Below are positions 1 through 64,000 of a stretch of DNA of 64,000 bases, one piece after another. Under the pieces are notes generated by a model. The model had not been told where the DNA came from and did not search any database. It saw only the letters and a program-made list of their open reading frames with translations. This DNA is from Chloroherpeton thalassium ATCC 35110. Its GTDB lineage: Bacteria > Bacteroidota > Chlorobiia > Chlorobiales > Chloroherpetonaceae. The DNA lies in assembly GCF_000020525.1 (NCBI RefSeq), contig NC_011026.1, forward strand, positions 1,656,001 to 1,720,000. Reading direction: 5' to 3'. Each line of letters starts with the position of its first letter. The stretch's first letter is position 1. The position numbers were made by a program, and so were the translations under genes.

Positions 1-1
1 G

Positions 2-1285
2 TTATTAAATGTGTTCGTGAATATTTTCCCAACGCCAATTGAACGCGGCCCCGAACACGCCATCATGCGCGATACGCAGGAAGAGTATCTCGTAGAGCCG
101 AATCCAGAAGGCGAAACCGTGGCATTTATTTTTAAAACAGTTTCCGAACCGCATATCGGGGAAATTTCCCATTTGCGCGTTTATTCCGGGCATATTGAAA
201 GTGGCCATGAATTAGTAGATGCTCAAACCGGGCAGCCGGAAAAGCTCGGTCAAATTTTTACGATGGTTGGCCATGAAAAAAAGTCGATCGATAAATTGCT
301 GGCTGGCGACATCGGCGTTGTGGTTAAACTGAAAGATGCGCATACCAACGACACGCTGGCGGACAAAGGCGTCGGCTATATTATTAAACCGGTTGAATTT
401 CCTCAGGCTGTTGTGCAAATCGCCATCAAGCCGCTTGCGCAAGGCGACGAGGAAAAAATTTCTGCAGGATTGCACCATCTACATGAAGAAGATCCCAGTT
501 TTCAGATTAAGCATGAAAAAGAGTTCAACCAAATTGTGCTTTGCGGACTTGGTGACACCCATGTTGAAACGGTTGTGCGCCGGCTAAAGGAAAAGTTCAA
601 TGTAGAAGTGGAAGTTGTGCCGCTAAAAATTCCGTATCGCGAGACCATTTGCGCAATAGCCAACGCGCAAGGAAAATTCAAGCGTCAATCTGGCGGTCGC
701 GGCCAATACGGCGATGTGTGGATTCGGATTGAACCCAAAGCGCGTGGCGAAGGCTTTGAATTTGCAAGCGAGGTGGTCGGCGGTGTTGTTCCAACTCGAT
801 ATTTGCCAGCGGTTCAAAAAGGTATTGAGGAAACCATTGTGCAGGGCGTTTTGGCTGGCTATCCTGTCATTGATGTGAAAGCGATTGCATACGATGGTTC
901 GCATCACCCAGTTGATAGCTCGGAATATGCCTTTAAAGTGGCGGCCAGCATGGGGTTCAAAGCCGCATTTGAAAAAGCCAAGCCAATTTTGCTCGAACCT
1001 ATTTACAAGCTGACTGTCTACACGCCCGATCAGTTTACGGGTGAAATTATGGGTGAAATTTCAAGCCGGCGCGGCAGAATGCAAGGCATGGACGCTGAAG
1101 GGCGCTTACAAGTGCTGCTGAGCATGATGCCGCAGGCGGAATTGCATACGCTTCATAGCGCGCTCAATCGACTAACGCAAGGACGGGCGCGTTATATTTA
1201 TGAGTTCAGTCATTATGAAGAAGTTCCGTTTGACATTCGAGAAAAGCTGGTTGCAGAAGCAAAATTGCAAAAGGCTGAGGCTTAG
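2..1285 (+). CDS. Elongation factor G-like GTPase, C-terminal part (5' end outside window)
   Basis: The frame is open from the first bases of the window, so the start and the GTPase domain lie upstream. The visible 427 or so residues cover domains II to V of the EF-G family. The domain IV stretch GGRGQYGDVWIRIEP and the domain V segment GEISSRRGRMQGMD are typical. The family drives ribosomal translocation or ribosome recycling in the cytoplasm. The sequence looks more like the second, EF-G-like paralogue of many bacteria than the main fusA product, but the missing G domain prevents a firm choice. A good hairpin terminator follows directly. Family certain, paralogue uncertain. Confidence 0.9.
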   Translation, partial: LLNVFVNIFPTPIERGPEHAIMRDTQEEYLVEPNPEGETVAFIFKTVSEPHIGEISHLRVYSGHIESGHELVDAQTGQPEKLGQIFTMVGHEKKSIDKLLAGDIGVVVKLKDAHTNDTLADKGVGYIIKPVEFPQAVVQIAIKPLAQGDEEKISAGLHHLHEEDPSFQIKHEKEFNQIVLCGLGDTHVETVVRRLKEKFNVEVEVVPLKIPYRETICAIANAQGKFKRQSGGRGQYGDVWIRIEPKARGEGFEFASEVVGGVVPTRYLPAVQKGIEETIVQGVLAGYPVIDVKAIAYDGSHHPVDSSEYAFKVAASMGFKAAFEKAKPILLEPIYKLTVYTPDQFTGEIMGEISSRRGRMQGMDAEGRLQVLLSMMPQAELHTLHSALNRLTQGRARYIYEFSHYEEVPFDIREKLVAEAKLQKAEA

Positions 1286-1294
1286 TAATATGAG

Positions 1295-1335
1295 AAAGGC
1301 GTGCTGTCCAAAATGGCACGCCTTTGTATTCTTTT
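1295..1335 (+). terminator. Intrinsic terminator after the EF-G-like gene
   Basis: AAAGGCGTGC pairs with GCACGCCTTT across an 11-base loop, and a T-rich stretch (ttctttttg) follows on the plus strand. It lies 10 bases after the EF-G-like stop codon. Confidence 0.75.
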
Positions 1336-1372
1336 TGTTTGAAAAGCAGGATTCCGTTTCAAACGGAGAAAA

Positions 1373-2167
1373 TCACAATTTTCCGAAAAGTTGCTTAAGC
1401 CGCAATCGCCAAACCATCAAAATGGCTTCCCAAATAATTCTCCGAGACATTTTTGATTTTCCAACAGTTCTATCCACAAAAACGATAGGAATTTCCTTGA
1501 TCCGAAAGCCTTTTCGCCAAACTTTAAAGTTCACCTCAATCTGAAACGAATAGCCACCAGAGTGAATATCATCTAAGTTAATAGCTTCTAAAACCTTACG
1601 ACGAAAGCACTTAAACCCTGCTGTTGTATCGTACACAGGCAAACCGGTGACCATGCGCGTGTAGATGCTCGCACCTTTGGAAAGCACCAGCCTGCGAAGT
1701 GGCCAGTTCACAACATTGGCGACTTCGCCGCCCATATATCTCGAGCCGATGACCAAATCTGCGTCGTGCATCGCTTTCAGAAAAAACGGAATCATGGTAG
1801 GATCGTGAGATAAATCGGCATCCATTTCCATGATATAATCATATTTGTGCTCAATGGCGTATTGGAATCCACGCACATAAGCCGTGCCGAGTCCTAATTT
1901 TCCTTCGCGTTGGATCAGCTTGAGATGATTGTTTTTAACGGCGATTTTTTTTACAGTTTCACCTGTTCCATCCGGCGAATTATCATCCACAACCAGAATA
2001 TCCAGATCCTCAATGGACAGTCCCATCACAACGTCGATGACCGTATTGATGTTTTCAGATTCATTATAGGTGGGAATGATAACGAGTGTTTTGCCATTTG
2101 GAATCTCTTGTTTGGCGGATTCCAGAGTGCCGATTAAATTCGTGTGTTTAAGAGCAGCTTTACCCAT
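1373..2167 (-). CDS. Family 2 glycosyltransferase, polyprenol-phosphate mannosyltransferase-like
   Basis: About 264 residues. A GT-A fold starts at VIIPTYNESENI, with the DDNSPDGT motif near residue 60 and the metal-binding DXD in MEMDADLSHDP near residue 105. These fit the dolichyl/polyprenyl-phosphate mannose (or glucose) synthase group, which moves a sugar from a nucleotide donor to a lipid phosphate at the inner membrane face. No C-terminal membrane segments are present, so it resembles the soluble catalytic form. The frame is open to 2245, but the ATG at 2167 (MGKAALKH) is preferred because the upstream part overlaps the pscB terminator hairpin. The donor sugar is not predictable. Confidence 0.85.
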   Translation of the reverse strand: MGKAALKHTNLIGTLESAKQEIPNGKTLVIIPTYNESENINTVIDVVMGLSIEDLDILVVDDNSPDGTGETVKKIAVKNNHLKLIQREGKLGLGTAYVRGFQYAIEHKYDYIMEMDADLSHDPTMIPFFLKAMHDADLVIGSRYMGGEVANVVNWPLRRLVLSKGASIYTRMVTGLPVYDTTAGFKCFRRKVLEAINLDDIHSGGYSFQIEVNFKVWRKGFRIKEIPIVFVDRTVGKSKMSRRIIWEAILMVWRLRLKQLFGKL

Positions 2168-2215
2168 GTGTTTTGATTGAAAGTGCGCAGCATTTAATGT
2201 GGGATAAATGTAAAC

Positions 2216-2254
2216 TAAAAAAGCATTGCCCCAAAAGAGAGGCAATGCTTTTTA
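2216..2254 (-). terminator. Intrinsic terminator of the pscA-pscB region
   Basis: AAGCATTGCC pairs with GGCAATGCTT, with runs of A before and T after, so it can work on both strands. On the minus strand it ends transcription about 20 bases after the pscB stop. Confidence 0.8.
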
Positions 2255-2274
2255 TATGTAAACCCTATCAAGCC

Positions 2275-2610
2275 TTATCGTTCAAAAAACGGTTTGTCAT
2301 AAATTTCAAGTCGTTTTTCAGGTGTAAATCTGAAATCGCTAATAATGCCTTCTGGGCGAATCTCAACTAATGCACCTGATGGGCAAGCGTCGGCATCAAA
2401 ACAGAGCTGGCAAGAAATACATGATTTTTGATCAATATAGCACCGAAAACCGCCTTCCTGCACATCACCATAAAACTTAAAGCCGATTGAATTCACCTTA
2501 GGCGGGCACTGGTCTAAACATAACCCACAGCCGACACACAGATTTTCAATTATATCATATTTATTTTTTACCCGTTTTTTGACCTTTGGTGCAGTTTCTG
2601 TTGCTGCCAT
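2275..2610 (-). CDS. pscB: Photosystem P840 reaction centre iron-sulfur protein PscB (FA/FB)
   Basis: A 111-residue protein with two 4Fe-4S motifs, CVGCGLCLDQCPP and CISCQLCFDADACPSG. The second is the spaced variant typical of green sulfur PscB. It carries the terminal FA and FB clusters that pass electrons from the P840 core to ferredoxin. The ATG at 2610 is chosen because AGGAGG (2616-2621) sits five bases upstream. From that start only about 25 basic residues precede the first cluster motif, whereas Chlorobium PscB has a long Ala/Pro/Lys-rich N-terminal extension. The gene lies 350 bases downstream of pscA with a terminator hairpin between them. Confidence 0.95.
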   Translation of the reverse strand: MAATETAPKVKKRVKNKYDIIENLCVGCGLCLDQCPPKVNSIGFKFYGDVQEGGFRCYIDQKSCISCQLCFDADACPSGALVEIRPEGIISDFRFTPEKRLEIYDKPFFER

Positions 2611-2895
2611 AAAGTCCTCCTGTTTGTTTAGAGTTAATATTTCTTTGTAGAATATAAACACTCTTTTGTTTGTTCCATAAACAATTTTTCCCAAGCCTGG
2701 AAAGGCTAACTAAAAGCGATACAAGCAATTGGGAGAACAAATTATGGAAAGTGATTTTAGCCCAAGCATATCTTTGGGTACTATAACATTTCACTTTAAA
2801 CGAACAGGCTAACAGGACGTATTTTAATTACGCTGCACCAGTCAAGGCCAACTTGCAATATTTGAAAGAACAAATTTTACAGCAACAGGCTAAGT

Positions 2896-2940
2896 AAAAA
2901 GGGGGTGATGCTTTTTCAGCTCGCCCCCTTTTGTTTTTTT
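2896..2940. terminator. Strong hairpin between pscA and pscB
   Basis: AAAAAGGGGG pairs with CCCCCTTTT and T tracts occur on both strands, so it can act in either direction. On the minus strand it lies 22 bases after the pscA stop and before pscB, so it probably lowers read-through into pscB. Confidence 0.75.
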
Positions 2941-2961
2941 AACTTTGAAAAGTCAATTACG

Positions 2962-5217
2962 TTAAGCTACAAATTTTAGCAAGTAATCAACAACGGTAGC
3001 GAGAAAATCGCCAGCTGATTGCGCTGCTTGACCGACAGGTGCTGGGCGAGGCTCGCTTGTCATGTAGAATCCATTAACGATGTAGAGCCATACCAACATA
3101 AATGTTCCGCTGAAATACATCACCGTTCCAGCAAACTTTGAATCAGAAAGGTTCAAGACAGGGAATCTGAACTTAACATCACGATTCAAGAAGGTTTTGC
3201 CAAGCCAGCGAAGCGTGCGGGTTTGGATGTCAGCGCCTTCAAGACGAGAGCCACGATCTTCAAACCAAACAGCAAAGCTGACAAACCATACCAAGTGGCC
3301 GATGAGAAGTACAACTGTCAAGTGAGAGCTGGCCCAAATGGACTGCGTTTCAACCCACATATAGTAGAAAATACCACCGGTATAGTGATGCGAAAGCCCA
3401 GCAATGGCATCCCATGAGTTACAGTCGGCAACCGCCATCGCATAATTCATTGAAGCGACCCAGCCGCCATCAATGTACCATTCAGTTACGGATAACCCTT
3501 TAACGCCCCAAAGCATTGCAAACCAAAGCTGGTCTTGAATTGAGACACCGCAAGTACCACCATAAACAGGGCCAAGGCATGGGAAAGAGAAAGAGTTCTT
3601 TTTCAAGCCAAGATCTTCCCAAAGCGGAGAAGTGTGTGAAAAGAATGCAATACGAACAAGCGCGATCAAGCTGAAAAGAGAACCAGCAACAAGTTCGTGA
3701 ATTGCGCACCAGTCGTTAATGCTCGGGTCGGTGAAGAGCATGCTAAACGGCGGAATCGGCTTCAACCAGTAGAAGGACATGGTAATATTGGTGCCAAATA
3801 AGTTTAGCTCGCAAATCGTATTCCAGCAAACAACTGCATAAACGGAAATCATGGTTGCGAAGCAAAGAACCATCACGGTACCAAGAATTTTTACCTGACG
3901 CTCTTTATCACGGCCATAAGCAACCCAGAAGGATTTGATTTGGCTGTAAAGACCGGACATTTGAATCTTCAACAGGTATTGGCCACCGTGGAACACACCG
4001 GCCATCACATAAAGCGCACCGCAAATGATGTGATTAAAAGCAATCAAGTTGATAACAACTTGAGCCATGCCGTATGAAGAACCGTTTTTAGGAAGAATGG
4101 CATAAGGAGCAAATGCTTCAAATTCCTTCGCCCCTGAAATAATTTTTCCTCCTTCTTGAACAAAGTCAAAGCTGACTCGGTTAAATGGCTCACCATAGAG
4201 ATAATAAACCAAATTGTTCAAGTCTTGATAGAAAAACTGTTCCTGTTGGAATGCAATGTAAGCGAAGATACCTAAAGCGATATTTACATATCCCATTGCT
4301 GTAAGGTGCACTGAGAAAATCGCTTTAAGGTCATCATTCAAATGATAAGCGGCTCCAGGAGGGTTGTTCCACCAGTAATAACCAACAGAGAAGAAGACGA
4401 TGAACCAAATAAACGACATGAACGCTTCTGCGTTAATTGTCTGGAAATCAGGAATTGGAGCAATACCAAGTGCAAGCCACATGACCAATCCCCATGCAAG
4501 GAATAAGAAGGCTTGGTAAATCGTGTGAGCTCCAAGCGCTTCTGAATAGTTCTTTGCGCTGCGATCGGTGAAATACTTAAACATGCGGAAGTCACGGAAG
4601 TTACCGGTTCTTCCAGTGAATGGGTTCGTAAGGTTTTTCGTCCAGTGACGCCAGCCACCGAAAATAAGAAACGAACCACTTAGAAAGTGAATCGCTGCCC
4701 ACCATAAAAGGCTGCCGCCAGCGTGCATCAGGTCTTCGGTTTTGGTACTATAAGTATCAATTCCGAGTGAAACCAAACGCGGCTTAATGGTAAGATAGAA
4801 CCAGTTGTCATGGAAACCGATTTGTCCCCATGGAAACACTTGAATGCCAGAGATGTAATAAATCCCCATCACGATTCCGAGTGTTCCTAAAAGAGCTAAG
4901 TGAGCACCAACAACCTGCTCATCATCAAGCTTGTCCGCGTCAAAAACTTGGAACCATTTTGTTGTTCTGGTTTCAGTTCTTTGAAGCAGAAAACGCTTCA
5001 TATCAGCTACATTTGCCTCTTGAGTTGGAGGGACATCAGCTGCAGGCTTCTTTGCTGTTGCCGCCGCCGGCTTTGCTGCCGGTTTTGCTGCTGTAGCTGA
5101 AACAGCCCCCGTTTTCTTTGCAGCTGCTTGTAACTTAGCTGCTTGAAGTGGCGGCTTTTTCGCAGCACCACCTCCACCACCCGGCGTATTTCCGGTGGGT
5201 TTATCTTGGTCAGCCAT
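2962..5217 (-). CDS. pscA: Photosystem P840 reaction centre large subunit PscA
   Basis: A 751-residue type I reaction-centre core, functioning as a homodimer that binds the P840 special pair, A0 and the FX cluster. Strong markers are FPCLGPVYGGTCGVS, which holds the two FX cysteines (each subunit gives two), the hydrophobic helices from about residue 105 onward, and RGSRLEGADIQTRTLRWLGK near residue 660. Residues 1-72 form a hydrophilic Ala/Lys/Pro-rich extension (MADQDKPTGNTPGGGGGAAK...), longer than in Chlorobium as far as I recall. The start is supported by AAGGAGA eight bases upstream. The gene is single-copy here, as expected for a homodimer. A B12-binding regulator lies 234 bases upstream on the same strand. 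Confidence 0.98.
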   Translation of the reverse strand: MADQDKPTGNTPGGGGGAAKKPPLQAAKLQAAAKKTGAVSATAAKPAAKPAAATAKKPAADVPPTQEANVADMKRFLLQRTETRTTKWFQVFDADKLDDEQVVGAHLALLGTLGIVMGIYYISGIQVFPWGQIGFHDNWFYLTIKPRLVSLGIDTYSTKTEDLMHAGGSLLWWAAIHFLSGSFLIFGGWRHWTKNLTNPFTGRTGNFRDFRMFKYFTDRSAKNYSEALGAHTIYQAFLFLAWGLVMWLALGIAPIPDFQTINAEAFMSFIWFIVFFSVGYYWWNNPPGAAYHLNDDLKAIFSVHLTAMGYVNIALGIFAYIAFQQEQFFYQDLNNLVYYLYGEPFNRVSFDFVQEGGKIISGAKEFEAFAPYAILPKNGSSYGMAQVVINLIAFNHIICGALYVMAGVFHGGQYLLKIQMSGLYSQIKSFWVAYGRDKERQVKILGTVMVLCFATMISVYAVVCWNTICELNLFGTNITMSFYWLKPIPPFSMLFTDPSINDWCAIHELVAGSLFSLIALVRIAFFSHTSPLWEDLGLKKNSFSFPCLGPVYGGTCGVSIQDQLWFAMLWGVKGLSVTEWYIDGGWVASMNYAMAVADCNSWDAIAGLSHHYTGGIFYYMWVETQSIWASSHLTVVLLIGHLVWFVSFAVWFEDRGSRLEGADIQTRTLRWLGKTFLNRDVKFRFPVLNLSDSKFAGTVMYFSGTFMLVWLYIVNGFYMTSEPRPAPVGQAAQSAGDFLATVVDYLLKFVA

Positions 5218-5451
5218 AGGATTCTCCTTTTATCTCCTTATTGACAGGTTAACGAACTGCAAAAATTAATGACTTGACTTTTAGATCATCAATGTGATTA
5301 CTAAATATAAAGATGTTTCCAAAAAACATTCTGAGCAAACGTACAAAATGATTTTAATTTTCCAGCAAATGGAAAATTATTTTCTGAGAATAAAATTTAC
5401 GCTGTTGTCACGGCGCTAAGTCAATGATGCTTATGAATTTACTTTTTCTGG

Positions 5452-6495
5452 CTAAATCGCCAAAACCTCATTTACTTCAAAATTTTCTCTAATGTATTGC
5501 TCAAGTTCTTGAAAATTGTTGGCTTTAAAGTCGGCCAGAATGGGTTGGGTTTTCTTTTCGCCAATAAACTGTCCACCAACCACAAAACTTATATTTTTTC
5601 GCTTCAACGCTTTTCTGAACTGCTCATATTTGCGATACACGCCCACTTCTAAACGCGCAACCGTCACCGACATACAAAGCATATCGGGATTGATAAGATT
5701 TACAACCGATAGAAGATCTTTAAACGGTACCGAAGAGCCTACAAATATAACCTCAAATCCTAAACTTTGGCACACAAGCGACACGCCATGAGATGCGATT
5801 TCGTGGTACTCCGATTCAGGACAAGTGCAAACAACCGCTTTTCTCACACCAAATCGCTTAGCGTGATCTCCTGCTTGCTGTCCATTTTCGGCAACGGCAG
5901 GCGCTCTTGTCTTTAGCCCGGTGCCAGCGTGAGGCACTAGCGATTTTCCCATCCCTGCGTGGCGCGCCCGTTTATCTTGTTTTGCCTCGTATCTCGCTTT
6001 CAAACGGATAATGGCCTCTATCAAAAGGTTGGAAATAATGTGCTCTTCTGCGACGCAGATTTTTTTTGACTCCCACAGTTTTCCAACATTTTCCATGGCC
6101 GGTGAGATTAATTTGTCAAAGATCGCAGCAAATGAAAGATCTTGCTCAAATGCTTTAATTAAAAGAACATCTATTTCTTCTTTGTTATAACTTAGGAGAC
6201 TATTCAACAACCGAATCGAAAGCGCATCGGTATCTCCCTTTACCAAGAGTATTTCCGTTCCCAAATCAAGGTTATCAGATGATTGCTTCTCAATTTTGAG
6301 TCGTTCTATCTGTTCTTCTGGAATGGTGATTTTATTTTTGCTAATAAAATCGAGAACGTCTTCCAGTTTAAATTTTCGGTGGCGACCGATGGTTTTATGG
6401 TGCTTAATCAAGCCCATATTCGACCATCGCTTGACGGTCGTTTCGCCAACACCGCAAAGCTCTGATAACTCACGAGTTGAAAAATAATGCTGCAT
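5452..6495 (-). CDS. MerR-family regulator with cobalamin-binding domain (CarH/LitR-type light sensor)
   Basis: A 347-residue protein. Residues 1-70 are a MerR winged helix (FSTRELSELCGVGETTVKRW). Residues 85-165 are the four-helix B12-cap domain with W-x9-EH (W in KLWESK, EH in AEEH), the arrangement that caps adenosylcobalamin in CarH. Residues 210 onward are the B12-binding Rossmann domain with the ExH ligand in ESEYHEI. In CarH, dark AdoCbl-bound tetramers repress DNA and light breaks them apart. That this protein senses light is inference from conserved residues. About 33 residues (172-205) between cap and Rossmann domain are encoded by a GC-rich palindromic element. Its neighbour pscA makes the photosynthesis genes an obvious candidate target. 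Confidence 0.88.
   Translation of the reverse strand: MQHYFSTRELSELCGVGETTVKRWSNMGLIKHHKTIGRHRKFKLEDVLDFISKNKITIPEEQIERLKIEKQSSDNLDLGTEILLVKGDTDALSIRLLNSLLSYNKEEIDVLLIKAFEQDLSFAAIFDKLISPAMENVGKLWESKKICVAEEHIISNLLIEAIIRLKARYEAKQDKRARHAGMGKSLVPHAGTGLKTRAPAVAENGQQAGDHAKRFGVRKAVVCTCPESEYHEIASHGVSLVCQSLGFEVIFVGSSVPFKDLLSVVNLINPDMLCMSVTVARLEVGVYRKYEQFRKALKRKNISFVVGGQFIGEKKTQPILADFKANNFQELEQYIRENFEVNEVLAI
5885..5975. repeat. GC-rich palindromic (REP-like) insert within the regulator gene
   Basis: The segment contains GTGCC and GGCAC arms (5921-5937) and the 8-bp palindrome GGCGCGCC (5961-5968). It is in frame, encodes low-complexity residues (AGMGKSLVPHAGTGLKTRAP), and has a base composition unlike the flanking AT-rich coding sequence. 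Only one copy was seen in this window, so calling it a dispersed repeat is inference. Confidence 0.5.
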
Positions 6496-6750
6496 TGCTC
6501 ATCACTAAAACACAATAAACAAACCCGTGTTAGCGCTTAACTAACATCACTTAAGTTACAAAATCACATTTTGGGGAGCAAAACGACTATTTCTCAAAAC
6601 AGGCGAATTTTAACAGAATTTGAAATATGCTAAGCCATAAAATTAAAGGCTATGGATTCATTTAACGGCCAAAACGGCCATTCATAAGCAAAGCCTGTCG
6701 TTTTCTGCAAAATCAAAGCATTTTTGAGTCAAGAAATTATCGTCAAGCTA
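6496..6750. other. Intergenic region upstream of the CarH-like gene
   Basis: About 255 AT-rich bases with no credible coding sequence. It holds the GTTAG/CTAAC repeat and a small palindrome (aaaacggcc / ggccaaaac, near 6665-6680). It presumably carries the regulator promoter; no clear -10/-35 was identified. Confidence 0.4.
6529..6545. promoter_or_regulatory. Inverted repeat upstream of the CarH-like gene, possible operator
   Basis: GTTAG and CTAAC arms are separated by 7 bases, about 35 bases before the regulator start codon. The position would suit autoregulation, but no match to a known CarH box was recognised. Confidence 0.3.
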
Positions 6751-6787
6751 TAAAAAAAGCTATCCGCTTTTTACACGGATAGCTTTT
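6751..6787 (-). terminator. Intrinsic terminator after the Hc1-like gene
   Basis: AAAAGCTATCCG pairs with CGGATAGCTTTT, and a run of A on the plus strand gives the U tract of the minus-strand transcript. It ends the leftward group of Hc1-like, transaldolase and upstream genes. Confidence 0.85.
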
Positions 6788-6830
6788 GAAACTCAAATCC
6801 TATCACAACCCCAAATCACTGATTCTGGCG

Positions 6831-7016
6831 TTATTCGTCTCCTTGTTGTTGCTTCATTTGCTGAACTTCCACACGAATATCTTGGGCTTTTTGCTTTAAA
6901 TCCGACATGGATTTGCGTACGCGAGTTCCAGCCGATTTATTGCCTTTTTCATAGAATTTGCGAAAATCCTCTTCCATTGCCTCAATCATGGACTTGAGTT
7001 CTGCGAACCTGTTCAT
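6831..7016 (-). CDS. Histone H1-like Hc1 family protein
   Basis: Sixty-one residues, highly charged and helical, with the core RVRKSMSDLKQKAQDIRVEV that matches the Hc1 family common in Bacteroidetes and Chlorobi. Such proteins are thought to bind DNA through the basic helix. This version lacks the long Lys/Ala tail of chlamydial Hc1, and the acidic end (QQQGDE) is also unlike it, so a direct chromatin role is uncertain. It follows transaldolase by 24 bases on the same strand and probably shares its transcript. Confidence 0.8.
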   Translation of the reverse strand: MNRFAELKSMIEAMEEDFRKFYEKGNKSAGTRVRKSMSDLKQKAQDIRVEVQQMKQQQGDE

Positions 7017-7040
7017 CTTCAGGAAAATTTAAAATTAATG

Positions 7041-7718
7041 TTAAACTTTTTCTGCCTTTTGGATCACCTGCGCATCTTGCATGAAACGCTGCAAGCCAAG
7101 GTCGGTTAAAGGATGCTTAACCAATTGGCTAATGACATTGAATGGAATCGTTGCAACGTCGGCGCCAAGCATGGCAGATTCAACAACATGTCCTGGATGG
7201 CGAACGCTGGCAACAATAACCTGCGTCTCGATGGCATAATTTCGGAACATGTGAACGATCTGTTCAATGAGCATCATCCCGTCGGTGCTGATATCGTCCA
7301 AACGACCGACAAACGGGCTGACATAGGTTGCGCCGGCTTTGGCTGCAAGCAAGGCTTGGCTCGGTGAAAATGCCAAAGTCGCATTGGTTTTAATGCCTTG
7401 GTTGGAAAAATGCTTGATTGCACGAATGCCATCAACCGTAATGGGCACTTTGATGACCACATTTTCGTGAATTTTGGCAAGCTCTTCCCCTTCAACAATC
7501 ATTTCATCTGTTTTGAGACTAATGACTTCTGCGCTAACAGGCCCATCTACAATTTCGCAGATTTTTCGGATGTGCTCTTTGAAATCGTCGTAAGAAATCG
7601 ATCCTGCGTTTGCGATTTTGGCGACAAGTGAAGGGTTGGTGGTCACACCGTCCAAAACCCCAAGTTTTTGCGCTTCTTGAATTTCTTCAAGATTGGCCGT
7701 ATCAATGAAAAATTTCAT
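7041..7718 (-). CDS. tal: Transaldolase (short TalC/fructose-6-phosphate aldolase-like type)
   Basis: A 225-residue protein of the small transaldolase class. It opens with [13 protein letters not shown] and [11 protein letters not shown], and the Schiff-base lysine lies in VVIKVPIT near residue 86. It exchanges dihydroxyacetone units between sugar phosphates in the pentose phosphate and carbon-fixation network. The length matches the family. Its close relatives include fructose-6-phosphate aldolase; in bacteria that otherwise lack a long transaldolase this type usually serves as the transaldolase. The gene lies 34 bases downstream of the deoxyhypusine synthase-like gene. Confidence 0.93.
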
Positions 7719-7752
7719 CTATCCATCTCGTTTTTAGGTTTTTGGAAAACGA

Positions 7753-8844
7753 CTACTTGACATCAAGTTCTTGGCTTTGCGAAAGCATCGCATTAAAATC
7801 GCGAGCTACTCTGCCTTCCCAACCTTTTTTATGGTAGCCATAACCAGCAATGAGCGGGAACGCGATCGTGGCTTCGCTGAAAATCATCTGTTCGAGAGCT
7901 GTATCAACTTTGCCCCAGGAGCTGGCTTCTTTTAAAGTCGAACCGGAAAGTCCGCCATCGCGCTCGTCGGCAACCGTAATTTGGATGGCGTATTTGTGCA
8001 TGGTCGCATCTTCGTATCCTAAAACCTCAGCCGCAACAACAATGTCCTGTGTGAAGTTTTTCGGAACGCCGCCGCCGACCATCAAAATACCGGTCGTGTC
8101 GTTCTCGATTTTAATTCGAGTTAATTCTCTGAAATCTTTGGCGGAGTCAATTGCTACATGAGCGTCCGGCTTGTGCCATTGATGATGTACCAATCCAAAG
8201 CCTGCGGAGCAGTCGGAAAATGCAGGAACAAAAATGGGCACGCCTTTTTTGTAGCAGGTATAAACAATGGAATTTTTATCCTTGCCATGTTCTTCCAAAT
8301 AGCGCCCCATTTCAACGATGAACTCACGCGAAGAGTAGGCCCGAGGTTCAAGCGTGTTGGCGATTTCTGCCACGGTGTCGTCACAAATTCTCAAGTCGTC
8401 TTCGTCGATGTACGTGTCATAAATTCGGTCGATGTGCAAATCTCTGAGTATCGCATCATCAATAAAAGGTGTGCCGATATAGTGCTTGAAGCCAAGCGCT
8501 TCAAAGAAATCCTGGTCGACGATGTTCGCTCCGGTTGAAACAATGGCATCGACCATGTTATGCTCAATTAAATCTATAATTACCTGCTTTAAGCCTGCGC
8601 TGATCAGGGAGCCAGCAAGCGTTAAAATCACCGCGCAGTCTTTGTCATTTAACATCATGTCGTAAATCTTGGCTGCGCGTGCAAGATTTCTGGCCTGAAA
8701 TGCCGTTTTTCCCATATCGTCAACAAGCGAGACGACATTGTGCGCTTTGATGTCGATGTGTTGAACAACATCCTGAAGAAAATCCTTTTTTGTGAATGAT
8801 GACACGGTTGTATTGAGGATAAGTTGACAAGTTGATTGTGACAT
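7753..8844 (-). CDS. Deoxyhypusine synthase-like protein
   Basis: About 363 residues with the NAD-binding deoxyhypusine synthase fold. The motif TLAGSLISAGL near residue 75 and the C-terminal SSWGKVD, which contains the catalytic lysine of the family (Lys329 in the human enzyme), are present. Bacteria lack eIF5A, so the homologue probably moves an aminobutyl group from one polyamine to another, as in homospermidine synthesis; the substrate is not visible. The ATG at 8844 is taken as start because any upstream start lies inside the SRP RNA. No Shine-Dalgarno sequence precedes it, so a later GTG at 8805 cannot be excluded. Confidence 0.85.
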   Translation of the reverse strand: MSQSTCQLILNTTVSSFTKKDFLQDVVQHIDIKAHNVVSLVDDMGKTAFQARNLARAAKIYDMMLNDKDCAVILTLAGSLISAGLKQVIIDLIEHNMVDAIVSTGANIVDQDFFEALGFKHYIGTPFIDDAILRDLHIDRIYDTYIDEDDLRICDDTVAEIANTLEPRAYSSREFIVEMGRYLEEHGKDKNSIVYTCYKKGVPIFVPAFSDCSAGFGLVHHQWHKPDAHVAIDSAKDFRELTRIKIENDTTGILMVGGGVPKNFTQDIVVAAEVLGYEDATMHKYAIQITVADERDGGLSGSTLKEASSWGKVDTALEQMIFSEATIAFPLIAGYGYHKKGWEGRVARDFNAMLSQSQELDVK

Positions 8845-8851
8845 AAAAAAA

Positions 8852-8950
8852 GGGGTAAGCGGCACTATATCACACTCCTGTACTACTGGATGCTGCTTCC
8901 TTCCGGACCTGACATGGTTAAGTAGACTGAAGTTGTATAGGACTTACCCC
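8852..8950 (-). ncRNA. ffs: Bacterial small SRP RNA (4.5S type)
   Basis: Read on the minus strand, the segment begins GGGGTAAG and ends CTTACCCC, closing a long hairpin of about 99 bases. The apical part carries the conserved GTCAGGTCCGGAAGGAAGCA, with the GGAA tetraloop region and the asymmetric-loop bases bound by Ffh. Seven T residues follow the closing stem at once and form a terminator. This RNA is the scaffold of the signal recognition particle that targets membrane proteins. It is the short form without an Alu domain, as usual outside Firmicutes. Confidence 0.95.
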
Positions 8951-9217
8951 AAACTTATAAAATTTCCCGGTTATTGTCTTTTTGGTAGGCATTTAAATAA
9001 ACCGGACTTCTAATTTAAGCCTTCTATTTCGGATTACCAAAAAACAAAATGCCTTTTTTGAAAAAAACAGGCTACTTTTTTAATATAAAATGGCCGTTCA
9101 AACAATACGCTTTCGCTGGCTTCAAAACAAGACGACGTATTTTAAATTTTCTTCAAAAAAATGCCCCTTTAAAACTTTCAGCGTTAGGCTTTGGTTAAAG
9201 AAAAAAGTAAATATTAC
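8951..9217. other. Intergenic region between SRP RNA and flavodiiron gene
   Basis: About 270 AT-rich bases with no open frame of note. The divergent promoters of the SRP RNA (minus) and the flavodiiron gene (plus) must lie here; none was recognised by motif. Confidence 0.4.
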
Positions 9218-9239
9218 TATTTAGCTATATAGCTAAATA
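9218..9239. promoter_or_regulatory. Perfect 22-bp palindrome upstream of the flavodiiron gene
   Basis: The half site TATTTAGCTAT is followed directly by its exact reverse complement. It ends 35 bases before the flavodiiron start codon, the position expected for an operator of a dimeric regulator near the promoter. The regulator is unknown. Confidence 0.6.
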
Positions 9240-9274
9240 TCAAGTTTTTCATAAAAACTAAATAGTGAATTCTT

Positions 9275-10474
9275 ATGCAAAAGGTAAACATCAGTGACGA
9301 TATTTTTTGGGTGGGTGTAAACGATCGCCGCACCGAGCTTTTTGAGAACATGTGGCCGATTCCGCAAGGCGTTTGCTACAACTCTTATATTATTAATGAT
9401 GAGAAAGTGGCGATTGTCGATACCGTTGAAGTGAGTGCGGTGGATGAATATCTAGATAAACTTGAGCAGATCATCGGCGATGATAGAACCGTGGATTATT
9501 TGATTATCAACCACATGGAGCCAGACCATTCTGGTGCGGTGAGAAGCATTCGCCAAAAGTACCCGAATGTAGCTATCGTTGGAAACAAGAAAACTTTTGA
9601 AATGTTGGAAAAATTCTATGGCATTTCCGACAATTTGCACTTGGTTGAAGACGGCGACGAACTTGAGCTCGGCAGCCACAAATTGAAATTCTACATGACG
9701 CCCATGCTGCATTGGCCGGAAACCATGATGACTTATGATCAAAAGGATAAAATTCTTTTTTCCGGCGATGCGTTTGGCAGTTTCGGAACGCTTGATGGTG
9801 GCGTTTTCGACGATGAATTGAATATGTCGTTTTACGACGATGAAATTCGCCGCTACTACTCGAACATTGTTGGCAAATTTGCCAAGTTTGTGCAGAAGGC
9901 GCTTCAAAAATTGAGCACGCTTGAAGTAAAGGTGATTGCTGCAACACATGGACCGATTTGGCGCGAAGGCATTAAGAGCATCATCGACCGATACGACCGT
10001 TGGAGCCGCTATCAAACCGAAGAGGGCGTTGTCATCGTTTATGGAACGATGTATGGTAACACGGAGCAAATGGCGGATGTCATTGGTCGCGAACTGGCCG
10101 AAAACGGCATCAAAAACATTCACATTTTTGATTCATCAAAAACAAATGCCTCTTACATCATCAGCCAAATCTATAAATATAAAGGCGTGATTTTGGGCAG
10201 CTGCGCCTACAACAACGACATGTTCCCAAATATGGAATCGCTGATTCGCAAGATTGAAAATGGCGGCATTCAAGACCATATGCTTGGTGTTTTTGGCTCG
10301 TTTGCGTGGAGCGGCGGCGGGGTGAAGCGATTGAATGAATTTGCCGAAAATATCAAATGGGAAATTATTTCCGACTCGGTCGAGCAAAAAGGCGGGATGC
10401 ACGACATGAGCTATGATCGCTGTGTGTCTATGGCGCGCAACATGGCAAAACGCTTAAAGGAAACGTTTGCCTAA
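9275..10474 (+). CDS. fprA: Flavodiiron protein (A-type flavoprotein, O2/NO reductase)
   Basis: A 399-residue two-domain enzyme. The metallo-beta-lactamase-like domain has the diiron ligands in NHMEPDHSG (near residue 80), MLHWPETM, SGDAFG and THGPIWR. The flavodoxin domain from about residue 254 starts at VYGTMYGNTEQMAD, the FMN phosphate-binding loop. The family reduces O2 to water or NO to N2O using electrons from rubredoxin, and protects strict anaerobes. No C-terminal rubredoxin domain is fused. It appears monocistronic, with a palindrome upstream and a terminator downstream. No Shine-Dalgarno sequence is evident before the ATG. Confidence 0.96.
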   Translation: MQKVNISDDIFWVGVNDRRTELFENMWPIPQGVCYNSYIINDEKVAIVDTVEVSAVDEYLDKLEQIIGDDRTVDYLIINHMEPDHSGAVRSIRQKYPNVAIVGNKKTFEMLEKFYGISDNLHLVEDGDELELGSHKLKFYMTPMLHWPETMMTYDQKDKILFSGDAFGSFGTLDGGVFDDELNMSFYDDEIRRYYSNIVGKFAKFVQKALQKLSTLEVKVIAATHGPIWREGIKSIIDRYDRWSRYQTEEGVVIVYGTMYGNTEQMADVIGRELAENGIKNIHIFDSSKTNASYIISQIYKYKGVILGSCAYNNDMFPNMESLIRKIENGGIQDHMLGVFGSFAWSGGGVKRLNEFAENIKWEIISDSVEQKGGMHDMSYDRCVSMARNMAKRLKETFA

Positions 10475-10505
10475 TTTGCCATTCAGGCAACGGTGTAAAA
10501 ACAGC

Positions 10506-10539
10506 AACCCCCATACGCAATTTGTGTATGGGGGTTTTT
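10506..10539 (+). terminator. Intrinsic terminator after the flavodiiron gene
   Basis: AACCCCCATAC pairs with GTATGGGGGTT, followed by TTTTT on the plus strand, 32 bases after the stop codon. Confidence 0.9.
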
Positions 10540-10557
10540 CGTTTATTCCGCATATTT

Positions 10558-11658
10558 TTACGATTTCCTTAAATCCGAAAGTTTATCCTTAGCAAGCGTA
10601 TAATTTTTACGCGCATCAACTGCAAGACGCTCCGCTTGTTTTAGCAAGCTACGATCGAACTCTAAATTGTCATCTATTGCTTGTTTGAAAACATCTAACG
10701 CTTTTAAACTCATTCGTTCCGCATCTTCGCTGTTGATTTGCGCTTTTCTATATAAAACGAGCGCTTCAGAAAGATCTTTTCCAAATCGCTTGCGCATTTG
10801 AGCTTCTTCTTCAAGCCGCGCTTGTTCTATAGTTGTTGTGATCTCCTGGAGAATCTGCTCGAGTTTCGCTAAAGTGTTTTTTCCCTCCTCAACTCTTTTC
10901 AGAAAGTCTTCCCGTTCTTTTCGCTTTGCCTCTTCTATTTTTTGTGCCGCTTCCTCTGCGGCTTTTTGGCGCGCCATTTCTTCGCGTTGCTTTTTGCGAT
11001 CAGCGTAGCCACTTTCATGCTCCTTTACAATGCGCAAAAATTCTTCCGATTCATTGAATTTTGGATAGAGAACCAAATACTCATAAAACTCTCTATCTTG
11101 TTCAATTTTATTATCCAAAACCTGCACAAGTTGCTCTACGCTGGTTAATCCTTCATAAATAATTTGCGCGGCTTCCTCAAACTTTCGTTTCTTTTCAATG
11201 GCTTCTTTGAATTCAGAGAGTTCATCGTTGACTGTTGTGGCAATTTCGGTTGTTTTCGGCTTGAGTTTTACCGCTGTTCCATACATTTGCAGATAGAAGA
11301 ATTGGAAGCCTTGCGAATCGATATCAATATCTTGGCGCATGCCGATAATCGCATCTGCGCCCAATAGTTGCGCGCGTTTTTTTAATTCCTCCACAGAAAT
11401 GAAAAAAGCTCTATCAAATAGCCCATGTCCAGGAGAAACTTCAAGCGTACCAAAAACAAATGCGTATCCAAACCTGCTCCAATCGACCTGTCGTTTTTTG
11501 TCAATTTGTCCTTGTTCTTTATACTTTAGGAGCTCGTATTCGTAATACTCTTCCAACTGAGAATACTTGCTGGAGAAAAATCCCTTGTTTGATAATTGAA
11601 AATAAACAGGGCCGATGACATCGTAGTCATCTTTCAAATCTGCAGTGGTGACAATCAT
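10558..11658 (-). CDS. YbjQ-like domain protein with coiled-coil C-terminus, unknown function
   Basis: A 366-residue protein. Residues 1-135 resemble the YbjQ/UPF0145 fold; the end ADAIIGMRQDIDIDS...MYGTAVKL is the family signature, although the rest is diverged. Residues 140-360 are strongly charged and Glu/Lys/Ala-rich, with long helices predicted as coiled coil (for example REEMARQKAAEEAAQKIEEA). There is no signal peptide or membrane segment, so it should be cytoplasmic. It faces the flavodiiron gene tail to tail and stands alone. YbjQ domains are usually about 105 residues and free-standing or in short fusions, so this long coiled-coil fusion is unusual. No function can be assigned. Confidence 0.65.
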   Translation of the reverse strand: MIVTTADLKDDYDVIGPVYFQLSNKGFFSSKYSQLEEYYEYELLKYKEQGQIDKKRQVDWSRFGYAFVFGTLEVSPGHGLFDRAFFISVEELKKRAQLLGADAIIGMRQDIDIDSQGFQFFYLQMYGTAVKLKPKTTEIATTVNDELSEFKEAIEKKRKFEEAAQIIYEGLTSVEQLVQVLDNKIEQDREFYEYLVLYPKFNESEEFLRIVKEHESGYADRKKQREEMARQKAAEEAAQKIEEAKRKEREDFLKRVEEGKNTLAKLEQILQEITTTIEQARLEEEAQMRKRFGKDLSEALVLYRKAQINSEDAERMSLKALDVFKQAIDDNLEFDRSLLKQAERLAVDARKNYTLAKDKLSDLRKS

Positions 11659-11873
11659 GGTTTGATAATTAGAGGTTAAGGGTTTGGGTTAAATAAAGGA
11701 AACGGTCATGCTGTTATCAAGCGAACGGCCTTTCAAATTTGGGATGTGCAATATACAGATAACAATGTATTTCTTCTTCCATGTTTTGATAGGCTTATTT
11801 CTCTTATCGCGCTTCCTTCGGAGAAATCCCTCACTTATTTGTAAATTATGGCTCATTTTCCGCAAACAGTTCC

Positions 11874-12923
11874 ATGGCTTTAAATATTGATATGACACTT
11901 AGCAAAACCTTTGATGTGTTGATTCCAATTGCCGCCTTGTTTGTCGCCTTTGCACTTGGAGGCATTTTGATATGGCTCATCGGGCAAGACCCATTTGCAA
12001 TTTATGGTAAAATGTTTTCCATGACGCTTGGCAATGAATACGGTATTGGGCAAGTGCTTTTTCGGGCTACGCCGTTGATTTTAACCGGTTTAGCCGTTGC
12101 GATTCCTTTTCAAGCGGGGCTTTTCAACATTGGTGGAGAAGGGCAAGTTGCCGTGAGTGCCTTTGCCTGTGCGCTTACAGGAATGGCGCTGCCGGAATCT
12201 ATGCCATCGGTTTTTGCTGTTGCAATTTGCCTTTTGGTCAGCATGTTGGTGGGGGCTGCATGGAGCGGATTCGCCGGATTTTTACGCGTGAAACGAGGCA
12301 TCAACGAGGTGATTACCACCATTATGATGAATTTTATCGCAGCTGCACTCGTCGGATATTTTTTGATGAATCGCTTTGCCGTGCGAGCTTCTGTGCATAC
12401 GCCGGAAATCATCGCCAATGCGACCTTGGCACGTTTGGATGCGCTAATGGGAATTTTTCCGCATACGCCGCTCAATCTGAGTTTTTTCCTGTCAATTATG
12501 GTTGCGTGTTTCTGTTATGTGCTCATGTATCAAGTCAAGTATGGCTATGAATTGCGAGCTGTTGGTTTAAATCCCGATGCGGCAAAATATGCGGGAATCA
12601 ATGTCGGGCGACATTTGCTGTTTTCAATGGTGCTTGCAGGCGCTCTTATTGGATTGGTGGCTGCCAATTTGGTTCTCGGCTATAAGCACTACTATGAGTT
12701 GGGAATGACTTCCGGGTTAGGTTTTTTAGGCATTGCCGTTGCAATGCTGGCCGGCTCAAATCCGCTTTGGATTGTGTTTTCGGCTTTGCTTTTTGGGCTG
12801 CTTGATTACGGCGGATTGACTATTAATTCTTATGTCCCAAAAGAAGTTTTTCTAATCCTGCAGGCCATTGTGATTCTTTTTATTATTGGCGCGCAAAAAG
12901 CTTTCCAGAAAAAAAGTCATTAA
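11874..12923 (+). CDS. ABC transporter permease, nucleoside/simple-sugar type (YufP-like)
   Basis: A 349-residue integral membrane protein with about 8-10 hydrophobic segments. Its core LFNIGGEGQVAVSAF and KRGINEVITTIMMNFIAA are typical of the permeases that work with BMP-family lipoproteins to import nucleosides or related compounds. Such systems normally need a binding lipoprotein, a double ATPase and a second permease, none of which is adjacent here. The start ATG at 11874 has no clear ribosome binding site; an internal ATG seven codons on is a possible alternative. Family assignment is firm, substrate uncertain. Confidence 0.85.
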   Translation: MALNIDMTLSKTFDVLIPIAALFVAFALGGILIWLIGQDPFAIYGKMFSMTLGNEYGIGQVLFRATPLILTGLAVAIPFQAGLFNIGGEGQVAVSAFACALTGMALPESMPSVFAVAICLLVSMLVGAAWSGFAGFLRVKRGINEVITTIMMNFIAAALVGYFLMNRFAVRASVHTPEIIANATLARLDALMGIFPHTPLNLSFFLSIMVACFCYVLMYQVKYGYELRAVGLNPDAAKYAGINVGRHLLFSMVLAGALIGLVAANLVLGYKHYYELGMTSGLGFLGIAVAMLAGSNPLWIVFSALLFGLLDYGGLTINSYVPKEVFLILQAIVILFIIGAQKAFQKKSH

Positions 12924-13266
12924 CGTGCCATTCATGGGCTGCTTCATGTATATAAAATAAGCACTTAGCAAATCTCGTTGCTTAAAATATTGCGTAGTCT
13001 CCCTTGGATAGTTGCCAATCCTGTTTTACCTTGCGTTTAACAATGAGGCTGAGGTCCAAAAAGCATTTCCCCCAGCAGCATTTTTCCTTTGCACAATAAG
13101 AAATCATGTTGAAGTAAAAGCTGGCCGTAGCTGTTCTGTCAGTGATTTAATAATTGAACATTACTTGTCTTAGATAAAAATAATAACCCTTGCATCCATC
13201 ACTCTTATAAGTCATTTGTGTGTGCATATCAATGCTTTGTTCTTTTTACTCCAGAAAAATTCAATG
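12924..13266. other. Intergenic region without recognised genes
   Basis: About 340 bases between the permease and the tail-collar gene. No open frame, RNA or repeat was recognised, and no clear terminator follows the permease. Confidence 0.4.
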
Positions 13267-13285
13267 AGATGATGACGTATCATCT
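13267..13285. promoter_or_regulatory. Inverted repeat upstream of the tail-collar gene
   Basis: AGATGAT and ATCATCT arms with a 5-base spacer lie 36 bases before the start codon. It could be an operator or an mRNA leader stem. Confidence 0.35.
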
Positions 13286-13320
13286 TAACTAACTAACCCA
13301 TAATATCAAGGAGGAAGAAT

Positions 13321-13851
13321 ATGCAAGTAGAAGCGTATATCGGAGAAATCCGGCTGTTTGGCTTTGGCTGGGCCCCAGATGGATGGGCGCAGTGTAATGG
13401 ACAGTTGCTGCTCATTAACGAAAATCAAGCCCTATACTCTCTTTTGGGGACAATGTACGGTGGTGATGCGCGCTCAACTTTTGGCGTGCCAGATTTACGC
13501 GGGCGGGCGGTAATCGGATATGGCCAATCCCCTAAACTATCCTATTCATATCAAATGAGTCAGTGGGGCGGTGAGGAGACTGTTACGCTGGGCGTAGCAC
13601 AAATTCCCGCTCACAACCATACCTTAATTGCTGATGGTGCAACCGGAACGCTTTTAAACCCTCAGAATAATTATTTGGCGGAAGGGGCTTTTCCAGGTGC
13701 TGCATTTTATTCAGCCGACAAAAGCGTGGCCATGAATCAGGGGACAATTGGAAACACTGGTGGAAGTCAGCCGCATGAAAATCGCTCACCGTATTTGGCA
13801 CTGAATTATTGCATTGCATTGCAAGGCATTTATCCACAGCGGCCAGATTAA
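13321..13851 (+). CDS. Phage tail-collar domain protein (microcystin-dependent protein family)
   Basis: A 176-residue protein with the tail-collar fold. Typical motifs are GEIRLFGFGWAPDGWAQCNG at the N-terminus, ALYSLLGTMYGGD, TFGVPDLRGRAVIG, and a C-terminal HENRSPYLALNYCIAL. These proteins resemble short phage tail fibres and occur widely in bacterial genomes outside prophages; several are called microcystin-dependent protein, with no defined role. No other phage gene is nearby, so prophage origin is not supported. AGGAGG sits seven bases before the ATG, which implies strong translation. The next gene downstream is a secreted surface protein. Confidence 0.92.
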   Translation: MQVEAYIGEIRLFGFGWAPDGWAQCNGQLLLINENQALYSLLGTMYGGDARSTFGVPDLRGRAVIGYGQSPKLSYSYQMSQWGGEETVTLGVAQIPAHNHTLIADGATGTLLNPQNNYLAEGAFPGAAFYSADKSVAMNQGTIGNTGGSQPHENRSPYLALNYCIALQGIYPQRPD

Positions 13852-14006
13852 AGAAAGCTATTTCAAAGATTGATGTGACAAAATCGCTCTAAAAGCAGGT
13901 TACATATTTCTCTGAAAAAAATATGCAGCCTGCTTTTGGAAGTACAACAATTTTAAACAGTTCAACAAATCACCTACTCATCTAACCCTAAAGGAGATTT
14001 CATTCT

Positions 14007-16307
14007 ATGAACAGGCGGAATGGTTACTTTTTTCTTGGGCACATTTGTTTATTTCTTCTCATTTTTGCGGGCTCTGCTCAAGCGACGGACTACCTCGTTT
14101 CAGGAGCTGGCAACTCAGCTGTGAACGGTACTTTTGTCGAAAATGGCACGCACGGCACCCAACCTCTATATGTATATAATGGTTATTATTTGTATTATGA
14201 ATACAGCACTCACTGGATAGATAATGATGAAAATTCAGGAAATGGCGCGCTTTATTACAATGGAACTTATTCTGCAGCAACCCCAGCAGGAACAAACTGG
14301 AAAGTCTGGAGTGGTGCTTCGCCAGCGCCAACAGTTGCAGTCGCTCCAAGTGCAAGTTCTCCGACGGCTACAACAAACGCAGCCAGCAGTGTGACGGCAA
14401 GTGGCGCAACCCTAAATGGCGCGGTGAATGCCAATGGCGCCTCAGCCACGGTAACATTTGAGTATGGCCTCACAACTGCATATGGATCAAGCGTCACCGC
14501 AGATGAAAGTCCAGTAACCGGAACCACGAGCAGCTCGGTGAGCAAAGCAATCACAGGACTCACGCCAGGCGTCACTTATCACTATCGTGTGGTGGCGCAA
14601 AATAGCCAAGGAACAACGAATGGCTCGGATCAAACATTTATCACCGATGCGGCTTCCCCGACGGCTACAACGAATGCAGCCAGCAGTGTGACGGCAAATG
14701 GCGCAACCCTAAATGGCGCGGTGAATGCCAATGGTGCCTCAACCACGGTAACATTTGAGTATGGCCTCACAACGGGATATGGATCAAGCGTCGCTGCAAA
14801 CGAAAGTCCAGTAACCGGAACCACGAGCAGCTCGGTGAGCAAAGCAATCACAGGGCTCACGCCAGGTGTCACTTATCACTATCGTGTGGTGGCGCAAAAT
14901 AGCCAAGGAACCACGAATGGCTCGGATATGACTTTCGCGACGGTCTCTATGCCATCAACGCCAAGTGAGCTAATCGCGGCAGCGATGAGCCAAACACAAA
15001 TCGACCTGACATGGGATGGAACCAGCGAAAAATTCCGTGTTCTTCAAAAAACAGATTCTTCCTCAGCCAGCGAAAACGACGGAAACATAATTTATGCAGG
15101 TGTAAATAAATCCTTCTCCGTGACGGGCTTGGACACCAACACAACTTACTTTTTCACTGTTTATGGGATGAATACCGCTGGCGACATGTTTTCTTCAGGC
15201 AATCAAAAAGCGGTCGCTTCTACTCTGCCTGCCGCTGATAGCACGAGAAGCAACGCCGAATGCGGCTTCCTTGCCGGAGATGCGGATTCTACTTACACAT
15301 TGGATAGCCTTGGCGTTGATGTATTTTTCACCGATGCCACCGATAGTGACGGCTTTTTAGAAATTGTCAGGCACGGCGTCGCGCCGCAATATGGCGTATT
15401 GCCAGCTTCTGCGGAAATTCCTGCAGGCGGCACAATTGTGCCAACAATTATCTATGAAGTTCATTATTGGCAGGTCGTAAATCACGGCCTCAAAAACTTT
15501 GTGTATAAAATCATTCTATCGCTGGATGGCATTTCTGGAATTGGCGACCCAGCCCGCCTTTGCGTTTATAAACGAGAAACTTCTGGTGCTGCTTGGACAG
15601 ACGCCGCTGCAGACGCCGCAACGATCGAGTATGACTCAGATCTGAATGCGCTGATTATCAGCGGGCTAACCACCTTCTCCGAATTTGCGATTGGCTCGGA
15701 TGGCGGAGACAACCCGCTTCCCGTAGAGTTTTCTGCATTTAGTGGCGCGGTCTCAACCGCAGGCGTTGTTTTGAATTGGAAAACAGCGTCGGAGACAAAC
15801 AACGCAGGGTTCGTGCTTTATCGCAATAACGTTGAAATTGCTTCTTATAAAAATGTCTCGGCGCTTCAAGGGCAAGGCACAAAAGGTAGCGCAACGACAT
15901 ATAGCTTCACAGATGAGGAGGTTTATCTTGGTGAAACCTACACGTATAAAATTGCCAGCGAAGATTACTCCGGTGTCAAACATGAATACGAGAAAGTCGT
16001 TAGCGTCAGCATCACAGAAAGTGCAAAAAATGAAAGCACAGAAGTGTATGAATATGCTTTGGCGCAAAATTATCCGAATCCATTCAATCCGAGCACAACC
16101 ATTTGCTTTTCTTTAAAATATGCGGGAACGGCTATTTTAAAAGTGTTTGATATGCTTGGCAAAGAAGTGGGCGCGGCGCAAATACAAGGAAATGCTGGAT
16201 GGAACTCGTACACGTTCAGTGCAAAAGCGCTTTCAAGCGGCATGTATTACTATCAGGTGATTTCCGGATCATTTACGGAAACGAAAAAAATGATGCTGCT
16301 GAAATAA
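14007..16307 (+). CDS. Secreted surface protein with tandem repeats, FN3 domain and T9SS C-terminal signal
   Basis: A 766-residue protein. Residues 1-26 are a signal peptide ending SAQA. Residues 118-310 hold two near-identical 99-residue repeats, each with NAASSVTA and LTPGVTYHYRVVAQNSQGTT, a fibronectin-III-like pattern. Another FN3 domain follows (about 313-405), then a beta-rich region. The C-terminal 80 residues are a type IX sorting domain: YALAQNYPNPFNPST, VFDMLGKEV, SSGMYYYQVISG and a terminal MMLLK. The protein should cross the outer membrane by the Por system and be attached or released at the surface. An adhesin or matrix role is likely but inferred. AAAGGAG precedes the ATG. Confidence 0.9.
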   Translation: MNRRNGYFFLGHICLFLLIFAGSAQATDYLVSGAGNSAVNGTFVENGTHGTQPLYVYNGYYLYYEYSTHWIDNDENSGNGALYYNGTYSAATPAGTNWKVWSGASPAPTVAVAPSASSPTATTNAASSVTASGATLNGAVNANGASATVTFEYGLTTAYGSSVTADESPVTGTTSSSVSKAITGLTPGVTYHYRVVAQNSQGTTNGSDQTFITDAASPTATTNAASSVTANGATLNGAVNANGASTTVTFEYGLTTGYGSSVAANESPVTGTTSSSVSKAITGLTPGVTYHYRVVAQNSQGTTNGSDMTFATVSMPSTPSELIAAAMSQTQIDLTWDGTSEKFRVLQKTDSSSASENDGNIIYAGVNKSFSVTGLDTNTTYFFTVYGMNTAGDMFSSGNQKAVASTLPAADSTRSNAECGFLAGDADSTYTLDSLGVDVFFTDATDSDGFLEIVRHGVAPQYGVLPASAEIPAGGTIVPTIIYEVHYWQVVNHGLKNFVYKIILSLDGISGIGDPARLCVYKRETSGAAWTDAAADAATIEYDSDLNALIISGLTTFSEFAIGSDGGDNPLPVEFSAFSGAVSTAGVVLNWKTASETNNAGFVLYRNNVEIASYKNVSALQGQGTKGSATTYSFTDEEVYLGETYTYKIASEDYSGVKHEYEKVVSVSITESAKNESTEVYEYALAQNYPNPFNPSTTICFSLKYAGTAILKVFDMLGKEVGAAQIQGNAGWNSYTFSAKALSSGMYYYQVISGSFTETKKMMLLK
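14361..14930 (+). repeat. Two tandem 297-bp repeats inside the surface-protein gene
   Basis: The unit starting at 14361 recurs at 14658 with few differences over about 270 bases. The period is exactly 99 codons. Such identity at DNA level suggests recent duplication or gene conversion and allows copy-number change by recombination. Confidence 0.9.
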
Positions 16308-16332
16308 TTTGGATGAAGCAATCGCGAAAGTG

Positions 16333-16358
16333 AAAAGGGGCTGCAAAGCCCCTTTTTC
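16333..16358. terminator. Bidirectional terminator between surface-protein gene and mnmA
   Basis: AAAAGGGGCT pairs with AGCCCCTTTT across a short GCAA loop, with T and A tracts on either side, so it serves the convergent genes on both strands. Confidence 0.88.
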
Positions 16359-16402
16359 GTTTAGCACAACTTTTAACTTGAAATTGAGTGCGAAATAAAA
16401 AG

Positions 16403-17500
16403 TTACTGAATGGCTTTCTGGATAAAGCCGCCGCCTAAAAGTTCTTCGCCGGAATAGAACACAACAGCTTGGCCGGGTGTGATGGCGCGCTTCGGTGTTT
16501 CAAAAGTAACTTGAACGCATCCCGTTTCAAGCGGCGTGACGACACAAGGTTCTGCAGTATCTTTGTAGCGGATTTTGGCTTCAGCCTGAAAAGGCTCTTG
16601 CAGTTTAGAAAAAGCAATCCAATTTAGGTCGGTTGCAATCAGCCCTGAATGAAGCAGGTCATCTTTGCTGCCAACGACAATCGTGTTATCCTCCGCGTGA
16701 ATATCCGTTACATAAACAGGCGCTGGCGTGCTAATGCCCAGTCCGCGGCGCTGCCCAATGGTGTAGAATGGATAGCCGCGATGCTTGCCAAGTTCATTCT
16801 GGTTTGTGTCAAGGATTTTTCCGCCTGCTATTTTTTCTGCCAAGTTAGGCAGTGCGTCTTTTAAAAATCGCTCGTAGTTATTGTCAGGGATAAAGCAAAT
16901 TTCTTGGCTTTCATCTTTTTCGGCGACCGGCAAATCATATTTTCTGGCAAGCGCGCGAACTTCATCTTTTGTATAATCGGCGAGTGGAAATCGTGCTTTC
17001 TCAAGAATTTCTTGGCTCAACCCCCAAAGCACGTAGCTTTGATCTTTACTGGCGTCGCAGCCTTGCAGCAGCCGAAAGCGGCCTTCTTGTTTGGCAACGC
17101 GCGCATAGTGTCCGGTTGCAATGTAGGCAGCGCCATGTCGTTTGGCTTCTTGCAAAAGCGCCTGCCATTTGATTTTGGTATTGCAGATCACACACGGGTT
17201 TGGCGTGCGCCCTAACAAATATTCAGACTTAAAATAATCAATAACTTCTCGTTGAAAGGCTTCCCGAAAATCTATCGTGAAGTGCAGAAATCCTTTCGCT
17301 GCTGCAATTTGCTTCGCTTCCTCATGCTCATGTGTCGGCGACAGTGCGTTTTGTTCTTCGCTATCGTTGTTTGTTTTGGGTAATTTTTCCCAGGTGTGAA
17401 GCGTGACACCAATTACCTCAAATCCTTCTTCTGCAAGCAAGCACGCGGCAACCGAAGAATCCACGCCGCCCGACATTCCCACAATGACTTTTTTCTTCAT
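16403..17500 (-). CDS. mnmA: tRNA-specific 2-thiouridylase MnmA
   Basis: A 365-residue enzyme that installs sulfur at U34 of tRNAs for Lys, Glu and Gln. The ATP-binding PP loop is GMSGGVDSS at residues 8-16. The two catalytic cysteines lie in NPCVICNTK near residue 102 and QEICFIPD near residue 204. The C-terminal beta-barrel region ends with GGGFI. Length matches the family. The start ATG at 17500 gives the standard MKKKVIVGMSGG opening. The patatin-like gene follows upstream on the same strand without obvious functional link. Confidence 0.97.
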   Translation of the reverse strand: MKKKVIVGMSGGVDSSVAACLLAEEGFEVIGVTLHTWEKLPKTNNDSEEQNALSPTHEHEEAKQIAAAKGFLHFTIDFREAFQREVIDYFKSEYLLGRTPNPCVICNTKIKWQALLQEAKRHGAAYIATGHYARVAKQEGRFRLLQGCDASKDQSYVLWGLSQEILEKARFPLADYTKDEVRALARKYDLPVAEKDESQEICFIPDNNYERFLKDALPNLAEKIAGGKILDTNQNELGKHRGYPFYTIGQRRGLGISTPAPVYVTDIHAEDNTIVVGSKDDLLHSGLIATDLNWIAFSKLQEPFQAEAKIRYKDTAEPCVVTPLETGCVQVTFETPKRAITPGQAVVFYSGEELLGGGFIQKAIQ

Positions 17501-17597
17501 CGATTCGCAATTTTTACACGTTCTTCAAAAAAATTAAGGGAAAAATATAAAGGTCGGAGGAGAAACGTTCGTTTCCCATCTGAGAAATCTTCAGTGG

Positions 17598-20348
17598 CTA
17601 AAACTCATAACCTAAAACGAAGTAGAAAACGGTTGGCGCAAACTGCATGGTTCTGGAATTTTTTTCAGGATCTAAGCGAAACGCTTTGGCAACGGAAAGC
17701 CTGGCGGGCCCAATGGGCGTATGCACCGAAAATGTTGCCCCAACGCCATGGAAAAAATCTTCGATTTTCATTTTCTCTTCAGCTTGTTCCCAGATGTTCC
17801 CAATATTGTAGTGTAGGCAAAACGACGTCGGAAAAACAAGTAGCAACGGAATATCAAAATGCAGATCGATGCCGCTTGTGAGCAGTTGCCGCCCGCGATA
17901 GTCATCGAGCCGAAAGCCATAAAAAGTGGTGCTATATGAACTGCTGATGCCGCCTAAACTAAACTGTTGACTGAGCGGGGTTAAGTCGTCGGCAATGCCA
18001 AAATTCAAATTGACGCGAACCGCGATGTCATCCGTAATTCGTCCAATATCCTGATAGCTGAGAAACAGTTTGGAAAAGGCGTCGTTTCTATCGCCAAACT
18101 GCGGCGTATGCTCATAATAAATGTCGAGATAATTACCTTTTTTCGCGCCGGTTGGATCGTCGCGCGTATCTAAGGTCAAGCGAGTTCGAAGCGTGAGCAG
18201 GTCTAAATTCTCACGATCGATATTAAACGTGCCCGGAAAAGTCTGTGCATTTTGAAAAATCAGCTCGAGCGAAGCAAGGCCATCGCGATGAACTTGCCCG
18301 CCAATGGCAATGGCTGTGCCATAAGATTGATGGCCATATTCGCCTAAGCGATCTCTATCGGAAGAGACGCCCGCATGTGAAAAGAAAACAAGCGTTTTAT
18401 AAACATCGCGATGTTCATAAAAAACGCGTGTGAAAAAGGTGAGGTAAGTGCTCCAAAGCCGATGCGCGCGAAACTCAATTTGCCCTGAGTAGTTGCGGCT
18501 GCCGATAGTGGTCCAGCCGCCGAATTCGGTGGCGCGCCCCAAAAAATTCTCATTTCGAAAATCCAGCAAAAATTGCGATCCATAAACATCATCCACGCGA
18601 AAGCCGAAGCGGAGAATTTCGCTGTATCGCTCGTCGAGTTTGATGTTCATTTCGGTTAAAAGCGCGCCGGTTGAATCGTGATAATCAACGGGAAACATGG
18701 AGACTCGGTTGAAAATGCTCGTGTTATATAGCTGCGAAATCGATTTTTCCACCGATGACTTGCTTAAAACTTTAGACGTGTCGAAAGTGATTTCTCGGTC
18801 GATAATCGATTTTTGCGTTCGCTTGCGGCTTCTGAAAATATTGATGTCGGAAACCTTTCCACTGCTGGTTTCAATAAACAGCGTGTCCTGGCGAACGTGG
18901 ACTTTTGCCAAATCGACAAGCGGAAAACCACGATTTCGATATTCATGAACCAGCCGTTCCAATTGCAGCGTGCCTTCGCGATTGGTGTAATTTTTCCCCA
19001 AAATGGGTGAAAACACGCTCTGCACTTTTTCATCCGAAAAAAGCGCCAAGCCTGAAATTTTTACATGATGAAAAACGTGAAGCGGTTTGGCAACATAAGT
19101 GAGAAGATTTTGCTCATGGTCTATTTCGGCATAAGCGTCTGTGAAAAGATCGGTGTCGAGGAGTTGCGTAAGTCCTGATTTTATATGCGGTTCGGCAAAA
19201 ACGTGCTCGCGAATCAGTTGTTGCAGCGAGTCGGGAAACGCGTCGATGCCGAGCAATTTTTTTTCATAGCCGCGCGCGCTAACAGTGCTCGCACTTGGAG
19301 ACGCCGTTATTTTTTTCAAGCTATCGGCCAATTGCAGTCCAGCGCTATATCCAAGCTGGATGAGCGTATCGACAGCGGAAAAATTGGCGGATTCGTGAGA
19401 ACCGAGCTGCGGGCTGATGACCACATCGGCTTGCTGAAGCTGCTTGCGATTTTGGTCTAACATCATGATGCCAATAATTTGATCGGCGGTTTTCCATGGC
19501 AAGTCTAAATCTTGCGGAGAATGGTAAAGCACGCCCATCGTATTAACGGCAACTTTTAGATCGTAGTCATATTTTTCAATCAGGTCGACTGGCAAATTTG
19601 AAACAAGGCCGCCATCAACAAGTTCATATTTTCCAGATTTTATTGGCGAAAAAATTAAAGGGACGGTGGCGCTGGCACGCATGGCTTCGGAAATCGAGCC
19701 TGCTTTTAGCACCACGCGAGTTCCTGTAATCAAATCCGCTGCAACCGCACGAAATGGAATCGGAAGCTGGTTGAACTCATGATTTGAATGGTAAGGTGCA
19801 TTTAAGATGAGCAAATCGAGCGTTTTGGTTAAAGGCTGCGCAGCGCTAAACGATTTTGGAATCATCAGTTGAAGGCCGTCGAAACGAAGCGTAACAGTGG
19901 CGCGATCGCGAACTTTTTTCTGCTCGAGAAAAAGATCGCGTCGGTGCGCGGCGTTCGCCAATGAAGTGAGCTCTTCCCAAGGAAGGGTTAGGCAAATGGC
20001 TTCCAATTCTGATGCCGAGTAGCCAACGCTATAAAGTCCGCCGACAATCGCCCCAATGCTTGTCCCAACGATGAAATCGATTGGAATTTGGTTTTCCTCT
20101 AACGCTTTCAGCACGCCCACTTGCGCCAAGCCTCGCGCACCACCGCCAGACAACGCAAGCCCGATGGATTTTCGGGCTGGCCGGACAAAAGGCGCTATTT
20201 TATAACGATTATATTCAAGCGTGAGCGTGTCGGGAAAAATTTTCTCAGTTGAGAAAGTTTGTTTTGCTCCTGCAAAAACAGGCGGTACGATGAGAAAAAC
20301 AATCAGAAAAAAGAGCGTCGCACTGAAATATGTATGTTGTTTTGGCAA
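17598..20348 (-). CDS. Patatin-like phospholipase fused to POTRA and Omp85/BamA-type barrel
   Basis: A 916-residue outer-membrane protein. A signal peptide covers residues 1-26. The patatin domain (about 60-260) has the oxyanion loop SGGGARGL, the nucleophile GTSIG and the catalytic Asp in VDGGLVSN. One or more POTRA-like domains follow (about 400-560), then a C-terminal 16-strand barrel (about 570-916) ending in YFVLGYEF with an aromatic last residue. This order is that of the type Vd (PlpD-like) family, in which the lipase is exported or displayed through its own barrel. The only in-frame start is TTG at 20348; no ATG gives a complete signal peptide. Confidence 0.92.
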   Translation of the reverse strand: MPKQHTYFSATLFFLIVFLIVPPVFAGAKQTFSTEKIFPDTLTLEYNRYKIAPFVRPARKSIGLALSGGGARGLAQVGVLKALEENQIPIDFIVGTSIGAIVGGLYSVGYSASELEAICLTLPWEELTSLANAAHRRDLFLEQKKVRDRATVTLRFDGLQLMIPKSFSAAQPLTKTLDLLILNAPYHSNHEFNQLPIPFRAVAADLITGTRVVLKAGSISEAMRASATVPLIFSPIKSGKYELVDGGLVSNLPVDLIEKYDYDLKVAVNTMGVLYHSPQDLDLPWKTADQIIGIMMLDQNRKQLQQADVVISPQLGSHESANFSAVDTLIQLGYSAGLQLADSLKKITASPSASTVSARGYEKKLLGIDAFPDSLQQLIREHVFAEPHIKSGLTQLLDTDLFTDAYAEIDHEQNLLTYVAKPLHVFHHVKISGLALFSDEKVQSVFSPILGKNYTNREGTLQLERLVHEYRNRGFPLVDLAKVHVRQDTLFIETSSGKVSDINIFRSRKRTQKSIIDREITFDTSKVLSKSSVEKSISQLYNTSIFNRVSMFPVDYHDSTGALLTEMNIKLDERYSEILRFGFRVDDVYGSQFLLDFRNENFLGRATEFGGWTTIGSRNYSGQIEFRAHRLWSTYLTFFTRVFYEHRDVYKTLVFFSHAGVSSDRDRLGEYGHQSYGTAIAIGGQVHRDGLASLELIFQNAQTFPGTFNIDRENLDLLTLRTRLTLDTRDDPTGAKKGNYLDIYYEHTPQFGDRNDAFSKLFLSYQDIGRITDDIAVRVNLNFGIADDLTPLSQQFSLGGISSSYSTTFYGFRLDDYRGRQLLTSGIDLHFDIPLLLVFPTSFCLHYNIGNIWEQAEEKMKIEDFFHGVGATFSVHTPIGPARLSVAKAFRLDPEKNSRTMQFAPTVFYFVLGYEF

Positions 20349-20509
20349 TGGCTTACGTTAAAAAATAGCTGAATGAAAAACTGAAAATACAAAAATTCCA
20401 AAGTGTCGTCAATCACTTCAGTTTGTATCAATGAATAAGCTTTGATAAGCTGCTTACAAGTTTGTATTTTGTATCGTTTAAGCTAAATAAATCAACTAAA
20501 CGTATTGAA

Positions 20510-21349
20510 ATGTCTTGGTTTAAGAGGGTCAAGCCGGCAATTACGACAGAACAGAAAAGAGACGTACCAGAAGGGCTTTGGTGGAAATGTGAAAAATGTG
20601 GTGCCATGTTGCATCGCAAGCAGCTCGAAGACAATCTTTTTACCTGCCCTGAGTGTGACAATCATTTCAGGATTTCGCCTGAACGCTATTTTCAAATACT
20701 ATTTGATGAAAAGCGATTTGAAGAATTTGAAGCGCATTTGCGTTCCGCCGACCCGCTCGGTTTTGTAGACACCAAGCGCTATGTCGATAGAATTCAGTCG
20801 ACAATGGAAAAAACAGGAAAAACAGACGCCTGTCGCAATGCAATTGGGCACATTGGCGGCCATCATGTGGTGGTTTCAGCAATGGACTTTGGGTTTATTG
20901 GCGGCTCGATGGGATCGGTTGTGGGCGAGAAAATTTCCCGCGCAATTGATAAAAGTTTAGCCGAAGAAGCGCCATTTATTATGATTTCGCAGTCAGGCGG
21001 CGCCAGGATGATGGAAGCTGCGCTCAGCTTGATGCAAATGGCGAAAACTTCTGCAAAACTGACGCTGCTCCACGAAAAAGGAATCCCATACATTTCTTTG
21101 ATGACAGATCCGACGACTGGCGGCGTAACCGCTTCGTTTGCAATGTTAGGCGATTTCAATTTGGCTGAACCTAACGCTTATATCGGGTTTGCTGGCCAGC
21201 GTGTGATTAAAGAAACCATCCGAAAAGATTTGCCAGAAGGGTTTCAACGAGCAGAATTTTTAAGAGAACATGGCTTTATCGACTTTATTGTGCATCGGGT
21301 AGAGCTAAAAGCAAAAGTTGAGCAATTGCTGAACTTGTTGAAAGGATAA
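20510..21349 (+). CDS. accD: Acetyl-CoA carboxylase carboxyltransferase subunit beta
   Basis: A 279-residue subunit that, with AccA, moves the carboxyl group from biotin to acetyl-CoA in the first step of fatty-acid synthesis. The N-terminal zinc ribbon has WWKCEKCG and [10 protein letters not shown]. The crotonase-fold core includes [29 protein letters not shown] and [12 protein letters not shown]. The ATG at 20510 (MSWFKRVKP) is the family start; the frame stays open upstream but lacks family similarity. It is divergent from the patatin-fusion gene and appears monocistronic. Confidence 0.97.
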
Positions 21350-21492
21350 CATCGTGCTTAACGAGGAAGACAAAGCGACAGAACACTTTTTGTGACGGTT
21401 AAGAAATTTCGCTTTCCCCCATTTTTCCCTTTTTTCAATATCAGATGCTGTTCATTTTCTGATTTGGTAGCGTCTTACAAGAATGCGCTTTT

Positions 21493-23268
21493 TTAAGGCT
21501 TCTCATTAAATTTGCCAACTTTTTGCTGCAATGAAATGCTTTGCCGATCTTGCTCAAGTGCTTTTGTCCAATATTCCATGGCTTTTTCTTTGTTACCTAA
21601 TTTCAAATAGACATCGCCCAAGTGTTCTTGCACCACCGCGCCGGCACGCCCCAAGGTAACAGCTTTTTCAATCCATACTTTGGCCTCCTCATATTTTCCC
21701 ATTTTGAAATAGATCCATCCCATTGTGTCAAGATAAGCGCCGTTGTCCGGTTCATTTTCCACGGCTATTCTGGCCATATCGAGACAGCGCTCCAACTGTT
21801 CGCCTCGTTCAGCAAGCGTGTAGGCCAAATTGTTGAGAACCAACGCGTTGTTCGGATCGAGCTTGATCGCTTCTTCGTAACTATTGATGCTTTCTTTATA
21901 GCGCTTCAGTCGGTCGTAGGCAATGCCAAGTGTGCTAAACGCTTGCACTTTGGAATCGGTATCCACCAAACCCAGAGAATCTAATTTGATTGCATCAGAG
22001 AGAACCGTGATGGCTTCGTCATCTTTTCCCTCCTGATTCAATGAAATTCCTAAGAGCAGTCTTAAGCGAAATTTGGGATTCTCGACAACTTGCAAGGCTT
22101 TTTTTAGCACAGCGGAAGCGGAAGCGTAATCGCCAAGGCTCAAATGTGAAACTCCTAAATTTTCCCAGCCCATCTCTGTGGATGGCTGCAGCTCTGTCAC
22201 TTTTTTGAAGTTAGAAATCGCTTCTGAAAAATTTTTCTGCCCTAATGCCAGCGCCCCTTTCAGCAAATAGACTTTCCATTCAGTTGGATTTTCCCGTTGA
22301 ATTTCCTCCAGCACCAACAAGGTGGGCTTCACCATGTTGGTGTCCGTTTCAATTCGGCGAAAATACATTTCTGCAACGCCCAGTTTATCTTCAACCTCAA
22401 ACGAATGTAGACTAAAAACCTTTTTGATAATAACGCTGAAATTAACGAAGTCTTGTAATTTCAGGTAAGTTTCACCAAGCGCGACCAAGGCTTTAAAATC
22501 AGTGGGTTCAATGTTTAAAACATCTTGATAGGCACGAATAGCATCTTGATAACGGCCAGAGCGGATATACATGTCCCCTAAAGTTCGGTAGAGCTCCAAA
22601 TTTTCAGGATCGACAATAATCATATCTTGCAAAGTCATAATTGCCGAATCGTATTGCTTGAGTTGAACATGAAGCAGAAATTTTTGGGACAACACATCCA
22701 TTTCAAAACCAACGATGTCGATAATCTTATTATAAACCTCAATCGCTTTTTGCGCTTGATTTGCAGCATTGTATGAATTGGCGAGCATATAGAGCGCACT
22801 GATATCGTTAGGATCTTTGTTTGTAATGCGCAAGTATTGTTCGGCGGCCTTTTCAAATTCTCTGGTATCAAAATATAGTTGTCCTAACAAATCACTGTAC
22901 CACTTATTGGTGGAATCCAACTCTGTTGCTTTTTTGGCATAAGTGATAGCCGAGGCTTGGTTGTCCAGGTTTTTATAGGCTTTAGCGATCGAAAAGAAAA
23001 TAGCCGGTTCTTTTGGCGAGTATTCAAGCGCATCTTCATATTCCAGAATCGCTTGTGAATATTGCTGTTTTGCTTCAAACAGCGCGCCATTAACGAAGTG
23101 CAGCATCGACTCGCGCTCGCGATCTTTGGATTGTTGCTGATGATTGCGCGACTTTGCGGATAACGAGCCAACAGAAATGAAAAGCAAAAGTATGAAGACA
23201 ATAGCAGTGCGTAAAAACTTGCAAAAGCGTGGCAGAAAAAATAAGCAGTTTAAAGTGTTCATAACCAT
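21493..23268 (-). CDS. TPR-repeat protein with signal peptide
   Basis: About 591 residues. A hydrophobic signal (RTAIVFILLLFISVGSLSA) is followed by at least twelve tetratricopeptide repeats. Good examples are AIRAYQDVLNIEPTDFKALV and SYEEAIKLDPNNALVLNNLA. Such exported TPR proteins act as scaffolds in the periplasm or at the outer membrane; the partner is unknown. The frame is open to 23415, but the ATG at 23268 or 23262 best fits a signal peptide; neither has a strong ribosome binding site. It is transcribed separately from the barrel-like gene further right. Confidence 0.85.
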   Translation of the reverse strand: MVMNTLNCLFFLPRFCKFLRTAIVFILLLFISVGSLSAKSRNHQQQSKDRERESMLHFVNGALFEAKQQYSQAILEYEDALEYSPKEPAIFFSIAKAYKNLDNQASAITYAKKATELDSTNKWYSDLLGQLYFDTREFEKAAEQYLRITNKDPNDISALYMLANSYNAANQAQKAIEVYNKIIDIVGFEMDVLSQKFLLHVQLKQYDSAIMTLQDMIIVDPENLELYRTLGDMYIRSGRYQDAIRAYQDVLNIEPTDFKALVALGETYLKLQDFVNFSVIIKKVFSLHSFEVEDKLGVAEMYFRRIETDTNMVKPTLLVLEEIQRENPTEWKVYLLKGALALGQKNFSEAISNFKKVTELQPSTEMGWENLGVSHLSLGDYASASAVLKKALQVVENPKFRLRLLLGISLNQEGKDDEAITVLSDAIKLDSLGLVDTDSKVQAFSTLGIAYDRLKRYKESINSYEEAIKLDPNNALVLNNLAYTLAERGEQLERCLDMARIAVENEPDNGAYLDTMGWIYFKMGKYEEAKVWIEKAVTLGRAGAVVQEHLGDVYLKLGNKEKAMEYWTKALEQDRQSISLQQKVGKFNEKP

Positions 23269-23510
23269 CTTTGGCTTAAAAAATTGTAGGAGCAATCGTG
23301 AATGAATCTGATTTGGGCTATCACTCACGCGCTCCTCATAGCGCATTGACTTGATAAAGTAAAAAGGAAATAACTCAAATAAAATTTCTCGAAACAAAGA
23401 TTTTGTTAAATACATCCATGGTTTTTATGAACGGCGATGAGCTTAATTTTTACTAACAAGTCGAGGTTTCAATAAATTTTAAATAGGTCATTCTAAAAAG
23501 CAGCGAAAAT

Positions 23511-23556
23511 AAAAAAGCCACTAAGTTGCTTTCGTGCTTAGTGGCTTCTTTATTTT
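23511..23556 (-). terminator. Intrinsic terminator after the outer-membrane protein gene
   Basis: AAGCCACTAAG pairs with CTTAGTGGCTT across an 11-base loop. The A run at its left end supplies the U tract on the minus strand. Confidence 0.88.
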
Positions 23557-23576
23557 TAGCGGTAAAATTTCGTTTT

Positions 23577-24932
23577 TTACTGGGCTGATTCCTCAACGAA
23601 GGATACTCTTTTTGGCGTAAAGCTCAATTTGAGAATTTCAATTTGCAGCTCGCTATCTCCTGAAGGATAAATCCATTTGCGAACTCTATCTAACATTTGA
23701 TTTTCAATAAATATTGCGGTGGGCGTTTGATCAAACGTGGAAACTAAAATACGAGCATTTTTTGTCCTTCCATCTTTTCCAATAACGATATCAAAGTAAA
23801 TAGACCCTTCGATCGAGTCATCAATTTCTCTGCCTTGTTTATAAATCGAAACCAACTCTTGGCTATTGTCGCTGATAACCTGTCTAATTTTTGCGTTACG
23901 CTGCCTTTCCGCTTTTGATAGGCCATTGTTGGCATCAATCTCTTCCTCAGTTTCAACAAAAAGAGAAAAAGCTTTTCCGAATCCGGTGCTGAAACTTAAT
24001 GAAAACTTGAACGGCAGATAATTATGTGTTGAGAGCTTATAAACGCCGATAGATTCATCATAAACAGTTTTATCGTTTCCACCTAACAATAGAAACTCGC
24101 CAACAGGCTCAACGCTTAGCCAATCAAGCAGGCGCCAGGTTGCGCCAATTCCAAGATAAGCGTAATCCTCTCGGCTATAGATGTACTCGGGCATTGCATA
24201 GCCAACGTACATTTCACCCGATACTTCGGTAAAGAAATCAACTTTTTCAGTCGGATATTTAAATCCAACACCAAATGCAACGCTATTGCGTCCGCCATTC
24301 ATAATTTGCGTTTTGCTTGACGTACGCGACTGATTTGAGCCAGAAGTAAAGAAGTTTTTGATGCCAAAGTTAAAGTGAAGACCTGGGGAGGTTTCGTAAA
24401 AAACATTATCGAAGTAATAGGACATGAGAAAGAGAAACTGGCCATCAAAATATCCGCTGCTATAAGGAATGAATGGTGCGTTTGCATTGCCGCTAATTGG
24501 AATATAACAAGTTGCTAATGCGCCAAATTGAACATGTTCGTTTTGAGTACTAATAGAACCCAATTTACTAGAAAACCGTACTTCGCTTAAGAATTCACGA
24601 TTAAAGCCCATTCCATAAGTCGTAAATGTTTTCTGAAGAAGGGTAGCACCGCCGGATAATGTCAAATTGTTGAGCACGGCATAGTCAACCAGTAAATCTG
24701 AGTTGTACTGCGTTAAATCATCTGTTCGTTTAGCAATTGGGTTATTGTGCCCAGCTGATTCATAAAATCCTGTATTTGACCAACCAATTTTTAGTGCGCC
24801 TTCCCTCATTATATGGGCTTCTTGTACCCGAAATAGCCTGCTGCTACTTGTTACAGGCGCTTGTGCAAAGAGTGCGGTGCAATTAGCCAATAAAACGAAT
24901 ATGAACAAAAAAAATTGTACAATTTTATACAT
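23577..24932 (-). CDS. Putative outer-membrane barrel protein with TonB-C/AgmX-like C-terminal domain
   Basis: About 451 residues. A signal peptide ends at CTALFAQAPV. Residues 30-340 contain many alternating amphipathic strands rich in aromatic residues, as in a beta-barrel. The last 110 residues look like a TonB C-terminal or AgmX/PglI-type domain (SIYFDIVIGKDGRTKNARIL...LDRVRKWIYP). That combination is uncommon, since TonB-C domains normally sit in the periplasm on an inner-membrane anchor. The start at 24932 is chosen for the signal peptide; the frame extends upstream to 25076. Function unknown. Confidence 0.7.
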   Translation of the reverse strand: MYKIVQFFLFIFVLLANCTALFAQAPVTSSSRLFRVQEAHIMREGALKIGWSNTGFYESAGHNNPIAKRTDDLTQYNSDLLVDYAVLNNLTLSGGATLLQKTFTTYGMGFNREFLSEVRFSSKLGSISTQNEHVQFGALATCYIPISGNANAPFIPYSSGYFDGQFLFLMSYYFDNVFYETSPGLHFNFGIKNFFTSGSNQSRTSSKTQIMNGGRNSVAFGVGFKYPTEKVDFFTEVSGEMYVGYAMPEYIYSREDYAYLGIGATWRLLDWLSVEPVGEFLLLGGNDKTVYDESIGVYKLSTHNYLPFKFSLSFSTGFGKAFSLFVETEEEIDANNGLSKAERQRNAKIRQVISDNSQELVSIYKQGREIDDSIEGSIYFDIVIGKDGRTKNARILVSTFDQTPTAIFIENQMLDRVRKWIYPSGDSELQIEILKLSFTPKRVSFVEESAQ

Positions 24933-25165
24933 TAGTGACAAATAGATTTTTTTCTCTTCAGTGGGTATGAGCTTTTTATTTCTCAAAAGGCCATTAGTTC
25001 CGATAAAGGCAAGATACGAGCCAATATATTGTGAACAAGTTGATAAAACAAGTTTATCACGGTTCAATTTTATCAAGCAAGATGAGTTCGGGGCTCTGTC
25101 TTCCTTTTCTTTATTTGGTGTTAGCTATAGTGATATGTTAAATAATTATATTGATCAATTAGCTG

Positions 25166-25852
25166 CTAAAATTTAAAATCGCTCAGCTTTTTCATGCTGT
25201 AAAAAATTCCAAGTGAAAGCAATGCGAGGAAAAATGAAAGCGCCATGGCTTTTTCAAAATTTCCTTCAAAAACTGTGTTGTAAATCGCTAACGAAATCGT
25301 TTCGGTTTTGCCAAGAATATTTCCGCCCAGCATCAGCGTGATGCCTACTTCGCCAAGCGAACGGCCAAAAGAAAGCATCACTCCTGCCAGAATGATTTTT
25401 TTGATGTTAGGCAAAATAACCCAAAAAAAAGTGCTCAGCTCACTTTTTCCCAGTGTATAAGCCGCTTCTATCAGCGTTTTGCCGAAATTTTCAATAGCCG
25501 ACTGAATTGGCTTAACCACAAGCGGTAGGCCGGAAACAAACGCAGCTAAAAAAACTCCCCAAAAACTGAAAATGATATCAATGCCTATTTCAGAAAGATA
25601 TTTTCCGACAAGTCCGTTTCTTCCCAGCAGCAGCAGCAGCAGAAAACCCGTAGCCATAGGTGGAAAAATCAGCGGTAGTGTGACGAGCGCATCTAATGGT
25701 GCTTTAAGCGCAAACCGTTTTTTGGAAAGCAAATATCCAAGCAGCGTTCCCAGCAGCCCGTGCATGATAATCACCAACGCACCGACTTTTAAGCTCAAGA
25801 GTATTGGCCGCAGCGATTCTTCTTCAAAAAAAATGCCGACCAGTTTGTCCAT
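25166..25852 (-). CDS. modB: Molybdate ABC transporter permease ModB
   Basis: A 228-residue membrane protein with five or six hydrophobic segments and the permease EAA-type loop EAAYTLGKSELSTFFWVILP near residue 135, which docks onto the ATPase. The motif FGRSLGEVGITLMLGGN is characteristic of ModB. The start ATG at 25852 overlaps the modA stop in a TGATG arrangement, a sign of coupled translation. No modC ATPase gene follows; the next gene is an unrelated barrel protein about 230 bases on. Confidence 0.93.
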   Translation of the reverse strand: MDKLVGIFFEEESLRPILLSLKVGALVIIMHGLLGTLLGYLLSKKRFALKAPLDALVTLPLIFPPMATGFLLLLLLGRNGLVGKYLSEIGIDIIFSFWGVFLAAFVSGLPLVVKPIQSAIENFGKTLIEAAYTLGKSELSTFFWVILPNIKKIILAGVMLSFGRSLGEVGITLMLGGNILGKTETISLAIYNTVFEGNFEKAMALSFFLALLSLGIFYSMKKLSDFKF

Positions 25853-26586
25853 CACAATCCGTAGTCGTTTAAAATCAATTGCGCCTCTTTGCTTGATAAA
25901 AAGTCAAGAAATGAATTGACTTGCGAGGTGTTTTCAAAACCTTTAACCACAGCAGCTTCAATATCAATCGGTGCGTAAAGTGCGCGATCGACTTCAATAA
26001 ATCCGCCGATCGATGATTTTATGCCAAGCGCGTCGGTTAGGTTCAAAAATCCGGCATCAATTTCACCTGTCATCAAGTAAGCGGAAGTTTGCGGAACCGT
26101 GGAAACCATAACCAGCTTTTGGCGAATCGCGTTATAAAACGGTAGCTGATGTAAGCATTCGGCAGCCGCCGCACCATAAATCGCTTTTGTGGAATCAGGA
26201 AATGCCAGGCGTTTTACGCGGTCATCTTGAATTTCCGCCAAATGGCTAAGCGTTAAGCCTTTTCGATAGGCCAACACTAATTTCCCTTTTCCTAACGAAT
26301 GATGACTCGCAAATTCAAGCTTTGATCTTTTTAAAAAAGAGCGGTCGCCAAAAATCAACCCGGCTTTCCCCCCAAACTGAACTTGCGATAAAATGGTGTT
26401 CATATTTCCAAAAATAGCCTGAACCTGTTTCCCTGTTTTGGCTTCATAGCGATTTTTGATTTCCATGATTGGTCGCTTGTAGCCGGCAGCCGAGGCAATA
26501 ATCAAATCTTGTGAGAAGGCCACCGTGTTAAGGAAAAAAATACCAGTGGCGAGCAAAAGCAGATGTTTCTTGAAGCGTATGTACAT
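25852..26586 (-). CDS. modA: Molybdate ABC transporter substrate-binding protein ModA
   Basis: About 244 residues. A signal peptide (LLLLATGIFFLNTVAFS) is followed by a type II periplasmic binding fold. ASAAGYKRPIMEI near the start and FGDRSFLKRSKLEF carry the oxyanion-contacting Ser positions. The central STVPQTSAYLMTGEIDAGF is typical of ModA. It binds molybdate or tungstate in the periplasm and delivers it to ModB. The start at 26586 (MYIRFKKH) gives a normal signal peptide; an upstream ATG seven codons earlier is possible. Confidence 0.9.
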   Translation of the reverse strand: MYIRFKKHLLLLATGIFFLNTVAFSQDLIIASAAGYKRPIMEIKNRYEAKTGKQVQAIFGNMNTILSQVQFGGKAGLIFGDRSFLKRSKLEFASHHSLGKGKLVLAYRKGLTLSHLAEIQDDRVKRLAFPDSTKAIYGAAAAECLHQLPFYNAIRQKLVMVSTVPQTSAYLMTGEIDAGFLNLTDALGIKSSIGGFIEVDRALYAPIDIEAAVVKGFENTSQVNSFLDFLSSKEAQLILNDYGL

Positions 26587-26737
26587 GTTGGTTGATGCAA
26601 ATGCCAAGTTCTGTTGTTTTTAAAATGCGGCGGAAGTAAAGGAAAATAACTTGCACAGTTAATTGAGCGACTTCCGCCGACTTTGTTCAAATGAACGCTT
26701 GTCGTTTCTGAAAGCACAAACGAACTTGAAAGACTTT

Positions 26738-27193
26738 TTAATCGGCGCTGTTCATTCGTTTGCCTCTGTTTACTTTTTGTTCTAAATCATTAATAGCGCT
26801 TTCCGCGTTTTCAATTTTAGATTTCTGCTTCTGATAGTCTTCGTCGGAAAGCTTCCCAGATTTTCTTTTTTTCTCTAAAGCTTGTTTGGATTTTTGCGTT
26901 TTTTCTTTGGCGACTTTGATTTTAGACTCAGCCGTACTGATGGTTTTATCTAAGCCTTGTTCTTTTTTGCCATACGCGTGGCCATTGTTTTCCTGTTTGC
27001 TGTTCTCAGCATGGGTGCTGGTTTTTCCTTTGGCGGTGTTTTTGCTGTCGTCTTCAAACGTTTTTCTTCCGTTTTCTTCCTGGTAAAGTCGTTTTTCGTC
27101 TTTCCCTTTATTGTTTGCACTCTGAGCAAATGTCGAAGTGCTCGCAAATGTAAGCGCGCAAACCGTGATCAAAAAGAGGCTAAAATTTTTCAT
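26738..27193 (-). CDS. Small exported charged protein, unknown function
   Basis: About 151 residues. The N-terminus MKNFSLFLITVCALTFASTS ending at TFAQ is a signal peptide. The mature part is extremely hydrophilic, Lys/Glu/Asn/Ser-rich, with a predicted coiled coil near its end (KSKIENAESAINDLEQKV). No known domain. It starts five bases after the stop of the small lipoprotein gene and is probably co-transcribed with it, so both should act in the periplasm, perhaps under stress; that role is inference. Confidence 0.7.
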   Translation of the reverse strand: MKNFSLFLITVCALTFASTSTFAQSANNKGKDEKRLYQEENGRKTFEDDSKNTAKGKTSTHAENSKQENNGHAYGKKEQGLDKTISTAESKIKVAKEKTQKSKQALEKKRKSGKLSDEDYQKQKSKIENAESAINDLEQKVNRGKRMNSAD

Positions 27194-27197
27194 GCTG

Positions 27198-27437
27198 CTA
27201 ATTTTTGGGAAGTTCATTGATGATTTTATCAAGTTTTTCTGACGAGTTTTCGATTTCGCTTTTGATGTCTTGAATCTTGTTCTCCGCGGAGTCAGTGGCC
27301 GTTGTTGTTCCCTTTGTTTCTACGGAGTCTGTTTTCTCTACGGAAGGAACTTCTTTGTTTGTGTCGGCTTTTTCACCGCAACCGATAAAGAGCACCGCCA
27401 GAAGCGCGCTCATATAAATGGATGTTTTCATATTCAT
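27198..27437 (-). CDS. Small lipoprotein, unknown function
   Basis: Seventy-nine residues. MNMKTSIYMSALLAVLFIGC is a lipoprotein signal with lipobox LFIGC. The mature chain is Thr/Glu/Lys-rich and ends in a short helix (EIENSSEKLDKIINELPKN). It forms a tight pair with the following exported protein. The frame is open upstream to 27623, but that extension destroys the signal sequence, so the ATG at 27437 is preferred. Confidence 0.7.
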   Translation of the reverse strand: MNMKTSIYMSALLAVLFIGCGEKADTNKEVPSVEKTDSVETKGTTTATDSAENKIQDIKSEIENSSEKLDKIINELPKN

Positions 27438-27594
27438 GTGATTTGGATTGTAGTGTGAGACAGCGTCAAATATTTGGTCTCGCCGTTTTATCCGGCGCGT
27501 CGGATTCCATAAGAACAGAAGAAAAATATCTAATAAAAAGTGAGAATAAAACGCCCAATACTGCATCCAAAAAGGAACCCGTTTGGCGATCGTT

Positions 27595-27624
27595 ATTGGA
27601 TGCAGTTTCATCACTGCATCCAAT
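27595..27624. repeat. Inverted repeat downstream of leuS
   Basis: ATTGGATGCAG and its exact reverse complement are separated by 8 bases; a third copy of CTGCATCCAA lies at 27561-27570. No T tract follows on the minus strand, so it is a weak terminator for leuS at best. Confidence 0.5.
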
Positions 27625-27649
27625 CAAAAACCATTCTTGAATGGTAAAA

Positions 27650-30067
27650 TCACTTCACCACCAAATTTACCAGCTTGTTCGGCACGGCGATTTGTTTGAC
27701 GATTTCTTTTCCTTCCGTGAATTTGATGACGCTTTCGACCTTCATGGCTTCCGCAATCATGTCGTCTTTTGAAAGTCCGGCAGCGGCGTCAAACGTGCCG
27801 CGAAGTTTGCCGTTGACTTGAACTGCAATGGTCACGACATCGTCCTTTGCAAGCGTTGCGTCGTACTCGGGAAATTTCGCAAACGTGATGGATTCCTCAT
27901 GGCCGAGTGCCTGCCAAAGCTCTTCGCAAATATGCGGCGCGAAGGGCGAAAGCATCAGCAACAGATTTTCAATCGCTGTGCGGCTGCGGCATTTTTCCTT
28001 TTGAAGTTCGTTGACATAAATCATCATTTCGGAAATCGCCGTGTTGAACTTCAAGGTTTCGGTATCCTCGCCGACTTTCTTAATCGTCTTGTGCATTCGG
28101 CGAAGCACGGTTTCGGAGGGCGCGTCGTCCGTGACCTGCACCGTGCCGTCGGCCTCGTTCGGATAAACGAGTCGCCAAACTTTTCCGAGAAAACGGCTGA
28201 TGCCTTCGATGCCGTTCGTACTCCAAGGCTTGACCTGCTCAAGCGGCCCCAAGAACATTTCGTAGAGGCGAACCGCGTCCGCGCCGTAGCCGCTCATCAC
28301 GCTGTCGGCGGTGATGACATTGCCGCGCGATTTGGACATTTTCTCGTTATCTTCGCCCAAAATCATGCCTTGATTAAAGAGCTTTCGGAACGGCTCTTTC
28401 GTGCTGACGACGCCGACATCGTAAAGCACCTTGTGCCAGAATCGCGCATAAAGCAGGTGCAAAACCGCATGTTCCGCGCCGCCGATATACAGGTCGACAT
28501 TCATCCAATATTTTTCCTTTTCCGGCGAAACGGCTTCGTTTGGATTGTCGGGGTCGATGAAGCGCAGGTAATACCAGCAGCTTCCGGCCCATTGCGGCAT
28601 GGTGTTCGTCTCGCGGCGAAATTTGCCGTGTTCGTCCTCGCCGTAAAGCCATTCGGCGATGTTCGCCAGCGGCGATTCGCCCGTGCCGGAGGGCTGATAG
28701 GCGGAAACTTCGGGTAAATTCAGCGGCAGTTCGGTTTCCGCTCGCTCGGCGCCGTCTTCGTAGTGCTTAATCGGAATCGGCTCGCCCCAATAGCGTTGGC
28801 GGCTGAAGAGCCAATCGCGCAGTTTATAATTGACCTTGCGTTGCCCCAGCCCTTTCTTTTCAAACCAATCCGTGATTTTCTCAAAAGCCTCTTCGTAAGC
28901 AAGGCCGTTGATGCTGATTTCCGCGTTTTCGGAATTTGTGCAAACGCTGTCCTTGCCGGCGAACACGGCCTCCTGAACACTGTGCGGGCTTTTGATGACT
29001 TCCACGATGGGAATGCCGAACTTTTTGGCAAATTCCCAGTCGCGCTCGTCGTGCGCCGGAACGGACATAATCGCGCCCGTGCCGTAGCCCATCAAGACGA
29101 AGTCCGATGTCCAAATCGGGATTTCCTTGCCGGTCGCGGGATTCAGGGCGTAGCTGCCCGTGAAGACGCCCGTTTTTTCTTTTTGCAAACCGGTGCGTTC
29201 AAGGTCGCTTTTGCGTTCGGCTTCCTCGCGGTAAGCCGCAACGGCGCTTTTATGTTCATCGGTGGTGATTTTGTCCAGCAGCGGATGTTCGGGCGAAAGC
29301 ACCATGTAAGTTGCGCCGAAAACCGTATCGGGGCGCGTGGTGAAAATTCTAAATTTTTCATCCGTACCGGCGAGATAAAAATCCAACTCCGCGCCGACGG
29401 ATTTGCCAATCCAATTGCGCTGCATTTCCTTGACGCTTTCCGGCCAATCGACCTCGTCCAAATCGGTGAGCAGGCGTTCGGCATAAGCCGTAATTTTCAG
29501 CATCCATTGGCGCAGCGGACGGCGGACGACCGTATAGCCGTCATTGACTTTTTCATCCACTTCCTCGTTTGCCAAAACGACTTTGAGTTCCTCGCACCAG
29601 TTCACCGGCACATCGTCCACATAGGCCAGCCCTTTTTCATAGAGCTTGAGGAAAATCCATTGCGTCCATTTCACATAACCCGGGTCGGTGGTGTTGATTT
29701 CACGCGACCAGTCGTAGGAAAAGCCCATGCGCTGAAGCGTACTTTTGAAATTGGCGACATTCGTCTCGGTGGTCAAGCGCGGATGGGTGCCGGTTTTGAT
29801 GGCGTATTGCTCGGCGGGCAACCCGAAGGCGTCCCAGCCCATCGGATGAAGGACGCTAAAGCCCTTGAGGCGTTTGTAGCGAGCCGTAATGTCGGAAGCC
29901 GTGTAGCCCTCCAAATGCCCGACATGGAGTCCCGACCCGCTCGGATACGGGAACATATCGAGGACGTAATATTTCGGCTTGTTCGGCTCTTCGGTCGCCT
30001 TAAAGGTTTGGTGCTGTTCCCAGTAGGCCTGCCATTTTTTTTCTATTTCCGTGAAATCGTATTTCAT
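27650..30067 (-). CDS. leuS: Leucyl-tRNA synthetase
   Basis: An 805-residue class I synthetase that charges tRNA-Leu. The HIGH-type motif is [15 protein letters not shown] at residues 42-56, and KMSKS occurs as [12 protein letters not shown] near residue 570. The connective-peptide editing domain lies about residues 220-415, with [12 protein letters not shown] and the editing Asp in [12 protein letters not shown]. The C-terminal anticodon-binding region follows. Length is normal for the bacterial form. It is monocistronic. GC content is visibly higher than in nearby genes. A long open frame on the opposite strand is a codon-bias shadow. Confidence 0.98.
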
Positions 30068-30256
30068 GCTTTCGCTCTAATCGGTTATGCGGTGAATGAA
30101 CAAAAATTTGTGTAATAACTCGCGTTGAAAAATTAGGGCTAAAGATAACAAAACTTGCCTTGTTTTGATAACGGGGTGAGGATGACGGGCTGCAAGCGAT
30201 TTGCCGGTTTAAATCGTTTTGAGTTTTAATGGGTGGGGCTTAATTTGAGGGGTTTG

Positions 30257-30293
30257 TTGTTCTTATTCCTCTAACTTAGCGATGTAAGAACAA
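30257..30293. repeat. Inverted repeat at the left edge of the accessory island
   Basis: TTGTTCTTA and TAAGAACAA arms are 19 bases apart, just before the PIN-domain gene, where base composition turns AT-rich. It could be a regulatory or boundary element. Confidence 0.35.
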
Positions 30294-30340
30294 TAACTAT
30301 ACACAAACGTTGTGCACCATATTAGGAGAGACCACTTACT

Positions 30341-31099
30341 ATGAAAGTATTTTTTGATACAAATGTTTTAGTTGGGATAATCGACAATAACGTAAAATTG
30401 TCGGCTGAGCATGATTATTTTACATTTGAAAAATGTGTTTATGAAATTAAAAACGGATATAAAGCAAGATTGTATGATTCAACATTCCTGAATAGTTTAT
30501 TATCAGCTCAGACAGACAATGATTTTTCAGCACTAAAACCAATTGACAGAACAATATTGGATAACTTTATACCAATAATTTCTAAAGACAACTACTCTGA
30601 AAAACAGCTAATAGAAATAAGAAAGGCTTTGAATAAATATCTTTTGAAATTTGAATATGGGATTGCGAGTGAATATGAATTTATTGATTTGCCTGAAAAC
30701 GATAGTATTGGATTACTAAAGAATCTATTCAAACAATTAAAAATTTTGTTGAGAACCATCCTGACTGACATTGACTTCAAAATAAAAGAGCATGAAATTA
30801 AGGTGTTACTTTATGAGCAGATTTTTGACCTTGATTTAGCGATGAGTAATTTCCGTGAGATATTAAATGATTCATTAATAAACACAAAAGATTTAGAGAT
30901 TGTCTTTGCTGCTTTGAAAGCAAACTGCAATTTGTTTATTTCTTCAGATTTGCCATTGATTAAAGAAACAATGACTTTAGGATTAAATCATACGACATCT
31001 TTTGAGTACTTGAATCCTGATAAAAATATTGAAAATGAAATACATAAAATAATAAATACGGTGCACAACATGCGGTATAAAAAATTGCCGGGACAGTAG
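30341..31099 (+). CDS. PIN-domain protein (cassette-borne)
   Basis: A 252-residue protein. Its first residues MKVFFDTNVLVGIID match the first PIN strand with the metal-binding Asp, and the end region DLEIVFAALKANCNLFISSDLPLI fits the last acidic PIN motif. PIN domains are Mg-dependent RNases, often toxins. At 252 residues it is larger than VapC, and no antitoxin gene lies next to it, so a toxin role is open. The gene is far more AT-rich than leuS and is followed by a weak attC candidate, which supports acquisition as a cassette. GGAGAG precedes the ATG. Confidence 0.65.
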   Translation: MKVFFDTNVLVGIIDNNVKLSAEHDYFTFEKCVYEIKNGYKARLYDSTFLNSLLSAQTDNDFSALKPIDRTILDNFIPIISKDNYSEKQLIEIRKALNKYLLKFEYGIASEYEFIDLPENDSIGLLKNLFKQLKILLRTILTDIDFKIKEHEIKVLLYEQIFDLDLAMSNFREILNDSLINTKDLEIVFAALKANCNLFISSDLPLIKETMTLGLNHTTSFEYLNPDKNIENEIHKIINTVHNMRYKKLPGQ

Positions 31100-31132
31100 G
31101 TTATTCAAGCATTGTAGCCCGCTTCAACTTTT

Positions 31133-31193
31133 GTGTAACTTGATAGGTGATTCGCCCGCAATCGGCAACTTTTCATACCGCCATCCGTTGGGC
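31133..31193 (+). other. Possible attC recombination site 1 (weak)
   Basis: It begins GTGTAAC (one mismatch to RYYYAAC) and ends GTTGGGC (exact GTTRRRY), with 47 bases between and limited internal complementarity. It follows the PIN-domain gene as an attC should. Confidence 0.35.
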
Positions 31194-31218
31194 AACATAT
31201 AATTTACCGTTGTAGATA

Positions 31219-31356
31219 ATGAGCGAAAACTACACAAAATTAGCTTTGAATAATATTGAAGAGGCTTTTTATTATATCAGGTTACAATGGGGCGGGAAAA
31301 ACAACCGCTTCATATACGATTCTACCGGAAATGTTGAATTTTTGAGAAATCGGTGA
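31219..31356 (+). CDS. Small hypothetical protein in cassette array
   Basis: A 45-residue frame (MSENYTKLALNN...VEFLRNR) with protein-like composition and no recognised family. It has no ribosome binding site. It sits between attC candidates 1 and 2. A further coding-like remnant without a start (KNKLIADNRMFLDTQET-type end, about 31420-31522) follows before attC 2, so this cassette may be decayed. Confidence 0.35.
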   Translation: MSENYTKLALNNIEEAFYYIRLQWGGKNNRFIYDSTGNVEFLRNR

Positions 31357-31519
31357 CCGTGCTTTTTTATTGAAATTTTAGCAGTTTTTTGACCGAAATA
31401 TTTCGCTTCAATCATCTTTTGCGTAACGTGAGTTACTAATAATTTGGGTTAAAAAACTTAGCGAAAGCTATCAAAACAAACTTATCGCTGACAATAGAAT
31501 GTTTCTTGACACTCAAGAA

Positions 31520-31599
31520 ACATAACTTGTCGCTCAAGGCCGACCACCCGCTGTCGGGCTTTGTGGCTGCGCGTGCCGGCTTAGCTCTGGCGTTAGGAT
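31520..31599 (+). other. attC recombination site 2
   Basis: It starts with ACATAAC and ends with GTTAGGA, each one mismatch from the core consensus. The inner arms TCGCTCAAGGCCG and CGGCTTAGCTCTGGCG form an imperfect palindrome, which is the hallmark of attC. About 79 bases long. Confidence 0.7.
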
Positions 31600-31646
31600 T
31601 AAAAAACATGATACCAAGTTTATTTTTCAATAAGACGTATATTATT

Positions 31647-31865
31647 ATGAAATTGATTATTGAAAAGGATGGAGAAGGTTATTTGGCTAAAATAGAAGGC
31701 CATGAAAATCTTTTCGCATTTGCATATTCTGAAAAAGAAGCAATTATAGAATTGAAAAATGTGGTTGAGATGATTATGGATTATCATCTTGAACAGATAA
31801 ATGAAGAGAGAATTATCAGAAACCGGCTAATCTCAACGGTAGAAAAATATGCCGTTCAAGTATAG
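31647..31865 (+). CDS. hicB: HicB-family antitoxin
   Basis: Seventy-two residues starting MKLIIEKDGEGYLAKIEG, the partial RNase-H-like fold of HicB, with SEKEAIIELKNVVEMIMDYH as its second helix. HicB antitoxins bind and block the HicA RNase and often repress their own operon. It lacks an obvious C-terminal DNA-binding domain, as in many short HicB proteins. The toxin-like frame follows directly and overlaps it. The pair sits between attC 2 and attC 3 and so forms one cassette. Toxin-antitoxin cassettes are common in integrons, where they stabilise the array. Confidence 0.8.
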   Translation: MKLIIEKDGEGYLAKIEGHENLFAFAYSEKEAIIELKNVVEMIMDYHLEQINEERIIRNRLISTVEKYAVQV

Positions 31866-32038
31866 AAACAAAAATGGGATATAGAGTTGTTCGGCAAAAA
31901 GGTTCACATGTCATATTTTCAAATGGAAAAATCACATTCCCGGTGCCAAAACACGGTTCAAAAGAGATTTCTCCCGGTGTTGAAAGACAACTGTTAAAGA
32001 TACTTGATTTAACGCTTGATGAGTTTCGGAACATTTAA
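31849..32038 (+). pseudogene. hicA: HicA-family toxin, damaged 5' end
   Basis: The C-terminal part (54 residues from an internal ATG at 31874) carries the HicA core GYRVVRQKGSHVIF, with the catalytic His, and VPKHGSKEISPG. Full HicA starts about 15-20 residues earlier. An ATG at 31849 begins MPFKYR, a typical HicA opening, but runs into a stop after 11 codons in another frame. The pattern fits a small out-of-frame deletion between the two parts. Translation from 31874 could still give a short product lacking the first helix; its activity is doubtful. Confidence 0.65.
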
Positions 32039-32047
32039 TAAACAAGC

Positions 32048-32144
32048 ACCTAACTTGGCACTCCAGGCCGACCGACCGCCGTTGGGTTTTTTCGGTATTT
32101 CAAGCTCAGTACAGGCGGGCAGCGGCTGAGTTTAGGCGTTAGAT
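32048..32144 (+). other. attC recombination site 3
   Basis: It begins ACCTAAC (exact RYYYAAC) and ends GTTAGAT (exact GTTRRRY), 97 bases in all. The arms ACTTGGCACTCCAGGCCG and CGGCTGAGTTTAGGCG fold back on each other imperfectly. It follows the hicBA cassette directly. Confidence 0.75.
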
Positions 32145-32624
32145 GTCTTGTGAAGTCATAAATATCAGGCTATAAATTCACAAATAATCGGAGGTAATAT
32201 GCTTACAATCACAATTCATAAGGGTTTCGCTGGTATCGAGGCATTATTTTCCACTTCAACTTAGATAGCGGGGAATACGAACGCAGTCTGCAATCCCTTA
32301 CGAAATCATGTATTCACTAGCGCGCTTCAAGAAAATTGCGCGAGCCTTCATGAGGTATTTCAACCCAACTTAGAAATAACATGAATCTTGTCCCCGAAAT
32401 ATTTTAAATCTGCATGGACGCAAATGAGGGTTTTATACAACATCGTATTTTAAAAATCCGTAGGCGTCTTATACGGAAATTGTATAAGCGATATTAATGT
32501 GTAGAAAAACAAAGTGTTATATTTAAATGACAGTTTTTCTTATAATGTTGATTTGATGATTTAAGAGAAATGATTATATATAATTGTTATCGGCAAAATT
32601 TTGTGGTAATAAAAATTTCTTTAT
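32145..32624. other. Decayed stretch between attC 3 and intI remnant
   Basis: No intact gene. A GGAGG-preceded ATG at about 32199 opens only 22 codons, with coding-like continuation in another frame, so it is probably a broken cassette gene. It includes the first copy of the 31-bp direct repeat (32321-32351). Any attI site should be near here but was not recognised. Confidence 0.5.
32321..32351 (+). repeat. 31-bp direct repeat, left copy
   Basis: It matches 35482-35512 with one mismatch. The core has CGCGC and GCGCG arms around 12 bases (ttcaagaaaatt), the shape of a recombinase core site. The copies lie 3161 bases apart and bracket the integrase remnant, methyltransferase and broken toxin pair. 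Confidence 0.85.
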
Positions 32625-33569
32625 ATGAAAGAGAATAAATATCGATTGTTAGACAAAGTAAGACAATTTATTCGGGTTAAGCACTTATAGCTTAAGAACC
32701 GAAGCGCCTTACATTAATTGGATAAAAAGGTTTGTCTTTTTTCATAACAAAAAGCATCCTATTGAAATGGGAGAAAAAGAAATTGAAGAATTTATAAGTC
32801 GTTTGGAAAAAATGAAAAAATCTCCGCATCAACTCAGAATCAAGCTTTATGTACAATTTTTTATAAAAATGTATTAAATAAAGAATTAGAGAATACAATT
32901 TCAATTTATCGGTCAAAAAGACCGAAAAAACTACCGGTGGTTTTGACAAGAAGTGAATCCATTGAAGTTTTAAACAAATTAAAAGGTACTCGTTGGCTGG
33001 TTGGAATGCTTTTATATTGTTTTAGTTTAAGGCCTTCTGAAAACTTAAAAAATATTGGTTTTGGATATAATCAAATACGAGTTAGAGACTCAAAAGGGGA
33101 AAAGGATTATTCTACAATGTTACCAAAAAAACTTGTTGAGGTCATTAAATGGGCATTTGATTAAGATAAAATAATACATGAAGAAGATTTGAGAAATGGT
33201 TTTGGAACGTTATACTATACCCTCTAATAATAGAGAAAAAAAATACCCAAATGCAAAATTTGAATAGAAGTGGCAATATATTTTTCCTGCTACAGAAATT
33301 TCAACTGGCCAAGATCTGGAGTACGAAAAAGGCATCATTATGATACTGTTATCTAAAAGGCGGTTAAGCAGACAATTAGGTACGTAAGTATAACTAATAT
33401 GCAAGCTGTCATACTTTCAGGCATTCTTTTGCTACTCACCTTCTTGAGTCATATAATATACGAAAAATGCAGGAAGTATTAGGGTATAAAAATGTGGAGG
33501 CTGCTATGACTTATACGCATGTGATTATATCAAGGTGGTAAGGGTGTAAGAAGTCCTGCTGAATGTTAG
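32625..33569 (+). pseudogene. intI: Integron integrase IntI, multiply frameshifted
   Basis: Joining local frames rebuilds an IntI tyrosine recombinase. The N-terminus reads DKVRQFIRVKHYSLRTEAPY; then come RPKKLPVVLTRSESIEVL and LVGMLLYCFSLRPSE (the first catalytic Arg). The IntI-specific extra segment survives as RKYPNAKFE and KWQYIFPAT, followed by PRSGVRKRHHYDT. Box II is [14 protein letters not shown] and the catalytic Tyr lies in AAMTYTHV. At least five frameshifts or stops break it (for example at 32687-32690), so no active enzyme is possible. The extra segment separates IntI from Xer and phage integrases. Confidence 0.88.
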
Positions 33570-33781
33570 ATTAGGTTGCTAAATGAGCGGCCTAAGGAAG
33601 TTAAATAGGAGAAAAAACTATAGTCTAAAAATAAATAGAGTAATCAAATAACAATTAATAGGCAATATAGACTATGTAGTCATGAAGCACAACGTTTGCT
33701 GTTTTTATTATTGCACCTAATTTTGTATGTTAGGTAACTCATCTTGTTCATAGTGATAACGAATAAATGGAGAACTGATAT

Positions 33782-34627
33782 ATGAGCCATTACTCGCGAT
33801 TAAGAACTGCGTTAAAAGAAACACAAAAGGCCTTTCCCTTTGAGAACTATATCGATAAAGCTAATAGCCTTGAGATGCAAGCCATCATATATGAGCTAAG
33901 AAAGTACTTAGTAGACTTTGAGCATAAACGTCTACTTGACATCGGCAGTGGCCCGATGGACAAGACAGGCGTTTTTCAGTCCTTGGGTTTTGAATGTTAT
34001 GCGGTTGATGATCTTAACGATCCGTGGCACCTGCGAAACGACAACATAGATAGAATAAAAGAATATGCGGAGAACATTGGAATTAACTTTTATCATCAGA
34101 AGCCAGGTGAATATAATATCCCATTTGAGGAAAATAGCTTTGATGTAGTTTGTTCACTTGCAGTAATTGAACATCTTCATGAATCACCGCGCGGTTTACT
34201 AAACACAATGGGGGTTTTCGCTCGGCCAGGTGGATTATTGGTAATTATAATGCCTAATTCAGTGAACTTACGCAAGAGGATTTCAGTGTTATTAGGGCGC
34301 ACCAACTACCCGCCAGTTGATATGTTTTTCAACTGTATTGGCAATTGGCGTGGTCATGTTAGAGAGTATACTTTGAAGGAAACAGAGTACATATGTAGCG
34401 CATCAGGTTTTGAGATTCTTTCAAGTACCACTTTTGAACACCTCGCCCACCAGAAATTGCGAACTCCATTGCGACAGCTGTACATTCTGTTGGGAAATAT
34501 TATTCCAACTTTGCGTTCGAGTTTATTAGTTGTATGTAGAAAGCCAGAATCATGGAGAGCTGTAAATGAAGATCCAGAAGCTTTTCGAAGATCTTTGGCG
34601 AGAGCGGTCCCTAAGGGTGCCGCCTAA
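33782..34627 (+). CDS. SAM-dependent methyltransferase (cassette-borne)
   Basis: A 281-residue class I methyltransferase. The SAM-binding motif I is LLDIGSGPMDKTG near residue 58; the later motif FDVVCSLAVIEHLHESP and the post-motif FARPGGLLVIIMPN are clear. It resembles small-molecule or lipid/saccharide methyltransferases; the substrate is unknown. GGAG lies eight bases before the ATG. The stop codon TAA is part of the attC-like GCCTAAC that follows, an arrangement normal for cassette genes. Its codon use is AT-rich like the rest of the island. It is the only clearly intact gene between the 31-bp repeats. Confidence 0.85.
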   Translation: MSHYSRLRTALKETQKAFPFENYIDKANSLEMQAIIYELRKYLVDFEHKRLLDIGSGPMDKTGVFQSLGFECYAVDDLNDPWHLRNDNIDRIKEYAENIGINFYHQKPGEYNIPFEENSFDVVCSLAVIEHLHESPRGLLNTMGVFARPGGLLVIIMPNSVNLRKRISVLLGRTNYPPVDMFFNCIGNWRGHVREYTLKETEYICSASGFEILSSTTFEHLAHQKLRTPLRQLYILLGNIIPTLRSSLLVVCRKPESWRAVNEDPEAFRRSLARAVPKGAA

Positions 34628-34687
34628 CAAGTCGTTGCACCAGACATTTTTCCGCTACGCTTCAAAATGTAGGTGACCTTAATCATG
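34622..34687 (+). other. Damaged attC site 4 after the methyltransferase
   Basis: It starts with exact GCCTAAC and continues AAGTCGTTGCACCAGAC, a common attC left arm. CGCTACGCTTCAAAA and GTAGGTGACCTT resemble the right arm, but the final GTTRRRY core is missing or mutated (aatcatgc). Confidence 0.6.
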
Positions 34688-34759
34688 CTATTTCAAAAAA
34701 TTGACATCGCATTTTTCCTGTTGTACAATTGTCTACATTCTAAGCAAACAAGGATAATT

Positions 34760-35146
34760 ATGGACATTGATTGATACATCAGCCTTAATAGCAGTGATTG
34801 TTGACGAACCAGAAAGGGATAAAATTATTGAGGTGACAAAGAGCCAAACATTAATTGGGCCAGGTTCAATTCCCTAGGAAATAGGGTAGCCTTTTCAGCT
34901 ATGTATTTAAATGCCAGAGAATCACTTTGGAAGAAGCTCAAAATGGTTTATCAATATTTGAGAGTATTCCTATGTATATCAAGCCGAATTTTTTTATTCT
35001 GTTGCTATATCAAAACAAACCAACATGTATGCATATGATGCTGATTTATGGATTGCGCTATTAAACAGAAAGTCCCCTTATTAACATTAGATCGTAAGTT
35101 GATTTTTGCCGCTGAAAGTTTAAAAATTAAAATAATAGAGGTTTAA
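34760..35146 (+). pseudogene. PIN-domain toxin (VapC-like), frameshifted
   Basis: Local frames give a VapC-like chain: DTSALIAVIVDEPERDKI, then LIGPGSIP, NAFSAMY, then KQKVPLLTLDRKLIFAAESL and IKIIEV at the end. The first and last acidic PIN motifs (DTSA and LTLDRKL) are present. Frameshifts occur near the start (gacattgattga), near 34905 and around 35000-35050, so the RNase is not made. It is followed directly by the remnant of its partner. Confidence 0.75.
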
Positions 35147-35147
35147 A

Positions 35148-35343
35148 ATGCAGGTATATACTTATTCGGATCCTTGAACAGTCTGAAAATACAGGTAAGG
35201 TCTTGATTCGAAGAAAAGACGGTAGAACATTTGCTCTTATTCCTGAAAAAATTGTCACATCTCCTTTAAATGTACAATCTATCAAGGTGAAGATTACATC
35301 GAAAGAAATAGTTAATATCGTTCGCGAGAGTAGAGAAAGATAG
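35148..35343 (+). pseudogene. Antitoxin partner of the PIN toxin, frameshifted
   Basis: The ATG at 35148 starts MQVYTYS, then a shift near 35170 leads into LEQSENTGKVLIRRKDGR and TFALIPEKI, ending IVRESRER. This resembles Phd/YefM-type antitoxins that begin with a short beta-helix unit. The order toxin then antitoxin is less usual for VapBC. It is broken and probably inactive. Confidence 0.55.
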
Positions 35344-35758
35344 CATAATGCGCTACAAGCCGATCAGGGGAGATAGCGGATTTTTGAAAGTACTCAGTTT
35401 TTGAAAAACTTGTTTTTACAACCTGCCATACTCCCCGTTAAATTCCCCGTAAATCAATAAACTTCAGGGTTATCCCTACGACGTGCTTCAAGAAAATTGC
35501 GCGAGCCTTCATCTGAGAATTTCTAATTAGCTATGCAACATCCAGCCTAAAAATTTTTTACAAAGCAACTCAAGAATCCCAACTGTTTCATCACGCAAAT
35601 AAAACCCAACGAGCCGGGTTTTCAATTTATCATTTAAATAAATTCAGCTTTTTATAGCTTTTTTTAGAATGAATTTTTCTTTATAGCTCAATGGTGTTAA
35701 AAATTTTCGTTATTTTTGAAGATTTAACTTTTTTTTCTTAGAGAAGGAGATGTATTAA
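35344..35758. other. Right edge of the accessory island, no intact gene
   Basis: About 415 AT-rich bases holding the right copy of the 31-bp repeat. No other gene or RNA was recognised. The last part must carry the promoter of the acetate-transporter gene. Confidence 0.4.
35482..35512 (+). repeat. 31-bp direct repeat, right copy
   Basis: Same sequence and orientation as 32321-32351 apart from one C-to-T difference at its third base. It marks the right end of the segment with the decayed integrase. Confidence 0.85.
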
Positions 35759-36316
35759 ATGGACCAGAAACTTGCAAATCCAGCCCCCCTTGGACTGATG
35801 GGTTTTGGAATGACCACAATTCTTTTGAACATGCACAATGCAGGTTTTTTTGAAATCAATGCGGTTATTCTTTCAATGGGGGTTTTTTATGGTGGAATTG
35901 CACAGATTATTGCTGGCATGATGGAGTTCAAAAAAGGAAATACATTCGCAACCACTGCGTTTACATCCTATGGGCTTTTCTGGCTTACACTTGTTGCCCT
36001 TATCTACATGAATGGGCGGTTCGGCATACCAGAAAACACGGTTTCTTTTGTGGGCGTGTATCTTTTGTTATGGGGCGTTTTTACACTTTTCATGTGGGTT
36101 GGAACACTAAAATCACCTAAAGCGATGCAGTTTGTTTTCCTTTCCCTTACAATTCTATTTTTCATGCTTGCCGCAAGAGACGTTTTCGGCTGGACGGGGA
36201 CTTTTGCAACAATTACAGGTATTGAAGGCATGATCTGCGGAGCTTCAGCCATTTACTTTGCAATGGCTCAGGTTTTAAATGAAACATATGGGCGAGAAAT
36301 GCTTCCTGTGGGCTAA
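35759..36316 (+). CDS. GPR1/FUN34/YaaH-family acetate transporter
   Basis: A 185-residue protein with six membrane segments. The signature NPAPLGLMGFGMTTILLNM is at residues 7-25, and later GIAQIIAGMMEFKKGNTF, both typical of the AceTr family, which moves acetate or succinate with protons across the inner membrane. Acetate is a plausible carbon source for photoassimilation in green sulfur bacteria. GAAGGAG lies nine bases before the ATG. It is monocistronic, with a terminator directly after. Base composition returns to normal here, marking the end of the island. Confidence 0.93.
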   Translation: MDQKLANPAPLGLMGFGMTTILLNMHNAGFFEINAVILSMGVFYGGIAQIIAGMMEFKKGNTFATTAFTSYGLFWLTLVALIYMNGRFGIPENTVSFVGVYLLLWGVFTLFMWVGTLKSPKAMQFVFLSLTILFFMLAARDVFGWTGTFATITGIEGMICGASAIYFAMAQVLNETYGREMLPVG

Positions 36317-36338
36317 AAAATCATTACATAAAAGTATA

Positions 36339-36377
36339 AAAAAAGCATCCTGAGTTCTGAAAACAGGATGCTTTTTT
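36339..36377 (+). terminator. Intrinsic terminator after the acetate transporter gene
   Basis: AAAAAAGCATCCTG pairs with CAGGATGCTTTTTT across an 11-base loop, ending in a T run. Confidence 0.92.
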
Positions 36378-36516
36378 ATTAACAAAACAGGCTCTGTTTT
36401 AACAGCCCCCGGATTGGCGCGCTTAGGAAATAGGCGAAAATGCCGTTGCGAGCGTGTTTTCCTATGTGGCATTTTGTGAAAATTGAAATGTTGATTCCTC
36501 AATCAAGTTGAAAAAC

Positions 36517-36541
36517 AAAAAGGGGCGCAAAGCCCCTTTTT
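36517..36541 (-). terminator. Intrinsic terminator after the DegT aminotransferase gene
   Basis: AAAAAGGGGC pairs with GCCCCTTTTT around a GCAAA loop. It is nearly the same as the terminator at 16333-16358 and lies 20 bases after the stop on the minus strand. Confidence 0.88.
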
Positions 36542-36560
36542 CATTGTTACCAAAAGTTTC

Positions 36561-37664
36561 TTAAACGCACTTTTTCAAGCAATCCGTCACATAGCGAATT
36601 TCTTCTTCGGTAAGTTCAGCGTACATCGGCAGGCTTAAAATTTGCGGAGCGTATTCCGACGCGACGGGAAAATCGCTCGGCTTATGGCCTAAGCATTCAT
36701 ACGCTTTCATCTCGTGAATCGGCGTCGGATAATGGATGCCCGAGGCGACGCCCATTTCCGCGAGCTTGGCTTGTACGGCCTCACGATTTGGCACACGCAC
36801 GACATACAAATGATAGACCGGCAGCGTCTCCGGCAGTTCAACCGGCACGGCCACGCCTTCAATATCCTTCAAAAGTTCGCCGTAAAGCTTCGCGTTGTTC
36901 CGGCGCTTTTCATTCCATGCGTCCAAATGCTTGAGCTTCAGGGTCAAAACGGCGGCCTGAAGCGCATCCAAGCGCGAATTGCGCCCGATGACATCGTGCT
37001 GATATTTTTTGATGCCGCCGTGATTGGAAATCATTCGCGCCATTGTTGCAATTTTCTCGTCGTCGGTGACAATCGCGCCGCCGTCGCCGAACGCGCCGAG
37101 ATTTTTGCCCGGATAAAAACTAAACGCCGTCGCACGGCTTTTGCCAGAACCGATTCGCTTGCCTTTATAAAATGCGCCGTGTGCCTGAGCCGCATCTTCA
37201 ATCACTTCCAAGCCGTGCTTTTCGGCGATTTGGTGAATCTCGTCCAGCGCGGCGGGCTGGCCGTAAAGATGCACCGGCACGATCACTTTCGTTTTCGGCG
37301 TAATTGCCGCTTCAATTTTGCTAACATCTATGGAATAAGTATCGCGGGCGTTGTCGACCAAAACCGGCGTTGCGCCCGTTGCCGAAACCGCTTCCGCCGT
37401 TGCGATGAAAGTATTGGCTGGAACAATGACCTCGTCGCCTGGCCCTACACCAGCGGCTCGCAGCGCAAGTTCAATGGCTTCCGTGCCGTTTGCCACGCCG
37501 ACGGCGAACTTCGCGCCGCAATACGCCGCAAAATTTTCCTCAAATGTGTTGACCGCCGCGCCGCCGATGAACGCGGTGTTTTCAAGCATCGGTTGCCACG
37601 CTTTTTCAAGCTCATCTTTGATTTGATGATATTGAACTTGTAAATCCAAAAACTTGACTTTCAT
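36561..37664 (-). CDS. DegT/DnrJ/EryC1/StrS aminotransferase
   Basis: A 367-residue PLP enzyme of the sugar aminotransferase family. It opens with VKFLDLQVQYHQIKDEL; GTEAIELALRAAGVGPGDEV is the cofactor-binding turn, EDAAQAHGA carries the Asp that contacts the PLP ring, and SFYPGKNLGAFGDGG holds the Schiff-base lysine near residue 188. It transfers an amino group from glutamate to a keto-sugar nucleotide for surface polysaccharide. No sugar-biosynthesis genes are adjacent, so the exact sugar is unknown. GC content is raised, as in the gene to its right. Confidence 0.93.
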   Translation of the reverse strand: MKVKFLDLQVQYHQIKDELEKAWQPMLENTAFIGGAAVNTFEENFAAYCGAKFAVGVANGTEAIELALRAAGVGPGDEVIVPANTFIATAEAVSATGATPVLVDNARDTYSIDVSKIEAAITPKTKVIVPVHLYGQPAALDEIHQIAEKHGLEVIEDAAQAHGAFYKGKRIGSGKSRATAFSFYPGKNLGAFGDGGAIVTDDEKIATMARMISNHGGIKKYQHDVIGRNSRLDALQAAVLTLKLKHLDAWNEKRRNNAKLYGELLKDIEGVAVPVELPETLPVYHLYVVRVPNREAVQAKLAEMGVASGIHYPTPIHEMKAYECLGHKPSDFPVASEYAPQILSLPMYAELTEEEIRYVTDCLKKCV

Positions 37665-37714
37665 GTAAATGAGATTTCGGTTAAGTGATTTTTCCGGTGT
37701 TTAGCCGAGATTTC

Positions 37715-39346
37715 CTACGCCGGATTTTCAAGATAATTGAAGACCGGAACAAGTGAATTTATAACATCCGTTGCAGAAATCCGATTGACCGATTTGCCCG
37801 CAAACGAGCCAGCAAGGCCGTGAATGTAGGCCGCCGCCGCCGCCGCGTCTGCCGTCGAAAGTCCTTGCGCGGCAAACGAGACAATGAGGCCGGAAAGCAC
37901 ATCGCCCGTTCCGGCGGTTGCAAGCGCCGCTGTGCCGCTGTTGCAGAGAAAAAGCTTTTCATTTGCGGCAATCAAGGTCGGCGAGCCTTTGAGCAGCAGG
38001 CCGAAGGCATAACGCTTCGCAAATTCTTTCACGTAAAAAAGCCGCTCGGATTCGATTTCTTGCGCCGAAATACGAATCAAGCGCTCGAGCTCTTTGACAT
38101 GCGGCGTTAAAATCGCGTCCGAAAGTTGCAAGGAGTCGAGCAAACTCAGTTCGGCAATTGCAAAAAGCGCATCGGCGTCGATAATTGTTTTTTTCTTTTG
38201 AAGCGCGGGCAAAGAAAGTAGTTTTGCCGCAAAATTCATTTGCTCGGGCGACCGACCGAGTCCGCAACCGACGGCGACGGCGTCCGCCCATTCGATTTTT
38301 TCGGCAATTTGCGTCATGTCTTGCGAAATCAAAATCGCTTCCGGCGCCGCTTGGTGCATCAAGTTAAACGCCGATTCCGGCACCGCCGCGCAAACATAGC
38401 CCGCACCGGACGCGAGCGCCGCACGCACCGACATGATCGCCGCGCCCATCATGGACTGCGCCGCACCTTGCGAACCGGCCACAATCAGCACCTTCCCGTT
38501 TTGATGTTTCGCGCTTCCGGCGGCACGCTCGGGCAATATGCGGCGAACGAAATTTTCGTCCGTTAATTTGCAGGCGCTTGGCTTGGCGAGAAAATCGGGG
38601 ATGGAAATATCGGCAAGGGCAATTTCTCCGGCATGGCGTCGCCCTTCGCCGAGGAAAAGTCCGGTCTTCAAAAACGCAAGCGTAATCGTCAAATCGGCCT
38701 CAACCGCGACGTCGGGGACGGCGCCGGAAGTGCCGTCCGTGCCGGTCGGCATATCCAGCGCGACCACGTATGCGCCCTCTTTTTTCTTCGCATTGATAAA
38801 TAGCACGGCATTTTTTATCACCTCGGAAAGCGCCGGGCGCGGCTCGGCTTCAAATTTTTGAGGCGGCTCGACGCCCGTTTGCGTAAGGCTTTTCGGCTGC
38901 TTGGCGCTGCGATAGCCCGTTCCCAAAACGGCATCGACGGCAAAATCGTATCGCGTTTTTAAAACGACTTCGGGGAAAAATTCATCGGCTTCGAAAACCC
39001 GAATTTTATCGGTGTGAATCAAATATTGCTTGAGCGTTTTGAGCGTGGCCGCGCCGTCGGGCTTGAGCTGCGATTCCTCGCAAAGGTGAATCAAATCCAC
39101 CGTCGCGCCCGCGTTAATCAAATGCCGCGCCAGCACAATGCCGTCGCCGCCGTTATTTCCTTTTCCCGAAACGATTAAAAACCGCTTTCCGGCAAGTTTG
39201 CCGTCGGCGTCCGCGAATTTTTCCAGCAGGATATTGCAAGCCTCTTTTCCGGCAAGTTCCATCAATTGACGCTCGGTGACGCGCAACTTGATGACGCTTT
39301 CGTAATCGGCCTCGCGCATTTCTTCGGCAGTCAGAACACTTTGCAT
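37715..39346 (-). CDS. nnr: Bifunctional NAD(P)HX epimerase/dehydratase
   Basis: A 543-residue two-domain repair enzyme. Residues 1-240 are the epimerase (YjeF N-terminal) domain with GKGNNGGDGIVLARHL and the later DMPTGTDG. Residues 265-540 are the ADP/ATP-dependent dehydratase with a ribokinase-like fold; AGSQGAAQSMMGA, LTPHVKELERL and GTGDVLSGLIVS (catalytic Asp) are present. It restores NAD(P)H from hydrated forms. Length matches the fused bacterial version. An insert of about 20 residues (RSAKQPKSLTQTGVEPPQ) lies in the epimerase domain. GC is higher than average. Confidence 0.95.
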   Translation of the reverse strand: MQSVLTAEEMREADYESVIKLRVTERQLMELAGKEACNILLEKFADADGKLAGKRFLIVSGKGNNGGDGIVLARHLINAGATVDLIHLCEESQLKPDGAATLKTLKQYLIHTDKIRVFEADEFFPEVVLKTRYDFAVDAVLGTGYRSAKQPKSLTQTGVEPPQKFEAEPRPALSEVIKNAVLFINAKKKEGAYVVALDMPTGTDGTSGAVPDVAVEADLTITLAFLKTGLFLGEGRRHAGEIALADISIPDFLAKPSACKLTDENFVRRILPERAAGSAKHQNGKVLIVAGSQGAAQSMMGAAIMSVRAALASGAGYVCAAVPESAFNLMHQAAPEAILISQDMTQIAEKIEWADAVAVGCGLGRSPEQMNFAAKLLSLPALQKKKTIIDADALFAIAELSLLDSLQLSDAILTPHVKELERLIRISAQEIESERLFYVKEFAKRYAFGLLLKGSPTLIAANEKLFLCNSGTAALATAGTGDVLSGLIVSFAAQGLSTADAAAAAAYIHGLAGSFAGKSVNRISATDVINSLVPVFNYLENPA

Positions 39347-39591
39347 AAAAAATCAAATTTGAACATTGGCAAAACAAAGCCACTTCGGATTTGCAAACCC
39401 AAAACGGCCCGCTAATTTTTTAACCGAAGTTAACTTTTGATGGCGGCTTTGGAAAAATGTTTTGTAAGCGGGAAAAACCGAATGGCGATATGTTTTTAGA
39501 TAAAAATCCACCGCGCGAGAAAAATATGTTTAAGCGGAAATGGCATTTATTTGGATGAACTTTACAACCGCGCTTATAATCTCAACAGGTC

Positions 39592-40215
39592 TCACTGTGG
39601 CACGTCCTGAAAATTCAAATCCAATAAAGGATAGCAGCGCCATTCTGCGTCGTGAAAATGCCACCACTCGCCGCTAACGGAAAGGAAGCCTTCCGCTTTC
39701 ATGGCGTCGTGCAAAATCGTGCGGTTGCGAATCGCTTTTTTAGGCAAATTCTCATAATTCGAACGCGCGCGAATGTTGAATGTATCAAACGGCGTGGGCA
39801 TTTGCAGCTCGCGCCCAAGCGTGTCGGTGAGGGTAACATCCACAGCCACGCCGCGCGTATGCTTTGAGCCTTTTTTCGGATTTGCAACATAGCGCCGTAG
39901 TTTCGGCGGCGTTGCGTTCCAAAGTTTTTCTTGAGCCGATTTTGGGCGGAACGCGTCCCAAACCTTCACGCCGTAGCCTTTGTGCCGCAAGCGCTTGGCC
40001 ACGCGCGAAAGCCGCTTGGCCACCTTTGGACGCAAAAGGCAGCGCGCTGCCGAATAAATTTTTTCTCCGGTAAAATTATTTTTGGTGGCGTAGCGCATGT
40101 CCACAAAAATGTAGGGATTGATTTTTTGCACATCAACCAGCACGGCTTCGGGCGGCAATGGCGCTGAATGTGGATGAAAAAAGAGGAAAAATGACAGAAT
40201 TGCAGGTAATTGCAT
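39592..40215 (-). CDS. D-alanyl-D-alanine dipeptidase (VanX/DdpX-like)
   Basis: A 207-residue zinc peptidase. The zinc site is complete: SKHTRGVAVDV (His and Asp near residue 118-125) and GEWWHF (catalytic Glu and His near residue 185). DAFRPKSAQEKLW contains the substrate Arg. The N-terminus (LPAILSFFLFFHPHSAP) looks like a signal peptide, so it should act in the periplasm, as DdpX does in turning D-Ala-D-Ala from the wall into alanine for reuse. No vanA or vanH lies nearby, so vancomycin resistance is not implied. Confidence 0.9.
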   Translation of the reverse strand: MQLPAILSFFLFFHPHSAPLPPEAVLVDVQKINPYIFVDMRYATKNNFTGEKIYSAARCLLRPKVAKRLSRVAKRLRHKGYGVKVWDAFRPKSAQEKLWNATPPKLRRYVANPKKGSKHTRGVAVDVTLTDTLGRELQMPTPFDTFNIRARSNYENLPKKAIRNRTILHDAMKAEGFLSVSGEWWHFHDAEWRCYPLLDLNFQDVPQ

Positions 40216-40308
40216 AAGCGGGATTTTCAGATTTCGCTAAGATTTGGGTAAATTCCGGCACTTTTTAAAGTCATTTTGTCAATTTTGCAAATAAAAAATC
40301 ATAGAATC

Positions 40309-40734
40309 GTGGAAAGAACACTTGCCATTTTAAAGCCAGATTGCGTTCGCAAAAATCTCATTGGTGCAGCTATTGAAAAAATTCAAAGCGCAGGTTTCAA
40401 AGTCGTTGCCATGAAAATGACTCGCCTCACCAAAGAAACCGCCGGCGAATTTTATGCCGTCCATAAAGCGCGTCCGTTTTATGGTGAATTGGTTGAATTC
40501 ATGTCGTCGGGTGCTTGCGTTCCGTTGATGCTTGAAAAAGAAAATGCGGTTGCTGATTTTCGCACGCTGATCGGCGCAACCGACCCAGCCGAAGCAGCTG
40601 AAGGCACGATTCGCAAACTTTATGCAGACAGCAAAGGCGAAAACATTGTGCACGGTTCTGACTCGGTTGAAAACGCAAAAATCGAATGCGGTTTCTTCTT
40701 CTCAACTCAGGAAGCCGTTGCAAACATGGCTTAA
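40309..40734 (+). CDS. ndk: Nucleoside diphosphate kinase
   Basis: A 141-residue enzyme exchanging phosphate among nucleotides through a phospho-histidine. The active His lies in [12 protein letters not shown] near residue 116, and [18 protein letters not shown] is the usual opening. The start is taken as GTG at 40309, since the family begins MERTL...; a TTG at 40276 would add 11 residues not seen in relatives. It is followed by a strong terminator. Confidence 0.96.
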
Positions 40735-40758
40735 GCCAAAAAGAAATTGGATTTTTTC

Positions 40759-40802
40759 AAAGCAATTCGCTGCGCTAACAACCGGCGAATTGCTTTTTTT
40801 TA
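40759..40802 (+). terminator. Intrinsic terminator after ndk
   Basis: AAAGCAATTCGC pairs with GCGAATTGCTTT across 14 bases, followed by a run of eight or more T. Confidence 0.9.
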
Positions 40803-40963
40803 TGCAAATCCAGAATGAACTGAATTCAAAATCCAATGTTGTTCTGAGCACAGATGAAGAGCGCGCGATGTCTGTTTGCATCTCCGCTACCGGTGATAAA
40901 AAAAGAACCGGGTCATTCTGAAGCTGCTTAGTCAAAGCATCCAACTTTACCGGAGACGCATAG

Positions 40964-41125
40964 ATGTTTCGCCGAAGTCGGCTCAGATTGGCACGAACTC
41001 CGTTTAAGCCGGAAATTCTATATGTTCGATACAAAAAGGCAATCCACGCTTTTGCGTTTGCCATTCCCCTTCGTGGATATTACTTTCGTCAATGGGGAAA
41101 CCTTGACGCCTCACGAATCCGTTAA
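40964..41125 (+). CDS. Small basic hypothetical protein
   Basis: A 53-residue frame beginning MFRRSRLRLARTPFKPEILY, with GGAGA at 10 bases upstream. It is Arg-rich and aromatic, with no recognised family. It sits 37 bases before the adenylate-kinase-like gene on the same strand and might be co-transcribed. A longer frame exists on the opposite strand, so the call is weak. Confidence 0.3.
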   Translation: MFRRSRLRLARTPFKPEILYVRYKKAIHAFAFAIPLRGYYFRQWGNLDASRIR

Positions 41126-41161
41126 CGAACCACATAAACCAAACCTGTGGAGACCTTTCTT

Positions 41162-41959
41162 ATGCAGTTCAGCGAAGAAACCCTTAGACAATACGCCACC
41201 CAGTGGCCTGCACTTCCTAATATTTTAACGGCAAATGCGTTTCAGAATTTAGCGCCAGGCGCCAAAACCTGTATCGTGATTGAAGGCATGACCCGCGCCG
41301 GTCGCTATGCGCTGGCTTCGTCGATGAGCGAAGAACTAAATTTGAAAAAATTTGCCTTCGCCGAATGGCTTGCCAAATATCAGCCGGCAGACGAGCCGGA
41401 AAAAGCTGCCATTGAAACCAGTTTGAAAAACGGGACTTATCTGCCGGATTCGCTTTCAGTGAAAATCGCTGATTGGGCGTTAGAGGAATTTTTCCGTACC
41501 GAATATTCCGCCGATGATTTCTATACGCGTCCGTTCATCATGGTGGGTTATCCGAGAACGGAAGCGCAGATTTTGCATTTTCAAAGTGTACTTGCCAAGC
41601 ACAGCATCTACGCGCTGCTGGCCATTATCGAAGTCAATCAAAAGGAATCGCAGCGCCGCATGGTCGAAAAGCCGATTGCTCGCATTGGCCACGAAACCGA
41701 TCATGTGCCGGAAATTCAAACGGTGAAAATCGGGGAATATTACCTGAAAACGCATGGCCTTTTGAAATGGCTGGAGCTTTTGGGCAAAGCGACGGTGTTT
41801 CGTGTGTGCATCGATAAAAAGGATTATGAAAATCGTCCGGGCGGCGAACTGTCTGTTACCGATCGCGGCGACTATGTGGTGGTTTCGTCATCCGATTTGT
41901 CCAAAATGATTATGATGTTTCTCAAAATGGTGCATTTCGTGCATTATAGCGGCGCGTAA
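41162..41959 (+). CDS. Adenylate-kinase-like protein with degenerate P loop
   Basis: About 265 residues. MVGYPRTEAQILHFQSVL near residue 120-140 copies the adenylate kinase GFPRT signature, and the helical order fits that fold. The P loop, however, reads IEGMTRAGRYALASS and lacks the GxxxxGK[ST] lysine, so normal nucleotide kinase activity is unlikely. It may bind nucleotides as a regulator or be specific to Chlorobi; I do not recognise a named family. The ATG at 41162 is preferred because GGAG lies nine bases upstream; a GTG five codons earlier is in frame. Confidence 0.6.
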   Translation: MQFSEETLRQYATQWPALPNILTANAFQNLAPGAKTCIVIEGMTRAGRYALASSMSEELNLKKFAFAEWLAKYQPADEPEKAAIETSLKNGTYLPDSLSVKIADWALEEFFRTEYSADDFYTRPFIMVGYPRTEAQILHFQSVLAKHSIYALLAIIEVNQKESQRRMVEKPIARIGHETDHVPEIQTVKIGEYYLKTHGLLKWLELLGKATVFRVCIDKKDYENRPGGELSVTDRGDYVVVSSSDLSKMIMMFLKMVHFVHYSGA

Positions 41960-41967
41960 AAATTTAG

Positions 41968-42023
41968 AGCCGCTCTTCAGCAAATTCGCAGTTGCATTTG
42001 GCAAAAGAGCGGCTTTCTTTTTT
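41968..42023 (+). terminator. Probable terminator after the adenylate-kinase-like gene
   Basis: AGCCGCTCTT pairs with AAGAGCGGCT; the 27-base loop is long, but a T-rich tract follows (ttctttttt). Confidence 0.6.
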
Positions 42024-42219
42024 CTCTTAGCGCGCCCATTCAATTTCGCTGCTTTTTTCTTCCTCGTTTCGCCAAAGCCTTTCGCAAGTCTTGCCTTTCG
42101 TATCATAAGCACGCAAAATCCGCTCCTTCTGAAGGCTGAAGCTGATAAAATCCCTTTATCAGATGGCGCAGATTTGATAAATTTCAAGCGATACTTTTTT
42201 AGAATTTTTTGCTTCAAGC

Positions 42220-43314
42220 ATGTCTGAATTGATTTATAAAACGATTGTCGTTAAAGTCGGCACAAATGTTCTTAGCAAACCTGATGGGCTTTTAGACGAG
42301 CAAGTCATGTCGGACTTGGTTTCGCAAATAGCACGGATGCGGCAAAGCGGGGTAAATGTGATTTTGGTTTCGTCGGGTGCGGTTGGTGCTGGGCGCTCGC
42401 TCGTTCATCTTTCCGAGAAAACGCATCCGGTTGAAACGCGTCAGGTGCTTTCATCCATTGGGCAGATTCGATTGATTAACACCTACGCCAAGCTATTCAA
42501 CGCACAAAATTTACTTTGTGCCCAAATTTTGGTGACGAAAAGTGATTTTCGCGATCGCCGTCACTATCTGAATATGCAAACCTGTTTGAACGCGCTCCTG
42601 AAGCAAGGTGTCATTCCGATTGTCAATGAAAACGATGCGATCTCCGTCACGGAGCTGATGTTTACCGACAACGATGAACTTTCCGGCCTGATTGCATCGA
42701 TGATGCAAGCCGAAGCTCTTCTCATTTTAACCAATGTGGATGGCGTTTTTGACGGCAATTTTCACGAGGGAAACGCACAAGTGATTTCGGAAATCAATTC
42801 CAAAAAGCTGGATTATAGCAAATATATTAAGCCGGTAAAGTCCTCATTTGGACGCGGCGGCATGTTGACCAAGTGCAGCATTGCGCATAAGCTCTCGCTG
42901 ATGGGCATTACGGTGCACATCGCTAACGGCAAGAAATCGGGCATTTTAGAAGAAATTTTGTCTGGCGTAAGTGTGGGCACAAAGTTTATTTCGCAAAAGC
43001 GCACATCCAGCGTAAAGCGTTGGATGGCGCACGCAGAAGGCTATGAAAAAGGAACGGTTTTTATCAATCGTGGCGCTGAAGCGGCGTTGCTTTCGCATGA
43101 GACGGCGACAAGCCTTTTGCCCGTGGGCGTTTTGCGCATAGAAGGCGGATTTAAAAAAGGCGATATTATTAAAATTTGCAATGAACAGAATGCCACGCTC
43201 GGCTACGGCATGGCGCAATACGACTCGCAAAAAGCGGCTTCTTTGATTGGTCAAAAAGGTCAAAAGCCGCTTGTGCATTACGATTATTTATTTTTAAAGC
43301 AACCTGAGGCGTAG
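42220..43314 (+). CDS. proB: Glutamate 5-kinase
   Basis: A 364-residue enzyme catalysing the first step of proline synthesis, phosphorylation of glutamate. The amino-acid kinase domain has VKVGTNVLS, VSSGAVGAGR and IVNENDAIS; residues 280-360 form the PUA domain (MAHAEGYEKGTVFINRGAEAAL cut at its end). Proline feedback usually acts on the kinase domain. Its partner proA lies about 6 kb to the right on the same strand, separated by an insertion element and the broken RND genes. Confidence 0.96.
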   Translation: MSELIYKTIVVKVGTNVLSKPDGLLDEQVMSDLVSQIARMRQSGVNVILVSSGAVGAGRSLVHLSEKTHPVETRQVLSSIGQIRLINTYAKLFNAQNLLCAQILVTKSDFRDRRHYLNMQTCLNALLKQGVIPIVNENDAISVTELMFTDNDELSGLIASMMQAEALLILTNVDGVFDGNFHEGNAQVISEINSKKLDYSKYIKPVKSSFGRGGMLTKCSIAHKLSLMGITVHIANGKKSGILEEILSGVSVGTKFISQKRTSSVKRWMAHAEGYEKGTVFINRGAEAALLSHETATSLLPVGVLRIEGGFKKGDIIKICNEQNATLGYGMAQYDSQKAASLIGQKGQKPLVHYDYLFLKQPEA

Positions 43315-43472
43315 TTTAAAACTTGTTAGGAATGGCTTTTCTGCAAGTGGAAATCATGCAGGAACGCGCATGTTAGAGCTGTTTTTCTGATCGACTAATT
43401 TCTCGCTCATGTGCGCAGAAATGCCGATGGTTGCGCTTCGGCGGAGCAATGAATCACATAAATAATGAGCAA

Positions 43473-44183
43473 ATGAAAACCATTGGTTTGTTAGGGGGCA
43501 TGAGCTGGGAAAGTACGCTCAATTACTATCGGAAAATTAACGAGGGCATCAAAAATGCGCTTGGGGGTTTGCATTCAGCAAAAATTGTTATGTACAGTGT
43601 TGATTTCGAACCGATCGAAAAGTTGCAGCATGCAGGTGATTGGGATGGCACTGCCAAAATTTTATCTGAAGCCGCCATACGGATTCAGGCGGCAGGTGCG
43701 GATTTTCTGCTCATATGCACAAATACCATGCACAAAGTCGCTCCAGAAATTGACGCCGCCATTCAAATTCCTTTGCTGCATATTGCGGATGCCACAGCGG
43801 AAGTTCTTATAAGTAGCGGCATAAAGTCAGTCGGCTTGCTGGGCACGGCATTTACAATGGAGCAAGAATTCTACAAAGGGCGGCTTGCTGATAAATACGG
43901 TCTTCATGTATTGGTGCCAAATGAACATGATCGACATTTTATTCATAAGGTGATTTATGAAGAACTTTGCATAGGGAAAGCTGAAAGTCATTCAAAGGCT
44001 GAGTATTTGCGCATCATAGAGTCCTTAGCGAATCAAGGCGCTGAAGCTGCAATACTGGGTTGCACAGAAATTGGAATGCTGGTTCACCAAGCTGATACCA
44101 CGGTAAAATTGTTAGATACCACAGAAATCCATGCAGCATACGCCGTAATGGAATCTTTAAAGGATGCCGTATTTGATGCTTAA
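43473..44183 (+). CDS. Aspartate/glutamate racemase family protein
   Basis: About 236 residues, a cofactor-independent two-cysteine racemase. The opening MKTIGLLGGMSWESTLNYY is characteristic of the RacD/YgeA group, the first catalytic Cys is in LLICTNTMHK near residue 83, and the second in AILGCTEIGML near residue 195. It interconverts L- and D-amino acids; aspartate or glutamate is a guess, since YgeA-like enzymes are broad. The ATG at 43473 is the family start; an ATG at 43449 is in frame. A short terminator hairpin follows. Confidence 0.92.
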   Translation: MKTIGLLGGMSWESTLNYYRKINEGIKNALGGLHSAKIVMYSVDFEPIEKLQHAGDWDGTAKILSEAAIRIQAAGADFLLICTNTMHKVAPEIDAAIQIPLLHIADATAEVLISSGIKSVGLLGTAFTMEQEFYKGRLADKYGLHVLVPNEHDRHFIHKVIYEELCIGKAESHSKAEYLRIIESLANQGAEAAILGCTEIGMLVHQADTTVKLLDTTEIHAAYAVMESLKDAVFDA

Positions 44184-44232
44184 AAAAAGTCAGTTCTAAA
44201 AAGTGCCTAAAATTTTCCCGCATATTATTTTT

Positions 44233-44254
44233 CTATCAGTGCTGATAGTTTTTG
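44233..44254 (+). terminator. Short terminator hairpin after the racemase
   Basis: CTATCA and TGATAG flank a GTGC loop, followed by five T residues. Confidence 0.6.
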
Positions 44255-44262
44255 GAATATTA

Positions 44263-44276
44263 GATGTAATTACATC
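44263..44276. promoter_or_regulatory. Perfect 14-bp palindrome before a regulator fragment
   Basis: GATGTAATTACATC reads the same on both strands and lies six bases before the truncated AraC-like frame. It could be an autoregulatory operator. Confidence 0.4.
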
Positions 44277-44281
44277 ATGAA

Positions 44282-44441
44282 ATGAAGATAGAATTTTCAG
44301 CAAAAGATGACGCGCAAGAGTGGTTAGAATCATTAGCGCATCAATTTGAAACAACGGTTACAAATGATGCAATCATGTTTTCTGATAAAATTGGAACCGG
44401 ATTTTTCAAACAGTTTTATTTTTTCGAAGGACTTACGCTGG
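44282..44441 (+). pseudogene. N-terminal fragment, AraC-type regulator-like, cut by an insertion element
   Basis: The first 53 residues (MKIEFSAKDDAQEWLESLAH...FFEGLTLAG) resemble the sensory domain opening of AraC-family regulators found in Bacteroidetes-group genomes, such as GTGFFKQFYFFEGLTL. The frame then enters the insertion element and stops at 44476. No helix-turn-helix part remains on the other side of the element. The family call is tentative because the fragment is short. Confidence 0.5.
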
Positions 44442-45649
44442 CAGGCGAAACGCGCTATGTGAAAGGGATAAAATAATAAAACAAATAACGGATAATAATA
44501 TGAATTATGAGGCTGTAAAAAGCTTTTCAGAATATTTCAAGAGCTTAAAAGACCCAAGACGTGAGACCTTAAACAAACGACATAACTTCCTTGATATTCT
44601 TATTATTGCTGTTTGTGCGATGATTTCCGGGGCAAATAATTTCGTTGAAATAGAACAATTTGGACATTCTAAAAAAGAATGGTTTCAAACTTTTTTAGCA
44701 CTTCCAAACGGGATTCCTTCTCACGATACGTTTAATAATGTGCTTGCTAAACTTTCACCTGACGAGTTTGAAGCCTGTTTTATGACTTGGGCAAACAGTT
44801 TTCGCCTGTTTTTTAGCGGCGAACACATCGCCATAGATTGCAAAACTTTGCGCGGTTCTGCCGACAAAAAAAATGGCAAATCTCCGCTTCATTTGGTCAG
44901 CGCATGGGCGACTGAAACCGCGCTCGTTATCGGACAAATCAAGACTGAAGAGAACTCTAACGAAATCACAGCCATTCCAGAATTGTTGAATTTTTTGGAT
45001 TTGAAGGGATGTTTGGTAAGCATTGACGCAATGGGCTGCCAAACTGAAATTGCCGAAAAAATCGTAGAAAAAGATGCTGATTATGTGCTTGCGCTCAAAG
45101 GAAATCAACCGAAATTACATCAATCCGTCATTGAATATTTTAAATTAGCAGCCGATAATGAAGGAGAAGGGTATGAAATAGATTTCGCAAAAACAGACGA
45201 AACATCATACGGAAGAGAAGAGATTCGTTGTGCTTATGCAACGAATGAAATAGAAAAAATAATAGCAAATGATGAATGGAAAAATATAAAAACAGTCGCG
45301 ATGATAGAATCGCAAAGAATAAAGAAAGAAAAAGAGTTTGATATAAGATATTATATTAGCAGCGCAAAATTATCGGCGGAAGATTGTTTAAAAGTTGTGA
45401 GAAAACATTGGGAAATAGAAAATAAATTACATTGGACTTTAGATGTGGCATTTCGCGAGGACGAATCGCGGATTCGGCAGAGAAACACAGCGGAAAATAT
45501 GGCGATATTGAGGCGAATCGCATTGAATTTAGTGAAGCAGGAAAAGACCGCAAAGGTAGGCCAGGCAACGAAAAGACTCATGGCTGGCTGGGATGAAAAA
45601 TATTTGCTCAAACTTCTAAATGGACTGGCTACATAGCGCGTTTCGCCTG
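44442..45649 (+). mobile_element. Complete ISAs1-family insertion sequence (1208 bp)
   Basis: Terminal inverted repeats are perfect over 19 bp: CAGGCGAAACGCGCTATGT at 44442-44460 and its reverse complement at 45631-45649. One transposase gene fills the element, and its stop codon lies inside the right repeat. The flanks (acttacgctgg / atatgaacagc) show no target duplication, so the insertion was followed by a rearrangement or deletion. Confidence 0.93.
44500..45636 (+). CDS. ISAs1-family transposase
   Basis: A 378-residue DDE transposase, intact. The N-terminal associated domain has YFKSLKDPRRETLNKRH and GIPSHDTFNNVLAKL. The catalytic acids lie in IAIDCKTLRGS, SIDAMGCQ and HWEIENKLHWTLDVAFREDE (Asp, Asp and Glu). 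This is the same family as the H-repeat proteins of Rhs elements. Being intact with perfect ends, the element may still be mobile. Confidence 0.96.
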   Translation: MNYEAVKSFSEYFKSLKDPRRETLNKRHNFLDILIIAVCAMISGANNFVEIEQFGHSKKEWFQTFLALPNGIPSHDTFNNVLAKLSPDEFEACFMTWANSFRLFFSGEHIAIDCKTLRGSADKKNGKSPLHLVSAWATETALVIGQIKTEENSNEITAIPELLNFLDLKGCLVSIDAMGCQTEIAEKIVEKDADYVLALKGNQPKLHQSVIEYFKLAADNEGEGYEIDFAKTDETSYGREEIRCAYATNEIEKIIANDEWKNIKTVAMIESQRIKKEKEFDIRYYISSAKLSAEDCLKVVRKHWEIENKLHWTLDVAFREDESRIRQRNTAENMAILRRIALNLVKQEKTAKVGQATKRLMAGWDEKYLLKLLNGLAT

Positions 45650-45793
45650 ATATGAACAGCGATGGACTTCTTAATTTAGGGGAATGTATAGATAATGCTG
45701 AAAAGATAGCCTATAACATCAAAAGCTTATAAATAGCCCGTCACATGAATCGCTGAGCGAGAATGTAGACGGGCACGATAAATTTTAGCTCAT

Positions 45794-46060
45794 TTATTTT
45801 TTCTTCTTGCTGCCAAGTAACCCCAATGCCCCAACACCTGCTGCGACACCGAGACATGCAAGACCAACAGGATTAGCTGTTGCTATTAGACTTACCAAGG
45901 TAGCAGCAGCACCTGCTGTACCATGAGCTGCTGATGCCGCCCCAAGCATGGAAGTTACTGTAGATGCAAGCCCTGTCCCTGACGCGGCGGCGGCGGCTCC
46001 ACTTGCAACTGAAGTTGCACCCAAAAATTCCGCGCACTGTTGTTTTGATTTATCATCCAT
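45794..46060 (-). CDS. Small Ala/Gly-rich hydrophobic protein, unknown function
   Basis: An 88-residue protein. A short charged start (MDDKSKQQC) is followed by about 70 residues rich in Ala, Gly, Ser and Thr with two hydrophobic stretches (GTAGAAATLVSLIATANPVG and LACLGVAAGVGALGLLG), then KKKK. A membrane or pore-forming peptide is possible; glycine-zipper membrane proteins and class II bacteriocins look like this. AAGGACT lies about 9 bases before the ATG, so translation is likely. It lies between the insertion element and the broken mfd/RND gene. No known family was recognised. Confidence 0.6.
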   Translation of the reverse strand: MDDKSKQQCAEFLGATSVASGAAAAASGTGLASTVTSMLGAASAAHGTAGAAATLVSLIATANPVGLACLGVAAGVGALGLLGSKKKK

Positions 46061-46240
46061 ATAAAAAGTCCTTTCTGCATGAGAGTTATTGGATTGGAGG
46101 CTTTGGGTAACTTATTCGTAACAAGCACTCTAATAAGTATACGAATAACAATGAATATTTATCCAAAATTTTATCCGCAAAGATTTGGTTAAAAATCGCC
46201 GAGCATGTATCTAATCGCTTCAATTTAACCGATTTGGGAG

Positions 46241-48481
46241 ATGAAAAATACGGATGCCGCCCAAGAGGCCGTTTCAGTTGAGATAGAGGGTTTTTCGTTG
46301 CCGAGCTTTCGGCAGCGCATTTCGGAGTCCGCGACGACGCGGCTCTTGGTTCAAAAATGTGAGGAGAACGCGCCGAGCGTTTCGGCGCAGGGCGTCTACG
46401 GGTCGCTGGCTGCGATTTTGACCGCGCTGATGTTCGAGACGCTTCGCCGTCCGGTGTTGCTGGTTTGCAACGAGGAGCGCGTTGATTTGTTTGAAAACGA
46501 TTTGCGACAACTCGCGGGCGCAAAGGATGTTTGCGATTTCGTCTCCGAGCCGTCGCTTACGCTGGCCACGCTCGTCGCCGACCCGCAAAAAATTACGGTC
46601 GCCTCCACGCTTGAACTTCAAAAAAAGGTATTGCCCAAAAAAGAAGCGTTGGAAAAACAGGTTCGGCTGTCCGAAAACGAGCCGTTCGGCTACGAAACGC
46701 CTGACAAAGAAGTCGTCAGCGAGCCGGAAAAAATTTTAAAAGCGCATCCTGGCAATGAAACCGTGATGCTGGGCGGCTCGCCCTATTTGCGTGTTCAAAA
46801 CGGCATGAGCATGAAGAACGACATTAAGAAATTATTGCCGTTAGGCATTTTGTTCATGCTCATTTTTCTCTTCATCAGTTTTAGGCAATTCCGAGGCGTT
46901 TGGCTACCGACTTTAGTCGTGATTATTTCCATCATCATTTCGTTAGGATTTATTCCCTTGCTGGGTTGGGACTTCACCATTGTCACCATCATATTGCCGG
47001 TGTTGCTTATCGCCGTGGCGAACGATTATGGCATTCACATGTTTTCGCATTATCAGGACGATAATTCCCCGGGCAATAAATTCAGCAAAGAAGACATTTC
47101 GCGCCGCATGGCGACCAGCCTCGGCAAACCGATTCTGATTTCCGGACTGACCACCATGGCGGGTTTGCTGTGTATGCTGGGGCACATTCTCATTCCAGCA
47201 TGGCAAATGGGCATTTTAGCCGCGATTGGCATTGCCGCTGCGCTGCTTTGCCAGTTTTCTGTTAGTTCCAGCGCTCAGTTCGTTGCTTCCCAAACCCAAC
47301 CCGATTTCAACGCCGGCCAACACGGAAGGAAGCGCGAGCATTTTGGGCAAATTGTTGCTGTTCATCGGTAGCGTGGTGACTAAAAAGCCAAAAACGGTTA
47401 TTGCCAGCTTGCTCGCCGTTACGCTGATTGTCTCGTTAGGAATTTTTAACCTATCGGTAAATACCAATCCTGCAAAAATGTATCCTGAGGGGCATCCAGC
47501 CCGAGTTTCTTCGATGCTGATCAGCAAAGCGCGTTTGGGGGGGTTTTTTCCGCTTTCGATTGTGGTTGAGGGTGACATAAAAGATCCTGAATTGATGAAA
47601 AAAATTGATGCGGTGGAAAGGCAGATAAAACAAATGCCGGAAGTCGGCGCTACGCAATCCATCGCCAAAGTGACCCGGCAAATCGGGCGAGCGCTGTTCA
47701 GCAAAAATGAGCCGCTTTACAACGAAATCCCAAATTCTTACGAGGCCATATCGCAATATTTTGAATTGTACATGATGAGCGGCGACCCCGACGATTTGGA
47801 GAAAATGGTGGATTTCAATTTTGAAAAAGCCATGATTTTGGTGCGATTCAAAGACATGAACACGCCAATTTTGCGAAAATGCGTGAAAGAAATCAAAGCG
47901 ATGGTCAAGGACATTCCCGAAGTGAAATATGTCGGCGGCAACGCGGATATTTTCTCCGAAATGGACAAACGCATTGTGGATGGGCAGTTCAAATCGCTGG
48001 GCATGTCGTTGGTTGCGGTGTTTATCATTCTTGCGCTGGCCTTTGGAACGCGTTCGGTTGAAGGCGCATTTTTGCAAATTATTCCGCTGATAATGGCCAT
48101 CCTGATTTTGTTCGGCGTCATGGGATTTGCCGGAATTGAACTCAACTTCACGACGGCTTTGCTTTCGTCCATTATGATTGGCGTTGGCGTTGATTATACA
48201 ATTCACTTGGTTTGGCGCTACCGCGAAGAACGCCGCGAAGGGCTGCAAGCGGCGGAAGCCATGCAAAAAACAATTCACACATCGGGCAGAGGAATTATCC
48301 TGAACGCTGTTTCCGTCTTGCGGCGCTTATTTTTTCAGCATTCCTTTCCGTGCGCTTTTTCGGCACGCTGATGGTCATCATCATTTTTGCCTGTTTGGTG
48401 GGCGGTTTGCTGCTTGTGCCGTCGCTTTGCATGGTTCTGAAACCCAAATTTCTTGAGCCTCACGATAAAACAAATGTCTAA
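46241..48481 (+). pseudogene. Mfd N-terminus fused to RND (MMPL) transporter, frameshifted
   Basis: Residues 1 to about 145 match the start of transcription-repair coupling factor Mfd, not a transporter: YGSLAAILTALMFETLRRPV, VDLFENDLRQLAG and TVASTLELQKKVLPKKEALE. From about residue 150 (base 46690) the frame becomes an RND/MMPL exporter just before its second membrane helix (MKNDIKKLLPLGILFMLIF), so its first helix and half of loop 1 are lost. The transporter shifts frame near 47252 (a T added before GCCAGTTTTCTG) and again near 48310-48325, before ending in PSLCMVLKPKF. Read together, the second half is otherwise complete. It is not functional as a transporter, nor as Mfd. Confidence 0.8.
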
Positions 48482-48500
48482 CTCGATAAAATTTTCAACA

Positions 48501-49293
48501 ATGAAAAAGATACAAATCATAATCACTCGCTTTTTTTTGTTGGGGAATCAGCACGGCGGCTGCGCAACTGCTTACAGCAAAACAAGTTCAACAAAAAGCG
48601 ATTGATGCAACTCGTGTGAGCGGCACGGAATCCATTTCCACTTTGACCATTATCGGAAAACGAGGCGAGCAGCGCGTTCGCAAAATGGCGATGGTCAGCA
48701 AACTTTATGACGACGGTTTAACCGAAAAAAAGCTCGTCAAATTTAACGCGCCTGCCGATGTGAAAGGAACAGGCTTCCTTTGGTTTGATTATAATGACAA
48801 ATCCGATGACAAGTGGATTTATATGACAGCCCTTCGGAAAACGCGGCGAATTATCAGTTCGGAAAATGCGAAAAGTTTTATGGGTTCGGAGTTTTCGTAT
48901 GCCGACATGTCTTTGCCCACCGTGGATGATTTTTCCTACAAGTTTTTGCAAGCGGAAACCGTGAACGGCGAGTCTTGCTACGCGCTTGAAATCATTCCAA
49001 AGACGAATGGCGTGGCAGAGGACAATGGCTTCTCGAAAAAAATATCGTACATCAGCAAAAACGATTTTGTATTGCGAAAAGCGATTTACTACAACCTGGC
49101 AGGCGAGAAAGAAAAAATCATGCGGGTGAAATCCATTATTGAGGTGGATGCAAACAACCATAAATTCAAAATGAAAGAGATGGAGATGGAGAATTTGCTC
49201 AGCAACCGCAAATCCATTTCACGCATTGAGCAGATAAAATTCAACCCAAACGTTCCAGACGATTATTTCACAACAAGGCATTTGGAAAAGTAA
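48501..49293 (+). pseudogene. Outer-membrane lipoprotein-sorting protein (LolA-like), frameshift in signal peptide
   Basis: The body, about 230 residues, has the LolA-like fold partner commonly encoded beside RND exporters: VKFNAPADVKGTGFLWFDY, WIYMTALRKTRRI and GSEFSYADMSLPT. The ATG at 48501 starts MKKIQIIITRF, a signal peptide, but a run of eight T (48531-48538) puts it out of frame with STAAAQLLTAKQVQQKAI. Seven T would restore one frame. As read, only an internal start at or after 48616 could be used, giving no export signal. It follows the RND remnant by 19 bases and decays with it. Confidence 0.75.
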
Positions 49294-49437
49294 ATCGTTG
49301 TTTTGATTTGCGGTTTTGCCGAGAAGTTTTTTCTCCTGCTGGCGCATTTCCGGCAAAGCAAAAATGAAAATTGCAATGAATCTGGATAGAATGTAATTTC
49401 CGCTCGCGATTATTGAATTCACAGATAAAAATGAATC

Positions 49438-50691
49438 ATGCAAAACATTAATCAAGAGCTTGAAAAAGTTGTCGCAGCGAGCCGAAAAGCGGCGCTCCTG
49501 GAAGAGACGACCATTAATGAAGTGCTCGGTTCGCTGGCCGATGCGGCGCTGGCCGAAACTGCGTTTATCTTAGAAGAAAATAAAAAAGACCTTGCGCGAA
49601 TGCCGAAAAGCGATCCGAAATACGACCGCTTGATGCTCACCGAAGCGCGGATCGAGGGCATTGCAAACGACATTCGCAACGTGGCAAAACTGCCGTCGCC
49701 GCTTGGGAAAATTCTGGACGAGCGCGATTTGCAAAGCGGATTGCATTTGCAAAAAGTCACCGTGCCGCTCGGCGTCATCGGCATTATCTACGAAGCGCGT
49801 CCGAATGTGACCTTTGATGTATTTTCGCTTTGCCTAAAATCCGGCAACGCAACCGTGCTCAAAGGCGGCAGCGATGCGCATTATTCCAATTTGGCGATTG
49901 TTTCCGTGATTCATAAAGTTTTGGCAAAACACGGCCTCGATACGAACACCGTTTTTCTTTTGCCAAGCGAGCGCGCAGCGGTGGAAATCATCCTGAATGC
50001 GACGAACTTCGTGGACATCATTATTCCGCGCGGCAGCCAAAACCTGATTAATTTCGTGCGCGAGCATTCAAAAGTGCCGGTCATCGAAACGGGCGCGGGC
50101 ATTGTTCATACGTATTTTGATGCGTCCGGCGATTTGGAAAAAGGCAAAGCAATTGTGTTTAACGCGAAAACCCGTCGCCCGAGCGTTTGCAACGCGTTGG
50201 ACACGCTTGTGATTCACGAGTCGCGTTTGGCCGATTTGCCGGAAATTGCAGCACAACTTGCGGAAAAACATGTGGAGCTTTTCGCCGATGAAAAAGCTTT
50301 CTCGGCGCTTTCGGGAAATTATCCTGAGGCGTTGCTTCAAAAAGCAACGGCGGAATCTTTCGGCACGGAATTTCTTTCGCTGAAAATGTCGATAAAAACG
50401 GTGAGCGGTTTGGATGAAGCGCTGGAGCACATTGCCAAATACAGCTCGAAACACAGCGAGGCCGTCGTTGCTGAGGACAATGCCATTGCAGAGCGATTTT
50501 TGAAAAGCGTGGATGCGGCGGTGGTTTATGCCAACACTTCAACTGCCTACACCGACGGCGCGCAGTTCGGGCTTGGCGCGGAAATCGGCATCAGCACGCA
50601 AAAGCTGCACGCGCGAGGCCCAATGGCGCTCGCGGAACTGACGAGCTACAAATGGGTCATTCGCGGCAACGGGGAAGTTCGTCCGGCTTAA
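49438..50691 (+). CDS. proA: Gamma-glutamyl phosphate reductase
   Basis: A 417-residue NADPH-dependent enzyme for the second step of proline synthesis. An aldehyde dehydrogenase-like fold is seen: [51 protein letters not shown], and the catalytic Cys in [15 protein letters not shown] near residue 247. The C-terminus has [17 protein letters not shown]. Length fits. It is separated from proB by about 6 kb of rearranged sequence. No ribosome binding site was seen before the ATG. Confidence 0.97.
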
Positions 50692-50702
50692 CGAAAATGA
50701 AA

Positions 50703-50732
50703 AAACGCTCCGTCAAAAAACGGAGCGTTCCT
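50703..50732. terminator. Hairpin after proA
   Basis: AACGCTCCGT pairs with ACGGAGCGTT; the following tract is T-rich but not a pure T run. It may serve proA and the convergent HD-GYP gene. Confidence 0.6.
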
Positions 50733-50771
50733 ATTTCTCAAACGGAGCGATTCAAGCAAACACCGATTTTG

Positions 50772-52037
50772 CTAAATGTCTGTTCGAGTGGCTTCGTGGT
50801 AGCACGCCAGCGCATTTTCGTTGACCAATGCAACCAGCGATTCATCAAGATTTCCTTTCTCGACAAGTGCGTTCATAATCCGCAAAATCTCTTTCAACGC
50901 AAGCCCTTCGCGATACGGCCTGTCTTGTGCCAGCGCTTGAAAAATATCAGCGACCGCAATAATTCTCGCCTCGATGTCGAGCTCTTCGATATGAGCGCGA
51001 AATGGATAGCCGTTGCCGGAGACGGTTTCGTGATGAAACGCTGCCCATTTGGCAATATCTTCGATGCCAGAAATGCGGCGCAAAATTTCATACGTTTCAA
51101 AACTGTGTTGCTCAATGATGGCGCGCTCTTGAGCATTGAGCGGACCGGGCTTTTCCAAAATTTCATCGGGAACATGAAGCTTGCCGATGTCGTGAAGCAA
51201 CGCGGCAGCTTCAATTTTTTTTGAGTTCTCCTTCGATAGGCCGCACAGCTTGGCAAGGTAGCACGATAAATGCGCCACGCCAATCGAATGCGCCACGGTG
51301 AATTGGCTTTTGGCATCGATAATTCTGGAAAAAAGACGGGCAAGTTGTTCAAGTTCATCAAGGGAAATCAGTGTATGATGACTTTGATAATGCTTGTCCA
51401 AATCCGTGATGTAATTCATCAGATGTCGCTCTTCCATTGTTAGCCAAAATGCTTGGGTTGAGGATGCGTCCATGAACGCATCAACCAGCACGGGACTAAA
51501 GCAGATGCCTCGTCCGGCTTCGATGAACTCGCGAGCGTGGCGGACATTGAGCAAAATGCCATTGCCCAGATGTCCAGCGGAAAACGCGTCTACGCGATCG
51601 ACCAGGTGAATTAAATTTGCAAAAAGCTTCGTCTTGGCAGGAAGATCGAGAGAGCTGAGCTCGTTCCAATACGTATGGTGATAGAGAATGGGTAGCGCCA
51701 TGTGTGCGAGTGGCGGAAAATCTTTAAGCAGCTTATAGCCAATTTGGCAATGGACTTGCGAATCCGGCCAGTCGTGCTGCTCGACAAGTGCGCGATGCAC
51801 ACGCGAAGAAGAAACTCCACAATCATGCAAAAGGCCAATTTCGAACGCGTCATTTGCATCCAGCACTTCAAGTTCAAGCTTCGCAGCGCATTGCATAGCC
51901 ATGTAGCCAACGCGCTTGCCGTGCCGGACTTCATCAATTCCAACCAAATCTAAGGCGTTTGATAATGCGTAGATCGTTTGACGTAGGTCGACTTGCAGTT
52001 CTCTGGTCTCTACCCCCACTGTATTCAGGTTGTTCAT
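50772..52037 (-). CDS. HD-GYP domain protein (putative c-di-GMP phosphodiesterase)
   Basis: About 421 residues with two HD-type domains. The first (about 30-210) has LLHDCGVSSSRVH and HHTYWNEL. The second (about 230-415) is HD-GYP: LLHDIGKLHVPDEILEKPG, then EQHSFETYEILRRI, and HHETVSGNGYPF, where the GYP signature is kept. This family breaks cyclic di-GMP and so influences motility or biofilm. Output or receiver domains are absent. The ATG at 52037 is chosen; a GTG at 52076 would add 13 residues, and neither has a clear ribosome binding site. Confidence 0.9.
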   Translation of the reverse strand: MNNLNTVGVETRELQVDLRQTIYALSNALDLVGIDEVRHGKRVGYMAMQCAAKLELEVLDANDAFEIGLLHDCGVSSSRVHRALVEQHDWPDSQVHCQIGYKLLKDFPPLAHMALPILYHHTYWNELSSLDLPAKTKLFANLIHLVDRVDAFSAGHLGNGILLNVRHAREFIEAGRGICFSPVLVDAFMDASSTQAFWLTMEERHLMNYITDLDKHYQSHHTLISLDELEQLARLFSRIIDAKSQFTVAHSIGVAHLSCYLAKLCGLSKENSKKIEAAALLHDIGKLHVPDEILEKPGPLNAQERAIIEQHSFETYEILRRISGIEDIAKWAAFHHETVSGNGYPFRAHIEELDIEARIIAVADIFQALAQDRPYREGLALKEILRIMNALVEKGNLDESLVALVNENALACYHEATRTDI

Positions 52038-52323
52038 AAAAAGCTTGTCATTTTTTTCATCAAAAGTGGGGGTCACAGCGATGAATGAATATAATTTTTG
52101 CCCGTAATTATTTGAAACGCTTGATAAGAAGAAAAATCATCATAGCGCATCAAGCACAACCGCAATGCGATGATGCTGGTGCGTAAACGTTTTGCAGCAG
52201 CGCTTTTAATTCAAGCGCTTCTATGCGTTCGCCAATAATTCAGGTGGTTCGGGGAAAAAGGTACGTATTTCAACTTTGCCCATCGCTTCGGGTATAAGGT
52301 TTCTGTAAAACTTCAGAAAGCCG

Positions 52324-52635
52324 TTAGTCGCAAGTTTGAATTTCCGTTTTTAGCTGAATTTCTTCAAGCACGGCGCTAACCTTCACACAGGCCATTAAAT
52401 CACCATCGTAGACAATCGAGCGGCCTCTATTATGAACTTCCCAAGTGTGGTGTTCCGCTTTGCCGCGCGAGCAGCCTGTTGCTTTCATGAGCTGATAAAT
52501 CACTTCTTCGAAAGTATGATAATCATCATTGAATAAAACAACTTTATAAGGATCTCCGGTTAGCGTATCAACATCTTGGGGTTTTTCCCGCGTTTGTCCC
52601 ATAGATCCAAAAATATCCGCATCATCATGTCTCAT
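52324..52635 (-). CDS. clpS: ATP-dependent Clp protease adaptor ClpS
   Basis: A 103-residue adaptor that passes N-degron substrates to ClpAP or ClpCP. The family core is complete: [20 protein letters not shown] near residue 30, then the [10 protein letters not shown] segment that includes part of the N-degron pocket, and a C-terminal [10 protein letters not shown]. The long N-terminal tail is normal. No clpA is adjacent. It stands alone between HD-GYP and a small membrane protein gene. Confidence 0.93.
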
Positions 52636-52937
52636 AACTCACGAAAGGATTTTTAGAGGTTAAATATGTATGATATGGTGTCTTACGATACTTGAAAAAT
52701 CAACCAATAGCGTAACGAAAAAATTTGGTAACGGCAAGACTTTTCAAATCTACGGGGATTTGATTTCTCTGTCAAGGACTTTTTTTGAATTCATCATCAG
52801 ATTGTTGTCGCAAATGGCTTGCTAATCGCATTTTTTGAAAAGAGATTTTAGCCAGTGAAATTCTCCTGAAATTTCAATTTCATATAGAATTTGATAAATT
52901 CAGCTTTCCTGAAAAACAACCATTGATTGATTCGTTC

Positions 52938-53168
52938 ATGAAGCCGATATATTACTTTGCAGGAGTAGCTATTTCCATTTTGCTCTCTGTGTATCTTTTT
53001 ATTTTTGGGTCCAGCCCGAACCACGAAACCGTTGCGATTTTCATTGGGCTTTGGGCGCCAACCATCATCGGTTTGGGAGTGTATAACGAGCTCCTCAATA
53101 TTTATGAGGAAATGCTTCGCCAGCGCCGAGAAATGGAGGAAGACAGAAAAAAAGATGCCTCTCAATAA
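52938..53168 (+). CDS. Small membrane protein, unknown function
   Basis: About 76 residues with two hydrophobic helices (YYFAGVAISILLSVYLFIF and FIGLWAPTIIGLGVYNEL) followed by a charged tail (RQRREMEEDRKKD). It has the shape of small membrane proteins often seen beside regulators; no known family. A TTG five codons earlier is in frame. It lies upstream of the Nudix gene in the same orientation. Confidence 0.6.
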   Translation: MKPIYYFAGVAISILLSVYLFIFGSSPNHETVAIFIGLWAPTIIGLGVYNELLNIYEEMLRQRREMEEDRKKDASQ

Positions 53169-53315
53169 ATTTTTGCGTCCCAATTTTTCAGTTCGCGTTT
53201 GTCTGCATTTGTGGCTTGCCGCGATGGTGTTCCCTCATCCAAGCAGCCAACACGCGCATCGTTGAGAAACGCTCTCATTTTTGCAACTTCATCGTTCATC
53301 AAAACGCGCTTGTCC

Positions 53316-53831
53316 ATGTTTAAATATTGCCCAAATTGCTCATCCGAGACCGTTGAATTTGATGGCCTCAAAAAATATGAGTGCGCAAGTTGTGGTTGGA
53401 CTTTTTACCGAAATGCGGCCACTGCGGTTATGGCTGTTTTGCGCTATCAAGGCAAAATTTTATTTGCAATTCGCGCAAAAGCGCCTGCGTTGGGAAAACT
53501 GGATTGTCCAGGTGGTTTTGTCGATCCGGGTGAAAATGCTGAAACCGCGCTTGCCAGAGAATTACAGGAAGAGCTTGGGTTAAGCGGGCTTTGCTATGAA
53601 TTTTTGGGGACGGCGATCAACAGTTATGAATATAAAAACATCGTGTATCCGACTTGCGACTTAATTTTTACCGCCGAATTGGAAAAGATTCCTCATGAAA
53701 TAGATCCTTCGGAAATTAGCGGCATTGGCTTGCTTGCGCTTGAAGACGTTCAAGACAGCGAGCTAAGTTTTCCTTCCGTTCAAAAAGCCTTGCAACTCTA
53801 CGCAGCCAGGTTTGGCAACAGCAAGCCGTAA
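53316..53831 (+). CDS. Nudix hydrolase with N-terminal zinc ribbon
   Basis: A 171-residue enzyme. Two CxxC pairs form a zinc ribbon (YCPNCSSETVE and YECASCGW). The Nudix box GGFVDPGENAETALARELQE ends at ELGL and has the REUXEE core. The layout resembles NudC-like NADH pyrophosphatase minus one domain, so NAD-type or ADP-ribose-type substrates are possible. The ATG at 53316 is the start because it places the ribbon first; the frame extends upstream without similarity. Confidence 0.9.
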   Translation: MFKYCPNCSSETVEFDGLKKYECASCGWTFYRNAATAVMAVLRYQGKILFAIRAKAPALGKLDCPGGFVDPGENAETALARELQEELGLSGLCYEFLGTAINSYEYKNIVYPTCDLIFTAELEKIPHEIDPSEISGIGLLALEDVQDSELSFPSVQKALQLYAARFGNSKP

Positions 53832-53858
53832 AATCAACTTTTTCAAATAGTTGGTTAT

Positions 53859-53895
53859 AAAAAAGCCCTCTTCACTGAGAAGCGGGCTTTTTTGG
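53859..53895. terminator. Bidirectional terminator between Nudix and CnoX-like genes
   Basis: AAAAAAGCCC pairs with GGGCTTTTTT, and the inner CTTC/GAAG lengthens the stem; T tracts on both strands serve these convergent genes. Confidence 0.85.
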
Positions 53896-53903
53896 CGTCG
53901 ATG

Positions 53904-54716
53904 TTAGTAAAGAGCGCGGTTGAAAATCTTGCGATGCTTCATGGTGATGTCGTGTGTTTCACCAAGATATTTGAAAATAGCGATGCACGCTTTTCTGGCG
54001 CCGTCGTCGTCGTAATAGCGGTCGTTGCGAATCACTTCAACAAACTTTTGCAAGGCTGAATCAAAGTCGTGCTTTTTTAAGCTGTTGATTGCTGCGACAT
54101 AATCTTTTTTGCCGATGCCGTTTGGCAGCGTATCGATATCTTCGGCGATTTCAAAAAGCCGTCCAAACTCGCGAATAGACTCGGCTTGCTGGTAAAACTC
54201 CGAATCGGCCTCGATGTTTCGAACAATTTCTTGCGCTTTTTTAGGATTCGTGTAGAGCACAGTTTGAGCCAGCACCACAGTGGCTTCTGTGTTATCCGGC
54301 TCTTCTTTTAAGATCGGTTCTAAAATTTTTTGTGCTTCAGCCATTTTGCCTTTTTCAAATAATTGTGCAGCGGCTTTCACCTGGCCTCGATTTTTACTTG
54401 GAATCGCTTTTTTGAGCCAAAGCTCGATTTGCGACTCGGGAAGCGCGCCAACAAATTCATCAACCACATCGCCACCGACAAAAAGCTTGACCGCAGGAAT
54501 GCTGCTAATGCTATATTGCTCAGCGACATGCTGATGCACATCCGTATTCACTTTTGCCAGCGCCCATTTGCCTTTGTGCTTTTCAGCAAGGCGTTCCAGC
54601 GTTGGCGCCAGCATGCGGCAAGGACCACACCATTCCGCCCAGAAATCTACCAACACGGGTAACTTAAAGCTGTGTTCGATAACCTCTTTTTGAAAATCAC
54701 TGATTTCGTAAGCCAT
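53904..54716 (-). CDS. Thioredoxin-domain co-chaperone (CnoX/YbbN-like)
   Basis: A 270-residue protein. Residues 1-105 are a thioredoxin fold with the active site WAEWCGPCRML and the cis-Pro in SSIPAVKLFV. Residues 115-270 are helical TPR-like repeats (AAAQLFEKGKMAEAQKILEP). E. coli CnoX has the same plan but lacks one cysteine of this site; here CGPC is complete, so a real oxidoreductase role is possible. In this family the protein protects clients and hands them to GroEL. Monocistronic, apart from a close acylase gene upstream. Confidence 0.9.
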   Translation of the reverse strand: MAYEISDFQKEVIEHSFKLPVLVDFWAEWCGPCRMLAPTLERLAEKHKGKWALAKVNTDVHQHVAEQYSISSIPAVKLFVGGDVVDEFVGALPESQIELWLKKAIPSKNRGQVKAAAQLFEKGKMAEAQKILEPILKEEPDNTEATVVLAQTVLYTNPKKAQEIVRNIEADSEFYQQAESIREFGRLFEIAEDIDTLPNGIGKKDYVAAINSLKKHDFDSALQKFVEVIRNDRYYDDDGARKACIAIFKYLGETHDITMKHRKIFNRALY

Positions 54717-54787
54717 ACGGGGTCTATCCTCCTAATTTGAATGTGAAATAAAATACAAGGAACATGTTTTGTTTTTTACGAAAACGC

Positions 54788-57364
54788 TTATTGTTTTGGG
54801 TTTAATTCTGTTAGGTCAAATTTTTGTTGTACAAATACTTTTGGCTCGGTAACAAATGTCCGAAGTTTGCCTTCGAGCCAAAGCGGAAATTGATCATGAT
54901 AATGCGAGCTCATCATTTCGCCGCTGTTGCCGCCAGGCAACACACTCAGGAATTCGGCTTGATTGTTCAAGTCGATAACGCGCCGCGAGCTGGCGCCAAC
55001 CGCGTGAGCAGCGTTGAGCAGCGCATTTTTATCGTAGTTCAACTTGGAGAAATAAAATTCACCATTGTTAATCGTGGTTGATGTTCCAGCCGTTTGCGCC
55101 GTTGCAAAGTTGAAGGCTTTTGCCACAAACTGATCTTTTTCTTGTTGGCCAGCTTGCCCAAACACGTGTTGTACGCTTAAAGTGTGAATCGCATCCCAGC
55201 GCCAGGCGGCTTCATTGTGGCCAAGGTGCGAGCGCAAAATTTGAATGGCTTCGGCGAAGCTTTTTCGTATGATGTCGTCGCGAGTTTCCATTTCCGGCGT
55301 TGCGATGTCGTCGAACCAGGCGTTGTATTTCACCACAGTGGTCATCACAGAATCTTGCTGAACTTCTACAAACGAAGAATCGGCGAGAAGCTGCTGCAAA
55401 ACGCGTGTTGGCGCATTGACAAGCGACACGTAGCTCATAAAAAGTGGTTCGCCCATTTCGTCAGCGAACGTGTTGTGCATAAGTCGCACGAAAAACTGCG
55501 AAAATATTGTGGCGCCAATCGAGCTTTTGGAAAAATCAAAAGGCCAGTTTTTTAGATACTCAATGGCGCGGCGATGAGCTTGGGCGGTGTCTGATTGCAA
55601 GGCGTTCATCAAATAAGGCATCAGATTTCGAGCTTGCGGCGAAACCACATCGACTTGAATATGTTGAAAATCCTCTGCGGAAAGTTTTTCTTTGGCTAAA
55701 AGCAGTTCAGAAATGCGATCGGCGCGCGAGTCGGGCTCCCAAAGCGAAGAAATGTAATATTTATAACGATCGTCCACGATTTTATTATTTGCAGTCACAA
55801 GCATATCGCTCGGCGGATTATACACGCGCGGGAGTTCATCGAACTTGGCGTAGCCTTTCCAATGTTGCGCGGTGTTGGCCGCATCGCGAAGTGAATAGCC
55901 CTGACGATCGTCTCGAATGGGAAGCAATCCAGCCGACTGATAGCCGATGTTGCCATTGCGGTCGGCATAAACGAAGTTTTGGCCGGGCAAAGCAAACGTG
56001 CAAAGTGCGGCGCGGAATTCATTCCAATCGGCGGCTTTTAAAATGCCAAGAAATGCGCCGAGTTCGTCGGATTTTTCGTAGCCAGTCCATTTCATCACGA
56101 TGTCTTTTTCGGCCAAATTTGCCAGGTTTGTTTTAAGCAAACTTTCCACCATTGGCTTGGCGAGCACGGTTCCAAACTTCGATAGCCTCACGATAAATGG
56201 CACGGGGTCGCTATTTTTCACCTGAATCATTTCCACAATTTCTTCATAGCCGCCTTCAAGCGAATCGGACGAAATGAAAAAATCGCAATCGTCAAGCATC
56301 ATATTGGTGATGCCCCAAGCCAAGTTGGCATTTCGACCAAGCACAATGGCCGGAACGCCAGGCAACGAACAGCCCGCGCCGTCAATGCCCGCCGCCGGAC
56401 AAAGCAGCTGTACTTCATGCCAGCGCGATGGCGTTGTGAAGCCCAGATGAGGGTCATTGGCTAAAATTGCGCCGCCGGTTGCGCTTTTTGAGCGTGTGAC
56501 CGCCCACGCATTGCTGCCGATGTGCGATCCGAGCGTGCCCGCCCAAGCGCGATAGGCTCGGTCAGCGTTTTTGAATGTGGTGAGCGAGGCCAGCAGGTCG
56601 GATGCTTCTTTTCCGAATCGCGGGGATTTGTCATCTGGGTTTGTGCTATTCGCGAGCAATTCTTTGGGCAAATATTCGGTTGGAATCACCAAGCGGGCGT
56701 CTTTCGGCGATTCGGGATAAACTTGTAAGGCTTTTTGGTATCCCAATTTTTCCGTTAGTTCGGCAAGCGCCACATCGATATGCCATGCAATGTTAAGCTC
56801 CCAGCCCATCATGCGAATAATCGCCAGGCAGTCTTCTGGTTGCCACGGCTCTGGCGTATAGCCCAGCGCATCAAATTCTAAAGCCAGATTCACATCTCCA
56901 TCCTGAACCTGCTTTAAATACGCATTGACACCTTCAGAAAATGCTTGAAGGACAAAACGACTTTCCTCGCTGAGAGCATTGCTTTGCCAGAGCGTATCGG
57001 CCATACGCTTGATGCCAATAGTGCGCATGTGTTTGTCATAGTCCAAGGCGAAATCGCCAAAAATCTCAGCTAATTTGCCTTCAGCAGCACGGCGCTGCAA
57101 ATCCATTTGCCAAAGCCGATCGCGTGCTTGGGCGTAGCCTTGCGCAAAAAACAAGTCGTGCTGATTTTCTGCCAAAATGTGGGCGGCGGCATACGTATCA
57201 TAAAAAATTTGAGTTTTAGCGTGGAGCCCGCCGAGCTCGTAGCTGGCGCTGTAGTCAGGAATTGATTTGTGCAAAACATGATATAAAACACCAGCAACTC
57301 CCAGCAAAATAATGAGCACCGAAGTTGCTACCCCAATGGCGAGCTTTTTTCCGTTCAATTGCAT
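54788..57364 (-). CDS. Penicillin acylase family Ntn hydrolase
   Basis: An 858-residue enzyme made as a precursor with a signal anchor (GVATSVLIILLGVAGVLYHV). After the alpha-chain region the autocleavage site is GSHIGSNAWAVTRS, where Ser in GSNAW becomes the N-terminal nucleophile. The next segment GGAILANDPHLGF and LPGVPAIVLGRNANLAWGIT are family hallmarks. It hydrolyses amide bonds, for example of N-acyl homoserine lactones or beta-lactams; the substrate is unknown. It should act in the periplasm. Length is in the normal range. Confidence 0.94.
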   Translation of the reverse strand: MQLNGKKLAIGVATSVLIILLGVAGVLYHVLHKSIPDYSASYELGGLHAKTQIFYDTYAAAHILAENQHDLFFAQGYAQARDRLWQMDLQRRAAEGKLAEIFGDFALDYDKHMRTIGIKRMADTLWQSNALSEESRFVLQAFSEGVNAYLKQVQDGDVNLALEFDALGYTPEPWQPEDCLAIIRMMGWELNIAWHIDVALAELTEKLGYQKALQVYPESPKDARLVIPTEYLPKELLANSTNPDDKSPRFGKEASDLLASLTTFKNADRAYRAWAGTLGSHIGSNAWAVTRSKSATGGAILANDPHLGFTTPSRWHEVQLLCPAAGIDGAGCSLPGVPAIVLGRNANLAWGITNMMLDDCDFFISSDSLEGGYEEIVEMIQVKNSDPVPFIVRLSKFGTVLAKPMVESLLKTNLANLAEKDIVMKWTGYEKSDELGAFLGILKAADWNEFRAALCTFALPGQNFVYADRNGNIGYQSAGLLPIRDDRQGYSLRDAANTAQHWKGYAKFDELPRVYNPPSDMLVTANNKIVDDRYKYYISSLWEPDSRADRISELLLAKEKLSAEDFQHIQVDVVSPQARNLMPYLMNALQSDTAQAHRRAIEYLKNWPFDFSKSSIGATIFSQFFVRLMHNTFADEMGEPLFMSYVSLVNAPTRVLQQLLADSSFVEVQQDSVMTTVVKYNAWFDDIATPEMETRDDIIRKSFAEAIQILRSHLGHNEAAWRWDAIHTLSVQHVFGQAGQQEKDQFVAKAFNFATAQTAGTSTTINNGEFYFSKLNYDKNALLNAAHAVGASSRRVIDLNNQAEFLSVLPGGNSGEMMSSHYHDQFPLWLEGKLRTFVTEPKVFVQQKFDLTELNPKQ

Positions 57365-57730
57365 AAATCATTTGGATGATGGCTTAACTAACAAATTCAC
57401 AGCTTATAAAAGCAATTTGATACAAAATAGCAAAGGAATCCGTGACTTTTCATAGCCGAGCATTTCCCAATTCGCCTGCTCAAGTTGGTTGATGATGCCA
57501 ACTCATGAGTCAGTTGAAAAGGGCTTACGCGTAAAGAAGGTAAGCTTTTTAATTGGTTATGTTATGGTTTTAGCTTTGGTTATGAGATTGTTAATAAATA
57601 AAGAAGTTATTGTTACATTTCTTGCGCCAGCTTGGATTTATTCGGTTTCCCTTGTATGATTGCCCTCTGATAATCCCCGTGTTTTAAGTTTTTTGAGTTG
57701 TTAATTTATGAACCAAGATTATGATAAATT
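57365..57730. other. Divergent intergenic region without recognised genes
   Basis: About 365 AT-rich bases between two divergent genes. No RNA, repeat or strong motif was recognised; both promoters should lie here. Confidence 0.4.
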
Positions 57731-58723
57731 ATGAGAAAACTTGTTAGTTTTTCCAGCTCGCTGCTCATATTTTTGGTTATGGTCAATGTTGGATGCTCAT
57801 CGCAGGCCGACATGGCGAAGAAAGAAATTCAAGCGTTGCAATCGAACATTGAGCAAAAAGTGGTGCAGTTTCAAAAAGGCGTAGAAAATGCGAGGGGCAA
57901 AAACTTCAGTGAAGGTTTGGATTCGCTCATTCAGGCAAAGGCGCAAATTGAACGATTGCAGGCCTTATGGCAAGCCAAAATGGATTCCGCAACGCAACTC
58001 TTCTCCGAAGAAGAGCGGCAAATGCTCAAAAGTGCTGCTGAGAACATCCAATCGCTCTATCGTGGCTCGCGTGAAGAATTGGAAAAAGCAGAAACCATTT
58101 CTCGCCTGAAACAAAAAATGATTCGTTTGGAAGTCGCAACGGCGGACTATAAGCAATTCGCAACGAAAGCGGCCTACACGCATTTTACTTCCGGCATGGA
58201 CGATTTTTCCCAAAAGCATCATGAATTGGATAGCTTGAATGCCGATTGGAAAAAGTTTTTTGAGGCGAAAAAATCGCAGCTTCCTGAGCCGATAAAAACA
58301 GCATTGCAGGAAAAGTGGAACGCGATCGAGTCTGCTCAATCCGACGTGCAGGATGTGCTTTATGTGAATTTTGCCAAAAGCGTGCTTTACCTAATGGTAA
58401 CGGGCGACGCGCGAGCTGCCGAAATGCTCGATTGGCGGAACTTGGTACTCGATGCTGATCAAATTGGGCGCGTGTATTCCACTATCGATTATTCCTCTCG
58501 CGATAAATATATGAGCGAAGTGATTCAAACCACTTCGGGCATGTTCAGCTATATTTTTGAAACTTCAGGAAACTCCGTTAGAAATGTGCGCGGTTGGCAT
58601 CTTGATAGCAAACAGGCCAACGGCGCTGTGGTGAAGGCTCGCTCTGAATCCAATGAAGGACTCAGTTTTACCATTCATTTTTCCAGTGGCCGGTTGTTGC
58701 TTTCCCGTATGGTTACCGGATAA
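57731..58723 (+). CDS. Lipoprotein with coiled-coil region, unknown function
   Basis: A 330-residue protein. The N-terminus (LLIFLVMVNVGCSSQ) has a lipobox with Cys near residue 22, so it should be attached to the membrane. Residues 30-210 are largely helical with heptad-like spacing (EIQALQSNIEQKVVQFQKGV). The final 100 residues look like a small beta domain (NVRGWHLDSKQANGAVVKA). No known family was recognised. It appears monocistronic. Confidence 0.75.
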   Translation: MRKLVSFSSSLLIFLVMVNVGCSSQADMAKKEIQALQSNIEQKVVQFQKGVENARGKNFSEGLDSLIQAKAQIERLQALWQAKMDSATQLFSEEERQMLKSAAENIQSLYRGSREELEKAETISRLKQKMIRLEVATADYKQFATKAAYTHFTSGMDDFSQKHHELDSLNADWKKFFEAKKSQLPEPIKTALQEKWNAIESAQSDVQDVLYVNFAKSVLYLMVTGDARAAEMLDWRNLVLDADQIGRVYSTIDYSSRDKYMSEVIQTTSGMFSYIFETSGNSVRNVRGWHLDSKQANGAVVKARSESNEGLSFTIHFSSGRLLLSRMVTG

Positions 58724-58872
58724 GGAATTGTGCGAGAAAACATACGGCAGATTGTTCATGTTGCGCCGGAAGTGTGTTAAAAACGCTTTCGCCGTTTTTC
58801 TTTTGTGTGAAAATGAAATGCGTTGCGCGGAAGTAAAAACTTTAGAAGCAATAAATACTTTTTTGTGCGAGA

Positions 58873-59889
58873 TTAAGGCGTTGCTGATTTGATTTCCAAG
58901 AGCAATTCGTTGGCTTTTTGGCCGGCGGCTGTGTTTGGGTTCAAAAACGCGGCTTTTTCGAGATAAGGAAGCGCTTCTTGAAGCTTGCCGAGTTCAGTGT
59001 AAATGATGCCCATGTTTAGGTTCGCAATTTGATGTTTGGGGTCAAGTTCAAGCGCTTTTTTCATTTCAGCAAGTCCGCGTTCGAATGTGCCCATTCCAAG
59101 AAGGCAAATAGCAAAATCAATCCGAACATCTACATCGGTTGGCATTAGCTCAAGCGCTTTTTCATAAAGTGGCGCAGCAGCATGATAAAGTTTCCCGTCG
59201 TCATAAAGGTTTGCCGCTTTTAGGTAAAGGGAATCTTGATTGGTATCGGAAAGCTCAGCAGCTTTTTGCATAAAACTGCCCGCAGCACCGAGTTGTTTCA
59301 GCTTGGCGTAGTCATTGGCAATTTGGATGGCGAGCATAGCTTTCTGCTGCAATGACGATTCGCTCTCGAAGCGCGCAATGCGTTCATTTATTTTGCTCAA
59401 TTCGAGCGAATCTGCAACCGATAGTTCAGCATGTTGACCGTGTAAGCTGTCTATTGGAAGCGCAGCGGGTGGGTTTAATGAAGCTTTTCCCGCAGCACCA
59501 GAAAGGTCAAAGCCATGCTTTGCAGAAAAAAGCGATTGCCAGCCCAAAATACTCAGCCACACCAAAACGGCGGCGGCCATGGCAAGCAACAAAAAAAATT
59601 CTTTTTTTATCGGAGAATTCTCCAGCGGTTCATTTTTTAAATCATCTACGCAAGATGTGCCGCAGCTTGCGCAAAACTTTGCGTCTGCTGAAATAGCGCA
59701 GCCACAGGCTTTGCAAGTTGTGATTTGGGATTTTGTGGATGTGCCAAATGGTGCTTCTGTTTGCAGGTTCTTAGCGGGTGAACTTTCAGAAAAGCGAAAG
59801 GGCAAATCGGAGCCACAATTCAAGCAATAGTCCTGCCCGGCTTTCAGCGCCGCACCGCATGTCGGGCAGGTTTTTTTTTCAAGGTTCAT
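58873..59889 (-). CDS. Double zinc-ribbon and TPR membrane protein
   Basis: A 338-residue protein. Two zinc ribbons stand at the N-terminus (TCPTCGAALKAGQDYCLNCG and TTCKACGCAISADAKFCASC), then a transmembrane helix at about 100-122 (FFLLLAMAAAVLVWLSILGW), then TPR repeats from about 200 (AAPLYEKALELMPTDVDVRI). Topology would place ribbons inside and TPRs outside the membrane. Such a plan suggests a scaffold; the function is unknown. It is 34 bases downstream of the HU/IHF gene. Confidence 0.85.
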   Translation of the reverse strand: MNLEKKTCPTCGAALKAGQDYCLNCGSDLPFRFSESSPAKNLQTEAPFGTSTKSQITTCKACGCAISADAKFCASCGTSCVDDLKNEPLENSPIKKEFFLLLAMAAAVLVWLSILGWQSLFSAKHGFDLSGAAGKASLNPPAALPIDSLHGQHAELSVADSLELSKINERIARFESESSLQQKAMLAIQIANDYAKLKQLGAAGSFMQKAAELSDTNQDSLYLKAANLYDDGKLYHAAAPLYEKALELMPTDVDVRIDFAICLLGMGTFERGLAEMKKALELDPKHQIANLNMGIIYTELGKLQEALPYLEKAAFLNPNTAAGQKANELLLEIKSATP

Positions 59890-59923
59890 GCGATTTCAAC
59901 TTTCATGGACACGTTTGGATATC

Positions 59924-60226
59924 CTAAGTTTTATCGCTTTCTGGCTTATAACTATCGCTAACCGCCGATTTGAATTCTTTGGATATCTTAAAAGTTGGCA
60001 CGTACTTTTCATCAATAACAACTTTTTCTCCAGTACGCGGGTTTCTGGCAAGGCGCTTATTTTTTTTGCGGACGTTATAAGTGCCAAACCCTCTAATTTC
60101 AATTCTCTCCCCGGCTTTTAATGCTTCAATAACGGCCTCGATAAATCCATCGACCACCGTTTCTGTCTCTTGTTTGGTAAGCCCTGTTCTGGATGCTATG
60201 ATACTAACAATGTCCGCTTTTGTCAC
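59924..60226 (-). CDS. HU/IHF-family DNA-bending protein
   Basis: A 100-residue nucleoid protein. MTKADIVSIIASRTGLTKQE opens the family fold, and GERIEIRGFGTYNVRKKNKR plus ARNPRTGEKVVI form the DNA-binding arm with the intercalating Pro. The protein dimerises and bends DNA; the arm residues resemble IHF more than HU, but both subunits would be needed to decide. It may be co-transcribed with the zinc-ribbon/TPR gene. Confidence 0.94.
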   Translation of the reverse strand: MTKADIVSIIASRTGLTKQETETVVDGFIEAVIEALKAGERIEIRGFGTYNVRKKNKRLARNPRTGEKVVIDEKYVPTFKISKEFKSAVSDSYKPESDKT

Positions 60227-60336
60227 GGTAGATTTCTCATTTTGAACGTTTATTAAAAGATACTACAAAAAAATTGTGCCTTGCGGCACGCTTGTTCCTA
60301 AAAAAGGAACAAATTCATTTTAGCCTTCATGCCTGT

Positions 60337-60711
60337 TTATTTACCAGCGAACCACATTTTGAAAGCAGAAAACACAAGCAGTAGCGCAAAACTTTTTCTT
60401 AACAAACTATCTGAAATCGAAACGGATATTTTTGATCCTAAGAAAGCGCCAAAAAACAAGCCTAATGCAATTAATAAGCCATATTTGATATGTTCAGTAG
60501 AAAGTGCCCCAGCGCGGTAGTATTCAATTACCCCCAAAAGCCCTACGGGAAGAAGCAAGGCAACCAGCGACGTGCCGCTGGCTTCGTGTTGCGATAGCCC
60601 AACCCAAATGAGTGCGGGCACAATCACTAAGCCCCCGCCAATTCCAAACAAACCCGAAAATATACCAGCGGAAATGCCAATAGCAAGCATATAAAAAATT
60701 TGTGGCGACAT
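60337..60711 (-). CDS. TauE/SafE-family membrane protein, half size
   Basis: A 124-residue protein with four hydrophobic segments and the family start IFSGLFGIGGGLVIVPALIW. Typical TauE/SafE exporters are about 250 residues with two such halves; here only one is present, so it probably works as a dimer. The family exports sulfite, sulfoacetate or related anions, which suits a sulfur-oxidising phototroph, though this is inference. It starts 3 bases after the ftsH stop and is likely co-transcribed with it. Confidence 0.88.
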   Translation of the reverse strand: MSPQIFYMLAIGISAGIFSGLFGIGGGLVIVPALIWVGLSQHEASGTSLVALLLPVGLLGVIEYYRAGALSTEHIKYGLLIALGLFFGAFLGSKISVSISDSLLRKSFALLLVFSAFKMWFAGK

Positions 60712-60714
60712 AAT

Positions 60715-62724
60715 TTACACAGGTGTTAGTGTTTCTCCGGCAATGAGCTTTTCAATTTCTTCGGAATTGAGCACTTCGCGCTCCAGCAAGGCTTTGGCAA
60801 GCCGATGCAAGGTATCGATATTATCAAGCAAAATTTGTTTGGCGTTATTCATGCAGTCCGTAACAATTTGTCGGACTTCATTGTCGATCATTCGCGCGGT
60901 ATCTTCACTGAAATCCCGAACACGATTCATATCTCGGCCAAGAAAAACTTCATGTCCGCTATTTCCATAATTGATTGGGCCAAGCTTTTCGCTCATACCC
61001 CATTCGCAAACCATCTTACGAGCCAAATCCGTTGCGCGCTGAATATCGTTTCCTGCTCCTGTGCTGATTTCCTTAAAAATAAGTTCTTCTGCAGCTCGTC
61101 CGCCCAGCGCGTAAGTAATCATTGCCGTCAGATATTGTTTGCTGTAAGTATACTTATCTTCGAGCGGCAGATATGATGTCACGCCTAACGCGCGACCTCT
61201 TGGGATAATCGTCACTTTGTGAACAGGATCAGAGCCATCTGTAAATTTTGCAACCAGCACATGGCCGGATTCATGATACGAGGTGATTTCTTTCTGCTGC
61301 TCTGAGATATAAACGCTGCGGCGTTCAGGGCCCATCAGCACTTTATCTCGGGCGTTTTCAAAATCTTCTGCGGTAACTTCATCGTGATTGTTTCGTGAAG
61401 CCAAAATGCTTGCTTCATTTACCAAGTTTGCAAGGTCAGCACCGACAAAGCCTGGCGTGCTTTTCGCTAAAACTGCAATATCTACGTCTTTTGCGAGCGG
61501 AATTTTTTTTGTGTGAATTTTCAAAATCGCTTCACGTCCGCGAATGTCAGGCTTATCGACGACGACTTGACGGTCGAAGCGACCAGGGCGAAGCAGCGCG
61601 GAGTCAAGCACATCTGGGCGGTTGGTTGCCGCGATCAAGATGATATTTTCGTGTGTCCCGAATCCGTCCATTTCAACCAGCAGTTGGTTCAAGGTTTGCT
61701 CGCGCTCATCGTGGCCGCCACCAAGCCCTGCGCCGCGCTGACGGCCAACGGCATCGATTTCATCGATAAAAATAATACAAGGCGAATGGCGTTTGGCTTG
61801 CTCAAAAAGATCGCGAACGCGCGAGGCGCCCACACCCACAAACATTTCTACAAAATCAGCGCCAGACATGGAGAAAAAAGGCACGCCCGCTTCTCCAGCA
61901 ACAGCTTTCGCCAAAAGCGTTTTTCCCGTGCCGGGAGGGCCAAGCAACAAGACGCCTTTCGGTGTTTTGCTACCAAGGCGTTGAAATTTTTCAGGTGATT
62001 TTAAAAAATCAACAATTTCGGTAAGCTCTTCTTTTGCTTCTTCAACGCCAGCCACATCTTCAAACGTAACTTTTGTGTCGAATTCCGTGATCATTTTTGC
62101 GCGGCTTCGCCCAAAATTAAAAATATTGCGAGCCGAGCCATTTTGGTTCGTCATTCGGCGCATGATAAAAAAGTAGACCACGCCGAGCAGTAGCCAAGGG
62201 CCAAAGACGATCAGAAGATTGAACAAGCCATCGCTCGATTCTTCCACTTCGCAGCGAACACCTTTTTCGACGAGTTCATCAGCCATGGCGCTGCTGAATT
62301 CGGGGAGGCGAACCATAAATTGATCGCGCTTTTTCGCGGTTTTATCAACCAGCTCGAGCCGCTCATATTTTTTTAATTCACCATAAAGCACGCTGGAGCC
62401 GTCTGTGCTTTTTTCAACACGGCACGATTCAATCAAATTGCTTGAAAGCAAGCGTTTGTACTCGTTGTAGGTGATTTCGGGTTCGGCATCGGGGCTAAAA
62501 AGCTTTTGTAACATGACGAAGGTAATCAAAACCATCATGCTGTAAAGCAAAATCCGAATGGTTCGTTTGAAATTGTCTTCGTTTTGGGGGCCGCCACCGG
62601 AGCCAAAATCTCCAAAAGGCGATCCGTCATCATCCATTGGCTTGAATCGATTTCGTATATCTTGTTTCCGCGTCGGGCGGCTTTTCGGTTTTTTGTTTTG
62701 TTCGTTTTGATGGTTCTCCGACAT
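60715..62724 (-). CDS. ftsH: ATP-dependent zinc metalloprotease FtsH
   Basis: A 669-residue membrane AAA protease. Two membrane helices (about 52-70 and 163-185) flank a periplasmic domain. The AAA module has Walker [18 protein letters not shown], Walker [12 protein letters not shown] and the second region of homology [20 protein letters not shown]. The zinc site is [14 protein letters not shown] (HExxH). It degrades damaged or short-lived membrane and cytosolic proteins. The Gly/Pro-rich N-terminal tail ([14 protein letters not shown]) is longer than in E. coli. Confidence 0.98.
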
Positions 62725-62743
62725 ACTTCCTTTCGTTAAGCGA

Positions 62744-63316
62744 TCATTTCCCTGTTTGAATGGGATGTGAATCTACAAGCTGGTAAATGGCAGGTAAATT
62801 GCGTTTTAACTGCTTGTAGTCTAAACCATAGCCGATGACAAATTGTTTCGGTATCCGAAATCCAACATAATCAATGATGAAGTCCAAATCAGCAACCGAC
62901 TCTTTGAAGAGCAGCGCGCAAAAGCGAAGGCTTTTTGGGCTATGCGCCAAAATGGCTTCACGAATATAGCTAACGGAAAGTCCAGAATCCACAATATCCT
63001 CAACAACAATGACATCGCGGCCTGCCAATTTCGTATCGACGGACTTCAATAACTGCACTTGGCCGGCGCTGGCTTTTTCCTTTCCATAGCTGGAGAGCTT
63101 ATAAAAATCAATTTCCAGATCAACGCCTTGAATTTGGCGAATCAGGTCGCCCATGAAAATGAATGCGCCGTTTAAAACGCCCACAAAAATGGGGCTTTTT
63201 CCAGCATAATCTTTTTCAATTTCAAGCGCCATTTGGCGAACACGCGACTGAATTTCAGATTCGGAGAAAAGAAGCTGAAATGGCTCATCTCCGATCCAAA
63301 TAATTTCTTCCGGCAT
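62744..63316 (-). CDS. hpt: Hypoxanthine phosphoribosyltransferase
   Basis: About 190 residues. It joins PRPP to hypoxanthine or guanine in purine salvage. The PRPP loop is [12 protein letters not shown] near residue 110, and [13 protein letters not shown] and the C-terminal [17 protein letters not shown] are family marks. The ATG at 63316 gives the usual length; a GTG at 63355 would add 13 residues. It lies 19 bases upstream of ftsH and is probably in the same operon, a pairing common in bacteria. Confidence 0.95.
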
Positions 63317-63355
63317 TCTTTCTCGTGCTAAAGGCTGATTTTCTTTTCGAATCAC

Positions 63356-63768
63356 AGTGGCTTATTGGCTTAACTAATTATGCGAAAAACAATTGCAGCT
63401 TTTTTCAAAAGACTTATAATATAAGTATTTCTGGTCTCAAATGAGCGACCGAATCAAATCGGATTTCATAAAAAATAGTTTTTTACTTACTTTTTTTCTC
63501 GATGTGTTAATCAAAAACGGATTTCTCAAAAAAGCCAGTTGCGCTAAAATCAATGTATCTTTTGCGATCGGGTAAGTGCTCTGTTCATTTTTAGGTTAAG
63601 CGAACTGAAGCGTTTCTGCAAAGTTTCATTTCTAAAAACACGCGCGCGATGCCAATTAGCGCAAGTGCTATTATTTATCGTGTGATAATGGAAAAGGTAA
63701 AGTTGGCTATTGCGGGCGTTGATAAGGGTAGTAAAGTATTGTTCCGAAAATCCACAGGTTGTGGTGGT
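63356..63768. other. Intergenic region without recognised genes
   Basis: About 410 bases between hpt and the partial gene at the right edge. Short frames exist but none has coding features. The hpt-ftsH promoter must lie in its left part. Confidence 0.4.
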
Positions 63769-64000
63769 TTAGCGAAGAAGCCTTTCTTCTGCTGCAGCTC
63801 TATCTTGCGCCACAAACACATCCATTCCACGATTCACCGCGCATAGCTCCAAGAACTTCACTTTGTCTAAATTTTTCTGCTGATTGGTCATCACCGCCAT
63901 CTTTTTAAATGGTGTATAATGGCGCTCGAAAAATAGTCGCACCAAATAATAAATGTCCGTGTTCGTCAAGTTCAAATCGGCAGCTTCGATGGTTAGCAGC
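63769..64000 (-). CDS. Unknown protein, C-terminal part (5' end outside window)
   Basis: The frame is open to the right edge and reads ...TIEAADLNLTNTDIYYLVRL, continuing MAVMTNQQKNLDKVKFLEL and ending AAAEERLLR. The pattern of helix, strand (KKMAVMT) and final helix resembles the tail of small STAS-like or SpoIIAA-like domain proteins, in which the last strand MDVFVAQDRAAAE is typical. The family is a suggestion only, since the start is missing. Confidence 0.6.
   Translation of the reverse strand, partial: LLTIEAADLNLTNTDIYYLVRLFFERHYTPFKKMAVMTNQQKNLDKVKFLELCAVNRGMDVFVAQDRAAAEERLLR

Follow-up and report, generated by a model that had tools for sequence, protein, structure and literature searches.

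Organization of the Locus

A gene for a B12-binding transcription regulator and the reaction-centre gene pscA are encoded next to each other on the minus strand of a 64,000-nucleotide stretch of the Chloroherpeton thalassium ATCC 35110 genome (contig NC_011026.1, positions 1,656,001 to 1,720,000). This whole stretch is called the window, and its numbering is used throughout. The source genome is a single contig of 3,293,456 bp. The genes and the diagnostic segments of the regulator are:

2275–2610, minus strand: pscB-like 2[4Fe-4S] reaction-centre protein (domain match)
2962–5217, minus strand: pscA, type-1 reaction-centre core (P840) (PsaA_PsaB match)
5452–6495, minus strand: B12-binding, HTH_17/BldC-like transcription regulator, 347 aa (Pfam/NCBIfam; 12 aligned sequences; fold match to 8jbs/8jbt and TtCarH)
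5803–5805, minus strand: H231, predicted lower axial cobalt ligand, equivalent to CarH H177 and CtMerR H204 (ortholog alignment; CtMerR ligand from PMC11796333)
6040–6045, minus strand: E151-H152, equivalent to CarH E141-H142 (structure match and ortholog alignment)
6073–6075, minus strand: W141, equivalent to CarH W131, followed by E where CarH has H132 (structure match and ortholog alignment)
6334–6486, minus strand: DNA-binding domain, residues 4–54, near-invariant ETTVKRW..MG.I.HHKT.G.HRKFK (Pfam and ortholog alignment)

The regulator ORF starts with ATG and is separated by 234 bp from pscA (751 aa), the distance and common strand given in a preliminary description of this DNA. The pscA product matches PsaA_PsaB in Pfam at 4.1e-7, above the cut-off, which identifies it as a type-1 reaction-centre protein. 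The pscB-like protein is 83–86% identical to counterparts adjoining pscA in relatives. A terminator scan found no minus-strand terminator between the regulator gene and pscA, so that the two are possibly carried by one transcript.

Domains and Predicted Cobalamin Pocket of the Regulator

The regulator has an amino-terminal HTH_17 domain (residues 4–54; Pfam PF12728, 41.9 bits against a gathering score of 27) and a B12-binding_2 domain (residues 95–165, Pfam). The B12-binding domain at residues 221–310 lies under the Pfam gathering score; NCBIfam corrinoid proteins were matched at 1e-12. The AlphaFold model has a mean pLDDT of 78.5 and a low-confidence linker (182–214). A 34-residue insert in the linker was considered as a mobile repeat, an idea that was dropped as the insert is present in a single copy in the genome.

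The 12 aligned orthologs are 51–61% identical. W141-x9-E151H152, E229-x-H231, G138, G253 and P257 are invariant among them, which bears out the preliminary statement that the W-x9-EH and ExH residues are conserved. Directly after W, where CarH has its bis-His residue H132, the orthologs carry E, A, C or S but never H. Of the light-responsive CBD signature (PMC11796333), the regulator has GxxW as GKLW, EH, and GxxxP as GSSVP; GxxH reads SEYH, with Ser in place of Gly.

The closest solved structure is 8jbs/8jbt (sequence 4e-26, profile 3.8e-33, and also by fold), the B12 domain of the MerR-family protein CtMerR from Chloracidobacterium thermophilum (PMC11796333); the fold matches TtCarH as well. 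CtMerR binds AdoCbl, responds to green light by passing from a tetramer in the dark to a monomer in the light, and does so without H132 (PMC11796333). It shares with the regulator the domain order, a similar N-terminal HTH, GxxW, EH, the axial His, GxxxP and the lack of His at the H132 position, and the hosts of both proteins are phototrophs with a type-1 reaction centre. The two are nevertheless only ~20% identical in structural alignment and differ in the Ser for Gly of GxxH.

The regulator scores below the cut-off of each of four kinds of family. Its score is 43.4 bits against a cut-off of 400 for CarH (NF052513), 22.4 bits against a gathering score of 28.2 for MerR (PF00376) and 28.7 bits against a cut-off of 77 for BldC (NF033787), to which the likeness is confined to the HTH and the repeat length. 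Corrinoid methyltransferase proteins (MtbC/TIGR02370) are likewise below their cut-offs (48 against 350 and 45.9 against 215.3 bits), and the regulator has an HTH. The label "CarH-type" given previously is thus supported as regards an AdoCbl-type sensor domain but not as regards family membership. CarH/LitR of Thermus, Bacillus and Myxococcus have the same pocket (W131, E141, H142, H177), three-domain layout and pairing of an HTH with a direct-repeat operator, putative for the regulator, whose HTH is however HTH_17 rather than MerR and which lacks H132. CarH operators are tandem 11-bp repeats covering the promoter (PMC9304148), whereas the putative sites of the regulator are 9-bp repeats ~43–114 bp upstream of a promoter-like box (see below). 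CarH/LitR are tied to carotenoid genes and the regulator to reaction-centre genes. It is quite probable that the regulator is an AdoCbl light sensor.

Distribution in the Chlorobiales

The order is represented by 61 genomes. All 12 from three families have the regulator, and all 49 from the fourth, presumably the Chlorobiaceae (Chlorobium, Chlorobaculum), lack it. pscA was matched in 60 of the 61 genomes and in 48 of the 49 of the fourth family. Of five weak B12-protein matches in that family, the three examined (L014, L015, L017) were discarded as corrinoid proteins that have neither an HTH nor W-x9-EH. Chloroherpetonaceae, Thermochlorobacter aerophilum and related MAGs are among the carriers. 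In 12/12 carriers the regulator gene immediately precedes pscA and points the same way, while the genes upstream of it vary and are unrelated. The reaction-centre connection is stronger than proposed previously, the link to pscA being specific and deeply conserved in every genome having the regulator. The setting of an "anaerobic phototroph" applies to part of the range only, since the majority of carriers are from the Thermochlorobacter lineage, photoheterotrophs that have been described as aerobic or microaerophilic (PMC4400912).

Putative Operator and Promoter Box

Motif sampling (Gibbs) on the 400 bp preceding each of the 12 regulator genes yielded two conserved elements, a tandem 9-bp direct repeat (RGYCGWTTN twice) found upstream of 12/12 genes and a promoter-like box (TTTTGTAAsTTA). 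They are represented in the window by:

6662–6679, minus strand: putative operator, two 9-bp direct repeats GGCCGTTTT GGCCGTTAA, that is GGCCGTTTTGGCCGTTAA (Gibbs motif in 12/12; repeat D5; best PWM site of the window)
6580–6588, minus strand: single further half-site AGTCGTTTT, between the operator and the promoter box (motif scan)
6551–6558, minus strand: conserved promoter −7-like box TAACTTAA (TTTTGTAAsTTA), 104 bp after the operator (Gibbs motif)

The score of the putative operator (16.7 bits) is unremarkable in 64 kb, where shuffled sequences reach a maximum with a median of 12.1 and values up to 25.8; its credibility comes from conservation and position. In 11 of the 12 genomes the repeat ends 92–94 or 103–105 bp ahead of the box; in the twelfth the distance is 50 bp. 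Binding had earlier been proposed at 5218–5451 and 6496–6600, but neither region has a copy of the paired operator, the latter holding the single half-site alone. The paired repeat is absent from the gap between the regulator gene and pscA in all 12 genomes, and this gap (5218–5451 in the window) was therefore rejected as its site. Other conserved elements are found in the gap in the Thermochlorobacter lineage; they have no Rfam match.

Candidate Regulon

The pattern RGYCGWTTTRGYCGWTT, with at most one mismatch, has 55 matches in 10 carrier genomes against 27 for reversed-pattern controls. In 12 non-carriers the corresponding counts are 11 and 40 (Fisher p 3.7e-7), the enrichment being absent where the regulator is lacking. 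Matches in the Thermochlorobacter lineage recur upstream of the same genes, with an orientation that is constant for each target family, although sites at orthologous genes do not count as wholly independent of one another. The repeat precedes PFOR in seven genomes, ArsA-II in seven (a genome of the third family included), ArsA-I in four, and PucC and BchP in two each. It is also found upstream of pscB where this gene is unlinked from pscA (L176), of two unknown proteins, and of a small protein–lipoprotein–TonB receptor operon in one Thermochlorobacter-lineage genome and C. thalassium. Searches with at most one mismatch give an incomplete list.

The PWM recovers held-out sites (PFOR of G017, 27.8 bits; ArsA-II of G009, 22.0 bits) and scores 24.1 bits at the ArsA-II site of G003, which lies outside its training set, whereas none of 11 PFOR and ArsA-II orthologs from non-carriers scores above 12.4. 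It finds no motif at the C. thalassium PFOR and ArsA promoters, so that the recognisable regulon of this species consists of the regulator–pscA operon and the TonB operon. On the sequence evidence gathered here, the regulator very probably controls pscA and this regulon.

Operator Spacing and the Ignavibacteria Homologs

The distance between the operator and a TAnnTTTG-like box is 43 bp for PFOR (7/7) and BchP (2/2), 53 bp for PucC (2/2) and pscB, 93–94 bp for the TonB operon and one unknown protein, and 113–114 bp for ArsA-II (6/6). ArsA-I was left out of the phasing test because its promoters showed no conserved box. These distances, with those of the regulator genes given above, differ by near-multiples of ~10.2 bp (phase coherence 0.85; p 0.004, period scanned 10–11, a value to be taken as a guide only because the boxes were picked by eye, with the help of ortholog conservation, and a simple consensus score sometimes ranks another box first). 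Phased upstream placement is seen with class-I activators; repression by looping is also possible from upstream sites.

W-x9-EH and the axial His are also retained by distant homologs from the Ignavibacteria, which are not phototrophic, and the recognition helix of these homologs is near-identical (ETTVKRW). Some adjoin photolyase, or crtI, crtB and photolyase. The pattern CGWTTTNNNCGWTT, with at most one mismatch, is found within 110 bp of the homolog start in 13 of 16 Ignavibacteria loci (0.11 expected), and in three examples it immediately follows a TTGAC/TATATT-like promoter, the position expected for a repressor. Since helix and repeat are shared, the HTH family and the repeat also occur together in another lineage, in the opposite arrangement.

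BldC of Streptomyces has a related HTH but no sensor domain. Its protomer site is 9 bp and its sites are head-to-tail direct repeats, AATTXXXX(C) (PMC5859096), a form to which GATTTGGTC nearly conforms.

Proposed Mode of Action

The explanation that we lean towards is that a B12 light sensor of the CarH/CtMerR type activates the type-1 reaction-centre regulon from upstream 9-bp repeats and that the regulon would be on in the dark. In the dark an AdoCbl-bound oligomer would sit on the tandem repeats RGYCGWTTT, its protomers head to tail as in BldC, and from there, upstream of the promoters and on one face of the helix, would activate RNA polymerase. Its targets would be its own gene and pscA (with pscB) and, in the Thermochlorobacter lineage, also PFOR, the ArsA ATPases, PucC, BchP and the unlinked pscB. 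Light would break the Co–C bond and release the oligomer from the DNA, so that reaction-centre synthesis would drop, making the regulator a switch that is on in the dark or in dim light. An activating role is likely, as in Chlorobiales the repeats are placed ahead of the promoters and on a single face of the helix; the dark-on polarity is put forward with less assurance, as a mild preference.

Field data bear on this polarity. In hot-spring mats, anoxygenic phototrophs, with Thermochlorobacter among the taxa, have higher reaction-centre transcripts at night (PMC11788075), and Thermochlorobacteriaceae at Porcelana express phototrophy transcripts especially at night (PMC6176055). The direction agrees with a dark-on switch. 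The mats are also anoxic at night, and the night peak need not be an effect of light.

The regulator could instead be a dark repressor, as CarH is in Thermus, Bacillus and Myxococcus, with the AdoCbl form silencing the promoter from the upstream repeats by looping or wrapping and light inducing pscA. The position of the repeat beside the start codons of Ignavibacteria homologs fits such a role, as do the arrays or additional half-sites that some genomes, the window included, have closer to the promoter. Recurrent Chlorobiales sites with phased spacing upstream of the chosen promoter box, and the nocturnal rise of reaction-centre transcripts in mats, argue the other way; repression is a serious rival but less likely than activation. 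Slightly less likely again, though also a serious rival, is that cobalamin supply or redox state, and not light, is what is sensed, so as to match reaction-centre synthesis to B12-dependent bacteriochlorophyll synthesis. A B12 domain linked to bacteriochlorophyll-protein genes, the absence of H132 and the altered GxxH would suit this role, and a PpaA/AerR-like protein of Rhodospirillum rubrum is reported to be linked to redox state (PMC10734443). It conflicts with the invariance of W-x9-EH and ExH, with the green-light response of the nearest relative CtMerR despite its lack of H132 (PMC11796333), and with the photolyase or carotenoid genes beside some Ignavibacteria homologs. That the repeat belongs to another regulator of the same distribution, the B12 protein being a mere neighbour, is very improbable: co-occurrence alone cannot name the binding protein, but the repeat precedes 13/16 Ignavibacteria homologs having the recognition helix ETTVKRW in common, and BldC-like HTH domains bind 9-bp direct repeats (PMC5859096).

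For the dark-active activator that we prefer, a tentative history can be drawn. The lineage may have begun as a light-relieved repressor of photolyase and carotenoid genes, whose operator moved from the start site to a phased upstream position. This would have turned it into a dark-active activator and master switch of the type-1 reaction-centre regulon in Chlorobiales, lost in dim-light specialists of the Chlorobium/Chlorobaculum type.

Relation to Known Systems and Significance

The B12 photoreceptors CarH, CtMerR and the photocobilins are already known, as is the B12 control of purple-bacterial photosystem genes by AerR/PpaA. The latter are B12-binding proteins controlling photosystem genes in anoxygenic phototrophs, as proposed here for the regulator, but their hosts have a type 2 reaction centre and not type 1, and AerR is an antirepressor acting via CrtJ (PMC5362033) while the regulator has its own HTH. 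The literature searched contained no described regulator of pscA in green bacteria, and no B12 sensor linked with a type-1 reaction centre and having a putative 9-bp operator in activator geometry.

Now that the gene, a DNA site and a list of targets can be named, light control of the type-1 reaction centre becomes directly testable. The little-studied genes of the regulon, for two ArsA ATPases and unknown membrane proteins, are candidate parts of the photosynthetic apparatus. If the proposal is correct, the regulator would be, to our knowledge, the first B12 photoreceptor to be connected with a type-1 photosystem, and its operator would clearly exemplify the move of a repressor site to the place of an activator site. 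The regulator would then represent a new, light-switched way of controlling an ancient type of photosystem in a large branch of the green bacteria.

Conserved elements between the regulator gene and pscA

In the Thermochlorobacter lineage the 200–360 nt preceding pscA carry an invariant AAATGAAC and a repeated GTTCTTTG flanked by inverted repeats (regulator–pscA gaps of loci L026, L027, L028, L031 and L034). The arms of these repeats seem to co-vary, and the conserved elements possibly form an RNA leader; they matched no Rfam family at gathering thresholds.

The C. thalassium regulator has a linker insert (RARHAGMGKSLVPHAGTGLKTRAP...; window 5885-5975), found once in the genome, that separates its helix bundle from the B12 domain. 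A short lysine-rich ORF (MNRFAELKSMIEAMEEDFRKFYEKG...; window 6835-7018, minus strand) encodes a product resembling, as judged by eye from its sequence, small histone-H1-like proteins. The Chloroherpetonaceae MAG G002 codes for a second B12 protein with the W-x9-EH motif (L021, G002:C21:17386-17910; frame of about 224 aa), which matches the CarH sensor region (2.7e-16) and, lacking an HTH, resembles AerR/PpaA in layout.

Further genes associated with the putative operator

Genes associated with the operator
L134:8347-11701 and L139 (G000:C1:1516182): operon encoding a short protein and a lipoprotein, plus a TonB-dependent receptor in L134
L152:3119-3775 (+), L162:2634-3290 (+) and L166:1973-2755 (-): unknown membrane protein
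L151:1906-3075 (-) and L153:3067-4242 (+): unknown protein starting MEY(H/Q)FPAVDPIPLPAPVW

The membrane protein gene starts close to the operator in all three genomes. At the short protein–lipoprotein operon, the operator precedes a promoter-like box by 93 bp in both C. thalassium and one Thermochlorobacter-lineage genome. The operator likewise lies about 93 bp ahead of such a box at the MEY(H/Q) protein gene in two genomes. The L151 copy of this protein matched nothing in Pfam or NCBIfam; its gene is a candidate for a photosynthesis-related function.
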